Below are positions 1 through 64,000 of a DNA stretch of 64,000 nt, piece by piece (position 1 is the stretch's first letter; the number at the start of each line of letters is the position of its first letter). Under the pieces are notes generated by a model that had not been told where the DNA came from, did no database searches, and worked only from the letters and a program-made list of their open reading frames with translations. Where the stretch lies: NCBI RefSeq assembly GCF_901827155.1, contig NZ_LR594660.1, forward strand, positions 124,001 through 188,000, read 5' to 3'. The position numbers and the translations under genes are program-made. This DNA comes from Variovorax sp. PBL-H6 (GTDB taxonomy: Bacteria; Pseudomonadota; Gammaproteobacteria; Burkholderiales; Burkholderiaceae_C).

Positions 1-1232
1 CGATAGACCCCACCCAGCTCGCCTCGGCCATCCAGGTCAGAAACTTTAAAGCTCTCCTGGACGCCGCGACCTCCGTCGAAAACCTCGCCCTAGCCCTGGA
101 CATGCCACTGCAGCGCGTGAATGAGCTGCTTCGAGGCGAAAACTTTCCCCACGACGTTGCGTACCACATCGAGGTAACGCTAGAGCTGCCCAGCGGGTTC
201 CTTGACCGCGTAAACGCCCGCTTGACACCTGAAGTTGTAAATCGTTTAAAATCTCCGCTAAACTTCAACGCGACTGAAAACGAAGCGGAATCAACCGAAA
301 CGCAAACAGCAGTGGCAGTTCAGGCACCGGTCCAGTTGACGCTCGCAGCGGTGCCGGAAGCAGCGCCAGCCAGCACAGAAGCCGCACCTCAACGACAGGA
401 CGAAGACATGGCCAAAAAACAAAGCTCTCAGCCCGCGAAGAAGACAGCGGCGGCCAAGACCGTGGCTCCGCCCGCGGCGGCCGCCAAGAAGACGCGGGCG
501 CCCGCTGCGACCGCTCCAACGACACACACGCCCGGCGAGGACATCCTCGACACCCGCCGCATCAACTTGGCCGTGCTGACCGAAGCCCCTGGTGCCAAGA
601 GCAAGCTCTGTGAAATCATGGGCATGAGCCCGGCCAACATCTCCCATCGGATTCACAGGAACAAGAAGCTCGACGATGCGGAGGTCAAGCGGTTTACGAC
701 TGCTCTCCACCTTCCCAAGGACTGGTTCGATGGTCCGCGGACGGCGAAGGACATTCCTCCTGCAGTCGTAAAAATGCTGGACCCGGGCCCGAAGCAGCCT
801 CGTGGTACCAAGAAGGCCCTTCGCGAGGCTGCCCAGGGCCTCATTCCTGGCAAGCCTGCTGCTCGCAAGGGCCCCACCACCCGTGTCCTGGCGCCGGCTG
901 ATGTCAAGATGCCTCGGCTCTCGACGGGTGTTGTCGCTCCGACGCGCGCGCCCGCTCCCGTGTCAGTCCCTGCGCTGGCCTCCGTGGGTGCATCGGCGCC
1001 CGTGTCCACACCGTCGGCGGCCGATTTTGCTCCCGCCACGGTCCGCGCACCGGCTTCGGCAGAGCAGCGGCGTTTCGCTGCAGCGCCGGCTGCTTCTGCG
1101 ATTCCGGAAGACGTGGGAACCATCGGGCCCATCGCGACCGCGCTGGTCCAAACGCTGGCGCTGAAGGCGCGCGAGGGTCGCTTGGATGAGGCTACCGCTC
1201 TCAAAATGCTGACGCAGGCTGCCGCACTGTAG
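1..1232 (+). CDS. Tandem-HTH DNA-binding protein, 5' end outside the window
   Basis: The reading frame is open from the first bases, so the start codon lies upstream; at least 409 residues are visible. Two similar helical blocks of about 60 residues each look like lambda-repressor-type HTH units. The first lies near window bases 40-220 and ends LPSGFLD; the second lies near 545-735, contains MSPANISHRIHRNKK, and ends LPKDWFD. Between and after them are Ala/Pro/Lys-rich linkers. The last 30 residues form a predicted amphipathic helix that could oligomerise. The same layout (two HTH-like units ending LPxxW[FL]D, Ala/Pro linker, C-terminal helix) occurs in the gene at 11880-12638, so the two are paralogues. 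A plasmid regulator or nucleoid-type DNA-binding role is inferred from architecture. A terminator follows directly. Confidence 0.75.
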   Translation, partial: IDPTQLASAIQVRNFKALLDAATSVENLALALDMPLQRVNELLRGENFPHDVAYHIEVTLELPSGFLDRVNARLTPEVVNRLKSPLNFNATENEAESTETQTAVAVQAPVQLTLAAVPEAAPASTEAAPQRQDEDMAKKQSSQPAKKTAAAKTVAPPAAAAKKTRAPAATAPTTHTPGEDILDTRRINLAVLTEAPGAKSKLCEIMGMSPANISHRIHRNKKLDDAEVKRFTTALHLPKDWFDGPRTAKDIPPAVVKMLDPGPKQPRGTKKALREAAQGLIPGKPAARKGPTTRVLAPADVKMPRLSTGVVAPTRAPAPVSVPALASVGASAPVSTPSAADFAPATVRAPASAEQRRFAAAPAASAIPEDVGTIGPIATALVQTLALKAREGRLDEATALKMLTQAAAL

Positions 1233-1258
1233 GCGCTAGCCCCCCTCCGACCGTCAGG

Positions 1259-1291
1259 CGGCCCGGTCCCAACCGGGCCGTTTCGCTTTTT
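1259..1291 (+). terminator. Intrinsic terminator after the tandem-HTH gene
   Basis: A nine-base-pair GC-rich stem (CGGCCCGGT with ACCGGGCCG) and CCCA loop are followed by TTTCGCTTTTT. Confidence 0.85.
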
Positions 1292-1456
1292 GGGCGGGTA
1301 CCCGCACTGTGCGGCTTTCCCGCCAACCCTCCAGGTTCTAATCGGGCCATCGAGGCTGTCCACCTTCTAATCGGTAAGGCTTGGAAGGCTAGACGTGTAC
1401 GACGGGCTTCGGCGTCGCCTATACGGAAGTAGACCTCTAAACAACAAAGGACCCCC

Positions 1457-1921
1457 ATGAGTTTGCTTCAACGCATCAAAGACGACTCTCTCCAAGCCCG
1501 CAAGGCCAAGGAGGCGGCAAAGGCGGCAACACTGACCACCCTCTACTCCGAGGCAGCCATGATTGGCAAGAATGCCGGCAATCGCGAGACGACCGACGAG
1601 GAGGTCGCAGCGACCGTCAAGAAGTTCATCAAGAACGCGAAGGAAGCCATCGTGGTACTTGAGAATGCAACCGATGACGCACGTATTGCCGCGCGCGACG
1701 CGTTGCGCCAGGAAGTCAGCGTCTACAACGCCTACCTTCCGCAGCAGCTCGACCACGGGCAGCTCACCTCGGCCATCCTTGGCATTGTCCAGGGCCTGGC
1801 CGAGCGCTCACCCAAACAGATGGGCGCTGTGATGAAGGCCCTGAAGGAACAGCATGGCACCAACTACGACGGCAGTGCCGCGAGCGCCATCGCCAAGGAG
1901 GCTCTGGCATCCGCCAGCTAG
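1457..1921 (+). CDS. GatB/YqeY domain protein
   Basis: This 154-residue protein matches the stand-alone YqeY family, which resembles the C-terminal tail of the GatB subunit of the Glu/Asp-tRNA amidotransferase. Recognisable features are the N-terminal MSLLQRIKDDSLQARKAK helix, the YLPQQL segment in the middle and a C-terminal MGAVMKALKEQHG..DGSAAS stretch that matches the family's MGKVMG..DGK.V region. The family's role is still unclear, although tRNA-dependent metabolism is usually proposed. The ATG is preceded by AAAGGAC at good spacing, and a CCTATAC -10-like box lies at about 1430. It is a single gene with its own terminator. Its presence beside plasmid Glu/Asp tRNAs is suggestive only. 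Confidence 0.88.
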   Translation: MSLLQRIKDDSLQARKAKEAAKAATLTTLYSEAAMIGKNAGNRETTDEEVAATVKKFIKNAKEAIVVLENATDDARIAARDALRQEVSVYNAYLPQQLDHGQLTSAILGIVQGLAERSPKQMGAVMKALKEQHGTNYDGSAASAIAKEALASAS

Positions 1922-1941
1922 GCCTATCCGGGAGCAATTTA

Positions 1942-1968
1942 AGAGCCCTCTCCGAGGGCTCTTTTTCT
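1942..1968 (+). terminator. Intrinsic terminator of the yqeY-like gene
   Basis: Perfect stem AGAGCCCTC/GAGGGCTCT with a two-base loop, followed by TTTTTCTT. Confidence 0.9.
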
Positions 1969-2021
1969 TGGCCTCTCCAGGGCACTCCGCTACACCCGGT
2001 ATCAACCCTTGGAGCCCCTTC

Positions 2022-2432
2022 GTGAATCTAAATCTTTTTCCCTTCGTGGCCGCCTTTGCGCTACTTGCTGGCTGCAATGGCAACGTGCCCTCGAGCCCTC
2101 ACCAGCTGAAGGAGCAGCTCATCCGGCTCGGACAGTCCACCGAGACAACGATGCACTCTGCGAAGCAGTCTGCCGAGACCGCAAAGTCCAGCGCAGAGGG
2201 CGCGGCGGTCACTGCGACGAGTACCGCGGATGGCGTCAAGGAGTCCCTCACCTCGTTCGGTGAGAACGTCACTTCAGCGAGCGACACTGCAGCGTCCACG
2301 CTGACCAAGGTCGGTGAGGCGGCGCAAGCCGGCGTCCAGCACGTCTCAAATAGGCTCACCTCGCTCGGCGAGTTGGTCCTTGAGGCGACTTCTGACAAGC
2401 CTGCGTCAACAGCGGCACCTGCGCAGAACTAG
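2022..2432 (+). CDS. Small Ala/Ser/Thr-rich lipoprotein
   Basis: The start chosen is the GTG with GGAG about eight bases upstream. The product has 136 residues. The N-terminus is a lipoprotein signal: a hydrophobic stretch ending LLAGC, so Cys17 should be acylated. The mature part is low-complexity, predicted long helix, rich in A, S, T, E and K with SAETAKSSAEG-like heptad repeats, resembling apolipoprotein or LEA-like helical repeats. It is probably anchored in the envelope; function unknown. A GCTACAC -10-like box lies at about 1990. Confidence 0.75.
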   Translation: MNLNLFPFVAAFALLAGCNGNVPSSPHQLKEQLIRLGQSTETTMHSAKQSAETAKSSAEGAAVTATSTADGVKESLTSFGENVTSASDTAASTLTKVGEAAQAGVQHVSNRLTSLGELVLEATSDKPASTAAPAQN

Positions 2433-2449
2433 TGCCTCGACAAAAAGAA

Positions 2450-2476
2450 GGGCCGCCGAGGTAACTCGGCGGCCTT
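2450..2476. terminator. Bidirectional terminator between convergent genes
   Basis: Stem GGCCGCCGAG/CTCGGCGGCC with GTAA loop and TTTT on the plus side; it sits between the lipoprotein gene and the convergent WGR-ligase gene. Confidence 0.85.
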
Positions 2477-2483
2477 TTCAGAA

Positions 2484-3593
2484 TCAGGCTTCGTCAGCCT
2501 CGTCGCTGCTCACGCCTTCAGGCTTGAACACGAGCTGCTTCAACGAGCAGGCGTCGGTGCCGACGTCGTCACGAGCGCCTTGGTACCGCGGCTGGAACAG
2601 GCTACCGCCCTTGAACGCATACAGATACTCGACCTCAGCCAGCGCGCGCACGGCCGGGATGAGGTGGTTGGGCGGAATCGTCACGTTGCCCACATCGACT
2701 TCGGCCCCGGCTTCGTCCAGCAGCACCATGCTCACGCTGCGCTTGGTCGTGCTTTGCGCTCCGACAATCACGGTGGCTCGATGGGTGAACACTCGCTTGA
2801 GCTGGTTGCCGCCGGAGTTGGGGCGACCAGGCACATACTGGGCGTCTCGATGCTTGAAGACAAGGCCTTCGCCGGACGCGGACTTCACAGCCGCATAGAG
2901 CGCTCTCTTGGCTTCGCTGGTGTAGGCCGTGCCGGTGATGGCCACTTGCTTGGCGCCGGCGGCCTTCAGGAGGTCCTGCACAGCCTGCAGCATACTCACC
3001 CGGTACCCGCACTCCTGCACCTTCATGTCCATGCCTTCCCACTCGAGGATGTCGAACACGAAGTACGTCTCACCGATGAGCTCGCCATCCAGGACGTAGG
3101 GTGCATGCCCTTCGAGCGCAGCAAGCGCCTTGGCCACACACTCTGGGAGGCCCGTTGCCAGGCCCTTTCGGTTGATGCCCAGCAGTTCGGTGCCGGTGTG
3201 CTGAGTGAGACGACGGTGTCCGTCGTATTTCGGCTGCATCAGCCAGTCGGGGTCGTCCAGCAAGCGCTGAGCCTGCTCTTCATCAATGACGTTGAGCAGC
3301 TGCGGCACGACGCCGGTGAAGCGCTCCTCCATCGACGTGTTGACAAAGGCGCTGCCGGCTTCACCCGGCGAGTAACCCTTGCCCACCTTCTCGCTGACGA
3401 GCTTGTCGTAGGTCTTCTTCGCCGCCTCGTAGCCGACGGGAGCCTTCGTTTTCGCGCCCGAGGTCAGCGTACCGCCACGCGGCCCGTATTGAAACAGAAC
3501 CACCCACCCTGGCTCCTTCTGCTCCAACTGGGCGTGGTATTCTTTGTTGGACTTGGCGTCCTTGTAAAAGAGCGAGATTTTTTCTGCTTGCAT
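2484..3593 (-). CDS. WGR domain fused to ATP-dependent DNA ligase-like domain
   Basis: The start is the ATG with AAGGA four bases upstream, giving 369 residues. Residues 1-85 form a WGR domain (FYKDAKSNKEYH..., QYGPRGG in place of the family's WGR signature), known from PARP-type proteins as a nicked-DNA-binding module. The rest is a nucleotidyltransferase of the DNA ligase superfamily: motif I KYDGHR with the adenylated lysine, motif III DGEL, motif IV EGLVFK, motif V region LKRV, then a C-terminal OB-like segment ending ...FQPRYQGARDDV. This combination suggests an enzyme that recognises and seals nicks in repair. It is a single gene. The closest relative in the window is the protein at 18025-18900, which has the same order but lacks the ligase motifs. 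Confidence 0.85.
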   Translation of the reverse strand: MQAEKISLFYKDAKSNKEYHAQLEQKEPGWVVLFQYGPRGGTLTSGAKTKAPVGYEAAKKTYDKLVSEKVGKGYSPGEAGSAFVNTSMEERFTGVVPQLLNVIDEEQAQRLLDDPDWLMQPKYDGHRRLTQHTGTELLGINRKGLATGLPECVAKALAALEGHAPYVLDGELIGETYFVFDILEWEGMDMKVQECGYRVSMLQAVQDLLKAAGAKQVAITGTAYTSEAKRALYAAVKSASGEGLVFKHRDAQYVPGRPNSGGNQLKRVFTHRATVIVGAQSTTKRSVSMVLLDEAGAEVDVGNVTIPPNHLIPAVRALAEVEYLYAFKGGSLFQPRYQGARDDVGTDACSLKQLVFKPEGVSSDEADEA

Positions 3594-3686
3594 CGATGTC
3601 CTTGTGTTGAAAACAGCATCCGCTGTACAAGGTCTAGCTAGCCTTCGGCCCTCCGCTAAAACTGGCGCCGGCGCGTCCGCAAAGGA

Positions 3687-3715
3687 AAGCCGCACCAGGA
3701 AACTGGTGCGGCTAT
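3687..3715 (-). terminator. Intrinsic terminator of the 3746-4965 gene
   Basis: Minus-strand stem AGCCGCACCA/TGGTGCGGCT followed by TTTCCTTT. Its position just past base 3746 supports the frameshifted C-terminus assigned to the upstream gene. Confidence 0.75.
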
Positions 3716-3745
3716 GAAATTGAGCGTCAGTGCTCGTTTAGACAA

Positions 3746-4965
3746 CTACGCCTGGTTGTCCGCGGCTGCGAATCCAACTGTCCATGCGTCTCTATCCCGA
3801 ACCTCGACATCGCTGGTCGCTGCCCCCTGCAAGAGTTCCACCAAATCCATGGCGTGTGTCAGGGTTTCGACCGTGTCGTAATAGCCACCGTCAACATAAA
3901 CGTTGTAGGGCCCAAACGCGTCCTTGGACAGTTTCCTCGTATCGAACGAGAACTCGCCAACGGGCGGCCGCTGCGGTCCGTTCCAGAACCGCTGCTGAGC
4001 AGCGCGGCAGGCGGCTATGGCCCCTGTGCGCTCTTGGCCGCCACGCGGGCAACACCCGATGTGGCTTGAACCCCGTCAGGCGCGCGGCAGAAAACCTCAA
4101 AAAGCTCAATCGGACCATCCTCGGACCTGGCCACCTCCGCCGCCTTGGGGGCAACGGAAGCGGAAGCTCCAAACTTCTGCTCGATGTAGAACTCGTAGAG
4201 GGTCCCTTTCTTGTTCACAAACCCGCCCTCCTTCGCGCTCCAGCGGAGTTCGCGGAGCTCGGCGACGGTCAGCGGGTGGTCCACGTCGCGCCCGTCCTCT
4301 TCGAAGTGCAAGTCGAGAACGACATGGCTTGCGTCGTCCTCCTCGTCGAAGTCGGCGGCCGGTTCCTCCAGCAGCTGCGCGACATCGCCGTCGAGGTAAC
4401 GCACTGGGAACGAACGACCGTCAACGACAACGTGCGCGACCGCGTCGAAGGGGTAAAGGTCCATGATGGTGGGCGGGCGAGTCGCCTCGCGCGCCGGCCC
4501 GGACGCCTTCGCAGGCTTCTTGGCCGCGCCGACCTCGAGAGGTCCGCCCTGAACCAGGGCTCCAAGAATGGCGCCCATCACCGCCTGCGGGTCCTGCTGC
4601 CACTCATCGCTGACCCAGTAGGCAATCTCGCGGCCCAGTGGGTCGCAGATGCGCACGTAGTCCAACGGTTCGTCCCCTTGGGCGTAGCGCAGCTCAAAGC
4701 CGTTGTGGGCCATGACCGCATACTCCGGTCCATAGGTGACGTCCTGGTTGTCCTCGATGTGGTCGAGCTCGACTGGCATCAGCTTGGCGTCAATCGCCTC
4801 CTGGGAGACGCTGTCGTTCAAAGCGGCCCAATTCTGGAAGCCGGTCATGGTGGCAAGGGCGTCGAGCGCCTGGCCATGCTTGAGCTCGAAGCCCAGGCTC
4901 GTAGCGAACTTCTCGAGGGAGCGAGCCGCCTTCTTGGCGGACTGTGCGTTGTAGATGTGAAGCAT
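3746..4965 (-). CDS. Glyoxalase_8-like N-domain protein, broken by a frameshift
   Basis: The first frame gives 316 residues, ending at 4015. Residues about 12-50 (LEKFATSLGFELKHGQAL, then GFQNWAAL) match the short helical module annotated as glyoxalase-related (Pfam Glyoxalase_8); two other proteins here (49985-50449, 50706-51713) start with the same module. The middle has acidic, beta-rich sequence of unknown type. Beyond the stop, a second frame with coding-like sequence (RFWNGPQ..., DAFGPYNVYVDGGYYDTVE, MDLVELLQGAAT) runs to a TAG at 3746. That frame has no usable start codon and joins the first at a GGGG run near 4018-4024. A one-base frameshift (mutation, read error, or programmed) would give about 400 residues. 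AAGGA precedes the ATG, and the 5' leader is long (CTATAC at about 5151). Confidence 0.65.
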
Positions 4966-5176
4966 GAGTTTTCCTTTGTGGATGAGCGCGAAGCGCCATC
5001 ACGTTCATTTCGTGTCGATTGCCTGCATTACCGATAGGCGCCTCGCGTGACATGCACGAAGGCACTCAGGGTGTGTTTTCCTTGAATGCGCTGCTCAATT
5101 CACCGTCCCCGTGAGGGGGCAGGCGGAGGGCGACAGCGCGCGCCTGGCACGTATAGGGAAGGGCCAGAATTGAAAA

Positions 5177-5194
5177 AGCCCCGCTAGCGGGGCT
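5177..5194 (-). terminator. Terminator of the SIMPL-domain gene
   Basis: Perfect palindrome AGCCCCGCTAGCGGGGCT, followed on the minus strand by TTTTT. Confidence 0.85.
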
Positions 5195-5212
5195 TCAGGA
5201 GTTCACAATGGC

Positions 5213-5932
5213 TCAACGCTTTAGGGTGACCGCGCCGGACACCGTGACGGACACCGTCGCCTTGCCAGGCTCCATGGGCAGCGGCTCAGTCGCTCGCGAT
5301 GCCATTTCGGCCGACATTGCCATCGATTTCATCATCGGCCCCGGCGGGCGGGGGTTGTAGCCGCTCTGGCCGATGGAAATTTCCTTGATTTCGGTCTGAG
5401 GGAACCCCAGGGCGAGGGCAGTCACCTTGGCCTTACCCTGGAATTCTTCGACAGCCGTCCCGATGAGTCCCTTCTCGGCCTGGGTACGCGCCGTGGTCGA
5501 GAGATAGAAGCCGGAGCCGGTCAGACGCGCTTGAGTGCCCAGTTCCGCGGCCGCTTGGGCAACGGCACTGGTGTTCTTGGATTCGATGCGAATCTCGCCG
5601 CGCGAGCGCCAACTGGCGATTTTTCCGTCGCGCCCGTAGACCGGGCCGGTGTAGAAGCTCTCCGTGCGCACATCGAGACCGGACGTCTCCTTGGCTTGTG
5701 CCACGACCTTCGCGAACGCTGCTGCAGCCTGGCGCTGGGCGTCCTTGGCCTCGCGCGCCTCACGCTCGACGGTCAGGCTGGCCCATGCAGTGTCTTCCAC
5801 GACCTCCAGATTCGCCGCTGCATCGAGGCGCAGCGTCGGAGGTTGGGACTCCAGCCCTTCCTGAGCAGCGTGTGCGCCGGCGACCAAAACGGTGGCGGCG
5901 AGGATTGAAATGAGGGAGCGATGAAGGCGCAT
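5213..5932 (-). CDS. SIMPL (DUF541) domain periplasmic protein
   Basis: The start is the ATG of MRLHRSLIS, preceded by AAAGGA; 239 residues. Residues 1-22 are a Sec signal peptide (Lys/Arg-containing N-terminus, ILAATVLVAGAHA core and cleavage site). The mature protein follows the SIMPL pattern: LEVVEDTAWASLTVEREA near the start, alternating strands and Ala-rich helices, and a C-terminal beta strand ATVSVTVSGAVTLK. SIMPL proteins such as E. coli YggE are periplasmic, form ring-like oligomers and are linked to oxidative or membrane stress. The Met-rich stretch near residue 205 (MMKSMAMSAEM) is notable. Single gene with its own terminator. Confidence 0.85.
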   Translation of the reverse strand: MRLHRSLISILAATVLVAGAHAAQEGLESQPPTLRLDAAANLEVVEDTAWASLTVEREAREAKDAQRQAAAAFAKVVAQAKETSGLDVRTESFYTGPVYGRDGKIASWRSRGEIRIESKNTSAVAQAAAELGTQARLTGSGFYLSTTARTQAEKGLIGTAVEEFQGKAKVTALALGFPQTEIKEISIGQSGYNPRPPGPMMKSMAMSAEMASRATEPLPMEPGKATVSVTVSGAVTLKR

Positions 5933-5994
5933 GGAAATCCTTTGGAAAAGTTGTTTTGCCAATGGTGTAGCCATGCGCGCGGACGGCAAAAGGA

Positions 5995-6022
5995 AGAGGT
6001 CCCCGCAAGAGCGAGGACCTCT
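5995..6022 (-). terminator. Terminator of the 6063-6476 gene
   Basis: Minus-strand stem AGAGGTCCTCG/CGGGGACCTCT followed by TCCTTTT. Confidence 0.75.
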
Positions 6023-6062
6023 AGGAATCGAAAAGAAGAAAATGTGTCCGTCGAAGGGTGCG

Positions 6063-6476
6063 CTACGCCGGCACGGTCTCGAAATCCGATTCTCGCACGT
6101 CCACCCCGAAGAGCCTGAAGGCATAGTCGATGTCCCCGGCGACCGAAGCTGCGATGACGTCATCACCGCGAACGAGGGCTGCACCGAGGCGATGGTTGCC
6201 GTCGGTCAGGGGCCAATTGACGACGCAGCCTAGGCTGGGGACGCCGACATCGACCGCTACCGCCTCTGACCAGCCGTAGTGGACCAGAAAGGCGATGCGC
6301 TCGATGTGCTCCGTCAAGGTCCACTCGACAGTGGCCATCCCGAAGGCTTCGGAGCGTAGGCGACCCTCTGCCAATGCCCGGCGCACGTCTGGTGCCGAGA
6401 AGCGGCCGGTCGTCCAGGGGTTCGAGAAGGGGTTGCAAAGCTTCGCCAGCTTCCTAACTGGAAGATTCACTGCCAT
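6063..6476 (-). CDS. Small protein with ParB/sulfiredoxin-like DGNHR motif
   Basis: The 137-residue product has DGNHRLGAALVRG near residue 92, preceded by an NWPLT strand. The DGxHRxxA pattern is typical of the ParB/sulfiredoxin fold, but no other domain is recognisable, so function is open. AGGAACACC precedes the ATG. A GCTAAACCGAGAAGA stretch just upstream resembles the promoter/leader of the gene starting at 53200. Confidence 0.65.
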   Translation of the reverse strand: MAVNLPVRKLAKLCNPFSNPWTTGRFSAPDVRRALAEGRLRSEAFGMATVEWTLTEHIERIAFLVHYGWSEAVAVDVGVPSLGCVVNWPLTDGNHRLGAALVRGDDVIAASVAGDIDYAFRLFGVDVRESDFETVPA

Positions 6477-6559
6477 GGTGTTCCTAGAAATGGTCTTCTC
6501 GGTTTAGCGAGCGTCGGCTTGGCCGGCTATAGGACGTTCGGCAACCAAGGACAACCAAC

Positions 6560-6916
6560 ATGCCAAGTCGTACATTCTCGACGAAAGACCTTTCCGCATG
6601 ACGAAAGCTGCCTTGCTCGCAAGCTCCGCATTCTTCCGGACACGCGGCATTTCGCCGACACATGCCAACGGGTGCATTGAGGCCGAGGCGCTCCGCCCTG
6701 AGGCTATTCGGTCCCGCATCGGTGGTTTTCGACATGGCAACCCTCGACGCCACGTCGGAATGCTCCAGCCTACCGGCGCTCCTGGGTGCTTGGAACGAGG
6801 CCGGCCAAGGCAACTTCCAGTACTGGCCCGCCAACTGCACCGCCACGTCGAAATTCAATGCCGAACCTTCGAGGCGCTTTTTTCGGGGGCGCGACGTCTC
6901 TGGTGTAAGCCGATGA
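6560..6916 (+). pseudogene. Probable decayed plus-strand gene
   Basis: A GGCTATAGG -10-like box and the leader CAACCAAGGACAACCAAC directly precede an ATG at 6560, as in intact genes here. That frame stops after 13 codons (MPSRTFSTKDLSA). Further on the same frame reopens with strongly GC3-biased codons (VVFDMATLDATSECSS, ALLGAWNEAGQGNFQYW) and ends at 6916. The intervening part reads better in another frame. This fits a gene that has suffered at least one indel, though a short overlapping ORF from the ATG at 6598 cannot be excluded. Product unknown. Confidence 0.4.
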
Positions 6917-6922
6917 CCGAGC

Positions 6923-7252
6923 TTATGGCGCCAGGGGGTCGACCGAGCAAAGGATAAGCGGCGTTCGCTCGCCGACGAAGGCGCCTTCGACGTTGAACGA
7001 GACCCACTCGTCCGCCTCTTCCTCGGTCATGCCCTCCTCAGCAAAGGCCTGCACCAGCTTGTTCCGGTCGTATACGACGACCGGCCCGAGGTTGATGCGC
7101 TCGGCGACACCAACGATTGCCTTGTCGAGACTTGGAGGGTCCAGGAACAGCATCTCGTCGTCGTAAGCAGCTGCAAGTCGGTCTCGCAGGAGCTCTGGCG
7201 CGTCATGCTCACCACCGTGGTGGTCGGGGCGGGGCTCAATGGAGTTGGGCAT
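6923..7252 (-). CDS. Conserved-looking 109-residue protein, function unknown
   Basis: The frame has high GC3 and a clear promoter, GCTACAC about ten bases ahead of the start with GGACCT between. The C-terminal half contains GMTEEEADEWVSFNVEGA, which reads like a conserved acidic helix-strand unit. No catalytic motif or membrane segment is visible. Confidence 0.7.
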   Translation of the reverse strand: MPNSIEPRPDHHGGEHDAPELLRDRLAAAYDDEMLFLDPPSLDKAIVGVAERINLGPVVVYDRNKLVQAFAEEGMTEEEADEWVSFNVEGAFVGERTPLILCSVDPLAP

Positions 7253-7294
7253 AGGTCCGGCGTGTAGCGCCGCGACTTATCTGCTGAACGCCGC

Positions 7295-7639
7295 TTAGCT
7301 GTTTGTCGGCTCCGGCTCAAGGGTGCCCGCCCTGGCGCGCGCCAGGACTTCGGCTGCATGCCCAGGCTGGGTGAAGCAGCGGTTCAGCTCGACCACCGGA
7401 ATTCGGCCGGTGAGCACCACCAGGCGCTCGGCCTCCGCGGAATTCTTGTCGGCTCGAAGCTTGGCGCGGCGGTCCATGCCCCACGGCTCCACGAGCTCCG
7501 GGCTGCCGTGCTGAAGCACCGCACCGCTTACCTCATCGAGAGCCAATGAGACGGCCAGCATGGGCTGGCCAAGCAACTTCTCCCCCTGGTACAACTCGTA
7601 CAGGTCGTTCCGAAGCCGATAGGAGAACTCGCCGCTCAT
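7295..7639 (-). CDS. Hypothetical protein, second gene of a small operon
   Basis: This 114-residue protein (MSGEFSYRLRNDLYELYQG...) begins 13 bases after the stop of the 7653-8072 gene, so the two are probably co-transcribed. It has no signal peptide, membrane segment or motif that I recognise. Confidence 0.65.
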   Translation of the reverse strand: MSGEFSYRLRNDLYELYQGEKLLGQPMLAVSLALDEVSGAVLQHGSPELVEPWGMDRRAKLRADKNSAEAERLVVLTGRIPVVELNRCFTQPGHAAEVLARARAGTLEPEPTNS

Positions 7640-7652
7640 CGCCGCCGAAGGC

Positions 7653-8072
7653 TCACTGGCCCGAAGATTCGCCGTCGGCCTTTGCAGGCGTATCCGCGGC
7701 CGCCAAAGCCTTCACGAGCTCCTTTTGGCTGAGCCCCAGCGCTGCAAGGTTGGTCTCCAGCGATTCGACCGCAGCCAGCACGTGCCGCTGGGCCTCGTCG
7801 ACGACAGCCATCAAGGCCTCGACGTCGGCGAGCGACCTGGTGGTCACCTCCGCGGCCGCCTGGGCGTCAGCCCCGTTCGCACGGATGATGTGGTTGAACA
7901 GCCAGAGCGAAGCGTTTCGGACGTCGCGGCAGTACGCCAGCGTTTCCTCGTACTCCTGGCCGGCGTTCTTCGATGACGCCCCGCGGCGCTTGACCACGAC
8001 GACGTTCATGGAGTGCCAGTCGGCTCTGAGTCCGTACCGGGCGACTTCGTTGGGGATAAGGTCGAGAGACAT
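7653..8072 (-). CDS. Hypothetical helical protein
   Basis: The product has 139 residues. The N-terminal third is basic (VVVVKRRGASSKNAG); the rest is predicted helical with long Ala/Glu/Leu stretches between residues 60 and 125, compatible with a coiled coil or four-helix bundle. It lies between the Cys-rich gene upstream (stop at 8079, 6 bases away) and 7295-7639 downstream: a three-gene operon. Confidence 0.65.
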   Translation of the reverse strand: MSLDLIPNEVARYGLRADWHSMNVVVVKRRGASSKNAGQEYEETLAYCRDVRNASLWLFNHIIRANGADAQAAAEVTTRSLADVEALMAVVDEAQRHVLAAVESLETNLAALGLSQKELVKALAAADTPAKADGESSGQ

Positions 8073-8078
8073 GATTTT

Positions 8079-8345
8079 TCAGACCGCCAGCGGCGGAAGT
8101 TTGGGTTGACCCTCGATTTCGGCCACGAAGTTGATAGCCGCACAGGCGGCACCCCTCCAGGCACTCGAAGGCTTTTTGTCATCGCATTGACCCGGGCGGT
8201 ATTCCCGCCACACGTCGCGCTGCAGTGCTCGAGGAACCATTCGCCAGTGCTTCGCGCACATCAGCAGCTCGGGGCGCACAGCGGTCAGGCAGGCCTGCGC
8301 ATGGCACCGGTGTGTCACGGCGGGGCGGGTTCGTTGAACATGCAA
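8079..8345 (-). CDS. Small Cys/His-rich protein, possible zinc binder
   Basis: An 88-residue protein with C-H-x-x-x-C near residue 14 and MCAKHWRMVPRALQRDVWRE following, then YRPGQCDD and a C-terminal AI-containing helix. The CxxHWxxVPxxLQxxVWxxYxxGQ pattern recurs, as I recall, in small phage and plasmid proteins of unknown function. The spacing of Cys and His suggests one zinc site. A CTATAC box lies a few bases ahead of the start, so translation may begin at the ATG shown or slightly downstream. First gene of the 8345-7295 operon. Confidence 0.7.
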   Translation of the reverse strand: MHVQRTRPAVTHRCHAQACLTAVRPELLMCAKHWRMVPRALQRDVWREYRPGQCDDKKPSSAWRGAACAAINFVAEIEGQPKLPPLAV

Positions 8346-8713
8346 GGTATAGGGGCGAGTTTTTAGACCGGGCTTGAGCGGTCGCGCGCTCGCGCTCGCA
8401 CGAAGGACTCTTGCTCTTGTTTAAGAGTTATTGATGAAGTCTCAGGCGAGAGAAAGAGTCTTTTAGCGGATGACGTTTATTTTTCTGTAAACGGTCTCTC
8501 GCGACCTCTGCCACCCGCCGACCCCTTCGAACCTTCGACCCAGGCCGCCCTGGCTCCCCCTGTCGTCGCCTTGGCCGCCAAGTGACCAGCTAAGGAGGCT
8601 GCGCTTGTGCGCTGAGGCGGAAGAAAAGGAGTTTTTGTGGAGGTAGCGAAGGACGCGATGAGCGCGCCTCCAAAAAAAAGGAAGGGACCGCAGATGCGGC
8701 CCCTTGGAGAGAA
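8346..8713. other. 368-bp stretch with a possible gene remnant
   Basis: A plus-strand frame from about 8372 to 8584 reads like coding sequence (CLRVIDEVSGERKSLLADD, VYFSVNGLSRPLPPADPF) but has no start codon, so it may be the tail of a lost gene. The minus-strand promoter of the 8345 gene is at its left end and the terminator of the 8714 gene at its right end. I see nothing else. Confidence 0.35.
8676..8703 (-). terminator. Terminator of the 8714-9418 gene
   Basis: Minus-strand stem GGGGCCGCA/TGCGGTCCC followed by TTCCTTTTTTTT. Confidence 0.85.
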
Positions 8714-9418
8714 TCACGCGACGGAAAACGCCGCGGGGAGATGGTCAAGCCAGGTAGGCCTGCCCGGGTCGACTGCGCCGGCCCCGTGGTGGAACGTGCT
8801 TGAGCCTTCGCAGTGCCAACCGTAGGCCTGCTTGAGGTTGAGCTCGTCCACCCCGACGAGGCCAAAGGAGAGGGTCGGATGGAGCGCGCCGAGCTGGTCG
8901 AGAATCCGAACGTCCAGGGTGTGCCACGTGAAGTGGTACTGCCCTCGGCGGTTCGTGACACGCTCGAACTGCGCGCATGTCAGCCGGTCGTCAAACTGCC
9001 CCCAGTTCTTCTGCGCCCACTGGGCACGTGTGAGGGCGTTGTACTGACGCACGTTCTTGCGAACAAGGGCAACGCCGGCTAGCGCCTCGGTGTCCAGTGT
9101 GCGGTTCAGGAGCACGCGTGCTTCCTGGTGCTTGGCGGGGTCCTTCAGCAACGCCACCAGCTTGGGCTCTTCGTTGAGCGCCTCCAGCGCCTCAGCCGCC
9201 ATGCGGTATTGGTTCTGGATGAAGTGATAGTACGGGATAGCGAAGGGGTCGACGGCCTCCAGGCCAGCAGGCACCGGTACCGCCCTACTCGGCTGGAACA
9301 GCTTGTCGCCGTCCGTCGGATGCCGCACGCTGGTCACGAAGACCTCGAGTTCCTCTGGCTGCCCCTGCACTGTCAGCAGGTAGCGCACCGAAAGGCCGGT
9401 GTTCGAATCTTGGTTCAT
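8714..9418 (-). CDS. Hypothetical protein
   Basis: The start is the ATG of MNQDSNTGLSVRYLL, with AGGAACACACC upstream; 234 residues. The N-terminal 35 residues form beta strands; the middle is helical (LEALNEEPKLVALLKDPAKH, then RVLLNRTLD) and the C-terminal third is rich in Trp/His/Gly (TWHTLDVRILDQL, YGWHCEGSSTFHHG). I recognise no family. The promoter has GCTACACGAGGCAGG, the form shared by many genes here. Confidence 0.65.
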   Translation of the reverse strand: MNQDSNTGLSVRYLLTVQGQPEELEVFVTSVRHPTDGDKLFQPSRAVPVPAGLEAVDPFAIPYYHFIQNQYRMAAEALEALNEEPKLVALLKDPAKHQEARVLLNRTLDTEALAGVALVRKNVRQYNALTRAQWAQKNWGQFDDRLTCAQFERVTNRRGQYHFTWHTLDVRILDQLGALHPTLSFGLVGVDELNLKQAYGWHCEGSSTFHHGAGAVDPGRPTWLDHLPAAFSVA

Positions 9419-9512
9419 GGTGTGTTCCTGGCAAATTTCCTGCCTCGTGTAGCTAGTCGGCAAGGCCGAGGCCCAAAAAGAAACGCGCCCGGGTTAGGGG
9501 CGCGGAATCAAT

Positions 9513-9806
9513 TTAAGCGAATGCCAGGGACGGATTGCGTTGCGGGAACAACGCGGCCGACAAGTCATTGCGCTCAGCGATGAAAGCAGCGTAGTCGTCC
9601 ATTTCAGCTTGGGAAAGCTTACGGGACTTCGAGTCTGCTTCCAGGTGCCGGAGGTTCATTTCCAGCGTGCGGAGACGTTGATGCTTGGCGGCCTTTTCGG
9701 CAGCCACGCGACGTTCAGCCTTGACCTGCTCGATGAGCATCGTTACCAGGACAGAAGTCGAGGCGATGACAACAGCGAGGATGGCGATAGCGAAAACGGT
9801 TTGCAT
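9513..9806 (-). CDS. Single-pass membrane protein with coiled coil
   Basis: 97 residues: one N-terminal membrane helix (AIAILAVVIASTSVLVTMLI), then a Lys/Glu/Arg-rich heptad region (about residues 27-70). It should be an inner-membrane protein with a cytoplasmic coiled-coil tail. Function unknown. Confidence 0.7.
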   Translation of the reverse strand: MQTVFAIAILAVVIASTSVLVTMLIEQVKAERRVAAEKAAKHQRLRTLEMNLRHLEADSKSRKLSQAEMDDYAAFIAERNDLSAALFPQRNPSLAFA

Positions 9807-9889
9807 GATTTGCCTTTAAAGAGAAGATGTGACCTTCCCCCTATAGTCACCGCGGCCAAGGGGCCTCCGCGCCGCCCGAGGCGGGCTCA

Positions 9890-10171
9890 CTACGCCGGTT
9901 TTGCCGCGCGAGTTTGTGCGAGCCGGCGGTCGCGCAGGACCGCTACGGACGCCAAGGCGAGCGCCCAGCCGAGAAATATGGCGGTCGTCCAGCCTGGTGC
10001 CTGCGCTCGCGATTCGAGCAAGTGCAGCAAGGGGGCCGCAGACAAGGCGCAAACGACAATCGCATAGCGCTTCAGCCCACGCCCAATGGGAAGCGTGAGC
10101 GCGTCCATGGCGAACCACGCTGCGAGCAGCATGACGACCAGGCAATAGGCGGCGGGAACGAGGACAGGCAT
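9890..10171 (-). CDS. Small multi-pass membrane protein
   Basis: Starting at MPVLVPAAY the product is 93 residues with three hydrophobic segments (VLVPAAYCLVVMLLAAWFAM; RYAIVVCALSAAPLLHLL; TAIFLGWALALASVAVL) and a basic C-terminus. The start is uncertain, because an in-frame longer version exists and the nearby purine run is too close to this ATG. Function unknown. Confidence 0.55.
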   Translation of the reverse strand: MPVLVPAAYCLVVMLLAAWFAMDALTLPIGRGLKRYAIVVCALSAAPLLHLLESRAQAPGWTTAIFLGWALALASVAVLRDRRLAQTRAAKPA

Positions 10172-10368
10172 CCCTCGGATAGCAATCAAGCTCTTGTGCC
10201 CATGGGCGTGACACGGGTACGGACCGGTTGGACCTCCGGCTCTCGGCGGGACATCCGAGGGGCCCGCCCGCCCCTTCGCAAGGCGCTGGTTCTCGCTCGG
10301 CACTGTGGGGCGGGCGGGCCTTTAACCAGCGAACTGACGAAAACGGCGCGTATAAAACATCACGCTAG

Positions 10369-10380
10369 ACGTTACCGGTA
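10369..10380. promoter_or_regulatory. 12-bp perfect palindrome upstream of the RHH/vWA operon
   Basis: GTTACCGGTAAC lies 15 bases ahead of the ATG at 10395, over the expected promoter, and is a good candidate operator for the regulator encoded by that gene. Confidence 0.6.
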
Positions 10381-10394
10381 ACGACAGAAAACCG

Positions 10395-10823
10395 ATGACG
10401 TACAAGCAATCACCACCCCCCGAGCCACTCGAGCCCGCGGAACGAACGAAGGCCTTTCGAAGCCGCTTGGCGGAGAGCAGCTTCCGCCGAGTCGAGGGCT
10501 ATATCGCCAGCGACGAAAAGGAGCGCGTGGACCGCGTCCGCCAAGAGCTGCAGGTGACCTCCGACGTTGCGGTCGCAGGCCTTGTTCGGCTGGGGCTGAG
10601 CGCCTACGAAAGCGCAATGCGCCAGGGACCTGGCGCGAGCCTTCAGACAACTTCTTCCGACTGGCTCGCCGCATCTGGCGGTGTGCAGGGCGCATGCGCC
10701 CATTCGGCCCAGGCCAACTTCCCGACCACCCCCAGCGCGGCCTCTCCTGAGCTCGTGCACACCCCCGCCAACCCCATCGCTCAATTCTTCAAATCGCGCA
10801 AGGAGACTCACCGTGCTCAATAA
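10395..10823 (+). CDS. Possible ribbon-helix-helix regulator
   Basis: The 142-residue protein carries a region (SFRRVEGYIASDEKERVDRV, then TSDVAVAGLVRLGLSAYE; residues about 28-75) that resembles a ribbon-helix-helix or similar small DNA-binding fold, followed by an Ala/Ser/Thr/Pro-rich tail. A perfect palindrome lies just upstream, consistent with autoregulation. Its stop overlaps the GTG start of the vWA gene, so the two form an operon. Other assignments are possible because the match is structural rather than motif-exact. Confidence 0.5.
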   Translation: MTYKQSPPPEPLEPAERTKAFRSRLAESSFRRVEGYIASDEKERVDRVRQELQVTSDVAVAGLVRLGLSAYESAMRQGPGASLQTTSSDWLAASGGVQGACAHSAQANFPTTPSAASPELVHTPANPIAQFFKSRKETHRAQ

Positions 10824-11613
10824 CCCCCGCCTCGGCCCCCTGGTACTGCCCTACCTTGGCCTCACCGTCCAGTCCCATGTCCGGCCCACCCTCCCGGCCT
10901 TCGAGTTACCTGCCGCCATCCAGCGCCTGCTCGCGCGTTCGATTGAAGACTGTCGCGCCGAGCGTTCCCGGCCCGCCGTTGGCGAACAAACCACACATGC
11001 GGCGCTGCTCCTCGACGAGTCCTGGTCGATGAACCGCCACCGCGCAGCTGCCTTGGCTGGCTACAACCACCAGGTCGGCGTCATCAAGGAAGGCGCCAAG
11101 GAGGCCGGAAAGACACTGGTCACGCTGAACGTGTTCAGCAGCACGCCGCGGGAAGTCCTGAGCGCGGCGCCGACGGAGCAACTGAGTCCGCTGCCCGAGG
11201 AAGAGTACACGCCCACCGGCGGCACCGCCCTCTACGACGCCATCGGGGACACCATCGCCTCGCTCCTGGCCCGCCCGGACGCTGATTCGCCGTCGACTGC
11301 GTTCCTCGTGGCACCGTTCACCGATGGCGAGGACACCTCGTCGTACCGCTACCCTCCGCAGCTGCTGCGCGAACTCGTCGCCAAGCTCGAGGCCACAGGC
11401 CGCTGGACGTTCACCCTGGTGGGCCCCACCGGCCAGGTGGACGAGTTTGCCGCTGCCCTGAACCTCCAGGCGGGCAACATCAAGGCCTACGATGCGACCA
11501 AAACCGAATCGGTGACCTCCGCATTCACGGAGATGGCAGGGGCCAGTACACGCTACATGGCGATGCGCTCTGCCGGGGTTATGGCCTCCGCCTCGCTCTA
11601 CGCCGGCCGATAG
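10813..11613 (+). CDS. von Willebrand factor A (vWA) domain protein
   Basis: The start is the GTG preceded by AGGAG; it overlaps the upstream gene by 11 bases. The 266-residue product is mostly one vWA domain with an intact MIDAS metal site: DESWS (DxSxS) near residue 71, the TGGTALYDAIGD Thr loop near 138, and FTDGEDTSS (Asp) near 175. There is no signal peptide, so it is cytoplasmic. vWA proteins usually mediate metal-dependent protein contacts. Here the partner is unknown; a second vWA protein (36930-37655) and the PP2C/kinase pair are candidates by analogy with TerY-type triads. Confidence 0.85.
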   Translation: MLNNPRLGPLVLPYLGLTVQSHVRPTLPAFELPAAIQRLLARSIEDCRAERSRPAVGEQTTHAALLLDESWSMNRHRAAALAGYNHQVGVIKEGAKEAGKTLVTLNVFSSTPREVLSAAPTEQLSPLPEEEYTPTGGTALYDAIGDTIASLLARPDADSPSTAFLVAPFTDGEDTSSYRYPPQLLRELVAKLEATGRWTFTLVGPTGQVDEFAAALNLQAGNIKAYDATKTESVTSAFTEMAGASTRYMAMRSAGVMASASLYAGR

Positions 11614-11712
11614 GGCTTGCTAGCTTTGTCAGCGAACGCCCCGCCCAGCGCGGGGCGTCTTGCCATGGGCCGTCCAGCGGGCACGCCCGGTCCCCACGGC
11701 ACATTCCCCCAG

Positions 11713-11737
11713 GAGAGCCCCAGGCTCTCTTTTTTTC
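11713..11737 (+). terminator. Terminator downstream of the vWA gene
   Basis: Stem GAGAGCC/GGCTCTC followed by TTTTTTT. A GC-rich hairpin near 11640-11657 precedes it. Confidence 0.85.
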
Positions 11738-11879
11738 TGGGCTCGCGCGGCCGGCCTGCCCTAATTCCACGCAGCCGCGCCGTTCTTCTTGACCTCAAGG
11801 TGTAGCCTGGGTAAAGTTATACTTCAACGCCTTAAAGTCGCAGTACAACCTGACCCGAGGCTGTCAGCAAGGAGTGACC

Positions 11880-12638
11880 ATGAACCCCGCCGCACATGTC
11901 GCCCAGCTCCTTGAGCAATCGCCCGACTTGGCAGGTGCCGTGGCAAAAGCTGCTGAATGCTCAGTGCCACTGCTTCAGCGAGCCATGGACGACTACGGGT
12001 TGCTGTCCCCCTTGCAATGGGCACAAATCGCGGAGTGCGCCGAGGTACCGGCGACGTGGCTGGGTTCGGGCGAGCCTTGGCATCCGGACATGATTCGAGC
12101 GCTTCAGCGCAACTCCAGGGCGAAAGCCAGCAGCGTGGAACTCCAGCGTTTGCGGCGCGGCAACCTTAGGCGACTGGCGGACGCCTGCACGCATACGACC
12201 CATTTGGCGACGTTGCTGAACACGGCACCGTCGATGCTCTCTGACCTGATGAACTCGGAGACGCGGGCTGCTAGCCAGCGGCGCGCCTTCGGACCGCGAC
12301 GGGCGCGAGCGATGGAGGACGCTCTTGGCCTGCCGGACGGCTGGTTGGACCGGGACGAGCCGGTACCCCCGGCTTTAGGGATGCGAGCCCGGCAGTTGAG
12401 CTCTGCCCCTCGTACACGAGCCATTGCCGCACGTGGGCCTTCGGTGGGGGGCGCTGCCGGGCTGGGCGACTGGCCGCTGCCGACGGCAGTGGCGCCAATT
12501 CACCAAACGGTGCTGGCTAAGTATCTAGACTTGGCCAAGGCTGGGGTCGTCGACGAAGCGTTCGCTTACAGCCTGCTTGGCACCTTGCTCGACAAGGAGC
12601 GCCCGCCAGGCGCTGCCGTGGCGGCAATACCGGGCTAG
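11880..12638 (+). CDS. Tandem-HTH DNA-binding protein, paralogue of the first gene
   Basis: The ATG at 11880 has AAGGAG upstream; 252 residues. Residues about 8-62 and 75-160 look like two HTH-type helical units, ending VPATWLG and LPDGWLD, followed by an Ala/Pro/Arg linker and a C-terminal helical segment (LAKYLDLAKAGVVDEAFAYS). The order and the LPxxW[FL]D boundary match the protein at 1-1232. The gene converges on rep and overlaps its 3' end by four bases, so the two transcripts are antisense at their ends. A role in plasmid maintenance or copy control is inferred from position only. Confidence 0.7.
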   Translation: MNPAAHVAQLLEQSPDLAGAVAKAAECSVPLLQRAMDDYGLLSPLQWAQIAECAEVPATWLGSGEPWHPDMIRALQRNSRAKASSVELQRLRRGNLRRLADACTHTTHLATLLNTAPSMLSDLMNSETRAASQRRAFGPRRARAMEDALGLPDGWLDRDEPVPPALGMRARQLSSAPRTRAIAARGPSVGGAAGLGDWPLPTAVAPIHQTVLAKYLDLAKAGVVDEAFAYSLLGTLLDKERPPGAAVAAIPG

Positions 12639-14137
12639 TCGGCCGGAACCTCCCGAGGCGATGCCGCCTTCTTTCGCGTGCCGGAAGAGATTGGCCCCCC
12701 TACAGAGATTTTGGTCGACAAAACTCTCGGGCCCTTGCTTCTTTTGGGTTCGTTGCGCCAGTCGAGGTACGCATCTAGTGATGCGTCTTCCGGAAGGGAA
12801 AGAACTCCTTCTTGCTTCGCCATCCACGCGTAGAACGTCCCGGACACGGCGGGTGTCTTGAACCCCTTTTTCGCGAACTGTTCTCGCACCAGGTTCGGAG
12901 TGTCCGGGCTGTTGAGGAAGGCCTGGAGCAGCTGGTCCTGGACAAATCGCGGCTGGCCCAAGTAGTACTTTCGAACTCGCTGCGCAATATGCTTGGCGAA
13001 ATCGGCCTCATCCTGCTTCCGCGTGTCCACCGCGGGAGCCGGGAGAGCGGGGGCGTCGGCCTGACCTTCCTGCTGGGGACTGCGACCGTAGTAATCATTC
13101 TTGACCTGATGGACGAAGGCTGCAGCCTTGTCCCGGATACCCCCTTCCGCCAGGCGCTTGTCGAACGCGGCTATGTGGAGCCTGAGAACGGGCTCGTCGT
13201 ATTTCGTCAGCAGTTGGTCGATGCCCCGTTCCGTGATTCCGTATTCACGCAGCTTGGCCTCGAGGCGAGGGTCCCCGGTCTGGCTGGTGTCCATGTCTAA
13301 AGCGGCCTGGACCTTCAGGTGCAGCCGGAATTGAAGGTGGGTCACCTTATTACGCGAACCTGTGGTCTCCAGCAGCTCGACGCTAAACGGACAGGCCTCG
13401 GTGCTCTCCAGCTCTCGCATTGCCGGTAAGAGAATGTCGCGCTTGAAGTAGCGATAGTTCCCTTGCTGGAGAAAGGTCTCGGCCGCATCAGGGCTCACGA
13501 GCAGCTTGACCCAATCGACAACCGGCATCCGCGCCGTCAGTTGAACGCGAATGTACCGGTGCGTGTTTTCATAGAGCGCGAGCGAATGGCCCGAATTGAA
13601 CCGGTTTGCTAGGTGGATATCGATGGCCGCCCAGCGCCCTGGGCTCATGAGCATCTCGAATACATCCGGCGGAAACTCCCATTGCACCTCTCCCGAGCCG
13701 TCCGAACTCCTCGAATACTGGGATATCAGGCGGCTGGCCACCTTGTACATGTCGCCCCGCTCGCCCATCGCGTCGAAGCGGAATTCCTGGCCGTACAGGT
13801 TCTCCACGGCGTCGTAAATTCTCTCAGTTGCTCTGGTCGTGGCCCGCAACACCTTACCCAGCTCCCCCACGGTGGCGGCGAACCTGAGGACTCGTCGCTC
13901 GTCTAGAACCTTGGCCTGCAGCTCGGAAGGGATAGATTGCCAGCCCTTGGTCGTCACCAACAACAAAGCGTTGAACACCCGGCGGCAAAAATGGCTGTAT
14001 TGGCCGGACACCGGGTACATGTGAACGACCTCAACGGCCTTGCGAAGTCGCTCCGGCAGATTGCTGTCGGCGAGCAAGGATAGCTGGCGGCTGTCATCGG
14101 TCAGTATCTCGCCGGTGACCCCTATGACTTTGGCCAA
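12635..14137 (-). CDS. rep: Plasmid replication initiator (Rep_3 / RepB-like)
   Basis: The 500-residue protein has two winged-helix regions typical of Rep_3 initiators: an N-terminal one (LPERLRKAVEVVHMYP..., SRRVFNALLLV-like region near residues 28-60) and a second around residues 225-300 (RYFKRDILLPAMRELES). The C-terminal third is a basic, helical extension longer than in classical 250-300-residue RepB/RepE proteins. Iterons, a DnaA box and AT-rich DNA lie directly upstream, as expected for an iteron-controlled origin. Rep should bind the iterons to open the origin and to limit copy number. The gene overlaps its convergent neighbour by four bases. Confidence 0.85.
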   Translation of the reverse strand: MAKVIGVTGEILTDDSRQLSLLADSNLPERLRKAVEVVHMYPVSGQYSHFCRRVFNALLLVTTKGWQSIPSELQAKVLDERRVLRFAATVGELGKVLRATTRATERIYDAVENLYGQEFRFDAMGERGDMYKVASRLISQYSRSSDGSGEVQWEFPPDVFEMLMSPGRWAAIDIHLANRFNSGHSLALYENTHRYIRVQLTARMPVVDWVKLLVSPDAAETFLQQGNYRYFKRDILLPAMRELESTEACPFSVELLETTGSRNKVTHLQFRLHLKVQAALDMDTSQTGDPRLEAKLREYGITERGIDQLLTKYDEPVLRLHIAAFDKRLAEGGIRDKAAAFVHQVKNDYYGRSPQQEGQADAPALPAPAVDTRKQDEADFAKHIAQRVRKYYLGQPRFVQDQLLQAFLNSPDTPNLVREQFAKKGFKTPAVSGTFYAWMAKQEGVLSLPEDASLDAYLDWRNEPKRSKGPRVLSTKISVGGPISSGTRKKAASPREVPAD

Positions 14138-14323
14138 TGGGATTTTCGCGTAGGTCGTTTGATGTGAGAAGGCTAACAGTCACCTCCTCACAGGTCAACG
14201 GCGAGCAACGAGGTAATGAGGCCGCTGTTCTTTCGATGGGCATCGGGGTCCTCGGACGAGGTTGTCTCCTTGCAAACAGACATCCCCTCATTTATCGGCG
14301 AGTTGCCACGCGGTCGAGTAGGT

Positions 14324-14664
14324 CCCTCAAAAAGCTCACAGGTCGCGCACGGATTCTCAGTCCCTCGAAACACTCACAGGTCGGCCTGTCCAGGGAAGGT
14401 CCCTCAAAAAGCTCACAACTGCCCGGGCCTGGCCGACACGTGCACATGACTCTCCCTCAAAAAGCTCACATGTCGGCGGTTCGGGTATCCCTCAAAAAGC
14501 TCACATGTCGTCCTTTGCGAAGCTGGCCGGTTATCCACAGCCCAGTCCCTCAAAACGCTCACATGTGGGGCTTTATGCGCCCTCCTTATGCTCACAACGG
14601 TCCCTCCAAAAGCTCCGGGTGTCCCTCAATTCGCTCACATTTGCCCCTCAAAAGACTCACATGT
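14324..14664 (+). repeat. Iteron array, consensus CCCTCAAAAAGCTCACATGT
   Basis: Good copies start at 14324, 14362, 14401, 14454, 14489, 14547, 14623 and 14645; degenerate ones lie near 14584 and 14602. Spacing is irregular (22-58 bases). All are in the same orientation. The most conserved parts are CCCTCAAAA and GCTCACA. These are the expected Rep binding sites. Confidence 0.9.
14531..14539 (+). promoter_or_regulatory. DnaA box
   Basis: TTATCCACA matches the DnaA consensus exactly and lies between two iterons. Confidence 0.85.
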
Positions 14665-14787
14665 CCAACGGAAATTCCTTCCATATCAACAGCTTAGATG
14701 GCGTAAAGCAAGTAAACATTGAATTAAAGAAATCAAACGCATCGGTCACGAAAAGCAACGCTACTGCATTGCCTCACATCGCATAAA

Positions 14788-14862
14788 CGACATAATACGG
14801 CATAACTTATGCGAGTTATGTTTATGTTATGCCGGTCGGACAGGCATAATTCGAAGTTATGT
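14788..14862. promoter_or_regulatory. Cluster of CATAAC/GTTATG operator-like repeats
   Basis: At least six copies of CATAA(C/T) in both orientations occur in about 75 bases (GGCATAAC, GTTATG, GTTATGCC, GGCATAATT, AGTTATGTCG), forming nested inverted repeats that run over the start codon of the gene at 14859. This is a likely autoregulatory operator or a binding array for partition or replication control. Confidence 0.65.
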
Positions 14863-15356
14863 CGGCTGAAGACCCCGTTTACCTTGAAGCCCTTCGAGCC
14901 TTAGCGGCCGCCGGTGCGTCGGACCAATTGCTCAGCCAAGCCGTACGCGAGTTGCTTGCAGCGGGGGAGCGCACGGGCTTCTCGGCAGTTCCGCCAACGA
15001 GCGACCGTGCACAAACGGTCCCCACGCCGGCGAGCCCGCGCGACATAACGACGCCATTCGGCCTCCCCCGTAGCACCGCGGAACGGCCGGGTGGCCTGGT
15101 ATCCCCCAATCTGTCCACAGGGGCGCAGCCGAAACGCAAGCCCGTCATCGTTGTTTTCAAGGAAGCCAACGGCCACCGAACGTCAGTCAGCCTGGCAGCC
15201 GACAAGTGGGCCGCCCTCCTGGAGTTGCAGCCCGACGCCGGGACGGTCACGAAACTTGTGAGGGCGGTCGGCCCGGCGGCTCCGGCGGAGGTGAATCGCA
15301 GCAGCTGGGTGTATGAGCAGGTGGTGAACCGGCTACGGCTGCCAGCGAACGGGTAG
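14859..15356 (+). CDS. Putative DNA-binding plasmid protein
   Basis: The 165-residue product starts inside the operator array, with little or no leader. The N-terminus is helical (YLEALRALAAAGASDQLLSQ), the centre is Pro/Thr/Ser-rich, and the C-terminal 65 residues carry a basic strand-helix-helix (KRKPVIVVFKE, RTSVSLAADKWAALLEL) that could be RHH-like. Its position beside the origin and over a repeat cluster suggests a regulator of replication or segregation. The family is not recognised. Confidence 0.6.
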   Translation: MSAEDPVYLEALRALAAAGASDQLLSQAVRELLAAGERTGFSAVPPTSDRAQTVPTPASPRDITTPFGLPRSTAERPGGLVSPNLSTGAQPKRKPVIVVFKEANGHRTSVSLAADKWAALLELQPDAGTVTKLVRAVGPAAPAEVNRSSWVYEQVVNRLRLPANG

Positions 15357-15450
15357 GCGGCGCGGAGCCCCACGGAGACGCCCAGGGCGGCCCCTCGTCG
15401 AGCGGGCTAAAGGCGGGAAGCTAGACGCGGTTGTTCACTTCCTCTGCACC

Positions 15451-15939
15451 ATGCTCAAGCCCCTACTCGCGCTCACTGCTGCCCTGTACCTGGGAAGCGG
15501 AGCCGCGTCCGCACCTCCTCCCGCCGCCCCCGCCGATGGCGCCTTCCAGCTTCTGCAAGTCGGCGATGCGCCGCAAGGCGAGTGCGGGACCTACGTGCAC
15601 AGCAAGGGGACGCTGCCCGGCGCAGCCAGTGTGATGTTCATGTCGACCGACCGAGTGCTCTTCCTGCGCACCGCGGACGGCGTTCGCACACTCGAGCTTG
15701 CCAGCCTGGACCAAAAACTACGGGTGAAGGACGTATTGGGCCGAGGCGACACGCTTAACCTGAAATTCCGGGCCCCGGGTAAGGAGCGCGCATGGCTCGT
15801 GGCCACTGTGTCGGAGGCGGTGGTGGACGATGACGGGGGCTACCCACTCATCGCGTTTGACGTTAAAGGGGGCTACATCTCTCCCACAGGTGCCCGGTTC
15901 GACTCGCCGAACCTGGTGGCCCACGACACCTGCCTGTAA
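15451..15939 (+). CDS. Secreted protein with two cysteines
   Basis: Residues 1-21 are a Sec signal peptide (LLALTAALYLGSGAASA). The mature 140 residues are beta-rich with Cys near position 45 (GECGTYV) and at the penultimate position (HDTCL), which could form a disulfide. Periplasmic location is expected. No family recognised. GCTAAAG and GCTAGAC elements at 15405-15430 are possible promoter boxes. Confidence 0.7.
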   Translation: MLKPLLALTAALYLGSGAASAPPPAAPADGAFQLLQVGDAPQGECGTYVHSKGTLPGAASVMFMSTDRVLFLRTADGVRTLELASLDQKLRVKDVLGRGDTLNLKFRAPGKERAWLVATVSEAVVDDDGGYPLIAFDVKGGYISPTGARFDSPNLVAHDTCL

Positions 15940-15973
15940 TCGGGCCTCGCGCGCCGGGCCGGGCGCGCGTGAA

Positions 15974-15996
15974 GAAGCCGCCTCGTGGGCGGCTTC
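15974..15996. terminator. Hairpin between convergent genes
   Basis: Stem GAAGCCGCC/GGCGGCTTC with TCGT loop, without a good T-tract. Confidence 0.55.
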
Positions 15997-16014
15997 AGTC
16001 TTGGGTGTTACCCG

Positions 16015-16236
16015 TTACTCAGCGGTGGGCGCCGTACCACCTTCGGGTGACGGTTTGATGCCCTTTACCTGAAAGGAATCCTTCGGCAGCACTTCCTGCT
16101 TCAGAACCGCCGCACCGTCGAACCATGCGACCTGGACGAACTTGCTGCCCTGCTCGACGCGGTCCTTGACCACGGTCAGCAGCGGGCCGCCCGACTTGAG
16201 TTCTACGACGTCGCCGACGGCGAGCTTGATTGCCAT
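16015..16236 (-). CDS. YodC-like small protein (DUF2158)
   Basis: Starting at MAIKLAVGDVVELKSGGP (CAGGAG upstream) the product is 73 residues. GDVVxLKSGGPxxTV followed by a WF strand is the hallmark of the YodC/DUF2158 family of small beta-barrel-like proteins of unknown role. The C-terminal 20 residues (SPEGGTAPTAE) are disordered. A CTACACG box lies upstream. Confidence 0.85.
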   Translation of the reverse strand: MAIKLAVGDVVELKSGGPLLTVVKDRVEQGSKFVQVAWFDGAAVLKQEVLPKDSFQVKGIKPSPEGGTAPTAE

Positions 16237-16387
16237 GTTGTGTGTCTCCTGCCCTGCTCGGGCGAATCTGTTGAGGAAGCCACGTGTAGGGACGTCGGAA
16301 AAATTGGCGGCCGGCCAGGAATCGCGGGGGTTGGTTTCTAACAAAAAGGCCCGCACGAAGCGGGCTGTGAAAAAAGAGGCTGACGGC

Positions 16388-16699
16388 TTAGGCGGCGACC
16401 ATCGCTTCAAGCTTTCCTAGCGACTGGGCGCCGGTTGCTCGGGCAACGACCTCCCCGTGCCGGTAAAGCACGAGCGTGGGCACCCCGCGAATGGCCAGCT
16501 TCTTGGCGTGTTCCCGGTCCTCGTCGATGTTGACCTTGACAACCTTCAGCTTGCCCTCGTGGTTGGCCGCGAGTTGGTCCAGGACAGGCGCAAGCAGCTT
16601 GCAGGGGCCGCACCAGGGCGCCCAGAAGTCGACGAGCACGGGCACATCGGACTTGACGACGTCTTGCTCGAAGGTGGAGTCAGTGATGGAAGCAACCAT
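16388..16699 (-). CDS. trxA: Thioredoxin
   Basis: At 103 residues this is a standard-length thioredoxin with the WCGPCK active site near residue 30, the buried Asp before it (VDFWAPWCGPC), cis-Pro loop GVPTL, and C-terminal helix. It reduces disulfides in the cytoplasm; no signal peptide. A plasmid copy may serve as an extra reductant, as a polymerase processivity factor in some systems, or in stress. A CTATAC box and AGGA precede the ATG. Confidence 0.93.
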   Translation of the reverse strand: MVASITDSTFEQDVVKSDVPVLVDFWAPWCGPCKLLAPVLDQLAANHEGKLKVVKVNIDEDREHAKKLAIRGVPTLVLYRHGEVVARATGAQSLGKLEAMVAA

Positions 16700-16748
16700 T
16701 GTGTAAGTCCTAAAAAATAGTTCGGCAACCGTATAGGCAGGGCACGAT

Positions 16749-16778
16749 TTGACTGACAGTGATAGAACTGGTTACAAT
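16749..16778 (+). promoter_or_regulatory. Sigma70-type promoter
   Basis: TTGACT and TACAAT are separated by 18 bases, about 37 bases ahead of the ATG at 16815. It is one of the few canonical sigma70 promoters here. Confidence 0.75.
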
Positions 16779-16814
16779 ACTACCAGCACCTTACTACTAC
16801 AACGTACCCGCCCC

Positions 16815-17963
16815 ATGACCCCGCAAGACCTGGCCCAGAGCTTCTACGCATTCGCACGGGGAGATGAAGCGCATCGGCGAGCACTCATCGAAGACATGTT
16901 CGAGATGCTGGACGCGCGGAACAGCCTGAAGCTGATGCGGCTGTCCGTAGAGCTCACCCGACTCAATGACGATGGTGCGCTGAGCGCCTTCGACGCTCTC
17001 ATGGGCATGCTGACCTGCGAGCCGGTCCCGCTGCGCGGCTTTCCGACGAGTGGTTGGCGCGCGTACGCCCTTTCGACGATTTTCGAGCGCCCCGCGGGAG
17101 CCGTGCTCTCGCTTGCCGCCAACCCGCGCGTCATCGCCAGGTCTATCGCCGCTTCGACCGGAATCCCCGTCGAGGACATCCGGGTCGTCGCGGGCCAGGT
17201 GGCGACCCAGGACGCGTACCTGATGCCTCCTGCCGATGTCTTTCGCTTCTGCCGCGAGCTGAAGACGGCGATGGAGGTGGAGTCCAATCTCGTAGGCGCC
17301 CTTGCGCGCCGGCAGCGGCTAGCCAACCGCCTGGCGCCGGTTCTGGCCCTGGATGCTGTCAATGGATGGCGTGCGCCGGAGGCGCACCCTGTGAACGACG
17401 AAGCGCTCTTCATGGTTCTCATTCGGGGCGATATCACGCCCGGAGAAAATGACTCCGATGCCGGCCGCCCGGCCCTGACGTTCAGCGCACGCTACGAGAT
17501 GGACGGCGGTATCGCCGAGCCGCTCGAGATTCACCACACCGTGCTTGGCTTTGGCACCCCCTGGGAGGTCTTCCGAGCCTCACTGCACACTGCACAGGCA
17601 TTCGGGCTATGTCGACTCATGGCTCAGGCAGCGGTCGACCACCGCTGTGACCCTGCGCAGCTGCAGGTCAGCCTGGCCTTCGTTGACCACCCGGACGGGG
17701 AGAGCATGACTGCACGGGCAGCCGTCATCCATCCAGAAAAAGGTCTCCTGACGGGCGTCATCGAACACGACCTGGCGGAGCCTGACCAGTACGCGGCCGC
17801 GGTGCGCCGGATGATGGGAAATCTGCGGTTTGGGGCCCTGTCGGTCTCCGACTCTGCCTTCGGCTGCGGAGAGGTCGACAAGGGCGGCACTTTCAGATTC
17901 CTGGTGCCCGGCAAGGGTTGGCAAGAAGCGCCGGAAACGTTCGTTGCCTTTCCGCCGGTCTGA
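16815..17963 (+). CDS. Hypothetical protein of 382 residues
   Basis: The start is the first ATG after the promoter at 16749-16778; an earlier in-frame TTG would overlap the -35 box. The N-terminal 130 residues are helical (FARGDEAHRRALIEDMFEML); the rest mixes strands and helices (VAFVDHPDGES-like, RRMMGNLRFGALSVSD). No signal peptide, membrane helix or catalytic signature. Single gene. Function unknown. Confidence 0.65.
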   Translation: MTPQDLAQSFYAFARGDEAHRRALIEDMFEMLDARNSLKLMRLSVELTRLNDDGALSAFDALMGMLTCEPVPLRGFPTSGWRAYALSTIFERPAGAVLSLAANPRVIARSIAASTGIPVEDIRVVAGQVATQDAYLMPPADVFRFCRELKTAMEVESNLVGALARRQRLANRLAPVLALDAVNGWRAPEAHPVNDEALFMVLIRGDITPGENDSDAGRPALTFSARYEMDGGIAEPLEIHHTVLGFGTPWEVFRASLHTAQAFGLCRLMAQAAVDHRCDPAQLQVSLAFVDHPDGESMTARAAVIHPEKGLLTGVIEHDLAEPDQYAAAVRRMMGNLRFGALSVSDSAFGCGEVDKGGTFRFLVPGKGWQEAPETFVAFPPV

Positions 17964-17989
17964 CATCCCCGCTGCCTGGCCCGCGGGTC

Positions 17990-18016
17990 AAAAAAGGTCC
18001 GCCACGGAGGCGGACC
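17990..18016 (-). terminator. Terminator of the second WGR gene
   Basis: Minus-strand stem GGTCCGCC/GGCGGACC followed by TTTTTT. Confidence 0.85.
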
Positions 18017-18024
18017 AGGAAAAA

Positions 18025-18900
18025 TCAATCGACCGTCAAGCGGCAAACGTAGGCTTCTGCGGCATTCGTAGCGGCCGCGCGCTGGTACGGAAGGTGGTTC
18101 CTTCGAACCAAGACGTCCGAGCCTGGCTTGGCCAGCATGTATACCCCTTGGGGGATGTCGCTGTCGAAGAAGACTTGCTGGAGCATCACATGGCTTGGTG
18201 CCAGCTTGCGCCGGCGCAGGCCTGCCTCGATGGACCGGATGCGGTCTGCGAAGGGCGCCCCCTGCCCTGCCGCTGTGTCCTTCAGGCTGTAGCCGTCACA
18301 AATGACGAACGTGCCCGCTGCGTAGCAGCCGTCCAGGACATACTGGGGCAGCGCTGCCTCCAGCTCATCCAACACGTCCTTCGGAAGGAAGCCGGGCTTG
18401 CCGTCGTCGGCGCTCACCACGAGAGGGTTCCCGACCGTGGCGAGGGCCATGAGCCGCTCCCCTGCTGGCAATAGCTGGGCGCTTGTCCCCGATTCACCGC
18501 TCAGGAGGGCCTCGTCGATGTCCGGACCGCTGCCCAGCCAAGGAGCCGGTACCAGGTGCTCGGCTTCCATTGCGGTCATGACGGGGCTGACCACTGATGC
18601 GGGCGCCGTGCCGGAAATGATTGCGGCGCTGAAGTCGATGCCGGCGCCTGGTCGACCCGACCAGTCGGTGGTGTACTGCTTCTTTCGCTTCTCCTCGACG
18701 ACCGCGTGGAACGCGGCTTCAGCGGCGCGCAGCGACACGGGGCCGGAAGCCTTGGTCTGAAGCGTCGTGGCATTGCCGCGGCGTCCGTTGAGACCGTAAA
18801 CGCGGTAGCCGCCCGCCATTGCCTCGATGACGATGTGGTACTCCTTGTCGGAGGTTCCCTTGCTGAAGTAGAGCTTCAGCACCTTTGATGAGTAACTCAT
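18025..18900 (-). CDS. WGR domain protein with degenerate ligase-like domain
   Basis: The start is the ATG with CAGGAG upstream; 291 residues. Residues 1-80 are a WGR domain (LYFSKGTSDKEYHIVIEAM, YGLNGRRGNATTLQTKA) closely similar to that at 2484-3593. The rest aligns with the ligase domain of that protein (QYVLDGCYAAGTFVICDGY matches PYVLDGELIGETYFVFDI), but the motif I lysine is absent (LLPAGERL replaces MQPKYDGHR), motif III DGEL is DGCY, and no motif IV lysine is evident. It therefore probably binds DNA without catalysing ligation. The promoter and leader (GCTATACG, AGGACAAC, CACAGG) match those at 25351-25380. Confidence 0.8.
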   Translation of the reverse strand: MSYSSKVLKLYFSKGTSDKEYHIVIEAMAGGYRVYGLNGRRGNATTLQTKASGPVSLRAAEAAFHAVVEEKRKKQYTTDWSGRPGAGIDFSAAIISGTAPASVVSPVMTAMEAEHLVPAPWLGSGPDIDEALLSGESGTSAQLLPAGERLMALATVGNPLVVSADDGKPGFLPKDVLDELEAALPQYVLDGCYAAGTFVICDGYSLKDTAAGQGAPFADRIRSIEAGLRRRKLAPSHVMLQQVFFDSDIPQGVYMLAKPGSDVLVRRNHLPYQRAAATNAAEAYVCRLTVD

Positions 18901-18902
18901 CC

Positions 18903-18936
18903 ATTCTCCTGTGAAGTTGTCCTTCCGCGTATAGCC
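18903..18936 (-). promoter_or_regulatory. Shared promoter/leader motif of the second WGR gene
   Basis: On the minus strand GCTATACG, then AGGACAAC and CACAGG, ending just before the ATG. The order and spacing match the plus-strand site at 25351-25380. Confidence 0.6.
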
Positions 18937-19063
18937 CGCGGTGATTGGCGGGCCCGAGTGGCCCCGAACCGAAGAGATATTGCGTTTTAGATTAGCCGTG
19001 CTAAAATGTAACAGGCTTGCATCTATATTGGATGTCGCCTCACCCACGAGAAAGTGCATAGGA

Positions 19064-19720
19064 ATGATTCGTCGAGGTCTCTTTTGGCTGCAAGGCCGTC
19101 TTCCCACCCGTCACATTTCCCATCTCGGCCAACCCTACATGGAGAGGTCGTACATCGGAACGGCGATGGGGCTGCGCTTCTACCTGCACCGATTCGTTGC
19201 TTGCGACGCTGACGGCCTTCACGACCACCCGTTCCTGCGCAGCCTGTCGCTCATTCTGGCTGGCTGGTACTACGAGGACCGGTGGTCGGGCCGTGTCGTA
19301 AAGCGCTTTCTCAACTACATCGGGCCAGAGTGCTTCCATCGCGTGGTGCTCCCCCGAGAGGCACAGCACGATGTCTGGACCTTGTTCATCCATAGCGCTC
19401 GCGTGAAGCAGTGGGGCGCGTTGCGTCCGGCTTTCAAGGGCCGCCATGGTCCGGTGCTGCTTTACGAGCCGCAGTCGGAGCCCACCGACCCGGAGTTCTC
19501 CAACTGGCACCTGCGGGCGGCCACCGGTGCGCAACTGCGTGCGAATCCGGCGCTCAATATCAGCGGACCGGCGTTCTCCATCGAGCTGGGAAAGAATGCG
19601 TACGCCGTGGGCCTTGCCAAGTATCCGGAGTCCGCGCACCGGCATTCTCTGGACATTGACCAGGCTGGCTTGCCAGAAGACCCGAATCCTGGCCAGCGTG
19701 CTGCCGTCCAGATGGGCTGA
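19064..19720 (+). CDS. Cupin-like protein
   Basis: The 218-residue product has a cupin-type metal-site pattern: LHRF..., GLHDHPF (HxH) near residue 52, an E-containing strand and HRVVLP near 90, then beta strands and a Trp-rich middle. This resembles phage-type cupin proteins of unknown substrate. The start is uncertain because several upstream in-frame codons are open; the ATG of MIRRGLFWL follows a weak AGGA. The C-terminal 50 residues are polar and Pro-rich. Confidence 0.6.
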   Translation: MIRRGLFWLQGRLPTRHISHLGQPYMERSYIGTAMGLRFYLHRFVACDADGLHDHPFLRSLSLILAGWYYEDRWSGRVVKRFLNYIGPECFHRVVLPREAQHDVWTLFIHSARVKQWGALRPAFKGRHGPVLLYEPQSEPTDPEFSNWHLRAATGAQLRANPALNISGPAFSIELGKNAYAVGLAKYPESAHRHSLDIDQAGLPEDPNPGQRAAVQMG

Positions 19721-19791
19721 GCTTGCCCATCAGCCGCCGACGGCCCGACGGGATATGCCGGGACTTTGCTTTGCACCTGTGTAGACCGTTC

Positions 19792-20258
19792 TGACCACCC
19801 TCCCCCTTGAGCTTCCAGGCGACCTCGAGCTGCCGCGGTGGTGCGAGGGCGCGCGACTGGCCTACAGCTTTGAAATTGGCCAGGAGACGTCATCGAACAA
19901 CATGATTCGGGGGATGGCGCCCAAGGCCTACATGGCACTTCGCCGGTTGTGGACGGTGAAGGTCTTCAGCCGGGGCCTTGCCGACCGGAGGCCTGCCGCG
20001 CCGCTCGCGCAGGCTGCCTTGGTCGTGGTCCGTAGGTCAGCCGGCGAGCTCGATTGGGACAACGCCTATGGCGGGCTCAAGCCAATTCTCGATTGCCTGG
20101 TTGTCAAATCTTCCAAGAATCCGAGTGGCCTGGGGCTGGTGACCGACGACAGCCCCAAGCATATGCCCTACCCGCCTTGGGTCGTGCAGCGCAGTGCGCC
20201 GCGAGGGCGCGGGAACGTGCACTTCGCCATCTTCGGCCTGGCGCCTGTGGCCGCCTGA
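19792..20258 (+). CDS. RusA-like Holliday junction endonuclease
   Basis: The region ELDWDNAYGGLKPILDCL followed by GLVTDD carries the acidic residues of the RusA family (D..DN..K..LD.L, then DD), which cleave Holliday junctions as dimers and are common in phages. The N-terminal strand of the fold lies upstream of the first ATG (19902), so translation must start earlier; no ATG, GTG or TTG is available after the stop at 19783-19785, and the CTG at 19792 is the best candidate. About 155 residues. It would act in recombination or resolution of replication intermediates. Confidence 0.7.
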
Positions 20259-20653
20259 GGCTGTTTTTTTCGACTGGGAAGCTTGTTCCTTCAAATCCAC
20301 GAACCCTTGACCTTTGCCACGAATGTCTTTCTCTTCTTTCTTTCTAAAACGCAGTGACTAGAAGCCTGTGGAGCTTGTGAATTAGGCAGGAGTCCTGTGG
20401 TCAAGGTCGTGGGCAACCCAAAGGGTTGTCCATGAGCTTGTCCATCAGGAAGCTGCCGGTCTCCGAAGGAGAAATTCACAAATCCATAGGCTGGGGATGG
20501 GGTCCGGGGAAGGGGTTTCGCCTTCACGGGTTGGCCGCTGGCAGTGCTTCCGAGCCTGCTTCCAAGCCGGCAGGTTTGCGCTAAGCAGGGGTGGGAAAAA
20601 GTTTCCGGAGAGCCTCGCTACACGGCGGACCATCAACTCCCCCATGTACTGCG
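20259..20653. other. 395-bp gene-free stretch with inverted repeats
   Basis: It begins with GAGGCTGTTTTTTT, possibly the end of a terminator of the RusA gene, and contains an inverted repeat GGGCAACCC-AAA-GGGTTGTCC at about 20411-20431. The rest is AG-rich without coding character. A GCTACACGG box near 20620 probably drives the next gene. Confidence 0.5.
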
Positions 20654-21223
20654 ATGTCTTGCATCGGAATCCCCACCATCAAGCCTCCTGCCTTCTTCAT
20701 CGATAACCAGTCGGTCATCAAACTTCATCTGTTCTCAGCAATGAGTCAGGGGTACGTTGAGCGTGCCTACTGCCCGGACACCCTGCAGTCGGTCTACGCA
20801 AGCTTCGTGGACCACGCCATTGCGAAAGGGCTCTGGGAGGTCAAGGACCACAAGTTGCGCACTCTCTCCGAGGTTGAGTCCGAATCGTGGCTGGGAGAGT
20901 ATGAGGACCTCGTGGGCCACATGTCCGATTTTGGGCGGCGGCAGACTGCTGCGGGTGAGGCCTTGGGAAAAGCTCTGCCCGGCTACAAAGCGGAGTTGGC
21001 TCAAGGGCAACGGCCATTGCCCGCGTCGACTCGTGAGCTAGCCAAGGGACTCATGAGCCACATGGCAGCTAGCGGAGGGATGGCGAATATCAATGAACTG
21101 CTCCCTTTCACTTCGGAATATGGCCCGTGCTTGAGCCCACGCATGACAGAAGAGCTGTACGACCTCCGCGCTGAACTGTCCGTCACGTCAGCTGCGTCAT
21201 CTCGTCGGAGACGCGCGGACTGA
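20654..21223 (+). CDS. Hypothetical protein
   Basis: Starting at MSCIGIPTIKPPAFF the product is 189 residues; a later ATG (20741, MSQGYVERAYCPDT) is also possible. Neither has a convincing ribosome binding site. The body is helical and mildly acidic (LQSVYASFVDHAIAKGLWEV). The last 41 bases overlap the 3' end of the convergent recombinase gene. No family recognised. Confidence 0.5.
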   Translation: MSCIGIPTIKPPAFFIDNQSVIKLHLFSAMSQGYVERAYCPDTLQSVYASFVDHAIAKGLWEVKDHKLRTLSEVESESWLGEYEDLVGHMSDFGRRQTAAGEALGKALPGYKAELAQGQRPLPASTRELAKGLMSHMAASGGMANINELLPFTSEYGPCLSPRMTEELYDLRAELSVTSAASSRRRRAD

Positions 21224-22988
21224 ACGCTTCCCAGTAGCGGATAACCGTCGGGATGGATATTCCCAGGGCCCGCGCAATGACTTTCGGATGGGTCAGCCTC
21301 CCTCTGAAGAGGGAGGCCATGGCCGTGGTGAACAGTTCGTGGGCGCTGACCCCTTCCTGGTTCAGGATGTAGCGCAGGCCTTCCGGCGTAAACGGTCGGC
21401 CAGGCAGTTGTCCTGGGAACAGGTAGTCATCAGGCGCCAGGAACTCGCCCCTTGCCTCTTCAATGGCGGCCAGGTAGTCCAGGAGCATCCGTGCGAGTGG
21501 CTCGGGCAGCGGAGTTGAAACCGGGCCGAACCTTGCGAACACGCGGCCATCTTCGTGGACCCTGAACACCTTCCTGCGCAGCCGACATACCTGCACGGCC
21601 TTGCGCGCATACAGCAGCATGAACAGGCACATCAGCGCGTTTCGGGGGTGCACGGATTCGTCATGGAGCCAGCGTTGAATCAGGGCGCGAGCCCGCGGCT
21701 CCGTGAGCAGGTGATGGTAGGGCAGCGCACCCTTGGGCGGTGACACGAGCTCCAGCTTCTGGAACAGCCTCTCGCGCCGGTTGAGGTATTGAATGAACGA
21801 GTGCAGAGCATTGCGTTGCCCAGGCAGTTTTGTCACAAAACGCTCAAGGGCGAGCCGGTCGATGGCATGAACCGAGGTCACGTCGTCATCCAGCGTCTCC
21901 AGAAACCGCTTTGCTGCGCGCAGCAGGAGCGTGACGGTACGGTCCGTGAACCGTTCGTGGTCACCGACCCAGCCGTGCTCACGCCAACGCTGTTGGCAGC
22001 GCATCAGGAACGCGAGGTAGCGACGCAGGATTTCCTGTTGCCAGCCGCTTTCCACTCGAGCGAGCAAGCGACTTCGCGTACTCATGCCGGAATGGGCGAC
22101 TGACTGCTCTAAATCGACGCGAGCATTGGCATATCGCGCAGCCATCCAGCTGAAGGGGACCTTGTGCCGACGCAAACCCTCGGTTCCAAAAGTGTTGAGC
22201 AACGCGATGGAGGTTAGTTCGCCGGCAGAGGTACAAAGCTCTCCCACCGCCGCAAAGAACCTGGCGTAGCGTCTCAACTTGACCTTGGCGCGTCCGTTGA
22301 GGAGCTGTCCGGCGTAGGCCCCCGCGAACTCGAGGAAGCACGCGCGAGCCCAAGGTGCCGCAATCTGGCTGGCCAGGCTTGCTGCTTCCTCCTGGACGCC
22401 GCGGCGTCGGTAGCAGCGCTCACACTCGGTAGACGAATGTCGCCGGCCCTGCTCCCCGCACGACGGGCACTGGAACGGTTGGCCGCTTGCGCAATGGCGG
22501 CAAAGCGGGTGGCCTTTCGCATCGCGTGCAAAGACACGCCGGTGCTTTCGGCAACCTCGGCATGTCTGGCAGTCACCTCGGGCGCAACCTGCGCAGACCC
22601 GCTCCGTCAGGCCGATGGCTCGGTTGCTGCTGAAGTGACGGCTTTCGCGACCACAACGGCAGCAGGTCCTGGGTGGCTCGTAGAAGCGTCTGCAGTACGC
22701 GCAGACGTGGCCACCAGGGACTTCGAACGAGCGTCGAGAGACCGGTTTAGCGCAACGCAGGCAGCCAGGTCGCGCCGCGGCCCGGCAACTGCGGCACAGC
22801 GCCTCACCCTGCCCGAGGTACGTCCTAGTGGAGGCACCGCAACCGCTGCACGCCACGGCGATGAAGTCGCGCTGGTAGCACGCAAAGCAAACAGGTCCGT
22901 CGGGAAGGAAAGCCTGCGGCTCGTCTGTGAAGGTCTTGCACAGCGCGCAGGGCTCGCTCGATTTGGCCGAACTGGTGTTGCTGCTCAT
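21183..22988 (-). CDS. Zinc-ribbon/recombinase-like protein, third gene of trio
   Basis: This 601-residue protein starts with about 190 residues containing at least six CxxC knuckles (CALC, CFAC, CSGC, CRSC, CLRC, CAYC, CCRC, CAGC, CRGC, CRHC, CPSC), that is, several zinc ribbons in series. The C-terminal 350 residues look like a tyrosine-recombinase fold: SAM-like helices, a box-I-like arginine (LLYARKAVQVCRLRR), HELF where HxxR is expected, and TVIRYWEAF where the nucleophile Tyr would be. Loss of the HxxR arginine argues against normal catalysis. The ATG overlaps the stop of the HTH gene (ATGA). Probably a DNA-targeting partner of the active recombinase. Confidence 0.7.
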   Translation of the reverse strand: MSSNTSSAKSSEPCALCKTFTDEPQAFLPDGPVCFACYQRDFIAVACSGCGASTRTYLGQGEALCRSCRAAARPGCLRCAKPVSRRSFEVPGGHVCAYCRRFYEPPRTCCRCGRESRHFSSNRAIGLTERVCAGCARGDCQTCRGCRKHRRVFARDAKGHPLCRHCASGQPFQCPSCGEQGRRHSSTECERCYRRRGVQEEAASLASQIAAPWARACFLEFAGAYAGQLLNGRAKVKLRRYARFFAAVGELCTSAGELTSIALLNTFGTEGLRRHKVPFSWMAARYANARVDLEQSVAHSGMSTRSRLLARVESGWQQEILRRYLAFLMRCQQRWREHGWVGDHERFTDRTVTLLLRAAKRFLETLDDDVTSVHAIDRLALERFVTKLPGQRNALHSFIQYLNRRERLFQKLELVSPPKGALPYHHLLTEPRARALIQRWLHDESVHPRNALMCLFMLLYARKAVQVCRLRRKVFRVHEDGRVFARFGPVSTPLPEPLARMLLDYLAAIEEARGEFLAPDDYLFPGQLPGRPFTPEGLRYILNQEGVSAHELFTTAMASLFRGRLTHPKVIARALGISIPTVIRYWEAFSPRVSDEMTQLT

Positions 22989-23434
22989 CCAAGTTCATCC
23001 TCGTCCAGGCGCAGCACCAACGAACTCATGTCGGGTCCGCAGACACCGTCGTCCGGCGCCGGCGCGATGGTGGCCGGCGGTTGCGTGCCGTCGGCCCCCG
23101 TCACCGGTGGCTCCCCTCCCTCCTGGCGCGGGGCCTCTGCGACGGAGGCCTTCGTCGGCGTGGCCTTGACCTGCCTTCTGCCGGTACGCGAAAGCCTGAG
23201 CAGCTCGTCGGCGCGGCAATCGAGCTCGACCATCAACGCCAGGATGAGCTCGGTGCTCAGGCGCTGCGGCAGCTGGGAGACGATACGGGCCAGCTGGCGG
23301 TGGGTGATGTCCACCTTTCGGGACTGCAGTCGCCGATGCAGCTCGGCGCTGCTACGGATGCCCCGCTCGGACATGACGGTATGCAGCCGCCACTGCAGCG
23401 CGGGGGCCTCCTGGACGTCAATCCGAGTCGCCAT
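22985..23434 (-). CDS. Cro/C1-type HTH protein, second gene of trio
   Basis: The ATG at 23434 with AAGGAAC upstream gives 149 residues. Residues 15-80 form an XRE-type HTH (LHTVMSERGIRSSAELHRRL, then ITHRQLARIV, LILALMVELDC); the remaining 70 residues are Pro/Ala/Thr-rich. The gene overlaps the recombinase upstream and the zinc-ribbon gene downstream, so all three are made together. It may regulate the module or act as an accessory factor in recombination. Confidence 0.75.
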   Translation of the reverse strand: MATRIDVQEAPALQWRLHTVMSERGIRSSAELHRRLQSRKVDITHRQLARIVSQLPQRLSTELILALMVELDCRADELLRLSRTGRRQVKATPTKASVAEAPRQEGGEPPVTGADGTQPPATIAPAPDDGVCGPDMSSLVLRLDEDELG

Positions 23435-24527
23435 CGTCACGTTCCTTCAGGTTCCTCTTGATGACCTTGCTGAAGTCTTTCTGTACGAACTTGTCGGGGA
23501 AGTGGGTGTACCCCTGCGTCGTGGCTTGGTGGCGGTGACCGTGGCGAAGCCGCACGCTCTCGGATGACAAGCCCAGCATCGTGTTGTTGGACACCGAGGT
23601 ATGCCGCAGGCAATGCATCACAAGCTCCTCGGACAGACCGGCCAGGCGCCGCATTCGCACAAAGGACCGGTAAAGCGCGCTGTAGCTCAGGCGCTTGCCT
23701 TGCTCAGAGAGGAACAAGGCCTTCTCCCCGTTGGCCGCGTTGCCCAGGAAGTCTGGGCGTACCTCGTCGAGGTACCACTGCAGGAGTCGGCTGAGGTCTG
23801 GGTTCAGGATGGGGACGCTGCGCCACACGCCCCCTTTGCCGTAGACCCTCACCAGGCCGAACCGTCCCATCTTCGGATGCTTGGGGTTGCGCTCAAAGGA
23901 GTCGATGTTCAGTCCCAAGACTTCGGCTGCGCGCAACCCGAGCTCGAGCACGGTGCAAAACACGACCTTGTCGCGTCGCAGCGCTTTCAGTGCCTTGGAG
24001 CGTTGCTGGTGAGCCAGACGAATCTCGAGGTCCATGCGTTCGATGAGGGCCTGCGTCTCGTCATCGGTGAATGACCGTCGGCTGCTGTCGGCCTCGAGCT
24101 CTCGTACACGCACGTGCACGATGCAGTTCTCGGGCGTTGCGACCTGCACGAGCTCCTGCCCAGTGACGTCGCGCACGCGTTGCCGTAGCCGCGGCTCCCT
24201 GCCCACGTAGTCGTAGAACAGGCGCACGCTGGACTGGTAGCGCCGCTGCGTGCCCGCGCTAACCCCACGCTGCTGAAACAGGCTGTCGCCCCACTGCTCG
24301 AAGTGGTGCGGCTGCGTATGGCCTGGCGGGCATTGGGCATGCCGCATGAAGTCAAAGATGATGCCTTCTTCCAGGGTGACGGTCCGCTCGCGATGGCGAA
24401 GGCTGCCTCGGTGGACGCGATAGGCCTCCAGGAGTTCATCCACGAGCTGCCGATGGGAGTCATTGGCCCAGGACAAGCGTTTTAGACGGGTCGGTTGCGC
24501 GTCTAAAGCATTACGGTTAGTATTCAA
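23418..24527 (-). CDS. Tyrosine recombinase, first gene of trio
   Basis: The 369-residue protein has an N-terminal SAM-like core-binding domain (about residues 70-150) and a complete catalytic domain: box I arginine in ELGLRAAEVLGL, the HCLRHTSVSNN (HxxR) motif, GHRHQATTQGY with the nucleophilic Tyr. It should cut and join DNA at a specific site. The start is a TTG, the only initiator far enough upstream to include the whole fold. The three overlapping genes are reminiscent of Tn554-type tnpABC by size (about 360, 600 and 150 residues), though in another order. Confidence 0.8.
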   Translation of the reverse strand: MNTNRNALDAQPTRLKRLSWANDSHRQLVDELLEAYRVHRGSLRHRERTVTLEEGIIFDFMRHAQCPPGHTQPHHFEQWGDSLFQQRGVSAGTQRRYQSSVRLFYDYVGREPRLRQRVRDVTGQELVQVATPENCIVHVRVRELEADSSRRSFTDDETQALIERMDLEIRLAHQQRSKALKALRRDKVVFCTVLELGLRAAEVLGLNIDSFERNPKHPKMGRFGLVRVYGKGGVWRSVPILNPDLSRLLQWYLDEVRPDFLGNAANGEKALFLSEQGKRLSYSALYRSFVRMRRLAGLSEELVMHCLRHTSVSNNTMLGLSSESVRLRHGHRHQATTQGYTHFPDKFVQKDFSKVIKRNLKERDDGDSD

Positions 24528-24862
24528 AGTACAACGAACTGTATTGTTGAGGGAGTGCTGCGCGATGAGGGTCTTGCAGCCGTCCCAGTATGACGTTTTA
24601 GGTCATGAAGTCGCAAGAGGTGACATGTGAAGCGGCGCTTCATGTGCGCCCATGACGTTGGATGTCGAAGATGGACATCTGTTGGCGCGGCATGCGCGCC
24701 TAAGTCATTGATGCAAAAAGGGAAATCCGCGCTTTAGCGACCCTGAAGGGTGCCCTGCGAACCCGATTGATTCGGGTGCCTATATGGTGCATAGGAAACA
24801 TTTTTTGGTTGTTCGCCAGAGTTCGTCATCGAGCGCTGCGCGTCGTCCATCGAGGCACACAT
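24528..24862. other. Palindrome-rich region upstream of the recombinase module
   Basis: No gene. Three imperfect palindromes follow each other: GAAGCGGCGCTTC at about 24629, GATGTCGAAGATGGACATC at about 24661 and GGCGCGGCATGCGCGCC at about 24684. GTCATGAAGTC and AGGTGACATG lie just left. Such structure next to a recombinase gene may be its recombination site or the boundary of a mobile segment. Confidence 0.45.
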
Positions 24863-25300
24863 ATGGAAATCGCAAACTTTATTGGGTCGCTGGTAACACT
24901 AGCCCTCGTCGTTGCTGCCGTCGGCGGTATGACAAAGGTACTGATTGTGTCTGTCTGGGAGCAAGGTCTCCTTGGCAAGCAAATCAGTGGCGCCGAAGCA
25001 TTCCTAGCCATGTTGAAGGCTATGTTGAAGCTGTCACGCTTCTTCATGTCTCACATGCTGGCTACGGGATGTTCCGTAGCCATGTTATTTGCGTCCATTG
25101 TGATGGATGCGAATTTCACTGCTTCGTTGGGCTATTCAACGATTGCTTTTGCAATCGCTGTGCTCGCAACGCCTTCTGCGATGCGCGTTTTGAGGGCTTC
25201 TGCTCTCAGTTTCGTGCTTCGATTGAAGTTGCGCAGCAAACCGCTGCTTTTTTCTGAACCCCTGATTCATCATTCGCAAGCTTCCCGCTTGCACTCCTGA
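24863..25300 (+). CDS. Membrane protein, less GC-rich than its surroundings
   Basis: The 145-residue product starts at MEIANFIGSLVTLAL. It has an N-terminal membrane helix, an amphipathic helix (FLAMLKAMLKLSRFFMSHML) and two further hydrophobic segments (CSVAMLFASIVM; STIAFAIAVLATPSAM). Codon use is noticeably less GC-biased than elsewhere, hinting at separate acquisition. Function unknown. Confidence 0.65.
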   Translation: MEIANFIGSLVTLALVVAAVGGMTKVLIVSVWEQGLLGKQISGAEAFLAMLKAMLKLSRFFMSHMLATGCSVAMLFASIVMDANFTASLGYSTIAFAIAVLATPSAMRVLRASALSFVLRLKLRSKPLLFSEPLIHHSQASRLHS

Positions 25301-25305
25301 TTCCA

Positions 25306-25332
25306 AACCTCGCTTAACGCGAGGTTTTTTTT
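25306..25332 (+). terminator. Strong intrinsic terminator
   Basis: Stem AACCTCGC/GCGAGGTT with TTAAC loop and eight T. Confidence 0.92.
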
Positions 25333-25349
25333 GGCCTCCCGCGACCGTC

Positions 25350-25380
25350 AGCTATACGGCGCAGGACAACATCACAGGAC
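25350..25380 (+). promoter_or_regulatory. Shared promoter/leader motif of the DUF262 gene
   Basis: GCTATACGG, then GCAGGACAAC, then CACAGGAC, ending eight bases before the ATG at 25389; the form is shared with at least eight other genes here. Confidence 0.6.
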
Positions 25381-25388
25381 TAGAACGA

Positions 25389-26111
25389 ATGAACATTCAG
25401 CAAAATTCGGTGTTCCTCATCAACCTGCTGAAGGACCTAACCAACGCGCGGCTCTTGCCCGCCGGCTTCCAACGCCCCTACGTTTGGACAAGGGCCGATG
25501 TAATGGCGCTTTTGGAATCCATCCTGCGCGGCTACCCTATCGGCGCCTTCCTGCTCTGGTCCCCCTATGGCCGGGCCGACATCAGTCAAGCCGGCCGTAC
25601 AAGGCTGGGCCCCGTGCACATGCTGCGCGGGAACTCCACGAGTTCGCTGCTACTGGACGGCCAGAACCGGCTTGCGACCCTCGCTTGGGTGGCCCGTGAC
25701 GAGGCGAGCCCCCTTCCTGACGACCTGACGACTGCCGAACGAGCAGTGTGGGCCGACGGCAAGGCGCTGGTTGCCAACCTCCGGGAGAAGAAGTTGGAGT
25801 TCGTCGACCAGGCAGAGGCTGACTCGGGATTCCGGCTGCCGGCGCGAGCCCTGCTCAGCAGTCTGGTCGCAAGCCCGCTGATGCGCCGCCGCTGGACCAA
25901 CGAGTGGGCTGGTTTCGAGGAAACCGTTCTCAACGATGGCCTGAAGTGGTTCGACGAAGCTTCTGGGGCATTCTCAGGAGCGCGCGTGGTGGTCACCGAG
26001 ATGGAGTACGCCACTGCGCAGGAAGCAAAGGACGCGTTTTTGCATATCTGCAAGGTCGGCGTCCCCATGGCCGCAAGCGACTTCGATGCCGCGCTCTCTT
26101 GGGTTCCGTGA
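25389..26111 (+). CDS. DUF262 (GmrS-type) ParB-like protein, N-terminal domain only
   Basis: 240 residues. FQRPYVWTRADVMALLESIL, then GYPIGAFLLW and LLLDGQNRLATLAWV match the DUF262 domain, which carries the DGQQR-type ParB-like nucleotide-binding/nuclease motif (here DGQNR) and is best known from GmrSD type IV restriction enzymes. The usual C-terminal DUF1524 HNH nuclease is absent, so this is a stand-alone DUF262 protein. It may be an NTP-binding or defence component; no partner is encoded beside it. The promoter shares the GCTATACG/AGGACAAC leader, and its own terminator follows. Confidence 0.85.
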   Translation: MNIQQNSVFLINLLKDLTNARLLPAGFQRPYVWTRADVMALLESILRGYPIGAFLLWSPYGRADISQAGRTRLGPVHMLRGNSTSSLLLDGQNRLATLAWVARDEASPLPDDLTTAERAVWADGKALVANLREKKLEFVDQAEADSGFRLPARALLSSLVASPLMRRRWTNEWAGFEETVLNDGLKWFDEASGAFSGARVVVTEMEYATAQEAKDAFLHICKVGVPMAASDFDAALSWVP

Positions 26112-26131
26112 TGGGCCCCGCGGGATGATTC

Positions 26132-26170
26132 ATCCCCCCGCAGCTTGAGCTGCCGGGGGATTTCCTTTTT
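26132..26170 (+). terminator. Terminator of the DUF262 gene
   Basis: Stem TCCCCCCGCAGC/GCTGCCGGGGGA (imperfect) followed by TTTCCTTTTT. Confidence 0.85.
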
Positions 26171-26174
26171 GGCT

Positions 26175-26213
26175 GAAAAAAATCCCCTGTAGACAAGGAG
26201 TCGACAGGGGATT
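26175..26213 (-). terminator. Terminator of the 26230-26475 gene
   Basis: Stem AATCCCCTGT/ACAGGGGATT, read on the minus strand into TTTTTT. Confidence 0.8.
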
Positions 26214-26229
26214 GAAGAACGAGGCGCCT

Positions 26230-26475
26230 TTACGCCGCCTCGAGTGCAGCAGCGCTGACCGCGGCATAGTCCTGAGCGTCCATTGGGACGCCGAGTACCT
26301 GATAGTCCGGCGTCCGCAGACAGGCGACGACGAACGCTTCCAGGGCAACCCCGTGGAGTTTGCCGTCACGCACGCCTTTGCGCCGCATATCGGCAACAAG
26401 GTCGATGTCCGTGTGCCAGTACTTGCGGCCTTCGAAGAAGCGCCAGTTGCCGATGAACACGATTTTGTTGGGCAT
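26230..26475 (-). CDS. Hypothetical 81-residue protein
   Basis: Starts at MPNKIVFIGNWRFFEGRKYWH. Features: FIGNWRFFEGRKYWHTDIDL at the N-terminus, KLHGVALEAFVVACLRT in the centre and an Ala-rich helical end. Compact alpha/beta protein; family not recognised. Divergent from the next gene, with which it shares about 110 bases of promoter region. Confidence 0.6.
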   Translation of the reverse strand: MPNKIVFIGNWRFFEGRKYWHTDIDLVADMRRKGVRDGKLHGVALEAFVVACLRTPDYQVLGVPMDAQDYAAVSAAALEAA

Positions 26476-26587
26476 GGAGATGCTCGCTGAGTTGACCTGC
26501 TCGGTATAGGGCCGCCTTGCCGGCGTCTCTACAGGAAGTAGTACATCGGCACGTTGTGCCCCTCCTGTAATCAAAAAGGCAACATAA

Positions 26588-26977
26588 ATGGCGCAATTTA
26601 ACGTCGAATTCGACGCTACCGGCTTTACCCGCAACGCTACGGTCTCCGCAGGCCAGTTGAGTGACGCGTTCATCCAGGCGTTCAATGCCCGTCACGCGAA
26701 GGCTCGGACCTTCCCGAAAGGCGTGGCGACCCTGGTGCGCGGCCAGGTTTGCCCGGAGCGCTCTGGTAACCGAGCTGGAACCCGCTGCTTTGTCACCATC
26801 GTGTTGGCAGTCGAGGCCCCACATGAGGAGGCCGCGGAGAATTTCTATCCTCCAAGTGCTTTCCTGAAGCTCCTCTTCGATGTGCTGGGCGAGAACCAGG
26901 GCAACGAAGCCTCTCTCAGCCTGGAGCGAGGATGGGAAATCACCGCCATCGAATCGCTCGAAACCGAACTGGCCTAG
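26588..26977 (+). CDS. Hypothetical 129-residue protein
   Basis: Beta strands at both ends (AQFNVEFDATGF; ERGWEITAIES) surround a helical centre. Good GC3 and an own terminator support it being a gene. No motif recognised. Confidence 0.65.
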   Translation: MAQFNVEFDATGFTRNATVSAGQLSDAFIQAFNARHAKARTFPKGVATLVRGQVCPERSGNRAGTRCFVTIVLAVEAPHEEAAENFYPPSAFLKLLFDVLGENQGNEASLSLERGWEITAIESLETELA

Positions 26978-26992
26978 CCATCATTCCGAACA

Positions 26993-27027
26993 CTCCCCTT
27001 GAAGCAAGTGCTTTGAGGGGAGCTTTT
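26993..27027 (+). terminator. Terminator of the 26588-26977 gene
   Basis: Stem CTCCCCTT...TTGAGGGGAG followed by CTTTTT. Confidence 0.85.
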
Positions 27028-27034
27028 TCGTGCT

Positions 27035-27925
27035 TCAGGCGGGGGTCGCCAGGTACTCGTCGCGTTTGACAGGAGTTGCTCGAGGACCACCCCTGCCCGA
27101 ATGCTGCTCCCAGTACCCGAGGACCAACTCCATGATGGGTTCCACGTTCTTGCCGGAAAGCGCGTTTGCCTCTCGTCGATGCTTCAAGGCTTCGGCACAC
27201 TTGAAGGCTGCTTCGAGCTCCTTGCGTCGTTCGAGCGGCACCTCCTTTGGATGCTGAATCGCAGCTGCAAAGGCCTGTACCTCCGGCGCCCGGCTTTCCT
27301 CCTTCGATGCGACGACCAGCAGTGCTGCCAGGGCGCCAGCAGGAAGCCCGCTGCGGCCCGCTCGAATTGAAATGGGGTCGAGCACCTGAATACCCTTGCG
27401 CAGCTCGTAGACGGCCTTACGGATGTCGCGGTCGCCGGCAGCCGCAGCGACAGCTGACACGGCCTGGCCTCGCACGAAGGCCGGGCTGGTGAGCTTGCCC
27501 AGAAGGCCTGAGCGACGTAACCCTTCCTCAAATGCATCCCGGCCCCGCTTGACGGCCGCGCGGCTATCGACGGCGTCATAGAGCTTCTCTGCATCCGTGA
27601 TGCTCTCGCAATCGGCAACCCCCAGCCACACCTGGGCAGGAGCAACCTTCCCCTCGTGCAGGATGGCGGTGATGCGGGTGTACCCGTCAATCAGTCGAGT
27701 CTTTCCGTCAGCAGTCCGTGCTGCAAGAAAGTTGACGTGCAGGGGGTTGTCGGAACCTGTGATGTGTCGAGCTTCCTTAGCGCGGCGCAAGTGATGGCGC
27801 TGTACGCGAAGCACGGACTCCTTGTACATCCCGAGCACAACATCGAAAGGGACACGGACCCAATGCATGCGGTCCGCGGTGGGTGAATCAGGGCCAACGA
27901 AGGCGGGGAGTTTGGGAATGTCCAT
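27035..27925 (-). CDS. ParB-like domain protein
   Basis: Starts at MDIPKLPAFVGP; 296 residues. WVRVPFDVVLGMY leads into a ParB-like core, with RLIDGYTRITAILHEG near residue 90 matching the (E/D)GxxR signature of the ParB/Srx fold. The rest is helical (DAFEEGLRRSGLLG; HPKEVPLERRKELEAAFKCA). No ParB C-terminal dimerisation domain or neighbouring parA is visible, so segregation is not implied; such proteins also occur in phages as regulators or NTP-binding factors. Confidence 0.65.
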   Translation of the reverse strand: MDIPKLPAFVGPDSPTADRMHWVRVPFDVVLGMYKESVLRVQRHHLRRAKEARHITGSDNPLHVNFLAARTADGKTRLIDGYTRITAILHEGKVAPAQVWLGVADCESITDAEKLYDAVDSRAAVKRGRDAFEEGLRRSGLLGKLTSPAFVRGQAVSAVAAAAGDRDIRKAVYELRKGIQVLDPISIRAGRSGLPAGALAALLVVASKEESRAPEVQAFAAAIQHPKEVPLERRKELEAAFKCAEALKHRREANALSGKNVEPIMELVLGYWEQHSGRGGPRATPVKRDEYLATPA

Positions 27926-28160
27926 AAGTGCACCTTCGCGTTGGCTCAGTTTGAATCCAATTACGCGGGCTATCGCGACGTTCGGAGAATAGCCTTTCCA
28001 GTGCCTTTGCGCCAGATTGGGCGCACTAACGGAGGGGGAAGTGTTGCCGGCCAGCTTCATCTCGCCGCCCCAACCTTGCGGGAGCGAGCCTGCGGTTCGC
28101 GATGTGCTCGCCAAACTCATATGGCTACACCGAGCATCTAACCCAACAGGAGCGCTACCT

Positions 28161-28550
28161 TTGTCCAAGTACGAGACCACCCTCGTTGTTCACGCCAGCG
28201 CGACCGCAATCAACGCGTTCAAAGCCGAAGTCCTGCCTCTTCTAAAGGCGAGAGGGGTCGAGGTTCGGCGCGAGGAACCGACCGCCATGTGGCTGCACGA
28301 GACCAAGCCCTCGGAGAGCATCTTGTCGGACGTCTGTCATGGCCTCTCTCTTCTGCGCCCGGCTCTTTCGCTGTTCGTCAGCCTGGACCGTGGACCAGCG
28401 GGAGAGCAGCTTTGGTACGTGCGCGAAGGAGAAACGCTTGCGTATCGGCAATCCGGTGGCCACGAAGGCGCAGAGGCGGTCAACCGCGAGTACGGACCGG
28501 TCGGCTTTCTTCAGGCAGCCTTCGAGCAGTTCTGCCTTCGCTCGGACTAG
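28161..28550 (+). CDS. Hypothetical protein with TTG start
   Basis: The TTG at 28161 has CAGGAG nine bases upstream and no earlier in-frame start is better placed; 129 residues (LSKYETTLVVHASATAINAF...). Alpha/beta protein with strand-helix-strand at the N-terminus. Function unknown. A hairpin terminator (AACGCCCTC/GAGGGCGTT, TTTT) follows at 28573-28596. Confidence 0.65.
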   Translation: MSKYETTLVVHASATAINAFKAEVLPLLKARGVEVRREEPTAMWLHETKPSESILSDVCHGLSLLRPALSLFVSLDRGPAGEQLWYVREGETLAYRQSGGHEGAEAVNREYGPVGFLQAAFEQFCLRSD

Positions 28551-28572
28551 CAGCTCTCCGATTCCTCCGTGA

Positions 28573-28596
28573 AACGCCCTCCCCCGAGGGCGTTTT
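28573..28596 (+). terminator. Terminator of the 28161-28550 gene
   Basis: Stem AACGCCCTC/GAGGGCGTT followed by TTTT. Confidence 0.85.
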
Positions 28597-28693
28597 GCCG
28601 TGTTGGCAGCGGCGGTGCCTAAGGGTTAGACCTCGCCGCCGGCCACTCGAGCTCGTATCTAGACGAGGCAGGTTAACTCAGTAAGGACGCTTC

Positions 28694-29050
28694 ATGAACG
28701 CCATCGCTCTCCCGCACTCTTCGGTTCCCGCTGTCGAGTACTCGCATTTCGACCTGGTTCATTGGCTCAAGGTGAAGGCTGCGCGCGCTCAACGCAATGC
28801 CTTCTACCCGTCGCACCACTACGTGCCCGGCCATCCCCTGGTCGGCAAGCAGGTCATCGACAAGACGACCGGCCGCAAGTACGTCGTGGAGAATGTCCGG
28901 AAGGACTGGCTTCGAGGTTGGTTCCTCCGAGCCCAGCTTGTGGTCAACGGCAGCCACCGCGTCTGCCTCATCGACAACTTGTGCTGCCGCGACGCAGGGA
29001 TTCTCAAGGAAATCGACCGCTTCAAGGCAGAATTCTCGACGGTTCACTAA
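28694..29050 (+). CDS. Hypothetical 118-residue protein
   Basis: Contains KQVIDKTTGRKYVVENVRKD and a basic WLRGWFLRAQLVV segment, a beta-rich pattern like a small SH3- or Tudor-type barrel. No active-site motif. AAGGACG precedes the ATG. GTTAGAC/CTAGAC elements are possible promoter boxes. Confidence 0.65.
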   Translation: MNAIALPHSSVPAVEYSHFDLVHWLKVKAARAQRNAFYPSHHYVPGHPLVGKQVIDKTTGRKYVVENVRKDWLRGWFLRAQLVVNGSHRVCLIDNLCCRDAGILKEIDRFKAEFSTVH

Positions 29051-29062
29051 GTCTCTTCTTCT

Positions 29063-29090
29063 GCGCCTCCCCAGGAGGCGCTTTTTTCTT
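29063..29090 (+). terminator. Terminator of the 28694-29050 gene
   Basis: Stem GCGCCTCC/GGAGGCGC followed by TTTTTTCTT. Confidence 0.88.
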
Positions 29091-29161
29091 GCCAGTCGTA
29101 GACCGGGTTGGGCCATGAGGAAAGGCGCCAATGGCGCCCTCCTTTGGACTCAGCAATGACC

Positions 29162-30121
29162 CTATCGGGGAAGGAGTTGCGGGCCTTCGACCTCTGGCTT
29201 GAGGAGCGCCGCAGCTTGCACGCTGACGCCCGAGATGAGGGACTCCAGCAGACCACGCGCCGGCGCGTACTCATGGATGTTCTTGGTGCCGAAGCTTGCC
29301 TGGGCCGCAGATTCGATATCTCCGAGGGTGTCAGCAAGGCCGAGTTGAACGGCCTCTTCGCCCGTCCAAACGGTTCCCGAGAACAAATTCGGTGTCTCCA
29401 TGTGAAGTCGGGCACCCCGGCCGGCCTTGACCGCATCGATGAAGTGCTTGTGGATGGCCGACAGGAGCTCCGACTGCTTCGTCCTCTCGTCGTCCGTCTG
29501 GGGCCCGAACGGGTCCATCATGTTTTTTGACTCACCTGCGGTCACGACCCGGCGTTCCACGCCCAGCTTGTCCATCAGACCCTGGAAACCGAAGCCCTTG
29601 GTAATGACGCCGATGGAGCCAGCGATGGTGGAGCGGTTGACCACAATCTTGTCCGCTGCGACGGAGATGAAGTACGCGCCCGAGGTCATCATGTCCTCGG
29701 CGACCGCCACCACTTTCTTCTCCGGGTATTGCTTCTTGAGCTGCAGGATGCGGTCGTTGATGAGCGCCGACTGGACCGGCGTGCCTCCCGGGCTGTTGAT
29801 GCGCAGGATGACGCCCTTGGCGTTCACGTCAGCGAAGGCCTTCTCCAGGAGGGGATTCAGCCGCTCGGCGCTGGCCGCCTTGCCTGGTCCGATTTCGCCT
29901 TCGATGCGAATCATGGCAGCGTATCCACCGGGAACGATGGGCTGGGCCGCGGACTTGAAGAAGCCGAAACCGAGCACGCCCAGATAGCTCAGGCCGAGGG
30001 TCGCGATGACCGCGTACTTCGCGTAGGTCAATCGGCGGGAGAGCCGTCGGTCCGCGAGGAGGTCGTCGAACATGCGACGCTCGAGCGTCTCTTTGCGGTC
30101 AGGAGTGTATTCAGTTGTCAT
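29162..30121 (-). CDS. Signal peptide peptidase SppA-like protease (family S49)
   Basis: 319 residues. An N-terminal cytoplasmic stretch of about 30 residues, one membrane helix (YAVIATLGLSYLGVLGFGFF) and a periplasmic S49 domain. The serine nucleophile lies in MTSGAYFISVAADKIV, followed by the family's STIAGSIGVI strand; the general-base lysine is in AGESKNMMDPF. INSPGGTP is the oxyanion-region motif. At this length it is the short, single-domain type (like SppA of Gram-positives, or SohB) that forms a ring. It would degrade leftover signal peptides or membrane-associated peptides. Own hairpin downstream (29118-29145). Confidence 0.9.
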   Translation of the reverse strand: MTTEYTPDRKETLERRMFDDLLADRRLSRRLTYAKYAVIATLGLSYLGVLGFGFFKSAAQPIVPGGYAAMIRIEGEIGPGKAASAERLNPLLEKAFADVNAKGVILRINSPGGTPVQSALINDRILQLKKQYPEKKVVAVAEDMMTSGAYFISVAADKIVVNRSTIAGSIGVITKGFGFQGLMDKLGVERRVVTAGESKNMMDPFGPQTDDERTKQSELLSAIHKHFIDAVKAGRGARLHMETPNLFSGTVWTGEEAVQLGLADTLGDIESAAQASFGTKNIHEYAPARGLLESLISGVSVQAAALLKPEVEGPQLLPR

Positions 30122-30172
30122 CGCGGGTCTCGCTTGGGGTGGCACTGCCTGGGGGCGACCCGCTCGGGGTGG

Positions 30173-30595
30173 TCAGGGTCTTCCGTCAGGGTTGGACGGC
30201 TCGTATAGCGAAAGCACCGCCTGAAGCAGCCGATGGGCGTCCTCCTGCTCCACCTTCTGCGAAACCCAGCCGAGCAAGGTACCCACCAGCGCCTGCTCGA
30301 GGATTTCCTCCCTCCGGGCTGCAGTTGGAACTTGCAGGTAGCCCTCGCATTCCACAACGCGGGCAACGTCCTTTGCCAGCAGCGACTCGGCAATATCGCT
30401 CTTGAGGAGCCGTGCAGCATCGTCCGGCAGGCCGGCCTGAAGGATGAGAGTGACGGCCTGCGATTGGGCGCGGTGGATGACGTCCAGTGCCATGGCTTGT
30501 GCCAGCACGGAGAGCTTGCGGCGGCTGTCGTTGTAGGTTCGTTCCGTGAGGGCCGGGAATTCCATTGGGTGTGCTGCGTAGAGTCGTTTGCACAT
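30173..30595 (-). CDS. Hypothetical helical protein
   Basis: 140 residues, almost wholly helical (LSVLAQAMALDVIHRAQSQA; REEILEQALVGTLLGWVSQK). No ribosome binding site is obvious for the first ATG; MEFPALTERT ten residues later is an alternative. It lies about 50 bases upstream of the SppA-like gene in the same direction and may be co-transcribed with it. Confidence 0.6.
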   Translation of the reverse strand: MCKRLYAAHPMEFPALTERTYNDSRRKLSVLAQAMALDVIHRAQSQAVTLILQAGLPDDAARLLKSDIAESLLAKDVARVVECEGYLQVPTAARREEILEQALVGTLLGWVSQKVEQEDAHRLLQAVLSLYEPSNPDGRP

Positions 30596-30707
30596 CTAGA
30601 GCATTCGTTTAGCCGGAAGTACTCTTTGGTGCTGGCTCTGCGTTCTTCGTTAGCCTGGCAGGCAGAAGAAAACGCCCCGGAAGGACCAAGGCGTTCGTTC
30701 AATCAGT

Positions 30708-31115
30708 TCAGCGGTCGTACACGGCTTGGATGACCCTGAAGAGCCCAGCCAGCTTTTCGACGTCCTTTCGGTTGTAAAGCCGGTTGCGGTGCCCACAGCT
30801 TGGGCAGACGAATTGACCTTCACCTCGATGCCAGGTGTCGCCGCCGCTGCAGCCATGCGGGCCCTCATACCAGTGCGTCTGGATGTAGGTCAGTTCGCCG
30901 ATGGAGGTGACCGCACCGCAGCCTTGGCCGAAGTTGTTGCGCTCGCAAGCGACGGGCGTTTGTCGCAGCAGCCCGCTTCGGATTTTTCGCAGGCGGTCCA
31001 TCTCCGCCTGTACGGCGGCAAGTTCAGCCTCATTTTCCGCCAGCGCTTGGTTGAGCGCGACTGAGCTTAGAGGGTCGGTCGCATTTGCATCGGTGGGCGC
31101 AAGAGAGATTGTCAT
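30708..31115 (-). CDS. Coiled-coil plus zinc-ribbon protein
   Basis: 135 residues. Residues about 25-55 form a heptad helix (ALAENEAELAAVQAEMDRL); the C-terminal 80 residues contain Cys at CERNNFGQGCGA, GCSGG and CPSCGHRNR, likely one or two zinc sites. The organisation recalls small nucleic-acid-binding phage proteins. AAAGGAATGAC precedes the ATG, with a GCTACACC/AGGACC leader ahead. Confidence 0.7.
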   Translation of the reverse strand: MTISLAPTDANATDPLSSVALNQALAENEAELAAVQAEMDRLRKIRSGLLRQTPVACERNNFGQGCGAVTSIGELTYIQTHWYEGPHGCSGGDTWHRGEGQFVCPSCGHRNRLYNRKDVEKLAGLFRVIQAVYDR

Positions 31116-31216
31116 GTCATTCCTTTCTGTTGGTCCTGCCCCGGTGTAGCGAAGCCGCCCGGGCCAGCGGCTAAACGACGGCGCCTATAGGGGGACGGAC
31201 CAGAGACTTGGCGAAT

Positions 31217-31236
31217 CCCTCGAAAAGCTCACAGGT
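31217..31236 (+). repeat. Orphan iteron-like site upstream of rnhB
   Basis: CCCTCGAAAAGCTCACAGGT differs from the first origin iteron (14324-14343) at one position. It ends 16 bases before the rnhB start codon. Confidence 0.75.
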
Positions 31237-31252
31237 CTCGAAATGGCGCCAC

Positions 31253-31840
31253 ATGAGCAATTCCCCCTTCAAGCTGGTTTGCGGTGTTGACGAAGCAGGC
31301 CGCGGCCCGCTCGCGGGGCCTGTCTATGCGGCTGCGGTCATCTTCCGCGACGTCTTGGTTCCAGGCCTCGACGATTCAAAGAAACTGAGTGCACGCCGAC
31401 GCGAGGCTCTTCTGCCGCTCATCGAGGAGCATTGCTGGGTAGGCGTCGGGGTGGCCACCGCCGAGGAAATCGACAAAATCAACATCCTGCAGGCGACCTT
31501 CCTGGCCATGGAGCGCGCCGTTGCCGCCTTGCCCGTCCGTCCGGACCTGATTCGCGTTGACGGAAACCGGCTGCCACGCTTCGAGAACTTTGCAGCCAAC
31601 CAGCTGGAGAGCCTGGTCGGCGGTGATGCCCTATGCCCGCAAATTTCCGCCGCGTCCATCGTTGCCAAGGTGCGCAGAGACCGGCATATGGTCGAGCTGG
31701 ACGCGCGTTACCCCGGCTATGGCTTCTCCAAGCACTCCGGGTACGGCGTTGCCGCCCATATGGAAGCACTACGCACGCGCGGTCCCTGCCCCGAGCACCG
31801 GCAATCGTTTGCTCCGGTCCGGGCGGCCGCGCGTCGATAG
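31253..31840 (+). CDS. rnhB: Ribonuclease HII
   Basis: 195 residues, the usual length. [14 protein letters not shown] carries the first catalytic Asp-Glu pair, [12 protein letters not shown] is the family signature, SIVAKVRRD and ELDARYPGY supply the remaining acidic residues. It cuts RNA in RNA/DNA hybrids and at single ribonucleotides. No Shine-Dalgarno is evident; instead the start lies just after an iteron-like sequence, so Rep may influence expression. A plasmid copy may support primer removal or ribonucleotide excision. Confidence 0.92.
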
Positions 31841-32134
31841 GAAAGCCATCGCGCCCGACCAAGGAAAACTCCGTCGAGGTGGCGGGGTCCGGCGGGAATC
31901 AAGCGGCTGCTAACAGCTTGCGCTGACCCGGGAGCGCAGCGGGCCCACCACCGCGATTCACTCCCCGCCCTTAGGGATAGCGCCCTTAGCCTTTTGCTGT
32001 GTTTCGCACGGAGTCGTGCCGGCCTCAGTCCCCCGCCGGCCGCGCCTTTGCCTCCTTCGTTGGATGCACGCACGGCGGCAAAGAAAAAGCCCCGAGGCCA
32101 GCTGCGGCTTCGGGGCTCGTAGGGTCAGTTGTTG
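31841..32134. other. Gene-free stretch of 294 bp
   Basis: It holds no coding frame of note. The right end is the alkB terminator (32089-32117). Two GCGCCCTTAG/GCCCTTAGGG-like repeats lie near 31968-31990. Confidence 0.5.
32084..32117 (-). terminator. Terminator of alkB
   Basis: Minus-strand stem AGCCCCGA.../TCGGGGCT followed by TTTTTCTT. Confidence 0.85.
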
Positions 32135-32680
32135 TCAGGCGACGTAGCCGCGGAACGTCAAGCTGATGCGCGTGCCGCAGGAGAAGCCGGCCTTTGGGAT
32201 TTTGTGGTCCCACAGGTCTTGCATACCTGGGGCCATGAGACACAGGCTTCCATGCTGGAGCTTGAGCCGCTCGATGCTTTCCTTGTCGCCTCTGCGTCGA
32301 AACATGATGTCGCGCTCCGCGCCGACTGTGACGATGCCAATAGGGCGAGCGTCGTCCATTTCGCTGGAATTGTCGCCATGCCACCCAAGGTGGTCACGCT
32401 GGTCTTCGTATCCGTTCAAGAAGCAGACCTCGAACTTGGTGTTCGTGCGCTCCTCGAGAGCCGCCTTGATGTCAAGGACGACCGGATGCCAAGGCTGTGG
32501 CTGGTATTCGCGCTTGAACTCCTCCACCCCGTAGGCGTAGGGCACCGGATGCTCGTTGGAGTAGTACTCACGACGCGGCGTCGTGCCGCGGCGTTCCCAG
32601 GCGAGCTCGTTCCAAAGCGCGTTCAAGACGGCGTCGGGGTCTTTCAGAAATCCGGGGATGTACGTGATTGGCGCGTTCAT
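32135..32680 (-). CDS. AlkB-like 2-oxoglutarate/Fe(II) dioxygenase
   Basis: 181 residues with the full AlkB active site: substrate loop region near residue 45, HxD iron ligands in GWHGDNS, the distal His in DLWDHKIPK, and RISLTFR with the 2-oxoglutarate arginine. It should demethylate N1-methyladenine or N3-methylcytosine in nucleic acid. Single gene. A second, different AlkB-like gene at 61622-62220 is frameshifted. No ada or alkA homologue is next to either. Confidence 0.9.
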   Translation of the reverse strand: MNAPITYIPGFLKDPDAVLNALWNELAWERRGTTPRREYYSNEHPVPYAYGVEEFKREYQPQPWHPVVLDIKAALEERTNTKFEVCFLNGYEDQRDHLGWHGDNSSEMDDARPIGIVTVGAERDIMFRRRGDKESIERLKLQHGSLCLMAPGMQDLWDHKIPKAGFSCGTRISLTFRGYVA

Positions 32681-32750
32681 GGCTCTTCTCTTTAGCGTAG
32701 GAGAAGCATTTTAGCACGACCGATACGTTTTAGGAAGCCCTCGACCTAAA

Positions 32751-33311
32751 CTAAATGTCAGTGTTCTGGACCGACCCTGAACTGCCGAAGACCCTTCGCA
32801 GCGGCCGCACCCAGTACCCTCGCCTGGACATGAAAACGAGGCTCCAGGCCAGTGCAATTCCTGTTGTGCCCAACGCTTGCATCAAGATTTCGAGAGGGTC
32901 GGCCAGGAGCGTTCCAAGTCCGTAGGCAATCGCGGGAGTCAGGCCGGCGCCTGCGCAGAACGCAAGCGCCTGGAGCGCACTCTTGCCGGCATGTATCGAC
33001 CAGCGGCCCCAAATCTCTTGCATCGCGGCTCGCTCGGCGGCAGACATGCTCGGGTGGCTCTGTGCCGCGAACCCAGCAGCGTCGAGGCGAATGCGAAGGC
33101 CTTTGAGCGCCGCTCGCAGCGTCAACGTGGCTGCCAGGGCGCCAGCCAGGGCGGGGCTGAACAGCCAACTTGCAGCGCCTGTCGCGTAGAAGAATGCCGC
33201 GCCGGTGAGCGGGAGGCTGGATGTCCGCGTCACCCCGTAGACGGGGGAGTCCAGGAATTTGAGGATTTGAGCGGTTCGGGCGCGAAGCGCCTGCGTGCTG
33301 CGCGCGGTCAT
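32751..33311 (-). CDS. Membrane protein with four hydrophobic segments
   Basis: Starting at MTARSTQALRAR the product is 186 residues; a longer form from 33383 is open but includes a sequence without coding character. Hydrophobic stretches: LTGAAFFYATGAASWLF, ALAGALAATLTLRAAL, ALQALAFCAGAGLTPAIAYG and GTTGIALAWSLVFM. A central amphipathic helix (SAAERAAMQEIWGRWSIH) links the pairs. Function unknown. Confidence 0.6.
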   Translation of the reverse strand: MTARSTQALRARTAQILKFLDSPVYGVTRTSSLPLTGAAFFYATGAASWLFSPALAGALAATLTLRAALKGLRIRLDAAGFAAQSHPSMSAAERAAMQEIWGRWSIHAGKSALQALAFCAGAGLTPAIAYGLGTLLADPLEILMQALGTTGIALAWSLVFMSRRGYWVRPLRRVFGSSGSVQNTDI

Positions 33312-33473
33312 GGGAAGCAGGCTAAAAGCCCCTCCCTGCGAAAGTCGAATCTCATCATCTGCTTCTTGCCTGTTTGGCGCCAATGATAGCTGTCGCCTCG
33401 TGTCCGAAACGCGCCTCGGTGCGTCCCAAATCCCGTCAATGCGCGACGAACATCACGCCCAACCCCATAAGAA

Positions 33474-33505
33474 AACCACCGCCCTTTGGAAAAGGAGCGG
33501 TGGTT
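33474..33505 (-). terminator. Terminator of the macro-domain gene
   Basis: Minus-strand stem AACCACCGCT/GGCGGTGGTT followed by TTTTCTT. Confidence 0.8.
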
Positions 33506-33524
33506 GAAGTAGAGAACGGATTTC

Positions 33525-34058
33525 TTACTCGACGGTTGCGCCGGGGAGGAGCCACAGGTCGCTGTCGATGTTCTTCATCGAGCGTTCGATACGCTCGCGG
33601 ACCTCGGGCCACTTGCCTCGGGCAAGGCCGCAGCCAATGAGGGGGTAGTTCACCGGCATCTTGGTTGCCGCGGCAATCATGTAGATGCGGGCAAACGCAG
33701 CTTCGATGGCCGGATAGTCGGCGAAGACGCGGGTGCTGGTGTCGTCGCTCGTGGCGTAGTCGTATTGCGTCATGGCGTTGACGACGATGACTCCCTCGGG
33801 GATGCTCTCGTCGAACTGGCTGATGTGCCTCATGAGCTCGGGCTGCTGCATGCGCAGCTTTGGATTGGCCACCGCGACGATGTCGCCGAGCTGCAGGCCG
33901 AACACCTCGAAGCGGTTCATGTAGGCGCGGTAGGCGAACGGGTAGCGGTTTCGAATGGCCTTGGCCATGCCGGAGCCCATCTTGCCGAAGCAGTTGCAGC
34001 CGTGGACGATGATTCCTTGCTGGGCCAGGAGGTCACCGGTGTTGAAGCGGATGGTCAT
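33525..34058 (-). CDS. Macro domain protein (ADP-ribose-type ligand)
   Basis: The start is the ATG of MTIRFNTGDLLAQQ, with AAGGAACCCTTC upstream; 177 residues, one complete macro domain. IIVHGCNCFGKMGSGMAKAI is the ligand-binding loop, and PLIGCGLARGKW forms the second loop that holds the distal ribose or phosphate. The closest described type is the phage-like ADP-ribose-1''-phosphate phosphatase/macro family. It would bind or hydrolyse ADP-ribose derivatives, which fits the NAD genes 1-6 kb away. Its promoter shares the CTATACGG/AGGACAACACACA leader. Confidence 0.88.
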   Translation of the reverse strand: MTIRFNTGDLLAQQGIIVHGCNCFGKMGSGMAKAIRNRYPFAYRAYMNRFEVFGLQLGDIVAVANPKLRMQQPELMRHISQFDESIPEGVIVVNAMTQYDYATSDDTSTRVFADYPAIEAAFARIYMIAAATKMPVNYPLIGCGLARGKWPEVRERIERSMKNIDSDLWLLPGATVE

Positions 34059-34061
34059 GAA

Positions 34062-34097
34062 GGGTTCCTTTGTGTGTTGTCCTGCAGCCGTATAGGC
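34062..34097 (-). promoter_or_regulatory. Shared promoter/leader motif of the macro-domain gene
   Basis: Minus strand CCTATACGG, then GCAGGACAACACACAAAGG. Confidence 0.6.
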
Positions 34098-34116
34098 AAC
34101 TCGACCCCTCACCCCT

Positions 34117-34614
34117 TTAGACAGGCCGTCCATCCTCCTCTTCGGCGCGCCGCTGGGCCTCTGCGTGGAGGTGACGCATGGCGGCCTTGACCGCCCCACC
34201 AGAAAATCCCCGCGATGCCAGGTACCGGTAGGCCTTGGCCTTGAGGGCCTCGTCGAGGGGCTTTCCCTCGAAACGCTCCGCAACGCGTAGGGCGCGTGTC
34301 TCCTCGGGCTCGAGCTGCTCGAGCTGCTCAGCCGCGAGCTCTTTGGAGATGCCTTTGGCCGCAAGCTTCGCGGTCACGCTGCGGTTGCCCAGTCGGAGGG
34401 CGGAGGTGCGCGCGGCACCCGCGGCAAACCGCCCGTCATCCTGGAAGCCGTGACGCTGCATTTCACCCACCGCAGAGGTCGCCTCCTCGGCCGGGTACCC
34501 GCGGTTCGTGAGCTTGTCCTGAAGCTCCCTGGCCGAGTATTCCCGGCGGCTCAGGAGCCAGACGGCGTAGGACTTTGCAGAGCGCTTCGGTGGTTCGCGA
34601 GTGTGCTTGGGCAT
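34117..34614 (-). CDS. recX: Regulatory protein RecX
   Basis: 165 residues, typical length, with three-helix repeats characteristic of RecX: AVWLLSRREYSARELQDKL, then GFQDDGRFAAGAARTSA and KAYRYLASRGFSGGAVKAAM. RecX binds the RecA filament and dampens its activity. No recA is in the window. A plasmid RecX could limit SOS induction or recombination on plasmid entry; that role is inferred. Confidence 0.9.
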   Translation of the reverse strand: MPKHTREPPKRSAKSYAVWLLSRREYSARELQDKLTNRGYPAEEATSAVGEMQRHGFQDDGRFAAGAARTSALRLGNRSVTAKLAAKGISKELAAEQLEQLEPEETRALRVAERFEGKPLDEALKAKAYRYLASRGFSGGAVKAAMRHLHAEAQRRAEEEDGRPV

Positions 34615-34636
34615 GAGCCTGTGTAGCGGCCGGGTT

Positions 34637-35083
34637 TCAGCGTTTTGGTCCGGCGATTGCCTCGAGGCCCGGCAACGTTCGGAGAAGCGCCGTCATCGAA
34701 AGCGCGCAGTACTTCGGTACTTCCGGCAGGTCCACCCACCTGTACTCGTCGACCTCAGGCGTCAAGACGCCGGTCCGGAAGTGAGGGAAATGGCTTGTGC
34801 ACTGGCACCGGCCCAGGTCGCAATCGGCCTCCGCCAGCGTCGTTGTGAACAAATGGAGGTCCTTGCCGGACCTGTAGGCGAAAAGGCCCACTTCCCGAAG
34901 CGCTTCGGCCGCCAGCACCAGCCCTGTTTCCTCCAGGACCTCCCGGACCGCTGCCTCCCTGGGCGATTCACCGGGTTCGGCACCGCCCTTGGGGATGTCC
35001 CAGTGGCGCTGGCCCGTGGCATGGGCCACCAGGAGTTGGCCGGCCGCGTTCCGGATGAGCACGCCGCACGATGTGGTCTTCAT
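34637..35083 (-). CDS. Nudix hydrolase
   Basis: 148 residues with a canonical Nudix box, GGAEPGESPREAAVREVLEETG (GX5EX7REXXEEXG), all metal-binding glutamates present. DIPKGGAE before it resembles the (di)nucleoside polyphosphate hydrolases. It cleaves a nucleoside diphosphate linked to another moiety; substrate unknown. It follows nrtR by 12 bases in the same direction, so it is likely co-transcribed with it and subject to NrtR control. Confidence 0.88.
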   Translation of the reverse strand: MKTTSCGVLIRNAAGQLLVAHATGQRHWDIPKGGAEPGESPREAAVREVLEETGLVLAAEALREVGLFAYRSGKDLHLFTTTLAEADCDLGRCQCTSHFPHFRTGVLTPEVDEYRWVDLPEVPKYCALSMTALLRTLPGLEAIAGPKR

Positions 35084-35095
35084 CGCGTTGCCGCC

Positions 35096-35770
35096 TCAGG
35101 ACAGCAGTGCCCGCTCGACGGTCGAAAGCTTGTGGCGGAACTTGCGCTTCAGGCGGTAGATTTGCGCGGGCCGCTGCGAGATGACCTCGGTCTTGGCGCC
35201 AGGAATCTCTTCCACCAGGTCGAGCTCGTCCACCTTTCGGCGAAAGCTCACCTTGTTCAGTGTCTTGCCCAGCACCGCTTCGTAAACCGACTGCAACTCA
35301 GGCAGCGTGAACTGCGGGCCGCACAGATGTGCCGGCAGCGATGAGTAGATGCTCTTGCTGCGCACGCGCTTGACGGCCGCCGCAACAATGTCATTGTGGT
35401 CAAAGGGCAGGTCTTTGACGGCGCTGACGGGCAACACCTGCATTCCCGCCTGGTCGGCGGCTTCCAAAACCTCCAGCGGCATCAGCGCGTAGTAGACGAT
35501 GGAGACGGACCATCCGCGAGGGTCGCGCTCCGCGCCCGAGAATGTCGCCAACTGCTCGAGGTAGGGGCTCGTGACCCCGGTCTTGGCCTTGAGAACGCGC
35601 AGCGCCGCATCAAACGCTGTGTTGTCTTCGTCGGCATGGATATAGCCCCCGGGCAGGGCGTAGCTGCCGGCGAAGGGCTCTTTGTCCCGCTTGAAGAGCG
35701 CGACGTGGAGCTTGTGCTCCTTCAGGGTCAGTAGCACGACGTCGACCGTGCAGATGACAGTTTGAAACAT
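35096..35770 (-). CDS. nrtR: NrtR, Nudix-related regulator of NAD metabolism
   Basis: The start is the ATG of MFQTVICTVDVV; 224 residues. The N-terminal 145 residues are a Nudix-like effector domain in which the Nudix box (GGYIHADEDNTAFDAALRVLKAKTG) has lost the REXXEE glutamates, as in non-catalytic NrtR proteins. The C-terminal 80 residues are a winged HTH (FTLPELQSVYEAVLGK, VSFRRKVDELDLV). NrtR is known to repress NAD biosynthesis or salvage genes and to respond to ADP-ribose. An operator covers its own -10 box, and pncA is divergently transcribed. Confidence 0.9.
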   Translation of the reverse strand: MFQTVICTVDVVLLTLKEHKLHVALFKRDKEPFAGSYALPGGYIHADEDNTAFDAALRVLKAKTGVTSPYLEQLATFSGAERDPRGWSVSIVYYALMPLEVLEAADQAGMQVLPVSAVKDLPFDHNDIVAAAVKRVRSKSIYSSLPAHLCGPQFTLPELQSVYEAVLGKTLNKVSFRRKVDELDLVEEIPGAKTEVISQRPAQIYRLKRKFRHKLSTVERALLS

Positions 35771-35819
35771 GGGATTCCTCTTTAGAGGGAGCTTTGTGGG
35801 ATAAGCCTGCGGGAAGGCC

Positions 35820-35842
35820 GTTAGTATCATTATAGAACTAAC
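35820..35842. promoter_or_regulatory. NrtR-like operator A over the nrtR promoter
   Basis: Inverted repeat GTTAGT...ACTAAC (23 bases). Read on the minus strand it contains TATAAT, with TTGCCC 18 bases upstream, so binding would block nrtR transcription (autorepression). Confidence 0.8.
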
Positions 35843-35930
35843 GACACTTTTTGGGCAAGGCCACGACAAGGCCCCTCCCCTTGCCTGTTCCGCACTCATT
35901 TTTTTTGCGCTGGGCGCCCTCGATTCCGCT

Positions 35931-35964
35931 GTTAGTTGCACGGAGAAACTAACGATGCTATACT
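35931..35964 (+). promoter_or_regulatory. NrtR-like operator B and pncA promoter
   Basis: GTTAGTT(9)AACTAAC at 35931-35953 lies directly upstream of a TATACT -10 box at 35959-35964, 31 bases before the pncA start. Confidence 0.82.
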
Positions 35965-35994
35965 GAGCACAACACAACGGCAAAGGAGCTCCGC

Positions 35995-36867
35995 ATGAAG
36001 CACAACATCCACCTTCTCGTCATCGACCCGCAAAACGACTTCTGCGACCTGCCGTCCGCCTACCTGCCCGCGGACCCACTGAAGCCTGGCGAGGTCCTCC
36101 GGCCGCAACTCGCCGTCCCCGGCGCGCACGCTGACATGCTGAGACTGACCGAGCTCCTGAATCGCGGTCTGCGCGGCCTCTCGGATATCTCCGTCACGCT
36201 GGACTCCCATCACCGTGTGGGCATCGAGCGCCCGGCCATGTGGATGAAGGGTGACGGTTCGCCCGTTGACCCGTTCACCCAAATCACCGCCGCCCAGGTG
36301 CGAGCTGGCGCCTATCTGCCGCGCCACCCGAAGGCCACGGACCGCGTGCTGGCCTACCTGGACGCGCTCGAGGCGGGTGGCCGCTACGTCCACATGGTTT
36401 GGACGCCACACTGCGAAATCGGAACCTGGGGGCACAACGTGCACGCCGATGTGCGCGCCGCCTACGTCGCATGGGAGGAGGCGTTCCTCGGCATCGTAAA
36501 CAAGGTGACCAAGGGCTCGAACCCCTGGACCGAGCACTACAGCGCGGTCATGGCCGAGGTTCCGGCGGCCGACGACCCCACCACGCAGCTCAATCGCGGC
36601 CTCATCGACATCCTGGCCCAGGCCGACATAGTGCTCATTGCCGGCGAGGCGGGCAGCCACTGCGTCAAGGCCACGACCGAGCACATTGCCGACAACTTCG
36701 GCGCCGACAGTCTCAGCAAGCTGGTGCTCCTGACCGACTGCATCTCGCCGGTAGGTGGGTTCGAAGCCCAGTACCAGTCGTTCCTGGCGGACATGACCGC
36801 TCGCGGCCTGCGTACGGCGACGTCGACCGACGTGCTGGGCGAACTCGTGGCCAACGGGCGCAAGTAA
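35995..36867 (+). CDS. pncA: Nicotinamidase (PncA-type cysteine hydrolase)
   Basis: 290 residues, longer than the usual 200-220. The catalytic triad of the family is visible: Asp in LLVIDPQNDFC near residue 10, Lys in VNKVTKGSNPW, and Cys in GEAGSHCVKATTEHI. TLDSHH supplies the metal-binding Asp/His cluster. It converts nicotinamide to nicotinate, the first step of the Preiss-Handler salvage route; PncB (59921-61159) does the next. GGAG upstream of the ATG; the promoter is under an NrtR-like operator. The isochorismatase superfamily is wide, but the regulatory context supports PncA. Confidence 0.88.
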   Translation: MKHNIHLLVIDPQNDFCDLPSAYLPADPLKPGEVLRPQLAVPGAHADMLRLTELLNRGLRGLSDISVTLDSHHRVGIERPAMWMKGDGSPVDPFTQITAAQVRAGAYLPRHPKATDRVLAYLDALEAGGRYVHMVWTPHCEIGTWGHNVHADVRAAYVAWEEAFLGIVNKVTKGSNPWTEHYSAVMAEVPAADDPTTQLNRGLIDILAQADIVLIAGEAGSHCVKATTEHIADNFGADSLSKLVLLTDCISPVGGFEAQYQSFLADMTARGLRTATSTDVLGELVANGRK

Positions 36868-36929
36868 CCTCTAAACCGCTTGGACCGGGCGGGTTGAGAC
36901 AACCCGTCTCTAGACCAGAAAGGATTCCC

Positions 36930-37655
36930 ATGAAACTCGTTGATGACACCATGACGCTCGGCAGCGTCTCCGGCTTTGCGTTCTCCGCCGTCCGTCCAGA
37001 GACGCTCGGCTCGACGGAGTACACCCTTGTGACCGTCGTGATGGACAAGACCGGCTCGGTTTCCTCGTTCGCGGACGAGTTGAACAAGCTCAAAGTCACG
37101 GTGGTCGGTGCTTGCAGAAAGAGCCCTCGTGCCGAGTTCCTCCTGCTGCGCGTCGTCGAATTCAATCGCAGCGTCGACGAGGTGCACGGGTTCCTGCCTC
37201 TGAATCAGGTGGATGTGGCCTCGTACGTGGCCCCAACCTGCGAGGGGCTGACCGCCTTGGCCGACGCCACCTTTGCCGCGGTAAGTGCAACCAACGCCTA
37301 CGCCAAGACGCTGGCCCAGCAGGACTACCTGGTCAACGGCATCGTCTTCATCGGCACCGACGGCGTCGACAACGATAGTCGCATGCGGCCAGCGGACATC
37401 CAGAAGGAGATTGTGGGTGCGTTGAAGGGCGAGCACATCGAATCGCTGCGCACCGTCCTGATTGGCATCAACGCCGCCCAATACGCCCGCGAGCTCCAGG
37501 CCTTCCAGGTCGAAGCGGGCATCGACCAGTACGTCGACTTGGCGGATGCAACGCCACAACGCCTGGCCAAGCTCGCGGACTTTGTCAGCCGCTCCATCTC
37601 CGCGCAGTCCCAATCCCTTGGCACTGGCGGTCCCAGCCAAGCTCTCGTCTTCTGA
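36930..37655 (+). CDS. vWA domain protein, TerY-like
   Basis: 241 residues, one vWA domain. The MIDAS motif is a variant, VVMDKTGSVSSF (DxTGS rather than DxSxS); the second Asp lies in FIGTDGVDNDS. Cytoplasmic. vWA proteins of similar size (TerY) occur with a PP2C phosphatase and a kinase in Ter-associated systems, and those two partners are encoded at 57216-59760. It lies 60 bases after pncA and may be read through from it, but TCTAGACC at about 36908 could be its own promoter. AAAGGATTCCC precedes the ATG. Confidence 0.78.
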   Translation: MKLVDDTMTLGSVSGFAFSAVRPETLGSTEYTLVTVVMDKTGSVSSFADELNKLKVTVVGACRKSPRAEFLLLRVVEFNRSVDEVHGFLPLNQVDVASYVAPTCEGLTALADATFAAVSATNAYAKTLAQQDYLVNGIVFIGTDGVDNDSRMRPADIQKEIVGALKGEHIESLRTVLIGINAAQYARELQAFQVEAGIDQYVDLADATPQRLAKLADFVSRSISAQSQSLGTGGPSQALVF

Positions 37656-37695
37656 GAACGCCCGGCCAGGCTTCGCTCAATCTAGCCTTTGCTTC

Positions 37696-38319
37696 ATGCC
37701 TACCACCAACGTTCGCTGCCTTAGTCAAATCCTGGACTACCTGCAAATCCAGGACCTGCTGGACCTTATCGACGAACCTGCCCACACAGCCTGCAAGCAC
37801 ATCCTCGCGGACAACCGCAAGCTGTTCGAGACCACGCGCGGGTCGACGCACAACCATCAGGCCTGGGATGGGGGCTACCTGGACCATGTGGTCGATTCGA
37901 TGAACTACGGTCGCCACCTGTATGCGCTGACCAAAGCGTTGGGTCGCCCGCTGCCGTTCTCGATTTCAGACGCATTGCTCATCCTGTACCTGCACGACCT
38001 CGAGAAGCCTTGGCGCATATTGGTGCACTCCGACGGCCAGGTTGTAAACCGCCAGGGCCTGGATACCAAAGCCGCGTTCAAGGCTTTTCGCGCGGCCAAG
38101 CTGCAGGAGTATGCGTTGGTACTGACACCTGCGCAGCTCAACGCGCTGACGTACGTGGAAGGCGAAATGCAGGACTACTCGAGCAACGGTCGTGTGATGA
38201 ACGAGCTCGCGGCGTTCTGCCACATGGTGGACGTCTGGTCTGCGCGTATTGGTCATGCCTATCCGGTGGATGGCGATGAGTGGCATGGCGCGGGCCGCTT
38301 TCGTCAGTTCCCGGGGTGA
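37696..38319 (+). CDS. HD-domain phosphohydrolase
   Basis: 207 residues. His in THNHQAWDGGYLDHV, the HD pair in LYLHDLEKPWR and a later Asp (FCHMVDVWSARIGH) fit the HD superfamily of metal-dependent nucleotide phosphohydrolases. It lies in a run of nucleotide-metabolism genes (deoxyribosyltransferase-like and NAD kinase follow). The exact substrate cannot be read from the sequence. Confidence 0.8.
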   Translation: MPTTNVRCLSQILDYLQIQDLLDLIDEPAHTACKHILADNRKLFETTRGSTHNHQAWDGGYLDHVVDSMNYGRHLYALTKALGRPLPFSISDALLILYLHDLEKPWRILVHSDGQVVNRQGLDTKAAFKAFRAAKLQEYALVLTPAQLNALTYVEGEMQDYSSNGRVMNELAAFCHMVDVWSARIGHAYPVDGDEWHGAGRFRQFPG

Positions 38320-38376
38320 GCAGCACCCCGTCCGCTTCACGGGCTAAAGCCCTCGAAATCCTACTTCTTTCTCCAA

Positions 38377-38865
38377 ATGCACATCATCTTTGCACAGCAG
38401 CCCCTCGAAAAATCCATCTTCCTCGCGGGCCCCACGCCGCGCGATGCCGCCACGAAGTCCTGGCGCCCGCAAGCGCTGGAGATTCTTCGGGGTCTGGACT
38501 TCGACGGGAAGGTCTTCGTCCCCGAGACGGTTGGAGGCGGGCTTCCTCCCAACACGTATGACCCGCAGGTGCAGTGGGAATGGCAGGCCCTAAATCAGGC
38601 CACAGTGGTCGTGTTCTGGGTGCCCCGTGACGTCGCAACCCTGCCTGGCTTCACGACTAACACCGAATTCGGCTTGCTGGCGGCGTCGTCAAAGTTGCTG
38701 CTGGGCTTTCCTGGAGACGCGCAGAAGATGCGCTACCTTGACCGCCTGGCACAGCGCTACCACATCCCCGTACACGCCGACCTGGCCGAGCTGCTGGAGG
38801 CGGCGGTCGAGAAGACGAAGAACCCTTACCCCTTCAACGGGGCCGGCGCAGAGCTGGCCTTCTAG
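38377..38865 (+). CDS. Nucleoside 2-deoxyribosyltransferase-like protein
   Basis: 162 residues. SIFLAGPTPRDA at the N-terminus, WEWQALNQATVVVFWVPRD in the centre and GFTTNTEFGLLAA match the Nuc_deoxyrib_tr-like family (glycosidic-bond enzymes of the DUF4406/RCL-like clan). The catalytic Glu of the clan is probably the one in TNTEFG. It would act on (deoxy)nucleosides or nucleotides, possibly including NAD-derived ribosides. It is 57 bases after the HD gene. Confidence 0.8.
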   Translation: MHIIFAQQPLEKSIFLAGPTPRDAATKSWRPQALEILRGLDFDGKVFVPETVGGGLPPNTYDPQVQWEWQALNQATVVVFWVPRDVATLPGFTTNTEFGLLAASSKLLLGFPGDAQKMRYLDRLAQRYHIPVHADLAELLEAAVEKTKNPYPFNGAGAELAF

Positions 38866-38913
38866 GTTTCCCCAAAGAACAAGTTTTCCGATTCCTGCAC
38901 CGCAAAAACAACA

Positions 38914-39771
38914 ATGACGACCCTGGCCCTCTTCAGCAAGCCCAACAACCCCCACGCATGGGGTGTTCTCAACGAAATCGTCTCCTGGGCGCAGCTCAAG
39001 GGCCTACGGGTTCTGGTGGGGCCCGACAAGGGCGGATGGGACGGCAAGAACTGGAGTTCTGAGCTCATCGAGTCGGCCAGGCAGGAGGCGGACATTGCCA
39101 TTGCCATCGGCGGGGACGGCACCCTGCTCGGGGTGGCTCGCAACCTCTTCGGCTGGGGCAAACCCATTCTTGGCGTCAACCTTGGAACCCTCGGCTTCCT
39201 CACCGACGTTGCTGCCAAGGACATTGAACGGATGCTGGATGCTATCCAGGCCGGCGAGTACACGGTCGAGGACCGCATTCTTCTGGAGGCAGGGCTGGAC
39301 GGCGAAGAGTCGAGGGGGCTTGCCTTCAACGACGTCGTGTTCACAAACGGCGGCTTCGGCCGGCTCGCTCAGTTCGACGTCTTCGTGGACGAGCAGCCCG
39401 TCTTCTCCCTGCGTGCGGACGGGCTCATCATCACGACGCCCACCGGCTCGACCGCCTACGCCCTGTCGGCCAACGGGCCCATCCTGCACCCCTCCTTGGC
39501 AGCCATCGCCCTGGTGCCACTGAACCCACATTCGTTGACCGCAAGGCCCATCTCGCTTCCGAGCTCGGTGAAGGTCGAAGTCGTTGTGCGAGGGACGGTG
39601 GAGTCGAGGGTGGTCTGCGACGGGCAGCCATACGGCGGGCCGCTCACGGACGGAACGCGGGTCCACGTCTCGCAGGGTGCGACCACCGTGAAGATGCTGC
39701 ACCTGAAGGACTACAACCTGTTCAAGACGCTTCAGCAAAAGCTGAACTGGAGCTCGCCGCGCGAGCGTTGA
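38914..39771 (+). CDS. nadK: NAD kinase
   Basis: 285 residues, normal length. AIGGDGTLLGVAR contains the invariant GGDGT, LGTLGFLTDV and TPTGSTAYALSANGP are the NAD-binding segments, and the NDVVF..GG loop (NE/D motif region) is present. It phosphorylates NAD to NADP with ATP or polyphosphate. Chromosomal nadK is essential in bacteria, so this is most likely an extra copy. It ends a plus-strand run beginning at pncA. Confidence 0.93.
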   Translation: MTTLALFSKPNNPHAWGVLNEIVSWAQLKGLRVLVGPDKGGWDGKNWSSELIESARQEADIAIAIGGDGTLLGVARNLFGWGKPILGVNLGTLGFLTDVAAKDIERMLDAIQAGEYTVEDRILLEAGLDGEESRGLAFNDVVFTNGGFGRLAQFDVFVDEQPVFSLRADGLIITTPTGSTAYALSANGPILHPSLAAIALVPLNPHSLTARPISLPSSVKVEVVVRGTVESRVVCDGQPYGGPLTDGTRVHVSQGATTVKMLHLKDYNLFKTLQQKLNWSSPRER

Positions 39772-39786
39772 GCGCCTGACCAGGAA

Positions 39787-39819
39787 AAGCGCCCCCAGCG
39801 TCGATGACGTGGGGGCGTT
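39787..39819. terminator. Bidirectional hairpin between nadK and pth2
   Basis: Stem AGCGCCCCCA.../TGGGGGCGTT between convergent genes, flanked by AAAA and TT. Confidence 0.65.
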
Positions 39820-39837
39820 GGAATGAGACGCACGGGG

Positions 39838-40287
39838 CTAGCGCGCCAGCGTGAATCGCTTGGTGATGTTGGCGACCTCGTCCTTGTAGGCTGGGCCGAT
39901 ACCAACGGCAGTGATGATGGGCTTGCCGGTGAAGTGCGGCAGGAGAATATGGCCCCGGTCGATGATGAGCTCGCAGGGCAGGCCCGCGGCTTTCGCTTCC
40001 CGGTATGCGCGTATCAGCTGGCCGACGTTCTTGCCGTACATCACGAGCTTGGTTCCGTTGCCGCTGCCTCGGTACTGAGCGGTGATTTCCGGTCGCTCGA
40101 GCTTGGCGCGGTCATGGGCCAGGTCGAACGCGTGACCGCACTGTGCAGCCAGCTTGCCGGTCGGCATCTGGAGGTCCGCACGATAAAGCGCGTAGAGCGC
40201 CAGTGGCCGATGGTCCGCCGTGAAAGCTGCCATCGTGCGTGCCCGCTCGTCGAGCATGGCTTGGATGTCAGGGTCGAAGGCTGCCAT
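39838..40287 (-). CDS. Peptidyl-tRNA hydrolase, Pth2 family
   Basis: 149 residues from the ATG that overlaps the upstream stop (TGATG). LYRADLQMPTGKLAAQCGHA, GNGTKLVMYGKN, PCELIIDRGHI and ITAVGIGPA match the Pth2 family, which is usual in archaea and eukaryotes and occurs sporadically in bacteria and phages. It releases peptidyl-tRNA. A plasmid Pth2 near a tRNA array suggests a tRNA-recycling role, by association only. Confidence 0.87.
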   Translation of the reverse strand: MAAFDPDIQAMLDERARTMAAFTADHRPLALYALYRADLQMPTGKLAAQCGHAFDLAHDRAKLERPEITAQYRGSGNGTKLVMYGKNVGQLIRAYREAKAAGLPCELIIDRGHILLPHFTGKPIITAVGIGPAYKDEVANITKRFTLAR

Positions 40288-40586
40288 CAATGGGCCCTCT
40301 GCCGCACCCACACCTCGGCGTCGCAGAACCCGACTGGCACGCGCTTGCCGGTGTCGGTGAATGCTGTCAAGGCCAGCGCTGGCGCGCGAAGCGGTTCGTT
40401 TTCCGACCAGGTCTTGGCGAGGAATTCGCCTTCGGCCAGCTCGAGGCCGGGCACGTTGACGCTCAGAGTCCCGTACGCCTCGCCTTGCCGGGATTGCACG
40501 ATAAACGCGAGCGCTCCGTCCCGATAGCGTGTCTCCCTGACCTCGAGGTCTTGACCGTAGGCCTTGATTGTTCCGATGAGTTCCAT
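40287..40586 (-). CDS. DUF4313-like protein
   Basis: 99 residues. YGTLSVNVPGLELAEGEFLAK, then TWSENE, follow the DUF4313 pattern (LSVNLPG..L..GEF.VK.W.EN). Function of the family is unknown; members are frequent on phages and plasmids. Its promoter box CTATACGAAGCAGGAC lies at the very edge of the IS21 element (40623), so upstream control sequence is now IS DNA. Confidence 0.8.
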   Translation of the reverse strand: MELIGTIKAYGQDLEVRETRYRDGALAFIVQSRQGEAYGTLSVNVPGLELAEGEFLAKTWSENEPLRAPALALTAFTDTGKRVPVGFCDAEVWVRQRAH

Positions 40587-40734
40587 GGTTTCCTAGTACG
40601 AAGTGGTCCTGCTTCGTATAGGTGTTGACGCCGACCGAAAACTGACCATCTAGAGGTCGAAGTGCCTACTGAAAATTGACCAGGGTGTTCCACTGACCTG
40701 CTGAAACTTTCAGCAGGGAAATTAGGTGATCACC

Positions 40735-42258
40735 ATGGACATGATTGGCAAGGTCAGGCGCATGAAGCTGCGCGACCAACTCTCCCTGAGCGAGATTTCC
40801 AAGCGAACCGGCTTGGCCCGAAACACGGTCAAGAAATGGCTCAAGGCCCCCGGCCATGAGCCTCCGAAGTACGAGCGACGCGTCGTTGAGCGCAAGCTCA
40901 CGGCGTTCGAGGGCACGCTGCACCAGGCGCTGGCGGCCGATGCGCACCGGCCCAAGCAAAGCCGGCGTTCTGCAAGGGCACTGTTCTCCCAGATCCAGGC
41001 GCAGGGTTACCGCGGTGGCTACAGCGCGGTCACGGACTTCATCCGGGCGTGGCGCACGCGCTCTGACAGCAGTCCGGCCAAGGCGTTCGTGCCCTTGAGC
41101 TTTGAGTTGGGCGAGGCGTTCCAGTTTGACTGGAGCGATGAGGCGATGGTGGTGGGCGGCGTGTTCTACAACGTGCAGGTCGCGCATTTGAAGCTGTGTG
41201 CCAGCCGAGCGTTCTGGCTGGTGGCGTATCCCAGCCAGGGGCACGAGATGCTGTTTGACGCGCACACGCGCTCGTTCCAGGCGCTTGGCGGGGTGGCGCG
41301 GCGGGGCATCTACGACAACATGAAGACCGCGGTGGACAAGGTCAAGCGGGGCAAGGGGCGCATCGTCAACGCGCGCTTTGCGGCCATGTGCAGCCACTAC
41401 CTGTTCGACCCGGACTTCTGCAACGTGGCCTCGGGTTGGGAGAAAGGGGTGGTGGAGAAGAACGTGCAGGACAGCCGCCGGCGTATCTGGATCGAGGCGA
41501 GCACCCGGCGCTTCGGCTCATTCATCGAACTCAATGCCTGGCTGGCAGAGCGTTGCCGCTCGGTGTGGGCCGACACGTCGCACCCGATCCATCGACAGTT
41601 CACCGTGGGTGAGATGCTGGAGTTGGAGAGGGGCCACCTCATGTCCATGCCGACGCTCTTTGATGGTTATGTGGAGCGCCTGGCCCGGGTAAGCAGCACC
41701 TGCCTGGTGGTGGCCGCCCGCAACCGTTACTCGGTGCCGTGTGAATGGGCGGGTCACATCGTGAGCACCCGGGTGTATCCGGAGCGGGTGGAGGTGGCTG
41801 CCATGGATGCGGTGGTGGCCAGCCACGCCCGGCTCTCGGGCAGTGGACAGACCGTCTTTGACTGGCAGCACTACATCGACCTGGTGCAGCGCAAGCCGGG
41901 TGCGCTTCGCAATGGAACACCCTTCCTGGATCTGCCGCCTGCGCTGCTGCGGCTGCGGCAGTCTTTGTTGCGCCACGCCGGAGGTGACCGGGTCATGGCG
42001 CAGGTGCTGGCGGTGGTTCCGCAGGCGGGTTTGGAGGCGGTGCTGGTGGCTGTAGAGCTGGTGCTCGAAGGCATGGCCCCCAGCGGCAGCATCAGCGTGG
42101 AGCACGTTCGCAATGTGCTGGCGCGGTTGAACAACCCGGTGACCCCAATGCAGGCCGAGACCGCGCTGCAATTGACCTTGGCGCCCAAGGCCGACACAGC
42201 GCGGTACGACCGGCTGCGTCCCACCCACCTGGATGATCAGGAGGTGCGTCATGCGTGA
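40735..42258 (+). CDS. istA: IS21 transposase IstA
   Basis: 507 residues. N-terminal HTH ([20 protein letters not shown]) then a DDE core: Asp in FQFDWSDEA, Asp in [14 protein letters not shown] and Glu in [12 protein letters not shown]. Complete and probably active. Its stop overlaps the istB start by eight bases. Confidence 0.93.
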
Positions 42259-43090
42259 TACGACACGGGATGTTCACGCGCAGCTCAAGGCATTGAGGTT
42301 GAACGGCATGGCCGTGGCCTGGGCGGATCTGGTCGAGCAAGGTGGGGACTCGACGCTGGATGCCTCACGCTGGCTGGTGGAGCATCTGCTGCAAGCCGAA
42401 GATGCGGACCGGGCGATGCGCTCGATTGCGCACCAGATGAAGTCGGCCCGCTTCCCCATGCACCGCGACTTGGCCGGGTTCAACTTCGAGGTGTCGCAGG
42501 TGGACAAGGCGCTGATCCAGAAACTCTCAGACCTGTCCTTCACCGACGATGCGCAGAACGCTGTGCTGATCGGTGGGCCTGGCACGGGCAAGACGCACCT
42601 GGCCACCGCACTGGGCATTGCCGGGTTGAGCCGGCACGCCAAGCGGGTGCGGTTCTACTCCACGGTGGATCTGGTCAACGCGCTGGAGCAGGAGAAAGCC
42701 CAAGGTCGCGCAGGCCGCATTGCCATGAGTTTGGTGCGCATGGACCTGGTGGTTCTGGACGAACTGGGCTACTTGCCGTTCAGCCAGTCCGGTGGTGCCT
42801 TGCTGTTCCACCTGCTGTCCAAGCTCTACGAGCACACCAGCGTGATGATCACGACCAACCTGACCTTCGCGGAATGGTCCAGCGTGTTCGGGGACGCCAA
42901 GATGACCACCGCGCTGCTCGATCGGTTGACGCACCACTGCCACATCATCGAGACCGGAAACGAGTCCTACCGCTTCCGCCACAGCTCCAAGGAGGCCAAG
43001 GGCCGCATCAAGTCCAGGGAGCAGGAGCGCAAGACTTCAGCCAGTCAACCCTTGAATGAAGGGAGCGAGAAACCAGGAACGTCTCTATAG
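42251..43090 (+). CDS. istB: IS21 helper ATPase IstB
   Basis: 279 residues. Walker [12 protein letters not shown], Walker [12 protein letters not shown], sensor [10 protein letters not shown]: an AAA+ ATPase of the DnaC/IstB type that selects the target and assists IstA. Confidence 0.93.
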
Positions 43091-43180
43091 TTATCCACAG
43101 CTGACCTCCTGCGGAGGCAGCCTTAGCCCCTGGTCAAAATTCAACCGGCACAGCTGGTCAATATTCCATCGGCGCCAACA

Positions 43181-43882
43181 GCCCCAGCCCAGGCGGAGCA
43201 AAAAGTTGCACATGGCGTCTGCGCCGATGCCGTCTGCCTGGAAGTCGAGCAGCGACTTGGCGCCGTCCGACTTCGAGAGCTTCTTGCCGGTCTTGAGGTC
43301 GCAAAGCAACCCGATATGCGCGTACTGGGGCACGGCGGCGTCTAGCGCATCGTAGATGGCGACCTGCTTCATGGTGTTGCTCACGTGGTCGTTGCCGCGG
43401 ATGACCAGGTTGATGTCAAAGTCGATGTCGTCGACGACGCTCGCGAAGTGGTACGTCGGCATGCCGTCCGATTTCAGCAGCACCATGTTCTTGATGAAGT
43501 CGAGGTCGAGCTTCGTGACCTTGACTGTGCCGAGCGCTCGGTCGTCGAACGATTGATGGACCAGGTCGTGCTGCAGAAAGACCGCGCCATCGCGGTGGAC
43601 CGCCCTGCCCTTTGCGACCAGGTCGCCGGCGACCGTTTGGTAGCGGGCCTGCCGGTCGCTCTGCTTGAAGGTGAGGTCGTGGCCGAGCTTGAGGTAGTCC
43701 ATAGCCTGGTAGATGACGTCAACGAACTGGTCCTGCGACTTGGCAGTGTTCGTGTCGTCAATGCGCAGGAGGAACTTGCCGCCAGAGGCGCGCGCGGCCA
43801 GCCAGTTGAAGTAAGCCGTGCGTGCGGTTCCGAGATGGAAGAATCCAGATGGGCTTGGGGCGATGCGTGTGTTGTAGACCAT
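43181..43882 (-). pseudogene. Glutamyl-tRNA synthetase-like gene, 3' end lost at the IS21
   Basis: The ATG at 43882 starts a class I GluRS catalytic domain: RIAPSPSGFFHLGTART (HIGH-type motif), RIDDTN, and KKLSKSDGA (KMSKS). The frame reaches FLLRLGWG and then enters IS21 DNA at 43180, adding about 30 foreign residues. About 233 native residues remain of the usual 460-500; the anticodon-binding domains are missing and are not on the other side of the IS. What remains has both ATP-binding motifs, so it resembles a glutamyl-queuosine-tRNA synthetase in extent, but the break is at the IS and no such function is indicated. It would have charged the neighbouring tRNA-Glu genes. Confidence 0.88.
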
Positions 43883-43936
43883 GGGTGCTCAGAGAAAGAG
43901 GTTCAGGACAAAGTGGCGTGCGCTGATACGCTAGGC

Positions 43937-45064
43937 TTAGAGCAAAGAGGCAGGGCTGGCCACGCGAACTGACGCGCGAATGCTCTTCGATGGCGTGCCT
44001 TCATAGACGCCCCATTCGGTTAGCCGACGCCGGAGCGACTCGAGGCTGATTCCAAACTCCTTTGCAACAGACTCGAGGGATTCGCCAGGCAGACGGCTGG
44101 CCCATCTGGCGCAAATGGCCGCCTGGGGATAGCGGGCTTCGAACACGCGGTTTGCCGCTAGCGTCAGCGCCACGCGATGCTCATGAGCCGCAGTCAGGCA
44201 GTGGGAGATTCTGGCTAGTCTTCGCTTGCCCATCAGTGGTGCAACGCGACTCATCAAGTCCTTTGCCGCATTGCCGTGTACTGCTGCGATGTAGCTTGCC
44301 TTCCACCCAACGCGCGTGGGCGCTTGGTAGCAAACGGTCGTTGAGACGAGGCGGGAGAACCGGGCAACGACGTCCTCGTCGGTCATTTTCAGTGAGACGC
44401 GTGTGCGCCCCTGGATGAAATCGAAGCTCCCCTCCCCTTCAAGTAGCCCAGCTGTCCATTCCAGCGAGACCTCCGACGGCTCGTCAAGGGCCGGGTAGCA
44501 AGCTTGAGTTGGTGGTGAACTTGACGCATCTGAGCATGAGTCATGCTGCGCGGCTCGACTGACCTTGCAACCCAGGATGTTCAACCGACGGGACACGGAG
44601 CTACGGCCAATGCCAACGGAGTTTGAGAACGCCCGAAGCGATACGCCCTCTCCTCGGCCTAACCAAGCCGCCAATAGAGCCGAATCCGAGATGCGGGCCG
44701 ACGCCTGGCCAAGTCGCTTCCTATGCTGGCTGTTTTGAGCGACTGCGTCGAGGCACTCGTCGATACGGATGCGACGACGGACCCCCCTGTAGGGTTGAAC
44801 GAGTTGCATGTAGTAAACCGCTCGCTTGCCGGTGACATGGACAGCGTAGGCCTGCTTGTGGTGCGCCGCCGCTTGAGAAACCGGATGCACCTTCGCGTTC
44901 ATAAGCCCAGCTACCCTCTGCGCAACGTCAAAGTCTGTTGTTTGAAGGCTTATGGCAACGCGCTTGGAGTTTCGCAGGAACGAACCCTCCCCCTCAAGGT
45001 ACCCCGCCAGCCACGCGATAGTCTTGAAGTCCGTTATCAGAAAGGGTGCTCGGCGGTGAGACAT
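43937..45064 (-). CDS. Duplicated LAGLIDADG-type homing endonuclease-like protein
   Basis: 375 residues built from two similar halves. Half 1: AWLAGYLEGEGSF (residues 17-29) followed by about 90 residues of alternating strands, then an HTH (SVGIGRSSVSRRLNILG). Half 2: EWTAGLLEGEGSF, strands including RVSLKMTDEDVVARF, then an HTH (EFGISLESLRRRLTEWGV). LAGxLEGEGSF is the active-site helix of LAGLIDADG proteins, with the Glu/Asp ligand. It is free-standing, between gltX and the tRNA array, so it may cut a tRNA or tRNA-flanking site. The HTH after each half may be a NUMOD-like DNA-binding element. No intron is visible. Confidence 0.75.
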   Translation of the reverse strand: MSHRRAPFLITDFKTIAWLAGYLEGEGSFLRNSKRVAISLQTTDFDVAQRVAGLMNAKVHPVSQAAAHHKQAYAVHVTGKRAVYYMQLVQPYRGVRRRIRIDECLDAVAQNSQHRKRLGQASARISDSALLAAWLGRGEGVSLRAFSNSVGIGRSSVSRRLNILGCKVSRAAQHDSCSDASSSPPTQACYPALDEPSEVSLEWTAGLLEGEGSFDFIQGRTRVSLKMTDEDVVARFSRLVSTTVCYQAPTRVGWKASYIAAVHGNAAKDLMSRVAPLMGKRRLARISHCLTAAHEHRVALTLAANRVFEARYPQAAICARWASRLPGESLESVAKEFGISLESLRRRLTEWGVYEGTPSKSIRASVRVASPASLL

Positions 45065-45109
45065 TGGCAGCTGGCTCGTCGGAGAGGTGGATTAACGAAC
45101 TGAGTTTAG

Positions 45110-45193
45110 TGGCCCGTCCGGAGAGATTCGAACTCCCGATTGCAGCTCCAACTACGGCGTACTGGCTTCGAAGACCAGACCGGCTACGGACGG
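45110..45193 (-). tRNA. tRNA-like gene without a D arm; anticodon loop would read TCG (Arg)
   Basis: 84 bases. A perfect 7-bp acceptor stem (CCGTCCG/CGGACGG), discriminator G and an encoded CCA; a standard T arm (GGGAG-TTCGAAT-CTCTC); and an anticodon-like arm CTGGT-CTTCGAA-GCCAG with T33 and A37, reading TCG. Only eight bases (TAGCCGGT) lie between acceptor and anticodon arms, so no D arm can form, and a 24-base variable region can fold as GTAG-TTGGAG-CTGC. It may be a degenerate tRNA-Arg or an unconventional tRNA-like RNA. It is last in the array, so a 3' end artefact is possible. Confidence 0.5.
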
Positions 45194-45304
45194 ATTTCGA
45201 GGCGCTAGCCCCGAGAGATTTGGAGTCACGTACGGGATTCTGAGCTGGCCCCTTGAATGACAGGACACGGTCTATCGCTTATCTTTCAAGATAGGAGTAG
45301 GACT

Positions 45305-45697
45305 GTGAGTACGACTAGGAATACGGATACCGTTGAAGTGATCATGAGGGACCAGCGCCGTAGGCGCTGGTCCCTTGGAGAGAAGGCCGCACTGGTTCGC
45401 CAAAGCTACGAACCGGGCATGAGCGTGTCGCTGGTTGCACGCCAGGAAGGCGTTGCCGCCAGCTTGTTGTTCCAGTGGCGCAAGCTGGAGCGACAGGGAG
45501 CGTTGACGGCGGTCTCCGCTGGCGAGGCCGTGGTGCCGGCTTCTGAGCTCGCCGCCGCTCGTGCCGAGATTGCCAAGCTGCAGCGCGTGCTCGGCAAGAA
45601 GACGCTGGAGAACGAAATCCTCAAGGAAGCCGTGGAGTACGCCGCCGAAAAAAAGTGGATTGCGCGCTCGCCCTTGCTGAACGGGGACGGCCAGTGA
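45305..45697 (+). CDS. IS2-like OrfA (HTH DNA-binding protein)
   Basis: 130 residues from a GTG start. HTH ([21 protein letters not shown]) and a C-terminal leucine-zipper-type helix ([20 protein letters not shown]). An A7G run at 45648-45655 is the likely -1 slippery site that produces the OrfAB transposase. Confidence 0.9.
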
Positions 45698-46587
45698 AGG
45701 CTGTCTGCCAGGCCTTGGGGTTGGCGCGCTCGAATGTTCATCGCCTGCGGACCCGCCCAGAGAACTGGATCGACGCGCGCACACAGAGACCGGCGAAGCT
45801 CAGCGACGCCACGTTGCTCGACGAGATCAAGGCGCAGATCACCGAGTTGCCAACCTATGGCTACCGACGCGCCTGCGCACTGGTGAACCGGTATCGAGCC
45901 AACACCGGCGCTGCGCGCGTGAACGCCAAGCGCGTCTACCGCGTGATGGCGGGCCACGCGTTGCTGTTGCCGAAGGCACCCCGACGGCGCCAGTCCAGCC
46001 GGCCTCACGAGGGGAAAGTGGCGGTCGCGCACAGCAATGTGCGCTGGTGCTCGGACGGCTTCGAGATCAAGTGCGACTCGGGACAGACAGTCACCGCGAC
46101 CTTCACCAAGGACTGCTGCGACCGCGAGATCCTTGCCTTCCGGGCTTGGGAGGGGAAGGGGCTGCCGGGCGAGCCGGTGCGTGAGATGCTCATCGAAGCC
46201 GTGGAAAAGCGCTTCGGCAACATCGATGGCATCCCCGGGACTCACACGCTGGAGTTCCTCTCGGACAACGGCGGCGCGTACATCGCGGCCGAGACCCGGA
46301 AGATTGCTCGACAGCTGGGCCTGAAGCCGGTGAACACGCCCGTGTGTAGCCCGCAGAGCAACGGCATGGCCGAGAGCTTCGTCAACACATTTAAGCGCGA
46401 CTACGTCAGCCGCATGGACCTCGCCGACGCGAGAACGGTGATGGCGCAGATGGCCGCGGCCTTCGAGCACTTCAATGAGGTACACCCGCACTCGGCATTG
46501 AAGATGAGATCACCCAGGGAGTTCAGGCAGCATCGCGCTGCCCAACAGCGTCTTGCTCAGATCGAGCAGGCGCTACATTGCGAATAG
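45655..46587 (+). CDS. IS2-like OrfB transposase (DDE integrase core)
   Basis: 310 residues. Asp in WCSDGFE, Asp in FLSDNGG and Glu in [15 protein letters not shown]: the DDE triad of IS3 elements; [14 protein letters not shown] is the C-terminal signature. Closest by sequence memory to the IS2 group. Probably translated as OrfAB by frameshifting. Confidence 0.92.
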
Positions 46588-46688
46588 CCCGTGTCCTGAA
46601 ATACGGGGGCAAGATCAATTCCAACCCGTGTAATCACCTTGAGAAGGTGACGTCCTGAGCACTAGACGAACGTGACGTAAAAGCTTTG

Positions 46689-46762
46689 CAGAGCTGACGG
46701 GACTCGAACCCGCAACCTCCGACGTGACAGGCCGGTGCGCTAACCAGTTGCGCTACGGCTCT
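46689..46762 (-). tRNA. tRNA-Asp(GTC)
   Basis: Acceptor AGAGCCG/CAGCTCT (one C-A mismatch), D arm GCGC/GCGC, anticodon arm CCGGC-CTGTCAC-GTCGG (anticodon GTC), T arm GCGGG-TTCGAGT-CCCGT, discriminator G. CCA is not encoded here, unlike its neighbours. Confidence 0.85.
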
Positions 46763-46813
46763 GCAAAACTTTCATATCTGACAAAACTGCCCTTGGCAGC
46801 GCTTTCGCGCCGC

Positions 46814-46889
46814 TGGCGCATCCGGTCTGAATTGAACAGACGACCTCCGGCTTCGGACGCCGGCGCTCTATCCCCTGAGCTACGGGTGC
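46814..46889 (-). tRNA. tRNA-Arg(CCG)
   Basis: Acceptor GCACCCG/CGGATGC (one mismatch), D arm GCTC/GAGC, anticodon arm CCGGC-GTCCGAA-GCCGG, T arm GTCTG-TTCAATT-CAGAC, discriminator G, encoded CCA. Confidence 0.9.
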
Positions 46890-46899
46890 ATCGAATGAT

Positions 46900-46976
46900 T
46901 GGCGGACTAGATGGGGCTCGAACCCACGACCTACCGCTGGACAGGCGGTTGCTCTTCTCAGCTGAGCTACTAGTCC
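46900..46976 (-). tRNA. tRNA-Asp(GTC), second copy with C37
   Basis: Perfect acceptor GGACTAG/CTAGTCC, D arm GCTC/GAGC, anticodon arm ACCGC-CTGTCCA-GCGGT (GTC), T arm GTGGG-TTCGAGC-CCCAT, discriminator G, encoded CCA. Position 37 is C, where a purine is almost universal; the sequence otherwise differs throughout from the first tRNA-Asp. Confidence 0.85.
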
Positions 46977-46985
46977 TTGCAAGCA

Positions 46986-47061
46986 TGGCGCGCCATCCTG
47001 GAATCGAACCAGGAGTCTCCAGGTTCGCAACCTGGTGCTCTATCCATTGAGCCAATGGCGC
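46986..47061 (-). tRNA. tRNA-Arg(GCG)
   Basis: Perfect acceptor GCGCCAT/ATGGCGC, D arm GCTC/GAGC, anticodon arm CCAGG-TTGCGAA-CCTGG, T arm CCTGG-TTCGATT-CCAGG, discriminator G, encoded CCA. Anticodon GCG is rare in bacteria, which normally read CGC/CGT with an inosine-modified ACG. Confidence 0.92.
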
Positions 47062-47104
47062 AGTTGTTTAAGGCGCGTCGGCGTCACTCGACACGCGGCG
47101 AATT

Positions 47105-47181
47105 TGGTACTCCGTGCGGGATTTGAACCCGGCCTGCCCAGGGTGAAAGCCTGGTGACCTCAACCAGAAGTCGAACGGAGT
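47105..47181 (-). tRNA. tRNA-Glu(TTC)
   Basis: Perfect acceptor ACTCCGT/ACGGAGT, D arm GAC/GTC, anticodon arm CCAGG-CTTTCAC-CCTGG (TTC), T arm CCGGG-TTCAAAT-CCCGC with one terminal mismatch, discriminator A, encoded CCA. Confidence 0.88.
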
Positions 47182-47391
47182 AGGAAACCTTTAAGATTTC
47201 GACGGATATAGCTCCGCCTCGGTGTCTAAAACCGATGGTCCGCATTGCCAGGGGAAGCTTCCCGCGGCAAGGCAAAACCAAGCTCTCCGAGTCCTGTTGG
47301 ACGCAGCTAGCGGGAATACAGAGGGAGGTGTCGTGAGACTTTGGCCGTCTGAGGGTCCGCCAGCTCACTGGCGGAGACGACCAGTGACTGC

Positions 47392-47535
47392 TTAGGAGCG
47401 CTCGTCGCGCTCCGCACGTTCATCACGACGCTCATCACGAGCGCAGTCGACCGTCCGGGAGACCCGGATGGAAGCGGCGGTGATGTTGAGGGCGTTCATG
47501 ATGTTGCGGTCAGTCAGGTTTGAATGTGTGAGCAT
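47392..47535 (-). CDS. Possible 47-residue ORF with charged repeat tail, upstream of the tRNA array
   Basis: The frame from ATG 47535 (overlapping the -10 box, so leaderless) or from 47499 (MNALNITAASIRVSR) ends in a repetitive RDERRDERAERDERS tail. Codon use fits the replicon. It lies in the leader of the tRNA transcript. Evidence is limited to frame and promoter. The remaining sequence to 47182 is without genes and has a CCGCCAG/CTGGCGG hairpin. Confidence 0.35.
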   Translation of the reverse strand: MLTHSNLTDRNIMNALNITAASIRVSRTVDCARDERRDERAERDERS

Positions 47536-47562
47536 TATAGGTCGCGGAGTTTATACGCGCAA
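47534..47562 (-). promoter_or_regulatory. Sigma70-type promoter of the tRNA array
   Basis: Minus strand TTGCGC, 17 bases, TATAAT. All seven tRNA genes lie downstream in the same direction with 9-51-base gaps (IS excluded) and no internal promoter seen. Confidence 0.7.
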
Positions 47563-47704
47563 GCCTTTTTTAGAAAAATTCGTTCTGCGTGCGGGTGCCC
47601 GGCGTTAGAGGATTTTCGTGGGTGCGGCGTTCACTCCCTCCACTCTTTGACGGCGAGTACTGCTTCCGTCGTGACCCTCTAACCAACCTTTGAAAGGTAC
47701 TCAA

Positions 47705-48100
47705 ATGAAAACAGACTTGTATTCCACTCACCCCCTCCACTGGCAACAGTGTGACGCCTTCGAGTTTCGCGTGCACCATGTACTCCACGCTGAATGCCGG
47801 TACGAAGTCGGGCCAGGAGCGGCCCGCGACGTTATCGACGCGACCTTCTCGCTGTTGATTTCCTCGGCTGGAGCGGTAGCCCGCGCTGAGTTCGCGCGCG
47901 TCGTAGCTGCGAACGAGGCGCTACGATTCCCTGCGCCCTCTGCCGTGCCGGTGCAGGTCGAAGGCATCTTTAAGTTCGCCGGCGAGGACGGGAAATGGGG
48001 GCTGCTTGGTGCAAAGTGGACCATCTGGGTAGCGGAGGCATCTGTCGACTCGGAACTTCCGGCCGCGCTAGAGGACTGGCTACTGTTGCATCCCCGATGA
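47705..48100 (+). CDS. Hypothetical 131-residue protein
   Basis: The ATG follows GAAAGG. Alpha/beta sequence with strands at DAFEFRVHHVLHAECRYEV and helical ARAEFARVVAANEAL; no motif known to me. The leader (about 47570-47700) has an inverted pair GTTAGAGG/CCTCTAAC that would enclose about 100 bases, possibly a structured 5' UTR. Confidence 0.6.
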   Translation: MKTDLYSTHPLHWQQCDAFEFRVHHVLHAECRYEVGPGAARDVIDATFSLLISSAGAVARAEFARVVAANEALRFPAPSAVPVQVEGIFKFAGEDGKWGLLGAKWTIWVAEASVDSELPAALEDWLLLHPR

Positions 48101-48159
48101 GTAGATACGGTTCATCCTGGCGCGAGCCAGGAGTAGAGCGCCGGCGCAGGCCTGTCCGG

Positions 48160-48194
48160 AAAAAAAGGAGCCGCCGAACCTAGGTCCGGCGGCT
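48160..48194 (-). terminator. Terminator of the methyltransferase gene
   Basis: Minus-strand stem AGCCGCCGGACC/GGTTCGGCGGCT followed by CCTTTTTTT. Confidence 0.88.
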
Positions 48195-48219
48195 TGAATG
48201 AAGTGAAGCTGTGCTCCGG

Positions 48220-49488
48220 CTACGCTGCCATCAGCTCCAGGTCGGCCTGAGCCTTCCTTGGTAGCAGCAGCGACTGCACGAAGCCTTCGGCCTGGCGGAA
48301 CCGCGTGGCCCCGCCGAGCACGTACTCGACCATGCACTCTGTCGACAACCACCTGCGGCCAAGCCGTTCAGCAGCGTCCGCGGTTGTGAACGAACCGCCA
48401 AATGGGTCTGCCACCAGGTCGCCGGGCTCCGAGAGGAACTCGACCAGGAACGACGCAAGCTTCAGGGGCATGGGCGCTCCGTGCGCAGGCAAGCCGAGTG
48501 CTCGAGCATCCCGCTTGTAAGCAGTCTGAGCGGCACACCGGTGGCCGTACGTGAGGATGTTCCGCGGAATGCGGCCGGCGGTCTCGTTGCCGTAGCTGCC
48601 AGGCCGAATCGAATATGCACCATCGGAGTTGCTGGTATCGCGGGTCTCGCCGCCACGCTGGATGAGCCTCAGGTGCTCTTCAGTGTGGGCTTGCAGCACC
48701 CTACGGTTGTCCGACTTGACCCGGTGAGGGTCGTTTGTCAGCCAGTAAATTGGCTCGTACGCCACGTTGAGCTGCGTGCGCGCCTTGCTGGCATATTGGA
48801 ACGGGCCTGGGGCCTTCGAAGGGTTCGACCAGATGAGCTCGTCCATCTTGTGGAGACCGAGCCGGTCATGCAGCGCCAGCACCAGCCGCTCGCGGTAGAG
48901 AGAGCGCGCCGGTGAGCCGGGCAGGAAGATGTCGTTGGAGATGTTCAGGCAGATGCTGCCGCCAGGCACCAGGTTGCGAACAACTGGCTCCAGCGTCTTG
49001 CAAATCCAGTCGACGTACTCGGGCTCCGTGGGATTGCCGTATTTTCGGGCGCTGGCCAGAGGATACGGCGGGCTCGTGATGACAAGCGTGATGGGCGAGT
49101 CGATGCTGGCGAAGACCGTTTCGCATGAGCCTAGGATGGCAATGCCCAGCTTCGTGGAGAAGCCGACCACCGAAACTGTGGGCTCGATGCGGTTCAGGTC
49201 CTTCGACGCAGGTCGCGTAAGGCGCCAAACGCCGCGCTCGCCCTCGACGTGCTCGAGGATGCCTGCCTGCTTCAGCGTTTGCTGGTACCAGCGGCACTTG
49301 CGCTTGAACACATTAAATGAAGCGCCTTCTTCGCCCGTGGCCTTGCGCAGGCTCACGGTGTCGTCAGGCAGTTCCATGCCGACGGCGACGGCCTTGTACA
49401 GGCTGTCGTTGTCCAGCGTACCTTCCTGCTCCTTGGAGTAGGCGTGCAGGACGCTCGAGAAGAGGTCCATTTGGTTGTTGGGGGTCAT
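48220..49488 (-). CDS. DNA methyltransferase (TSPPY type), orphan
   Basis: 422 residues. The first 110 form a winged-helix-like region (SLYKAVAVGMELPD, WYQQTLKQAGILEHV). Catalytic motif IV is TSPPYP, typical of N4-cytosine and some N6-adenine methylases of the beta order; the SAM-binding motif I DPFGGSFTTADAA is near the C-terminus. The beta arrangement (IV before I) is clear. No restriction enzyme gene is adjacent. It may protect the plasmid from host enzymes or regulate expression. The promoter shares the GCTACACG/AGGACAACCACAAG leader. Confidence 0.9.
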   Translation of the reverse strand: MTPNNQMDLFSSVLHAYSKEQEGTLDNDSLYKAVAVGMELPDDTVSLRKATGEEGASFNVFKRKCRWYQQTLKQAGILEHVEGERGVWRLTRPASKDLNRIEPTVSVVGFSTKLGIAILGSCETVFASIDSPITLVITSPPYPLASARKYGNPTEPEYVDWICKTLEPVVRNLVPGGSICLNISNDIFLPGSPARSLYRERLVLALHDRLGLHKMDELIWSNPSKAPGPFQYASKARTQLNVAYEPIYWLTNDPHRVKSDNRRVLQAHTEEHLRLIQRGGETRDTSNSDGAYSIRPGSYGNETAGRIPRNILTYGHRCAAQTAYKRDARALGLPAHGAPMPLKLASFLVEFLSEPGDLVADPFGGSFTTADAAERLGRRWLSTECMVEYVLGGATRFRQAEGFVQSLLLPRKAQADLELMAA

Positions 49489-49491
49489 GAG

Positions 49492-49522
49492 GTTGCTTGT
49501 GGTTGTCCTGCTTGCGTGTAGC
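49492..49522 (-). promoter_or_regulatory. Shared promoter/leader motif of the methyltransferase gene
   Basis: Minus strand AGCTACACGCAAGCAGGACA, then ACCACAAG, ending just before the ATG at 49488. Confidence 0.6.
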
Positions 49523-49651
49523 TAGCTCGACCCCGTGACCGCGATTTCTTCCGAGAACCCCGCCTGTCGGAGCGCTTCAACGAAGCACTTGGCAAGCTCG
49601 GGGTCGCTCACTAGAATCGCCGCCCCACTCCGGGGGCCTTTGAAAGTACAC

Positions 49652-49942
49652 ATGCAACACGACAACCCTACCCCCGACCCGAAAGACTCCCCGGTTTTCT
49701 ACAGCGGCATCAAAGAAATCTGCAATAACCTGACTAGCGCGCAGATTCATGACGAGGAGGCGCAGCCGAGTTCGACAGATGCCGGCCGGCTCGCGGCTGA
49801 CCTGGCCGCAAAAACCGGGGTGCCCCTGCCGGAGGTTTGGAAGGAAGTTTTCGAGATTTCTGGGGACGTAGCCGAGGAGAACGCCGCCGACCAGGACCTG
49901 GCTATCGACGGGCTGGGCCCGAACCCAGAGGAATTGCCCTGA
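49652..49942 (+). CDS. Hypothetical acidic protein
   Basis: 96 residues, strongly acidic (about 20 Asp/Glu), with a helical centre (TDAGRLAADLAAKTGVPLPE). It begins at MQHDNPTPDPKD after GAAAG. Small acidic plasmid proteins can be DNA mimics, but nothing specific points to that here. Confidence 0.55.
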   Translation: MQHDNPTPDPKDSPVFYSGIKEICNNLTSAQIHDEEAQPSSTDAGRLAADLAAKTGVPLPEVWKEVFEISGDVAEENAADQDLAIDGLGPNPEELP

Positions 49943-49984
49943 ACCGGCCGGCCGAGACGCCCCGGACTCCACTCGCGGGCTGAG

Positions 49985-50449
49985 CTAGTCCTGTGGCGGC
50001 GGCACCAGCCACAGCTTGGCGTCGGGCCCATCGGTGCGCTCAGCGGCCAGCCGCCCGGCGCTTTCCGTGCGGGCGACGCTCTCGGCCTCGTTCAGGCAGA
50101 CGCTTTGGCCACGTCTCGGCCCATAGCGTGCCTCGAGCTGCTCGGTCGTTTGAAGGACCATTCGGCCGTACGGCACTTCCTGCTTCCATTGGTGGTAGGG
50201 GCAGCGCGGGTCGGTGCAGTAACCGGTTTTGCCCTCGAGCGGCTCCTCACAGTGGTGGCACCAGGTTGGCTCGTCAGATTCGTCGGTACCGGGCGCACTC
50301 GCGGCCATGAGGCTGTTCCAGGAGATGTGGCCTCTCGTCACTGCGACGGCTTCTTTTGCCATGCACAGCGCGAGTTCAATCCCCTGACGAGAGAAATACG
50401 ACTTCAGCGCCAATGCCGCTTGGCCTGGCGATACAAAACGAGCGGGCAT
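49985..50449 (-). CDS. Glyoxalase_8-like N-domain with zinc ribbon
   Basis: 154 residues from the ATG with AAGGAG upstream. Residues 8-50 (GQAALALKSYFSRQGIELAL, then TRGHISWNSLMA) belong to the same short helical module as in 50706-51713. Next comes a zinc ribbon (CHHCEEP...CTDPRCPYH). The remainder is polar. It lies 257 bases downstream of 50706-51713 in the same direction, but its own promoter and a structured leader precede it. Confidence 0.7.
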   Translation of the reverse strand: MPARFVSPGQAALALKSYFSRQGIELALCMAKEAVAVTRGHISWNSLMAASAPGTDESDEPTWCHHCEEPLEGKTGYCTDPRCPYHQWKQEVPYGRMVLQTTEQLEARYGPRRGQSVCLNEAESVARTESAGRLAAERTDGPDAKLWLVPPPQD

Positions 50450-50494
50450 GCAAATGCTCCTTGCTAAAACAAAGGGGTTCTTGGATTCGGTGTC

Positions 50495-50584
50495 GTCCTC
50501 TGGTACACGCGAAGCCTTTGCTTTTGCAAGAAGTTCGGAGGTGCTTATGCCCCGAATTGCCTACCTGCTTTCACAGGTGAGGAC
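50495..50584 (-). ncRNA. Structured leader RNA element, copy 2 (cis-regulatory candidate)
   Basis: In the leader of the 49985-50449 gene. A long-range stem GTCCTC/GAGGAC closes the element; inside are a hairpin ACCTG-TGAAAG-CAGGT and a hairpin TTGC-AAAA-GCAA. Conserved unpaired blocks CGGGGCAT, CGAACTT and AAAGGC are shared with copy 1 (51758-51852). Transcription should begin shortly after TATACT at 50610-50615 (minus strand), followed by AGCACG. Confidence 0.65.
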
Positions 50585-50654
50585 GGCTCATCAGGGATGT
50601 CGTGCTCAAAGTATAAGAGGCATGAAGCCGCGTCGGCAATGCCTTCTCGCCAAG

Positions 50655-50682
50655 AAAAAGCCGCCGGACTGAGTCCGGCGGC
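50655..50682 (-). terminator. Terminator of the 50706-51713 gene
   Basis: Minus-strand stem GCCGCCGGACT/AGTCCGGCGGC followed by TTTTTC. Confidence 0.88.
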
Positions 50683-50705
50683 GAATGGTTTAGGCTAGGT
50701 CGCCC

Positions 50706-51713
50706 TCAAGCTACGTTGTAGCGTGCTTGCAGCATTTCCTTGTGGCCCCTCGCTTCCTTGAGCGCGTTGGCCAAGAGCACCGCGAGCGGCTCATCCTTGT
50801 CAGGCAACTCGGCATCGGTGTCGAAGTCGCCAGACCGCTCGTCGAAGATTTGGTAGTTGCTGCTCATGTCGAGTTCATCGAGCATCTCCCAAGTCCGTAC
50901 GTAGACGGCAAGCGTGTCATCCCGAAGGGTGACCACGAGCTCTGTGGCAAAACGATTGCTGAGCTTGAAGTTGTAGCTTAGCTGCACGTAGGGGCTACCT
51001 TTGTCTTCCTCGATGGCCCGTTCATCGCGGCCGTCCATCCGCTTGGCAGCCTTGAGCAGGCCGGTAGCGTCAACGGCTTTCTCGAGCCGGTCCTTGAGCA
51101 CGACCAGGGCGTCCTCTTTGTCAGCCTTGAGCGCCGAAACTTCGGCCGACCACTGTTCAATATCCGCCAGAGAGGGTGACTCGCTGGCCTTCTCGCTGCG
51201 CTCTGGAGCCTGCGGGTTAGCGGGTTCCTTGGCGACATGCTCCTCCGGCAGCGTATCCGCGTCCAGTTCGAACCGCCCGCCTGCCAGCTTGCCGACGAGC
51301 GTCTTGGAGTTGACGAGCACCGAGTAGTACTCGTCGTATTGGTCGTAGGTCTCACCCTCATCGATGCGGCCGTCGTCTTCGAGAAGAGCACGCTGAAAGC
51401 GTTGAGCCGCGATTTGGCCGCTTGGTGCCCAGATGCTACGTTGCTCGTCGAATGTATCGCCTCCGAGCCGGCCGCAGACCACCCAGAGCTCATCGCCTGT
51501 GGCGCTAGCGAGCGGCTTGGAGGCCGCAGCACCTGGGCGCTGCTTGCCACCGCGCGGGGCTTCATTGGCTGCAAGGACGTTCCAGGAGGCGTAGCCCCTG
51601 GTAAGCGCCACGGCCTCTTGGGCTGTGCCCAGGTCGACCGGGATGCTCTTGCGACGGAAAAAGTTCTTCAGCACCACAGCGGCTTGGCTGGGCGTAGGTT
51701 GGGTAACGTTCAC
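50706..51713 (-). CDS. Glyoxalase_8-like N-domain protein with coiled-coil and acidic C-domain
   Basis: The GTG at 51713 has AAGGAG eight bases upstream; 335 residues. Residues 6-48 (SQAAVVLKNFFRRKSIPVDL, TRGYASWNVLAA) are the shared helical module. The middle is acidic and partly disordered, followed by a heptad region (DIEQWSAEVSALKADKEDAL). The C-terminal 100 residues have strands (VQLSYNFKLSNRFATELVV) and long acidic loops. No catalytic motif is seen. It is preceded by leader RNA copy 1, so it shares regulation with the 49985 gene. Confidence 0.7.
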   Translation of the reverse strand: MNVTQPTPSQAAVVLKNFFRRKSIPVDLGTAQEAVALTRGYASWNVLAANEAPRGGKQRPGAAASKPLASATGDELWVVCGRLGGDTFDEQRSIWAPSGQIAAQRFQRALLEDDGRIDEGETYDQYDEYYSVLVNSKTLVGKLAGGRFELDADTLPEEHVAKEPANPQAPERSEKASESPSLADIEQWSAEVSALKADKEDALVVLKDRLEKAVDATGLLKAAKRMDGRDERAIEEDKGSPYVQLSYNFKLSNRFATELVVTLRDDTLAVYVRTWEMLDELDMSSNYQIFDERSGDFDTDAELPDKDEPLAVLLANALKEARGHKEMLQARYNVA

Positions 51714-51757
51714 GTGAAATACTCCTTGCAATACGCGCGTTGGCGTGAATGCATGCT

Positions 51758-51852
51758 GTCCTCTTTACATACTCGCCTTTGCGCAAAGCAAAAAGTTCGT
51801 GTGTGTGTCCTGAATGCCCCGTTTCACCGTACCTGCGTTAGCAGGCGAGGAC
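51758..51852 (-). ncRNA. Structured leader RNA element, copy 1 (cis-regulatory candidate)
   Basis: Closing stem GTCCTC (51847-51852) with GAGGAC (51758-51763). Inside: hairpin CCTGC-TAAC-GCAGG, unpaired CGGGGCAT, CGAACTT, hairpin TTGC-TTTGC-GCAA, then AAAGGC. Copy 2 keeps all of these while loops and linkers differ, which indicates selection on structure. A TATACT -10 box lies at 51877-51882 and the transcript would begin near GAGCACG. Confidence 0.65.
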
Positions 51853-52031
51853 GGCGCGCTGGGGCTGCGCGTGCTCAGTATATGCAGCTAACCAGGAGAG
51901 CCCCGCCGGTAAGCTAGCGTGCCGGGGGTTGCTGGGCGCGCCGGCCCCTGTCCTCCCGAAGCTTGCCCGGAGCAGGGCTCGACGCGGCGGCGGTTGGCTA
52001 TAGAAGACAGGAAAACTTCAGCAGATACCAC

Positions 52032-52265
52032 ATGACTACTTCAATTGTCTTTGTTGCCGTCAAAGGCGACCAGGAGGTCGATGTTGCACGAGTTGAACTT
52101 CAGCTCCTTCATCCAGACCTTGCCCAAGGGCTCGACCCTAATGAGTTCTCATCTTTTCTGCTCCTCCTCGTGCCTGAGGTGAAGCGCCGATGGTTAAGCA
52201 CCCACGACAAGCTCATTCTTCGCATCTACCAGGGTGGCGAGCTGGCTTGGACCCAAGCCTGCTGA
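52032..52265 (+). CDS. Hypothetical 77-residue protein
   Basis: Starts at MTTSIVFVAVKGDQEVDVA; alpha/beta, no motif. Preceded by GGCTATAG and AGGAAAACTTCAGCAG, close to the shared promoter/leader form, which supports it as a gene. Confidence 0.6.
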   Translation: MTTSIVFVAVKGDQEVDVARVELQLLHPDLAQGLDPNEFSSFLLLLVPEVKRRWLSTHDKLILRIYQGGELAWTQAC

Positions 52266-52403
52266 CCCAGGGCGCGAAAATTCAGCGGCCGCTGCTCCCT
52301 CCCGGACAGCGGCCCTTCTTTCGGGGTTGGTGGCGGGGCCAAGCGCCCGATGCTCACTACCGGTGCCTGCGGCGCTGCGGGAACGCTCACCGAGCACAAG
52401 GCA

Positions 52404-52430
52404 AAGCCGGGCCCAAATAGGGCCCGGCTT
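52404..52430. terminator. Bidirectional hairpin between convergent genes
   Basis: Stem AAGCCGGGCCC/GGGCCCGGCTT with a short loop; on the minus strand little T follows. Confidence 0.6.
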
Positions 52431-52443
52431 GGAATGACGTTGG

Positions 52444-52722
52444 TTAGGAGGCTGCCTTGAGTCTCGCCAGCGCGGCGGAAACGAGAGGCAGGCCGGTGTC
52501 GAGAGCCTTGAGCTCTGCCTCCGTCGCGAGACGGCAGACCTCGTCTTCAAAGGACCAGCGCCAGTTGCTGGAGCAGTGCTGCCCGTCAAGGTGGGTAACC
52601 GTCCCGCTGGCGCCGAGGTTGTCCCTGACGACAAAGAAGTCGTCGCAGAACTCGATGACCTGGCCAGGCTGGAATGCGGGAGCGAGCTCCGGGCGGACGG
52701 GCCGTGGTTGCTCAGAAGGCAT
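52444..52722 (-). CDS. Hypothetical 92-residue protein
   Basis: Contains PGQVIEFCDDFFVVRDNLGA, a strand-rich segment like a small beta-barrel, with Cys at positions shared by other unknown plasmid proteins. It overlaps the upstream gene by 11 bases (translational coupling). Confidence 0.6.
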   Translation of the reverse strand: MPSEQPRPVRPELAPAFQPGQVIEFCDDFFVVRDNLGASGTVTHLDGQHCSSNWRWSFEDEVCRLATEAELKALDTGLPLVSAALARLKAAS

Positions 52723-53200
52723 TCGATGCTCCGGTCAGAAAGTCGATGTAGCGGGCGCCGGCGCCATTCTGCTTGAAGCGCGCCAGCACCTTTCCATCGT
52801 TCAGCACGTCCTCGGCGTAACCACGCTTATCTGAGGCCGATACGGCCCAGTCGCCAGTGTGGAACGCCTGATGCCGGTAAACGGAGCTACCCGGCAGCGT
52901 TCCAGGTGCGGCCAGGTCGATTCGAACGATGCACTGGTCTTCGATTTGCAGCTCGGCCTCGCCATCGGCTGACGCGAGGAGCGGCAGCTTGCGCTTGCCC
53001 GCCGACCGTCCGATTTGCCCGATGACGTGGTCTTGCTCCGGCCAGGCGCGGCCTGTCTTGGTGTCGCCGAACCAGAGTCGGACGGCATATCGCGTCTTGA
53101 ACGCTGCTTCGAGGGCAGCGCGCACCTCGACGCCCGTTTCGGGGTGAAACCAGAGGTTCTGGCCTTGTTGGTACTTCGAGAGGGATGCGTGTGTTGGCAT
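52712..53200 (-). CDS. Hypothetical 162-residue protein
   Basis: Strand-rich protein: YAVRLWFGDTKTGRAWPEQD, VIGQIGRSAGKRKLPLL and GSSVYRHQAFHTGDW. It could be a nucleic-acid-binding beta fold. A perfect hairpin (ACTGAGAAGAA/TTCTTCTCGGT) lies in the 5' UTR at 53214-53239. First gene of a two-gene operon. Confidence 0.6.
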   Translation of the reverse strand: MPTHASLSKYQQGQNLWFHPETGVEVRAALEAAFKTRYAVRLWFGDTKTGRAWPEQDHVIGQIGRSAGKRKLPLLASADGEAELQIEDQCIVRIDLAAPGTLPGSSVYRHQAFHTGDWAVSASDKRGYAEDVLNDGKVLARFKQNGAGARYIDFLTGASNAF

Positions 53201-53422
53201 GGGTTCCTTATCGACTGAGAAGAAGTAGTTCTTCTCGGTCTAGCCACCACTAGCCGGTGCCCTCCCCGCTTCGAGCTCGCCCCGCGGTCGTTCAGAGCAC
53301 GTGGCTTCAGGGCGCTGGCCCCTCGGAGCGGGGCTTCTCGTCACTCCAGAATTCGGCTGTAATGCGTAGCCGGCCAAACTCCTAAAACCACTAGGCCGCC
53401 ATCGTCTGTCCGCTTTTCCACA

Positions 53423-54314
53423 ATGGAGGGGTTCATGGCACTGGCATCCTTGATGGCCGCGAAATCGCGTCAACTTTGGTCGGCCTCCATGGCCGTTGCA
53501 GTCCTGGCGGCGGCGCTCTCAGGCTGCGCGGGCCTGGCGGGGCCCCCCAAGCCAATGGTCTTGGACGTTTTCTTCGGAACGGACCGCAAAGCTGTTGAGG
53601 GCCCGGAGAGATTTGGAAAAGAGGGGGGGCCCAATCGTCCTGGGGGCCATGAAGGTGAGCGTCCCACCTAGCCCTATTCATCAGATGGGCCGTATCGAAA
53701 GGCCGTCCTCCTGGCAGAAGGAGAGCACCGAAAAGCACTTCGTAATTCTCGACCAGCGGGTGCTGACTTCCGCACAGTTCTACCAAGAGATGAACACTGC
53801 GCTTAGCCGGGCGCCAGGTGTGAAATCTGCCTTCCTTTTCATTCACGGGTTCAACGTTCCCTTCGTAGACGCGGCATACCGGACCGCACAAATCTCCGCC
53901 GACCTGGGCCTATCCTCGGTCCCCGTTTTTTACAGTTGGCCCTCCAATGGTTCCCTGCCCGCGTACACCTGGGACTTCACGGCCGCCTCGCAAACCATTC
54001 CCCGGCTGGTCGCAGTCGGTGCCCCCGTCAGCTTGTACGCCTCCCAGGCGGACAAAGCGCTGACGGCATCTATGGGTCTCTGGGGAGGAGTACGGGCGGG
54101 CTCCGCCGGCGCCGACCTCATCGTCCTGCCGGGCCTGGAGACGATGGACGCTTCAAACGTCAACACGGATTTCCTCGGCCACTCAGCGTACGGTGACTCG
54201 CGCATTCTCCTTGGCGACCTGGCAGCACTTTTTCGAGGGTTCGGAGCGAGCAGCCGGTTCGGCCTGACGAAGGTGCCGACGGCCACAGGCACCTACTGGG
54301 AATTCAAGAGGTAG
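53423..54314 (+). pseudogene. Decayed alpha/beta-hydrolase lipoprotein (DUF900 type)
   Basis: Frame 1 (53423 or 53435 to 53671) gives a lipoprotein signal (VAVLAAALSGC) and the start of a DUF900 hydrolase (MVLDVFFGTDR). At a G7 run (53623-53629) the sequence shifts to the frame ending at 54314 (FIHGFNVPFVDAAYRTAQIS, FYSWPSNGSL, DTDFLGHSAY-like end). After TIPRL the sequence jumps to the C-terminal part: about 70-80 residues including the GHSMG nucleophile are absent. With both a frameshift and an internal loss of the catalytic serine region it cannot be active. Confidence 0.8.
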
Positions 54315-54383
54315 CTCGAAGCGCCGCGCCACGGCCTCCCTCGCCTTCCGCTTGCTACACAGCGAAAGGACACAGAGGACACC

Positions 54384-54785
54384 ATGCATGCTGAATTTCA
54401 TCCGGGGAACATCTCCTCCGGGATGGCGCTAGCCGTCGAACATGCCGAAGCTGGTTTCCACTTCGAAGAGGGCGGCTGCTGGGCCATGGCGGTAGCGCTC
54501 TACGAGCGCTTCACCCTACTAGGCGCAGCTCCGGTACTCCGCTACCGTGCGGACGGCTTCACCCACGCTTGGGTGGAGGTCGATGGCGTCGGCTACGACC
54601 ACCAAGGCAATCTGTTCTCGCTCCCCCTGGGCGCCACGGTCGCGTCGGCCGCCGAGATGGCGGACATCGCGGCGCGATTCGGCGTTTCGACCGAGGACTT
54701 CGAGGCGGACAAGGCCTGGGCGGACCAGGTCGTTGCCACAGCTAGCCGCCTTCTCGCCTGGCGCGTCACCTGTGACGCCAGCTAA
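54384..54785 (+). CDS. Transglutaminase/papain-fold-like small protein
   Basis: 133 residues. A Cys at the start of a helix (GGCWAMAVALYER), a His on a strand (FTHAWVEVDGVGYDHQG) and the Asp following it reproduce the Cys-His-Asp order of transglutaminase-like and papain-fold enzymes. Small phage-like members of this kind are of unknown substrate. GCTACACAG with AAAGGACACAGAGGACACC precedes the ATG. Own terminator. Confidence 0.65.
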   Translation: MHAEFHPGNISSGMALAVEHAEAGFHFEEGGCWAMAVALYERFTLLGAAPVLRYRADGFTHAWVEVDGVGYDHQGNLFSLPLGATVASAAEMADIAARFGVSTEDFEADKAWADQVVATASRLLAWRVTCDAS

Positions 54786-54808
54786 GCGCACCCCTCCCTG
54801 CTTACAAC

Positions 54809-54834
54809 TGGCGCCCCTCACCGGGCGCCATTTT
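54809..54834 (+). terminator. Terminator of the 54384-54785 gene
   Basis: Stem TGGCGCCC/GGGCGCCA followed by TTTTCTT. Confidence 0.85.
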
Positions 54835-54918
54835 CTTGCCTAAACCGCGCCGGCGGTCCGGCAAGCTCGGCGCCTCGCCCTTCGCTACACGCCTGTAGGT
54901 CAACTACGAAGGAACGAA

Positions 54919-55560
54919 ATGCCTGAATTCAACAAGGCCCGGGGCGTCATCTGGGAACACTGGTACCTCGAGCTCGAGAAGCTCGCGGGCAAGCATGGCG
55001 TATCCGTCGCCGACGAGGACGCCTGGATGGGCCCCTACGAGGACGGGCAAACGCCCGAGCAAGCGCTCTACGAGGAGTATCCCGAGTTCAAGCCTGCCGA
55101 CGCATCGCCCTGCGCCCAACACGAAAAACCATGTTTCGAGTGTCCATGGCGGCGCAACAGCGCTCCTGGCTGGCTCGGAGCCTCGGAGCCTGGCGAGTTT
55201 CTGGCACAAGCTGACTCGGGTATCCGGATGCCCTGCCACACGGCAGGCATCGACTACGAAAGCCCGAACTGGGAGGAGCAGGCGAAGACCTCAGCACAGT
55301 GCGCAGGTCACGCCATCTTTCTGGCGAACCGCTGCAAGCTGCCGGCGCCCGGTGCGCTGAAGCTTCCTGCGGACCACGAGGCGGTGTTCACCCGTCCTCA
55401 TGAATTCGTGGCTCACCATGCCCGCATGGCGCCTGCGCAGCTCGAGGCCACGATGATTTTCGACCTCTATCGTGTCACTCGCGCAGCCAAGTCGAATGGC
55501 AGCGCGAAGCCCTCTGCTACCAAGGCCAGCAAAGCTCGCAAGGGCACCGCAACCGCCTAG
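54919..55560 (+). CDS. DUF6283-like Cys-motif protein
   Basis: 213 residues. PCFECPWRRNSAPGWLGA, then MPCHTAG and CAGHAIFLANRCK, resemble phage/actinobacterial DUF6283 proteins (PCxxCPxRxxxxPG..., M.CH..., C.G.A...). The four-plus-one Cys/His set may hold iron-sulfur or zinc. The C-terminal 30 residues are Lys/Ala/Ser-rich and disordered. GCTACACG lies upstream and a strong terminator downstream. Confidence 0.7.
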   Translation: MPEFNKARGVIWEHWYLELEKLAGKHGVSVADEDAWMGPYEDGQTPEQALYEEYPEFKPADASPCAQHEKPCFECPWRRNSAPGWLGASEPGEFLAQADSGIRMPCHTAGIDYESPNWEEQAKTSAQCAGHAIFLANRCKLPAPGALKLPADHEAVFTRPHEFVAHHARMAPAQLEATMIFDLYRVTRAAKSNGSAKPSATKASKARKGTATA

Positions 55561-55581
55561 ATTCGCGCGCTCGCCGCGCTC

Positions 55582-55613
55582 AGCCCTCCGCTTAGACGGA
55601 GGGCTCTTTTTTT
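55582..55613 (+). terminator. Terminator of the 54919-55560 gene
   Basis: Stem AGCCCTCCG/CGGAGGGCT followed by CTTTTTTT. Confidence 0.92.
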
Positions 55614-55707
55614 CTGCCAAAAGTCGCCACGCCGCCGTGCCGCCTAGGCCCAGCAGGGCTGGCTAAAGGCGGTGACTGCACTGCGCAACCGCACTTCCTT
55701 CACGCAC

Positions 55708-56046
55708 ATGACTCGCAAACTTGCCCCCTTCGGCCTCGCGGCCGCCCTCCTGCTGCTGCCGCTGGCAGCGACCGCAGCCGATGACGACCTCTTGGCTACG
55801 GCAGGAAAAATCGGTTACGGCCTTCGGGTTGCCGAAAAGTGCGGCATGCCCTCCGACGCGCTCGAGCGTCTCTCGGACGCACTGGCCGATGTGGTCGCCG
55901 CGGAGGCGGACCAGAGCGGTGCCGACCGCCTGGCGCTGGGTAAAGCGGTCCACGCTGCCGTGGACCGGGCCAACAACGAGTTCCCCGGGAAGCCTCCGCT
56001 CGAGGTCTGCACCAAGGTCATAGCAGACCTGGAATCGCTCACCTGA
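55708..56046 (+). CDS. Small secreted protein with two cysteines
   Basis: 112 residues starting at MTRKLAPFGLAAALLLL. A signal peptide of about 23 residues (cleavage after ATAA), then a helical mature domain with two Cys (AEKCGMPSD and LEVCTKV) that probably form one disulfide. Periplasmic. GCTAAAGG at about 55661 is a possible -10 box. Confidence 0.7.
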   Translation: MTRKLAPFGLAAALLLLPLAATAADDDLLATAGKIGYGLRVAEKCGMPSDALERLSDALADVVAAEADQSGADRLALGKAVHAAVDRANNEFPGKPPLEVCTKVIADLESLT

Positions 56047-56178
56047 CCATAGCCAGGGTCCACGCGCTTGGCCCTAAGGCGGGCTTGCGCGGCCCTCGCG
56101 CGGTTTCTACACGTCCCAGAGCATTTCTATCAACGGGCCCCGAGCCCAAGTACGACGCACTGCGTCAAAGGAACTTCC

Positions 56179-57093
56179 ATGGGACGTGAACTCAAGCGAG
56201 TCGCACTGGACTTCAAGTGGCCGCTGGAAAAGGTCTGGAAGGGCTTCCTGAATCCGTTCAGCAAGCATGCCCGACCGTGCCGGCAATGCGGCGGGCGAGG
56301 CGAATCGCCGCAGCTCACCGAGCTGCATAACCAGTGGTACGGCTACTCGGCCTTTCGACCGGAGGACAGAGGCAGCAGGCCCTGGACGACCGAAGACGCG
56401 CCCATCATCGCGTTCGCGTCGAGGAACCTGGAGAGCGCACCCGGGTTCTACGGTCAAGGGCCCGTCGCACTGAATCGTGAGGCGCAACGGCTGTGCGACC
56501 TGTTCAATCAGCAGTGGAGCCACCACCTCAACGACGACGACGTCGCAGCTCTGCTGGAGGCTGACCGCCTCTGGGACTTCACTTCCACGTTCAGCCCCGG
56601 CGACGGTTGGGTGAAGAAAGAGCCGGCGGTCGTGCCCACTGCGGCGCAAGTCAACGCGTGGAGCATCGGAGGCATGGGGCACGACAGTATCAACTCCTGG
56701 GCTGTTATCAGAGCCGAATGCAAGCGGTTGGGCCACCCGATGTCGTGCAGCGCGTGTGAAGGCGAGTGTCAAATCTGGCGCACCAACCGGCTGAGGAAAA
56801 AGGCCGAGAAGTGGACTAAGGTGGAGCCTCCGGCAGGGTTGGGCTACCAGATTTGGGAGCACACCACCGAAGGCAGCCCCATTTCCCCGGTGTTCGCGAC
56901 TGCCAAGGAACTCGCTGCCTGGATGGTCACGGAGTATCGGCATCGCCGTGATGAAGGCAATTTCACCTCGTGGATGAAGTTCATCGAGGGACCGGGATGG
57001 GTGCCGTCGGGGGTCATCGGGGGTGGCAGGCTCTTCCACGGAGCCAACATCGTGCGCGCTTTCGAAGAAGAGCAGGAACCTGCAATCGCGTAG
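56179..57093 (+). CDS. Hypothetical protein with two Cys-rich zinc motifs
   Basis: 304 residues from the ATG after AAAGGAACTTCC. Two DnaJ-like zinc knuckles, CRQCGGRGE (near residue 34) and CSACEGEC (near 195), are separated by 150 residues and probably bind one zinc each or together. The region in between is helical and Trp-rich. Proteins of this kind occur, as I recall, on large phages, without known function. No promoter is obvious. Confidence 0.6.
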   Translation: MGRELKRVALDFKWPLEKVWKGFLNPFSKHARPCRQCGGRGESPQLTELHNQWYGYSAFRPEDRGSRPWTTEDAPIIAFASRNLESAPGFYGQGPVALNREAQRLCDLFNQQWSHHLNDDDVAALLEADRLWDFTSTFSPGDGWVKKEPAVVPTAAQVNAWSIGGMGHDSINSWAVIRAECKRLGHPMSCSACEGECQIWRTNRLRKKAEKWTKVEPPAGLGYQIWEHTTEGSPISPVFATAKELAAWMVTEYRHRRDEGNFTSWMKFIEGPGWVPSGVIGGGRLFHGANIVRAFEEEQEPAIA

Positions 57094-57154
57094 CACAGCG
57101 TTAATTCGGGCCGCCAGGGATGAATCAATCCTTGGTGGCCTTTTCCTGCGGTTC

Positions 57155-57190
57155 GATAGTTGCACCAAGCAACGAACGAAGCTACACTGA
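57155..57190 (+). promoter_or_regulatory. NrtR-like operator C upstream of the PP2C/kinase operon
   Basis: GATAGTTGC-ACCAA-GCAACGAACG (57155-57178) followed by the -10-like TACACT. Compared with operator B and its -10 (35931-35968), GTTGCAC, AACGA, and CACTGAGC/TACTGAGC agree at the same spacing; operator D is even closer. Confidence 0.7.
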
Positions 57191-57215
57191 GCATCGCAAG
57201 CAAAAGGGGTTGAGC

Positions 57216-58040
57216 ATGCACACAGACCATGCCGTGTTGACAGGGAGCAGCCATACCGCAGCGGCGACGGCGTGCCAGGACTATTGCCTTGCGGGCTCGG
57301 CCGAAGGAGTCGCATGGGCAGTGGTCGCGGATGGGTGCTCTAGTGGAGGGGCCTCGGACCTCGGCGCCCGTGTCTGGGCGCTTGCCGCACGACGCGTCCT
57401 CATTCGCGCTGCGGGGGAGCTGCTGCCCGCCTACGAGCTGCAGCGCCGCGTGCTTGAGAGGGCGGAGCCCCTATTGGCCAACCTCAGCACAGAGGACGGC
57501 TTTTCGACGCTCGGCGTACTCCAAAGCGATGGTGCACTTGTGCGCTGCTGCCTGTTCGGGGACGGAGTCGTCATCGCCCGACACAGGGACGGAGGCCTAT
57601 CCGTCTGGTCGGTCGAATACTCTGCGAATGCCCCGTTCTACCTTCAGTACCTCCGAGACCCTGCCCTGGAGACTGCCTACGACGAGCAATACAGGGACCA
57701 GCTGCGGAACTGCGTACGTACCAGGCTCGATGCCAACGGCGGCGTCCTGGGCAGCGACGTTTGTGCTCAGAGCTCGCAGGCGCCGGCTTGGGAGCTCACC
57801 CTGGACGTGAAGCGCCAGGACCTGGATGCCGTCTTTGTGTGCAGTGACGGGCTCGGCACGACCAAGGAAGGCCTTGAGGCAACGGCTGCCGCGGTGGCCG
57901 CAGTGAAGAACTCCACAGGGGAGTTCGTGCGTAGGCGGGTGGCCAAGCTTGCTCGAGACTGGCTGAAGGCGGGGGGCATGCCGACAGATGACCTCGCGGT
58001 CGCCGGCATCTGGCTTGACCGGGAGCCGGGCGATGAGTGA
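57216..58040 (+). CDS. PP2C-type protein serine/threonine phosphatase
   Basis: 274 residues. Metal-binding Asp residues are in the expected motifs: QDYC, VVADGCSSGGASDLGA, FGDGVVIA, FVCSDGLG and TDDLAVAGIW. It therefore looks like an active metal-dependent phosphatase. Its partner is the kinase next door, whose ATG overlaps its stop. The operon is preceded by an NrtR-like operator, a connection I have not seen described. Confidence 0.9.
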   Translation: MHTDHAVLTGSSHTAAATACQDYCLAGSAEGVAWAVVADGCSSGGASDLGARVWALAARRVLIRAAGELLPAYELQRRVLERAEPLLANLSTEDGFSTLGVLQSDGALVRCCLFGDGVVIARHRDGGLSVWSVEYSANAPFYLQYLRDPALETAYDEQYRDQLRNCVRTRLDANGGVLGSDVCAQSSQAPAWELTLDVKRQDLDAVFVCSDGLGTTKEGLEATAAAVAAVKNSTGEFVRRRVAKLARDWLKAGGMPTDDLAVAGIWLDREPGDE

Positions 58041-59760
58041 GCGCGTCACCGTCTACCCGGAAGGAGGCCGAAGCCTTGTGTTGACGGGAAACGACCACCT
58101 TGCCACCGGTGGCGAAGGTTCGGTCTACGTCAAGGGGGACACGGCGTACAAGGTCTACCTGGAGCCGGCCAAAGCAATCCGGGCGGGCATGGAGCGCAAG
58201 GTCGCCGCCCTGGCGGCCATCAAGCACCCCGGCATCGCCGCTCCGCAAGCCATCCTTCGAGACAAGAATGGACTTTTCATTGGGCTGTCGCTGCCGAAGG
58301 CGCCCGGAGAAGCCCTTTACAAGGCATTCACGAACAGCTGGAGGGACACCCATCAGTTTGGCCTTACCGAGACGGCGAAGGTTGTAGAGGCCATGCGAGG
58401 CATCACCATCGCCGCTCATGACCACCAGGCCTTGATGGTCGACGCCAACGAGATGAACTGGCTCGTCCACGGGTTGCTGCCAACGGCAATCGATGTGGAC
58501 TCCTGGCAGCTGCCTGGCTTCCCTGCCACGGCAATCATGCCCTCCATCCGCGACTATTCCCAGAACGAGTTTTCCGAAGGCAGTGACTGGTTTGCCTGGG
58601 CCGTGGTCACGTTTCAGCTGTGGACCGGCATTCATCCCTACAAGGGTACCCACCCGGACTTCAGTCGCGGGGCGCTCGAGGAGCGTATGCGGTCGCGCGC
58701 GTCCCTCTTTGACAGCAAGGTTCGCCTACCGCCCGCAGCGAGGCTCGTGGCGGGCATCCCGCCCGCCTTGCGCGCTTGGTACGAACTCACCTTCGCTACC
58801 GGAGAGCGCTCGGAACCGCCGTCAACCTTTGCGAGCACGCTTGCGACACAGACCGCGCCGCGGCTGCGCGTCCGGCAGACGCTCGCAGGCTCCTTGAAGC
58901 TGGAGCGCCTTGGCCACGCTGGCGACAAGATTCTGGCCGCCTTCAACGGCTTTGTCGTCGCGCGTGGCCCCTCGGGCCTGGTGCTTTGGGATGCGCTCGC
59001 CAAGTCGCCCGTAGCTGATGTCACTGAAGGCGAGCTGCAAGAAGTCCTTCGGCACGAGGCCGCCATCGTCAGGACGGCTGGTTACCGGGTCGTGTTACGG
59101 CTCCGGCCAGGGGTGTCGCTTTCCTGTCGCGCGCTCGGCGGGCCGTCGGGCAGCAACCTCCCCTCGACCGCTCTACGAGTCTGGCAGTCCGGGAATCGCG
59201 TGTTCGCGCTTGCGCCTGGCGTGTCGAACGGTCTGGTCGAGGTTGACGCCGCTGAGCTGGGCGGGCGCCTGGTGCTGGCTGTGCGCCAGCAATGGCCGGC
59301 AGCCATCCTCTCGACATCGTTTTTCCGAGGAGGCTTCGTGCAAGACTGCCTGGGCATGCCTTTCGTGGGGGTGCTTGAAGGGGACGGCGTGCTGCAGGGG
59401 CCGGCCGAGGGCCTGAAGGGCTACAAGGTCGCCGAAGGGTTTGGCCTTGACCGGTCGAATGTCTGGCTTACGGCTGTCCGCCGCGTCGACGGTGAGACCG
59501 TCCGACTGTCCCTTGCGTTCAAGGCCGGGCGGTGGGCGGTTGAAGAGGTGGTGGTTGTTGCGACGCTGGGGGTTGACGCGGCGGCCAGCTCCTCGGGTGT
59601 CGGGGTGCTGCGCGAGGAGGACGCTCTCGTTGTTGCCAAAGGGGCGGCCCGCAAGCAGATTGACAGGAGTGGGTTGGCCGGCGAGCTGCGGCTCTTCTCG
59701 CTCGGCGCCGGTATAGGAGCTTTCGAGGACGGCGAGGTGATGAAGCTCAGCTTGAGCTAG
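58033..59760 (+). CDS. Protein kinase-like protein with long C-terminal domain
   Basis: 575 residues. N-terminal kinase fold: Gly-rich loop ATGGEGSVYVKGD, invariant Lys in YKVYLEP, a catalytic loop region HDHQALMVDANEMNWLV (Asp then Asn) and VDSWQ in the position of DFG. The usual kinase HRD is replaced, as in TerY-linked and other divergent kinases. The last 290 residues are strand-rich (repeats such as VLALRQ... and DGVLQGPAEG) and may form a beta-propeller or sensor domain. Co-translated with PP2C, so likely an opposing pair. Confidence 0.83.
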   Translation: MSERVTVYPEGGRSLVLTGNDHLATGGEGSVYVKGDTAYKVYLEPAKAIRAGMERKVAALAAIKHPGIAAPQAILRDKNGLFIGLSLPKAPGEALYKAFTNSWRDTHQFGLTETAKVVEAMRGITIAAHDHQALMVDANEMNWLVHGLLPTAIDVDSWQLPGFPATAIMPSIRDYSQNEFSEGSDWFAWAVVTFQLWTGIHPYKGTHPDFSRGALEERMRSRASLFDSKVRLPPAARLVAGIPPALRAWYELTFATGERSEPPSTFASTLATQTAPRLRVRQTLAGSLKLERLGHAGDKILAAFNGFVVARGPSGLVLWDALAKSPVADVTEGELQEVLRHEAAIVRTAGYRVVLRLRPGVSLSCRALGGPSGSNLPSTALRVWQSGNRVFALAPGVSNGLVEVDAAELGGRLVLAVRQQWPAAILSTSFFRGGFVQDCLGMPFVGVLEGDGVLQGPAEGLKGYKVAEGFGLDRSNVWLTAVRRVDGETVRLSLAFKAGRWAVEEVVVVATLGVDAAASSSGVGVLREEDALVVAKGAARKQIDRSGLAGELRLFSLGAGIGAFEDGEVMKLSLS

Positions 59761-59843
59761 TTCGGCAGGATGCATGTAGGCGTCACCTCGATGCACGCAC
59801 AGCATGGTGAGGAAGAGAACGACAGGCGCGGCCTCGCCTCTTT

Positions 59844-59878
59844 CGTTAGTTGCGCGGCGCAACGAACGGTGCTATACT
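59844..59878 (+). promoter_or_regulatory. NrtR-like operator D and pncB promoter
   Basis: CGTTAGTTGC-GCGGC-GCAACGAACG (59844-59868) directly before TATACT at 59873-59878. Confidence 0.82.
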
Positions 59879-59920
59879 GCACGTACACCTTCCCGCGCGG
59901 CAATGCCGCCACCTCAAAAA

Positions 59921-61159
59921 ATGACCGCTTTCACCGCAACCCAGGCCTCCGCAAGAGAGCCCTTCGTTCCTGTCATCCGCTCCCTGCTGGAAACCGACCT
60001 CTACAAGTTCTCGATGTTGCAGGCGATGCTCCATCGGCACCCTGGTGCACACGCGGAGTATGCGTTTGTCTGTCGAAACAAACCGCAGTTTCCGCTGGCA
60101 GAGCTCGAGGCGGAGGTGAACGAGCAGTTGGACGACCTGTGCACCCTGCGCTTCAGTGAAGACGAACTGACCTATCTGCGCGGCCTGCGGTACATCAAAT
60201 CGGACTTTGTCGACTTCCTTGCGCTGTTCCACTTTCAGCGCAAGTTCATCAAGGTTTCCGTGAGCGGGGATGCCCTGAACATTGTCGCGACGGGACCTCA
60301 GGTTCACGTCATGATGTTTGAGATTTTCGTGCTCGCCATCGTCAACGAGCTTTACTTCCGCAATGTCGACCAAGCTCTCGCGCTAGAAGAAGGCCGCGCG
60401 CGCCTCGCCGAGAAGATTGCAATGCTCAAGGCCTTCGGCAAGGAGGCGCCACGGCGCTTTCCGTTCGACCTTTCCGATTTCGGCGTGCGCCGACGCTTCT
60501 CTGGTGCATGGCAGGACGAGGTGGTCGCCACCCTCGCGCGGGAGGTCCCGGAATACTTCAAGGGCACGTCCAACGTCTACCTGGCGCGCAAGCACGGCCT
60601 GGTGCCAATCGGCACGATGGCGCACGAATACCTTCAGTCCTACCAATCGTTTGGCGTGCGCCTGCGCGACTTCCAGAAGGCCGCCCTGGAGGATTGGGTG
60701 CAGGAGTACCGCGGTGACCTCGGGATTGCGCTCACGGACGTTGTTGGCATGGACGCGTTCCTGGCGGACTTCGACCTGTACTTCGCAAAACTGTTCGACG
60801 GTCTGCGCCACGACTCAGGTGACCCGAAGGTGTGGGGCGAAAAGGCCCTGGCCCACTACGCCAAGCTGCGCGTTGACGCAGGGACCAAGCGTCTGGTGTT
60901 CTCGGATGGCCTCGACATCCCGCGTTCGCTCGACCTCTATCGCCACTTTGCCGACCGCGTGCAGGTGGGCTTCGGTGTCGGTACGAACTTGACCAACGAC
61001 ATGGGCGTCCCTGCGCTGAACATCGTCATGAAGCTCATGAGCTGCAATGGTCAGCCTACTGCCAAGCTGTCCGATTCCGCGGGGAAGACGCTGTGCAAGG
61101 ACGAGACCTTCCTGGCGTACCTCCGGCAGGTTTTCAACCACACGGCGCCCGCCGTCTGA
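59921..61159 (+). CDS. pncB: Nicotinate phosphoribosyltransferase
   Basis: The ATG at 59921 ([15 protein letters not shown]) aligns with the E. coli PncB start; 59903 is an alternative and neither has a clear Shine-Dalgarno. 412 residues, the family's normal length. [31 protein letters not shown] with the phosphoribosyl-site loop, [17 protein letters not shown] with the phosphorylated-His loop, and GLRHDSGDP are the family's strong motifs. It makes nicotinate mononucleotide from nicotinate. Together with pncA it forms the salvage branch, under NrtR-like control. Confidence 0.94.
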
Positions 61160-61170
61160 AGGGGCACTGC

Positions 61171-61389
61171 ATGGCGCACATTCTCAACAGGGGCGGTTTC
61201 GTCCGGGTTCGAGCGGACCACCCCGACGGTCGTCGGGCGGGCAAGGACGCAATGGTGATGTCCGTCGATGGCGAGGACCTTGGCCTCTACTTTGGCCTGG
61301 ACCGCGCGAACCGGCCTCAGGACGTGTTCTGTTCCGGTACAGAGGCATGGAAGCTCGCGGAGCTGGACCTGGCCACAGCGGATGCGTAG
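61171..61389 (+). CDS. Small protein downstream of pncB
   Basis: 72 residues (MAHILNRGGFVRVRADHPDG...), starting 11 bases after the pncB stop, so likely co-transcribed and NrtR-controlled. Strand-rich; function unknown. Beyond it, a frame ending at 61574 encodes a hydrophobic tail (FELAVLLAFGAGMTVIGF) that might be a small membrane protein, but it has no usable start codon. Confidence 0.6.
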   Translation: MAHILNRGGFVRVRADHPDGRRAGKDAMVMSVDGEDLGLYFGLDRANRPQDVFCSGTEAWKLAELDLATADA

Positions 61390-61621
61390 CAGGCGCGGAG
61401 ACGGCCTCGAGTAAACCACCTGCCTACACGAGGTTCAACCCTCAAAGGCCCAGGAACAGGCCTGCAACCTACTCTCTCAAATCGCGATTCCTCGACAACT
61501 TCGAGCTGGCCGTTCTGCTTGCGTTCGGCGCGGGCATGACGGTCATCGGCTTCGCTGCCACCGCCGTCGCGTAATCGGACCGAAGCCCGCCTCCTGGGGA
61601 AAGAGACCGCTGCAAGGACCT

Positions 61622-62220
61622 ATGGACAACTCGTTCTTCTCAGATTTCATCGGCCCGTTCCCTGACGTGCTGTGGGAACCCGCCTTCCTCACTCCCGCAC
61701 ACCATGCGGAGCTGCTTGAGTTCTGCCTGGACGGGATTCAGTGGCAGACCAAGATGGCCAGCTGGGGCGGTCGCCTGGTGGAGTTCCCCCGCCAACTGGC
61801 TTGGTTCGGGGACGTGCCCTACGCTTACTCCGGCATCCTTCACCAACCGGTGGCGATGCCCGCCCCCTTGAAAGCCGTCCGTCAGCGCATAGAGGCCTAC
61901 CTTTGCGACCATGGGGTGCCGACGGACCTGAATAGCGTCCTGCTGAACCGCTATCGAAGCGGGAATGACTCCATCGGCATGCACTCGGACGACGAGACCC
62001 AGTTGGGCCCGCAGCCCGTCATCGCCTCAATCTCTCTCGGGGATTCGCGAACCTTCGTCTTCGAGCACAGAAGACCGGCATGCGGCACAAGAACTCGCTC
62101 CCAGGGGGCTCGCTCTTGGTGATGAAGGGCGATTGTCAGAACGAATGGCGCCACGGCATCTTCAAGGAGCCTGGCGATTCGAGTCGGGTGAACCTTACGT
62201 TTCGCAGAACCTTTCGATAG
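61622..62220 (+). pseudogene. AlkB-like dioxygenase with a one-base frameshift
   Basis: Residues 1-148 read as an AlkB (YSGILHQP, LLNRYRSGNDSIGMHSDDET with the HxD iron ligands, SLGDSRTFVFEH). Just after GAGCAC (62063-62068) the frame is lost; one missing A would restore KTGMRHKNSLPGGSLLVM, WRHGIFKEP and RVNLTFRRTF, ending at 62220 with the distal His and the 2-oxoglutarate Arg. As it stands the product is truncated before the third iron ligand. It is of a different subgroup from the intact AlkB at 32135-32680. Confidence 0.88.
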
Positions 62221-62368
62221 CCGGAAAGGGCTTTGCCAGCAGGCAGCCGCCCTGCTCCGGTCGCTCGGCTGCTCACCGGTCTCACGCTAAGAGCCTAAAA
62301 AGGCTAAGCGACTGCACGCTTACGCTGTTTACCTGGTACATTCGGTTGCAATAGAAGGAGCTTCCAGA

Positions 62369-62869
62369 ATGACCACCGTGACGATGCACCTGCAGAAGAA
62401 GCTGAAGTCCATGCGCATCCAAAGCGGCGATGCCCGCCGCGTATTCGACGCCCTACGGTCCTATGAAAACAAGATGGAAACGGTCACGGTTGAGCGGCTC
62501 GTCAAGCTGACTAAACTTGGACCCCGACGAATCCGAACGGTACTCAACGCTCTGGAAGGCCTGCAGATGGGCAAACTCGTTCTTGGCCGTCGCGGGATGA
62601 GCACGCGCTTCGTCTGGGACGAGGGATTCCGCAAGTTCGCGACCATCCTCCCGGCAGCTCAGCCGAACGAGCCGAAGGATGTCGACCCGGTGGCCGCCCT
62701 CATCATGAAGTCCGTGGGCAATGCCACGTCGACCGTGGTACATGAATGGGCCATCCAGCTGGACACGCGCCGTAAGGCGAGGATTCAGTTCCCGGAGACG
62801 GTCACCCGGGCAGACCTGGTCAAGATTCAGTCGTTCTGCGAGAAGTACAGCGCCCAGCTGCCGGCCTGA
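62369..62869 (+). CDS. Winged-helix-like DNA-binding protein
   Basis: 166 residues. Residues 10-85 form a helix-turn-helix with wing: RVFDALRSYENKMETVTVER, LVKLTKLGPRRIRTVLNAL and a basic wing (GKLVLGRRGMSTRFVW). The C-terminal 70 residues are a helical extension that may bind a partner. AGAAGGAGCTTCCAG precedes the ATG. First gene of an operon with the next two (gaps of 5 bases, then a 4-base overlap). Confidence 0.7.
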   Translation: MTTVTMHLQKKLKSMRIQSGDARRVFDALRSYENKMETVTVERLVKLTKLGPRRIRTVLNALEGLQMGKLVLGRRGMSTRFVWDEGFRKFATILPAAQPNEPKDVDPVAALIMKSVGNATSTVVHEWAIQLDTRRKARIQFPETVTRADLVKIQSFCEKYSAQLPA

Positions 62870-62874
62870 CGCCG

Positions 62875-63732
62875 GTGTCGCGCGCCGCCGCCCCCTTGGT
62901 ACCCTTGGCCTGTTTGCAGGACGGGGCCGAAATCTTCGTTGCGAGCGGAGGCTATGCGTTCGACCTCCCTGACGGCGAGCGCACCGAAGTCCCGCGGCTT
63001 GTTGTGCTGCTCAACCTCGATGCCGGAATGCAGCCAAGTGCCGCTGCGTTGGCTGGGCAATTGCAGGGTGTGACCGAGCACTGGGTGCGAGCGTCTGCCA
63101 AGGACCTGTTGCGAACCTTAAGCGAGCTGCTGTCCCAGTTCCGGCCATCAGGCCTGATTGTGGTAGCGCAGCTTCCGGCGCGGAGGATAAAGGAGGCCGA
63201 AGCGGTTGACGCCGCAGTGATGGCAATTCGTGCCAGCGGCCGTCATCAACTCGAGCTGGTGCTAGGCGTTGCGAGTGTGCCGTGGGAATGGGCAAGCCTG
63301 AAGACGGTGAAGGCGTTCGCGTGCGGGCCGGCAGGCAAGGTCGCTGATGCCGCTAGCGCCGTCTTTAAGGTAGCCTCGACAACGATGGCCGCGTCGGCGC
63401 TGCAGGAGCTCGATGGGGCGGCAATGGGTGAGTTCTTTGGGCCCGCGAACGCGCCCAGCAGCGTTGTTTCGGGTGCATGGAATGCAGACGTCGGCTTGGT
63501 TTGGCCAGGAGGGGCGACGCCTTGCCTGCAGAGTTCGGCCACGCTCATCGTCCCCTGCTGGTGCGACCCTCGACAGGCTGTTCACTCCGCGGCGTGGCCA
63601 CGGGACACGGTGACAAGCCTGACTGCTGGGCACTTCACAGCTCGTGAGCCCCGGGAGGCTGTCGCCGTCTGCCGTCCGGTTGATGCTGCCGCCGTCCATC
63701 AGGACACGGACGGGTTTCTGGAGAACAAATGA
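62875..63732 (+). CDS. Hypothetical protein, second gene of the terminal operon
   Basis: 285 residues from a GTG start. Alternating strands and helices (PRLVVLLNLDAG, SGLIVVAQLPARR, LELVLGVASVPWEW) look like a Rossmann-type fold, but no nucleotide-binding motif stands out. The C-terminus is poorly conserved-looking. It is placed between the HTH protein and the next gene, which overlaps its stop. Confidence 0.55.
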   Translation: MSRAAAPLVPLACLQDGAEIFVASGGYAFDLPDGERTEVPRLVVLLNLDAGMQPSAAALAGQLQGVTEHWVRASAKDLLRTLSELLSQFRPSGLIVVAQLPARRIKEAEAVDAAVMAIRASGRHQLELVLGVASVPWEWASLKTVKAFACGPAGKVADAASAVFKVASTTMAASALQELDGAAMGEFFGPANAPSSVVSGAWNADVGLVWPGGATPCLQSSATLIVPCWCDPRQAVHSAAWPRDTVTSLTAGHFTAREPREAVAVCRPVDAAAVHQDTDGFLENK

Positions 63733-64000
63733 CTACAGCACGGAACCTCAATTTGCTGACCCGCGACCAGCGGCCGAGCGCGCCCAACCTATGGCCATCC
63801 CGGTCAACGCTGAACTTCACAGATGGCCGTGGCAGACCGCTGCATACGAGCACAAACCGCCGCTTCGACCTCTCTGACGGGTTAATGGCACATTGGCCGC
63901 GTGCCAGCCGCATCGTTTATCTGGGCGTGTCGACGAAGTCACCGTCTTGGGTGACTTGGACAGAGGAAGCACTGCGGGAGATTGAGCGGCACATCCGGTA
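63729..64000 (+). CDS. Hypothetical protein, 3' end outside the window
   Basis: The ATG overlaps the stop of the previous gene (ATGA) and the frame stays open for 90 codons to the window edge (MTTARNLNLLTRDQRPSAP..., ending REIERHIR). It is not recognised. Part of the operon beginning at 62369. Confidence 0.55.
   Translation, partial: MTTARNLNLLTRDQRPSAPNLWPSRSTLNFTDGRGRPLHTSTNRRFDLSDGLMAHWPRASRIVYLGVSTKSPSWVTWTEEALREIERHIR

Follow-up and report, generated by a model that had tools for sequence, protein, structure and literature searches.

A PP2C phosphatase/kinase operon in a predicted NrtR regulon of a Variovorax megaplasmid, and a conserved cassette of its gene families in huge phages

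The stretch of DNA analysed here, which we refer to as the window, comprises 64,000 nucleotides of an 839-kb plasmid of Variovorax sp. PBL-H6. The genes and regulatory sites considered below are listed in window coordinates, with the evidence for each in brackets.

35096-35770, minus strand: nrtR, Nudix and winged-helix repressor (PF21906, 3.6e-19; PF00293, 1.8e-6; NF050029, 179 bits, under its cut-off of 400)
35820-35842, no strand: NrtR-type operator over the nrtR -10 box (matrix scan and promoter pattern)
35931-35953, no strand: NrtR-type operator of pncA-vWA, with the -35 box within it (matrix scan and promoter pattern)
35995-36867, plus strand: pncA-like nicotinamidase gene (invariant residues; family profile against solved nicotinamidases)
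36930-37655, plus strand: vWA protein, third member of a triad with PP2C and kinase (identity to the LR745208 vWA protein; MIDAS residues)
38377-38865, plus strand: nucleoside 2-deoxyribosyltransferase-like gene, downstream of vWA (PF15891)
38914-39771, plus strand: NAD kinase (PF01513, PF20143)
57155-57177, no strand: NrtR-type operator of the PP2C-kinase operon (pattern, matrix and promoter searches)
57160-57188, plus strand: core promoter TTGCAC-17-TACACT, with the -35 box within the operator (promoter pattern)
57216-58040, plus strand: PP2C protein phosphatase (PF13672, 6.5e-14; invariant metal-binding residues)
58033-59760, plus strand: protein kinase with a predicted C-terminal beta-propeller (predicted kinase fold and propeller-like second half)
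59845-59867, no strand: NrtR-type operator of pncB (pattern, matrix and promoter searches)
59921-61159, plus strand: pncB, nicotinate phosphoribosyltransferase (PF04095, PF17767; TIGR01514)

The annotation of strain SRS16 puts the PP2C start at window position 57120, which places the operator inside the gene. Based on aligned homologues and an AAAGGGG ribosome site, we rejected this start for the ATG at 57216.

A first-pass annotation of the window had described four inverted repeats of one type, and all four are present at coordinates that were correct to within 1 base. Read directly from the sequence, the operators are GTTAGTATCATTATAGAACTAAC at nrtR, where it covers the minus-strand TATAAT of the promoter, GTTAGTTGCACGGAGAAACTAAC at pncA, GATAGTTGCACCAAGCAACGAAC at PP2C and GTTAGTTGCGCGGCGCAACGAAC at pncB. 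Searching the whole genome with an operator pattern that tolerated up to three mismatches returned three perfect sites, one before pncB and two elsewhere on the plasmid, before nadE (C2:190516) and nadM-Nudix (C2:194233). The PP2C site has one mismatch and the pncA site two, and the nrtR site is too divergent for this search. The top chromosomal match, with two mismatches, sits within overlapping open frames, and no chromosomal site was accepted as a convincing NrtR target. The repeats had also been said to stand at the same distance from TATACT or TACACT, which holds: the composite TTGC[AG]C-N17-TA[TC]ACT, whose -35 hexamer is located inside the operator, matches exactly five times on both strands of the plasmid, at pncA, PP2C, pncB, nadE and nadM.

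The replicon-wide matrix scan proposed in the first-pass annotation was run on all 839,194 bp, and the PP2C site ranks with the others. Scored with a matrix that omits its own sequence, it reaches 26.9 bits, with the top non-site at 10.9, and each of the six sites outranks all non-sites when left out. The PP2C site also lies above the maxima of Markov-random sequences of plasmid size, both for the matrix without the PP2C site (20 runs, 12.7-21.6) and for the six-site matrix (10 runs, 13.2-17.9); these random maxima exceed the real non-site maximum. The nrtR site scores 17.4 when left out, which is inside the random range, yet above every real non-site (12.4). Based on the leave-one-out scan and random controls, we rejected a chance palindrome at 57155. 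A chance or relic palindrome without NrtR action would fit a site that is the most diverged of the five TATACT-type promoter sites, but given these scores and a -35, spacer and -10 geometry that is the same as at the other sites, we regard it as scarcely credible. The PP2C operator is the sole plasmid site with GATAG instead of GTTAG and also has TACACT instead of TATACT, which suggests that it may be weaker than the others. The operon is 100% identical in SRS16 and PBL-E5, the only close relatives found to carry it, so these strains offer no test of operator conservation; the whole block is absent from WDL1.

PP2C and the kinase could also be expressed mainly by read-through, with the operator of little effect. 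The gene upstream has the same orientation and its end is at approximately 57093, but a terminator-like hairpin with a T run, identified by eye, lies between that gene and the operator and is followed by a complete promoter, which makes this very improbable. Taken together, the presence of NrtR, the six matching operators and the five near-identical core promoters support the original proposal that the PP2C/kinase operon belongs to an NrtR regulon, and we predict with high confidence that it is controlled by NrtR along with pncA, pncB, nadE and nadM-Nudix. A single NAD-sensing repressor appears to govern the joint induction of NAD-recycling genes and of a kinase with its opposing phosphatase. 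The conserved cassette of these genes elsewhere, in places with NrtR and NrtR-type operators next to it (see below), lends further support.

In the plasmid NrtR, a Nudix-like domain is joined to the winged helix typical of NrtR. The canonical Nudix box is absent under a strict pattern, a crude test because it also misses the Nudix domain of NadM. A degenerate Nudix hydrolase motif has been reported for some NrtRs. NrtR is encoded by the plasmid, and the chromosome gave only a partial match to it (38% over 87 residues). For PncA, the single protein falls below the cut-off against Pfam Isochorismatase (E 0.05), and its family profile matches solved nicotinamidases (best 4.6e-18). Residues D11, K173, C223, D70, H72 and H139, which we take to be the catalytic Asp-Lys-Cys and the metal-binding Asp/His residues, are invariant in 39 sequences. 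The vWA protein itself matches no Pfam family at 0.01; it is 46% identical to the vWA protein of LR745208, and its MIDAS residues are invariant in 49 sequences. The metal-binding residues of PP2C are likewise invariant in 39 sequences, and the families discussed below show no variation at catalytic or metal-binding positions across 39-66 sequences. The kinase has no Pfam match. In structure prediction, it adopts a kinase fold, and its C-terminal half is modelled as all-beta and propeller-like (pLDDT ~89-90). NCBIfam has no model for the kinase, phosphatase or vWA protein, and PADLOC and PHROGs gave only weak matches or matches of unknown function; the weak hits in PADLOC, such as that of the L154 kinase to PD-T4-6 (1.2e-5), fall on defence-system kinases and PP2Cs.

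In huge phages, and in some contigs of metagenome-assembled genomes, the pncA, vWA, PP2C and kinase genes recur as a conserved cassette. Among IMG/VR loci found through the kinase, 77 of 80 (64 of 67 clusters) have the complete set of four on a single strand inside the flanks retrieved; L100 lies at a contig end, and the missing gene of L069 and of L082 is located further along the same contig. The reverse search, from pncA, recovered vWA in 77, PP2C in 73 and the kinase in 71 of 80 loci. The vWA, PP2C and kinase genes occur together in phage loci, with their motifs intact. After the core families, the recurrent neighbours in 79 dereplicated loci are mostly NAD genes: NrtR/Nudix (18), NadE (18), PncB (14), NadD-like (12) and NADAR (7), with Thg1 also in 7. 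These counts omit a 16-locus family taken for antisense frames from its representative alone, because that representative overlaps pncA and vWA of L146 on the minus strand. NadM could not be counted reliably by tblastn, since the Nudix half of this protein also picks up NrtR. PP2C was not found in three of 12 loci from bacterial genome bins (L146, L149 and L156), all with vWA and kinase; in L146, an ADP-ribosylglycohydrolase gene replaces PP2C between vWA and kinase. The plasmid version of the cassette is divided, with vWA behind pncA and PP2C-kinase under its own operator approximately 20 kb from vWA. A vWA search of the bacterial family found the cassette in one of 299 genomes, that of the window itself, and the terminase family PF03237, which bears on a phage origin of the whole plasmid, had no match in the genome. 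The vWA gene, the two operators outside the window and the phage cassette are additions to the first-pass annotation.

NrtR adjoins the cassette in 14 of 95 loci, including NrtR with a winged helix located beside it. The winged helix is present in 11 of the 12 Nudix/NrtR proteins scanned from other loci; the L128 protein has Nudix only, and the L171 protein has the winged helix without a Nudix match. An NrtR match was found in 17 of 50 IMG/VR records, and 10 of these extend to residue 189 or beyond. NrtR-type operators precede a pncA- or pncB-led run at L073, L149, L152/L154, L171 and LR745208; a search of the LR745208 record found no NrtR. They thus occur in approximately five distant lineages, by our own grouping with L152 and L154 (82-86% identical) counted once, before runs that carry the kinase; most lineages lack them. 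Ten of the 14 NrtR-bearing loci yielded no operator at an operon start, and in most phage cassettes both NrtR and a recognisable pncA operator are missing, which indicates that NrtR control is a feature of certain lineages and not of the core. Most of the 74 loci searched upstream of pncA gave no operator; one region had zero mismatches (L080) and five had one mismatch (shuffle frequency 0.01-0.24). This search relies on ORF starts and overlooked the L149 site, which can be seen directly in the sequence. With a relaxed operator pattern, one-mismatch matches were about as numerous as in the reversed control. The L171 operator had been seen by eye before that pattern was written, so its match is not independent; the LR745208 site had emerged earlier, in the matrix scan. 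Over IMG/VR, the promoter-operator pattern returned 28 stretches. Three of them, L274, L279 and L289, belong to cassette contigs that were already known; cassette genes were found in L274 and L289, and the stretch at L279 stops too soon to show them. With the plasmid operator pattern, IMG/VR gave one stretch, which had no match to the NAD genes.

The plasmid regulon resembles bacterial NrtR regulons in its Nudix and winged-helix repressor, 23-bp palindromic operators, predicted autoregulation and NAD targets. In the available part of PMC6800001, NrtR of M. smegmatis is an auto-repressor released by ADP-ribose from the 23-bp palindrome GTTTTCGA-N7-TCGAAAAC, and the NrtR targets named are NAD operons and, rarely, xylose and arabinose genes; here, in contrast, the regulon is borne by a megaplasmid and includes vWA, PP2C and kinase genes. 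The triad shares with TerY-P (TerY-like vWA, PP2C and Ser/Thr kinase), as described in part in PMC11090510, three protein types forming a genetic unit with intact active-site residues. It differs in that the kinase ends in a predicted beta-propeller in place of the TerY-P zinc ribbon or OB-fold, in its partnership with a nicotinamidase and NAD synthesis, and, on the plasmid, in its division over two transcription units. Predicted ADP-ribosylglycohydrolase systems with Nudix/WYL regulators also combine an NrtR-like Nudix regulator, phosphatases and vWA in one neighbourhood (PMC9503650, available portion), and the L146 cassette contains such a glycohydrolase. As presented there, these host systems are centred on the glycohydrolase without mention of nicotinamidase, and ADP-ribose products, not proteins, are given as the targets of their phosphatases; the words PncA, PncB, NadE and NadD are absent from the main text. 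Adjacent kinase and PP2C genes are also found in E. coli YegI/PphC (YegK), in which PphC dephosphorylates YegI; according to the accessible text of PMC13232886, YegI is membrane-bound and has no known inducing condition, unlike the propeller, vWA partner and NAD-linked promoter seen here. Mobile elements that rebuild NAD from nicotinamide are represented by NARP1 (Adps/Namat) and by jumbo-phage NadV, NadM and NadR (PMC12774641, PMC7824862 and PMC9503650, each in part), whereas the genes described here encode the Preiss-Handler enzymes PncA, PncB, NadD-like or NadM, and NadE, together with the kinase/phosphatase triad and sometimes NrtR.

The explanation that we favor, and consider probable, combines an NrtR regulon (nrtR, pncA-vWA, PP2C-kinase, pncB, nadE and nadM-Nudix), a displaced half of the mobile pncA-vWA-PP2C-kinase cassette that is widespread in huge phages, and a phosphorylation switch on NAD salvage. 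NrtR bound at the core promoters would repress all units together. Cleavage of NAD, for example by anti-phage NADases that yield nicotinamide and ADP-ribose, would raise ADP-ribose and release NrtR, and PncA, PncB, NadM and NadE would then restore NAD from nicotinamide by the Preiss-Handler route. The vWA/PP2C/kinase triad would be produced simultaneously with these salvage enzymes and would most likely serve as a switch of the TerY-P kind, tuning a step in the salvage or use of NAD by reversible phosphorylation, with the kinase propeller and the vWA protein choosing the partner. More tentatively, huge phages and related megaplasmids could carry an undescribed NAD-homeostasis system, in which Preiss-Handler salvage that begins with nicotinamidase is governed by a dedicated vWA/PP2C/propeller-kinase phosphorylation switch and additionally, in a number of lineages, by NrtR as a sensor of ADP-ribose. 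Nicotinamide and ADP-ribose are precisely the products of NADase defences, so such a system would sense and undo host NAD depletion, with ADP-ribose opening the promoter and nicotinamide serving as feedstock, and the kinase/phosphatase pair would set flux or disarm an NAD consumer.

Two readings place the triad closer to immunity. The operon could be under NrtR while the triad itself takes no direct part in NAD metabolism; it would then be a defence or stress module resembling TerY-P, for which ADP-ribose is simply an alarm and which moves along with the NAD genes. Genes under common control need not act in one pathway, the available part of PMC11090510 presents TerY-P-like modules as antiphage systems, and the weak PADLOC matches point to defence kinases and PP2Cs; however, the linkage to pncA in both search directions, the NAD genes that predominate among recurrent neighbours, and the abundance of the cassette in phages themselves make this unlikely. 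Alternatively, the phage or plasmid cassette may be a counter-defence device, in which the kinase/phosphatase acts on a host NADase or another immune effector while PncA to NadE refill NAD. We consider this possible but rather doubtful: carriage by huge phages and a plasmid, NADAR genes nearby in 7 of 79 loci, and NADase products that would be both feedstock and presumed inducer (PMC12774641 and PMC6800001, in part) are consistent with it, but no effector target is known, and disarming its own defence brings the plasmid's bacterial host no obvious benefit.

Returning to the proposed NrtR-controlled salvage switch, the predicted co-regulation on the plasmid and the phage cassette suggest that protein phosphorylation is linked to NAD supply in a way not yet described. 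If true, bacteria and phages would couple reversible protein phosphorylation to the level of NAD or ADP-ribose, a connection for which we found no report among the open-licence papers listed. These results also supply a functional context for a kinase, a phosphatase and a vWA protein, and they predict a phage NAD-reconstitution route distinct from NARP1 and from the NadV/NadM/NadR set.

Inverted repeats of one type had been reported in the first-pass annotation at nrtR, pncA, the PP2C phosphatase gene (57155) and pncB, from which the PP2C-kinase operon was suggested to belong to an NrtR regulon. The genes concerned lie in the window as follows:

35096..35770, minus strand, nrtR
35995..36867, plus strand, pncA (nicotinamidase)
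36930..37655, plus strand, vWA protein gene
57216..58040, plus strand, PP2C phosphatase gene
58033..59760, plus strand, protein kinase gene
59921..61159, plus strand, pncB

Direct inspection of the sequence bore out the positions of all four repeats, and the equal spacing claimed between repeat and TATACT or TACACT was recovered as a composite TTGC[AG]C-17-TA[TC]ACT at pncA, PP2C and pncB. The window covers positions 124,001-188,000 of the megaplasmid contig, C2, which is 839,194 bp long. A genome-wide search (6.87 Mb) revealed two additional perfect repeats on C2, starting 73 bp ahead of nadE and 75 bp ahead of nadM-Nudix, and no match with fewer than two mismatches on the chromosome. When the whole replicon was scanned with a matrix, as had been proposed, and each site was left out in turn, all six C2 sites outranked every other position. 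The PP2C site scored 26.9 bits versus 10.9 for the best other C2 position, and 20 random plasmid-sized sequences reached maxima of 12.7-21.6 with a matrix lacking the PP2C site. The nrtR site scored 17.4 when left out, which falls inside the random range, and its standing therefore also rests on its position. The composite promoter has exactly five matches on both strands of C2, at pncA, PP2C, pncB, nadE and nadM. At these promoters the -35 box lies within the operator, so that predicted NrtR binding would be expected to obstruct RNA polymerase; the -10 box of nrtR itself is overlain by its operator. The SRS16 annotation begins the PP2C gene at 57120, 96 bases ahead of its probable start at 57216, and thereby spans the operator. 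As separate observations, the best non-site position of the real C2 (about 11) scored below the maxima of all the random sequences, the lowest of which was 12.7, and the nadM leader between operator and gene (C2:194260-194290, outside the window) contains AAGGCCTGCGCAGGCCTT and then GCGCTTTTT, which by eye resemble a terminator or attenuator hairpin between promoter and gene.

The plasmid NrtR contains Nudix and NrtR winged-helix domains, and a canonical Nudix box was not found in it, which fits the expectation for a sensor. Its only match to the host chromosome was partial, at 87 residues. Based on the operators, PP2C-kinase is presumed to be among the NrtR targets, together with pncA-vWA, pncB, nadE and nadM-Nudix. 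The enzymes of this regulon jointly span the Preiss-Handler route from nicotinamide to NAD, and a deoxyribosyltransferase-like gene and an NAD kinase gene follow pncA-vWA in the same direction. A NADAR gene (C2:189935-190453, outside the window) directly precedes the nadE operator. No NrtR regulon with a kinase or phosphatase among its members, and no pncA-vWA-PP2C-kinase cassette, was reported in the titles and abstracts listed as matches in the open-licence literature.

We also compared close relatives. In Variovorax sp. SRS16 and PBL-E5, a megaplasmid matches C2 at 100% identity over the stretches compared. The WDL1 plasmid retains nrtR-pncA-vWA plus both operators, and showed no match to PP2C, the kinase or the 18-kb nadE/nadM block. 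This absence looks like a deletion and provides no test of site conservation. In WDL1 (NZ_LR594690.1 645236-648151), an IS1071 transposase gene is situated within a few kilobases of the shared region, beside heavy-metal genes and close to the point at which plasmid and window diverge.

The cassette extends to phages. The huge phage LR745208 carries pncA, vWA, inserts, PP2C and kinase in that order, with 44%, 46%, 31% and 40% identity, respectively, to the plasmid proteins. Scanning IMG/VR with a kinase alignment gave 87 confirmed loci, 80 of which were used; with the plasmid proteins as queries and flanks of up to 10 kb, all four genes were co-stranded in 77 (64 of 67 clusters). One exception (L100) was placed at a contig end, and in the other two (L069, L082) the missing genes were found further along the same contigs. 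A pncA-seeded scan, whose contigs overlap with those of the kinase scan, was evaluated at 80 of 163 confirmed loci and found vWA in 77, PP2C in 73 and the kinase in 71. For the nine kinase-less loci, the contig ends soon afterward in five (L175, L185, L223, L226, L232), and the kinase lies further along in two (L163, L196). At L227 the kinase was likewise not found. At L164, the C-terminal kinase part alone remains between pncA and NrtR (about 10810-11340), with vWA, PP2C and the kinase domain not found nearby, which reflects either an internal deletion or an assembly fault. Three IMG/VR cassette contigs of 110-121 kb (L058, L060, L061) show no NrtR match on the record. Their identifiers suggest that they come from isolates; they may be prophages or phage-plasmids of cultured strains, which would make them usable as models.

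Among the 84,980 species genomes of genome_contigs, the kinase identified 12 loci, all on contigs of genome bins and several cut by contig ends; six hold all four genes, with vWA in 11, PncA in nine and PP2C in eight. In L149 and L156 the kinase directly follows vWA and PP2C is absent, and in L146 an ADP-ribosylglycohydrolase gene (1759-2829; PF03747, 1.1e-59), whose cluster is represented in 4 of 79 loci, occupies the expected place of PP2C between vWA and kinase. The phosphatase is therefore not strictly needed in every version of the cassette, a point against a rigid three-part switch. Clustering the open frames of 79 dereplicated loci returned kinase (75), PP2C (72), vWA (62) and PncA (59), followed by NrtR/Nudix (18), NadE (18), PncB (14, with a further 5 in a divergent group), NadD-like adenylyltransferase (12), NADAR (7) and Thg1 (7). 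Another 16-locus family was taken for antisense frames, and Thg1 is the sole frequent neighbor without an evident NAD role.

Full-length NrtR was present in 14 of 95 loci, and a winged helix in 11 of 12 Nudix/NrtR proteins scanned (exception, L128). The palindrome TT[AC]G-N13-C[TG]AA matched 22 times across the 95 loci, duplicates included, versus 9.4 in shuffles. Six of seven matches in NrtR-bearing loci lie at the start of nrtR or NAD genes:

L073, one match
L149, one match, heading pncA-vWA-kinase-NrtR
L152, two matches
L154, a near relative of L152, two matches

The L073 operator precedes a gene of 508 residues that has no Pfam match and resembles solved nicotinate phosphoribosyltransferases (6.9e-7); this gene leads a same-strand run of nadE, pncA, vWA, PP2C, kinase, other genes and NrtR. 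In L171, where NrtR precedes pncA-vWA-PP2C-kinase, ATAGTATCGAATCTGAACTAT sits between TTGACA and TATCTT; in LR745208, TTAGTTGCATTTCGTTACTAT sits between TTGACT and TATCCT, and a second L073 operator copy has the same layout. Other counts weigh against general NrtR control. NrtR was matched in 17 of 50 IMG/VR records picked from the loci, and in 10 of the 17 the match extended to residue 189 or further. Zero-mismatch hits of a relaxed operator pattern occurred in only two of the 50 records, both before the cassette, and one-mismatch hits were as frequent as in the reversed control. Most regions upstream of pncA show no recognizable operator. Judged from these sequences, control by NrtR recurs as a trait of some lineages, and the pncA-vWA-PP2C-kinase linkage is the more constant part.

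Conserved residues were evaluated for each cassette protein. Invariant positions include D11, D70, H72, H139, K173 and C223 of the nicotinamidase (n=39), D39, S43, T108 and D144 (MIDAS-type) of vWA (n=49 relatives), D39-G40, G115-D116-G117, D211-G212 and D258-D259 of PP2C (n=39), and D137, N142 and D154 of the kinase (n=66; K40 at 90% or more), which we take to have the expected catalytic or metal-binding roles. The nicotinamidase profile matches a solved nicotinamidase (4.6e-18). At an E threshold of 0.01 Pfam gave no match for the plasmid vWA protein, its LR745208 relative matched Pfam VWA weakly (E 0.0014, under the gathering score), and the best PDB matches of the profile were vWA-bearing calcium-channel subunits (E 0.015). 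In the kinase model (pLDDT 90) the N terminus matches kinases, and the second half modeled alone (pLDDT 89) matches Sec12, CNH and WD40 propellers. Because query TM is about 0.3-0.5, this half likely belongs to the propeller class, with an uncertain blade count.

According to PMC6800001, NrtR of M. smegmatis is an auto-repressor freed from DNA by ADP-ribose (50 mM in the assay), whereas NAD strengthens DNA binding by a Corynebacterium relative. In the mechanism we propose, NAD cleavage would raise ADP-ribose and nicotinamide, NrtR would leave the DNA, and the salvage enzymes and the vWA/PP2C/kinase triad would then be made, with the triad phosphorylating and dephosphorylating a target that belongs to NAD metabolism or lies close to it. 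The cassette can also be read as counter-defense, a role consistent with its carriage by phages and with the NADase products described in PMC12774641. PADLOC gave weak matches alone, the best being PD-T4-6 to the L154 kinase (1.2e-5), and PHROGs assigned vWA to family 7371 and the L055 PncA to family 19305, both annotated as unknown function. The triad resembles TerY-P (PMC11090510), but the cassette kinase is predicted to end in a beta-propeller and not in the zinc ribbon or OB-fold of the TerY-P kinase. The NAD genes differ both from NARP1 and from the phage NadV/NadM/NadR set (PMC12774641, PMC7824862, PMC9503650). Host systems outlined in PMC9503650 combine a Nudix regulator, ADP-ribosylglycohydrolase, phosphatases and vWA, and are a possible relative of the cassette because L146 bears an ADP-ribosylglycohydrolase gene.
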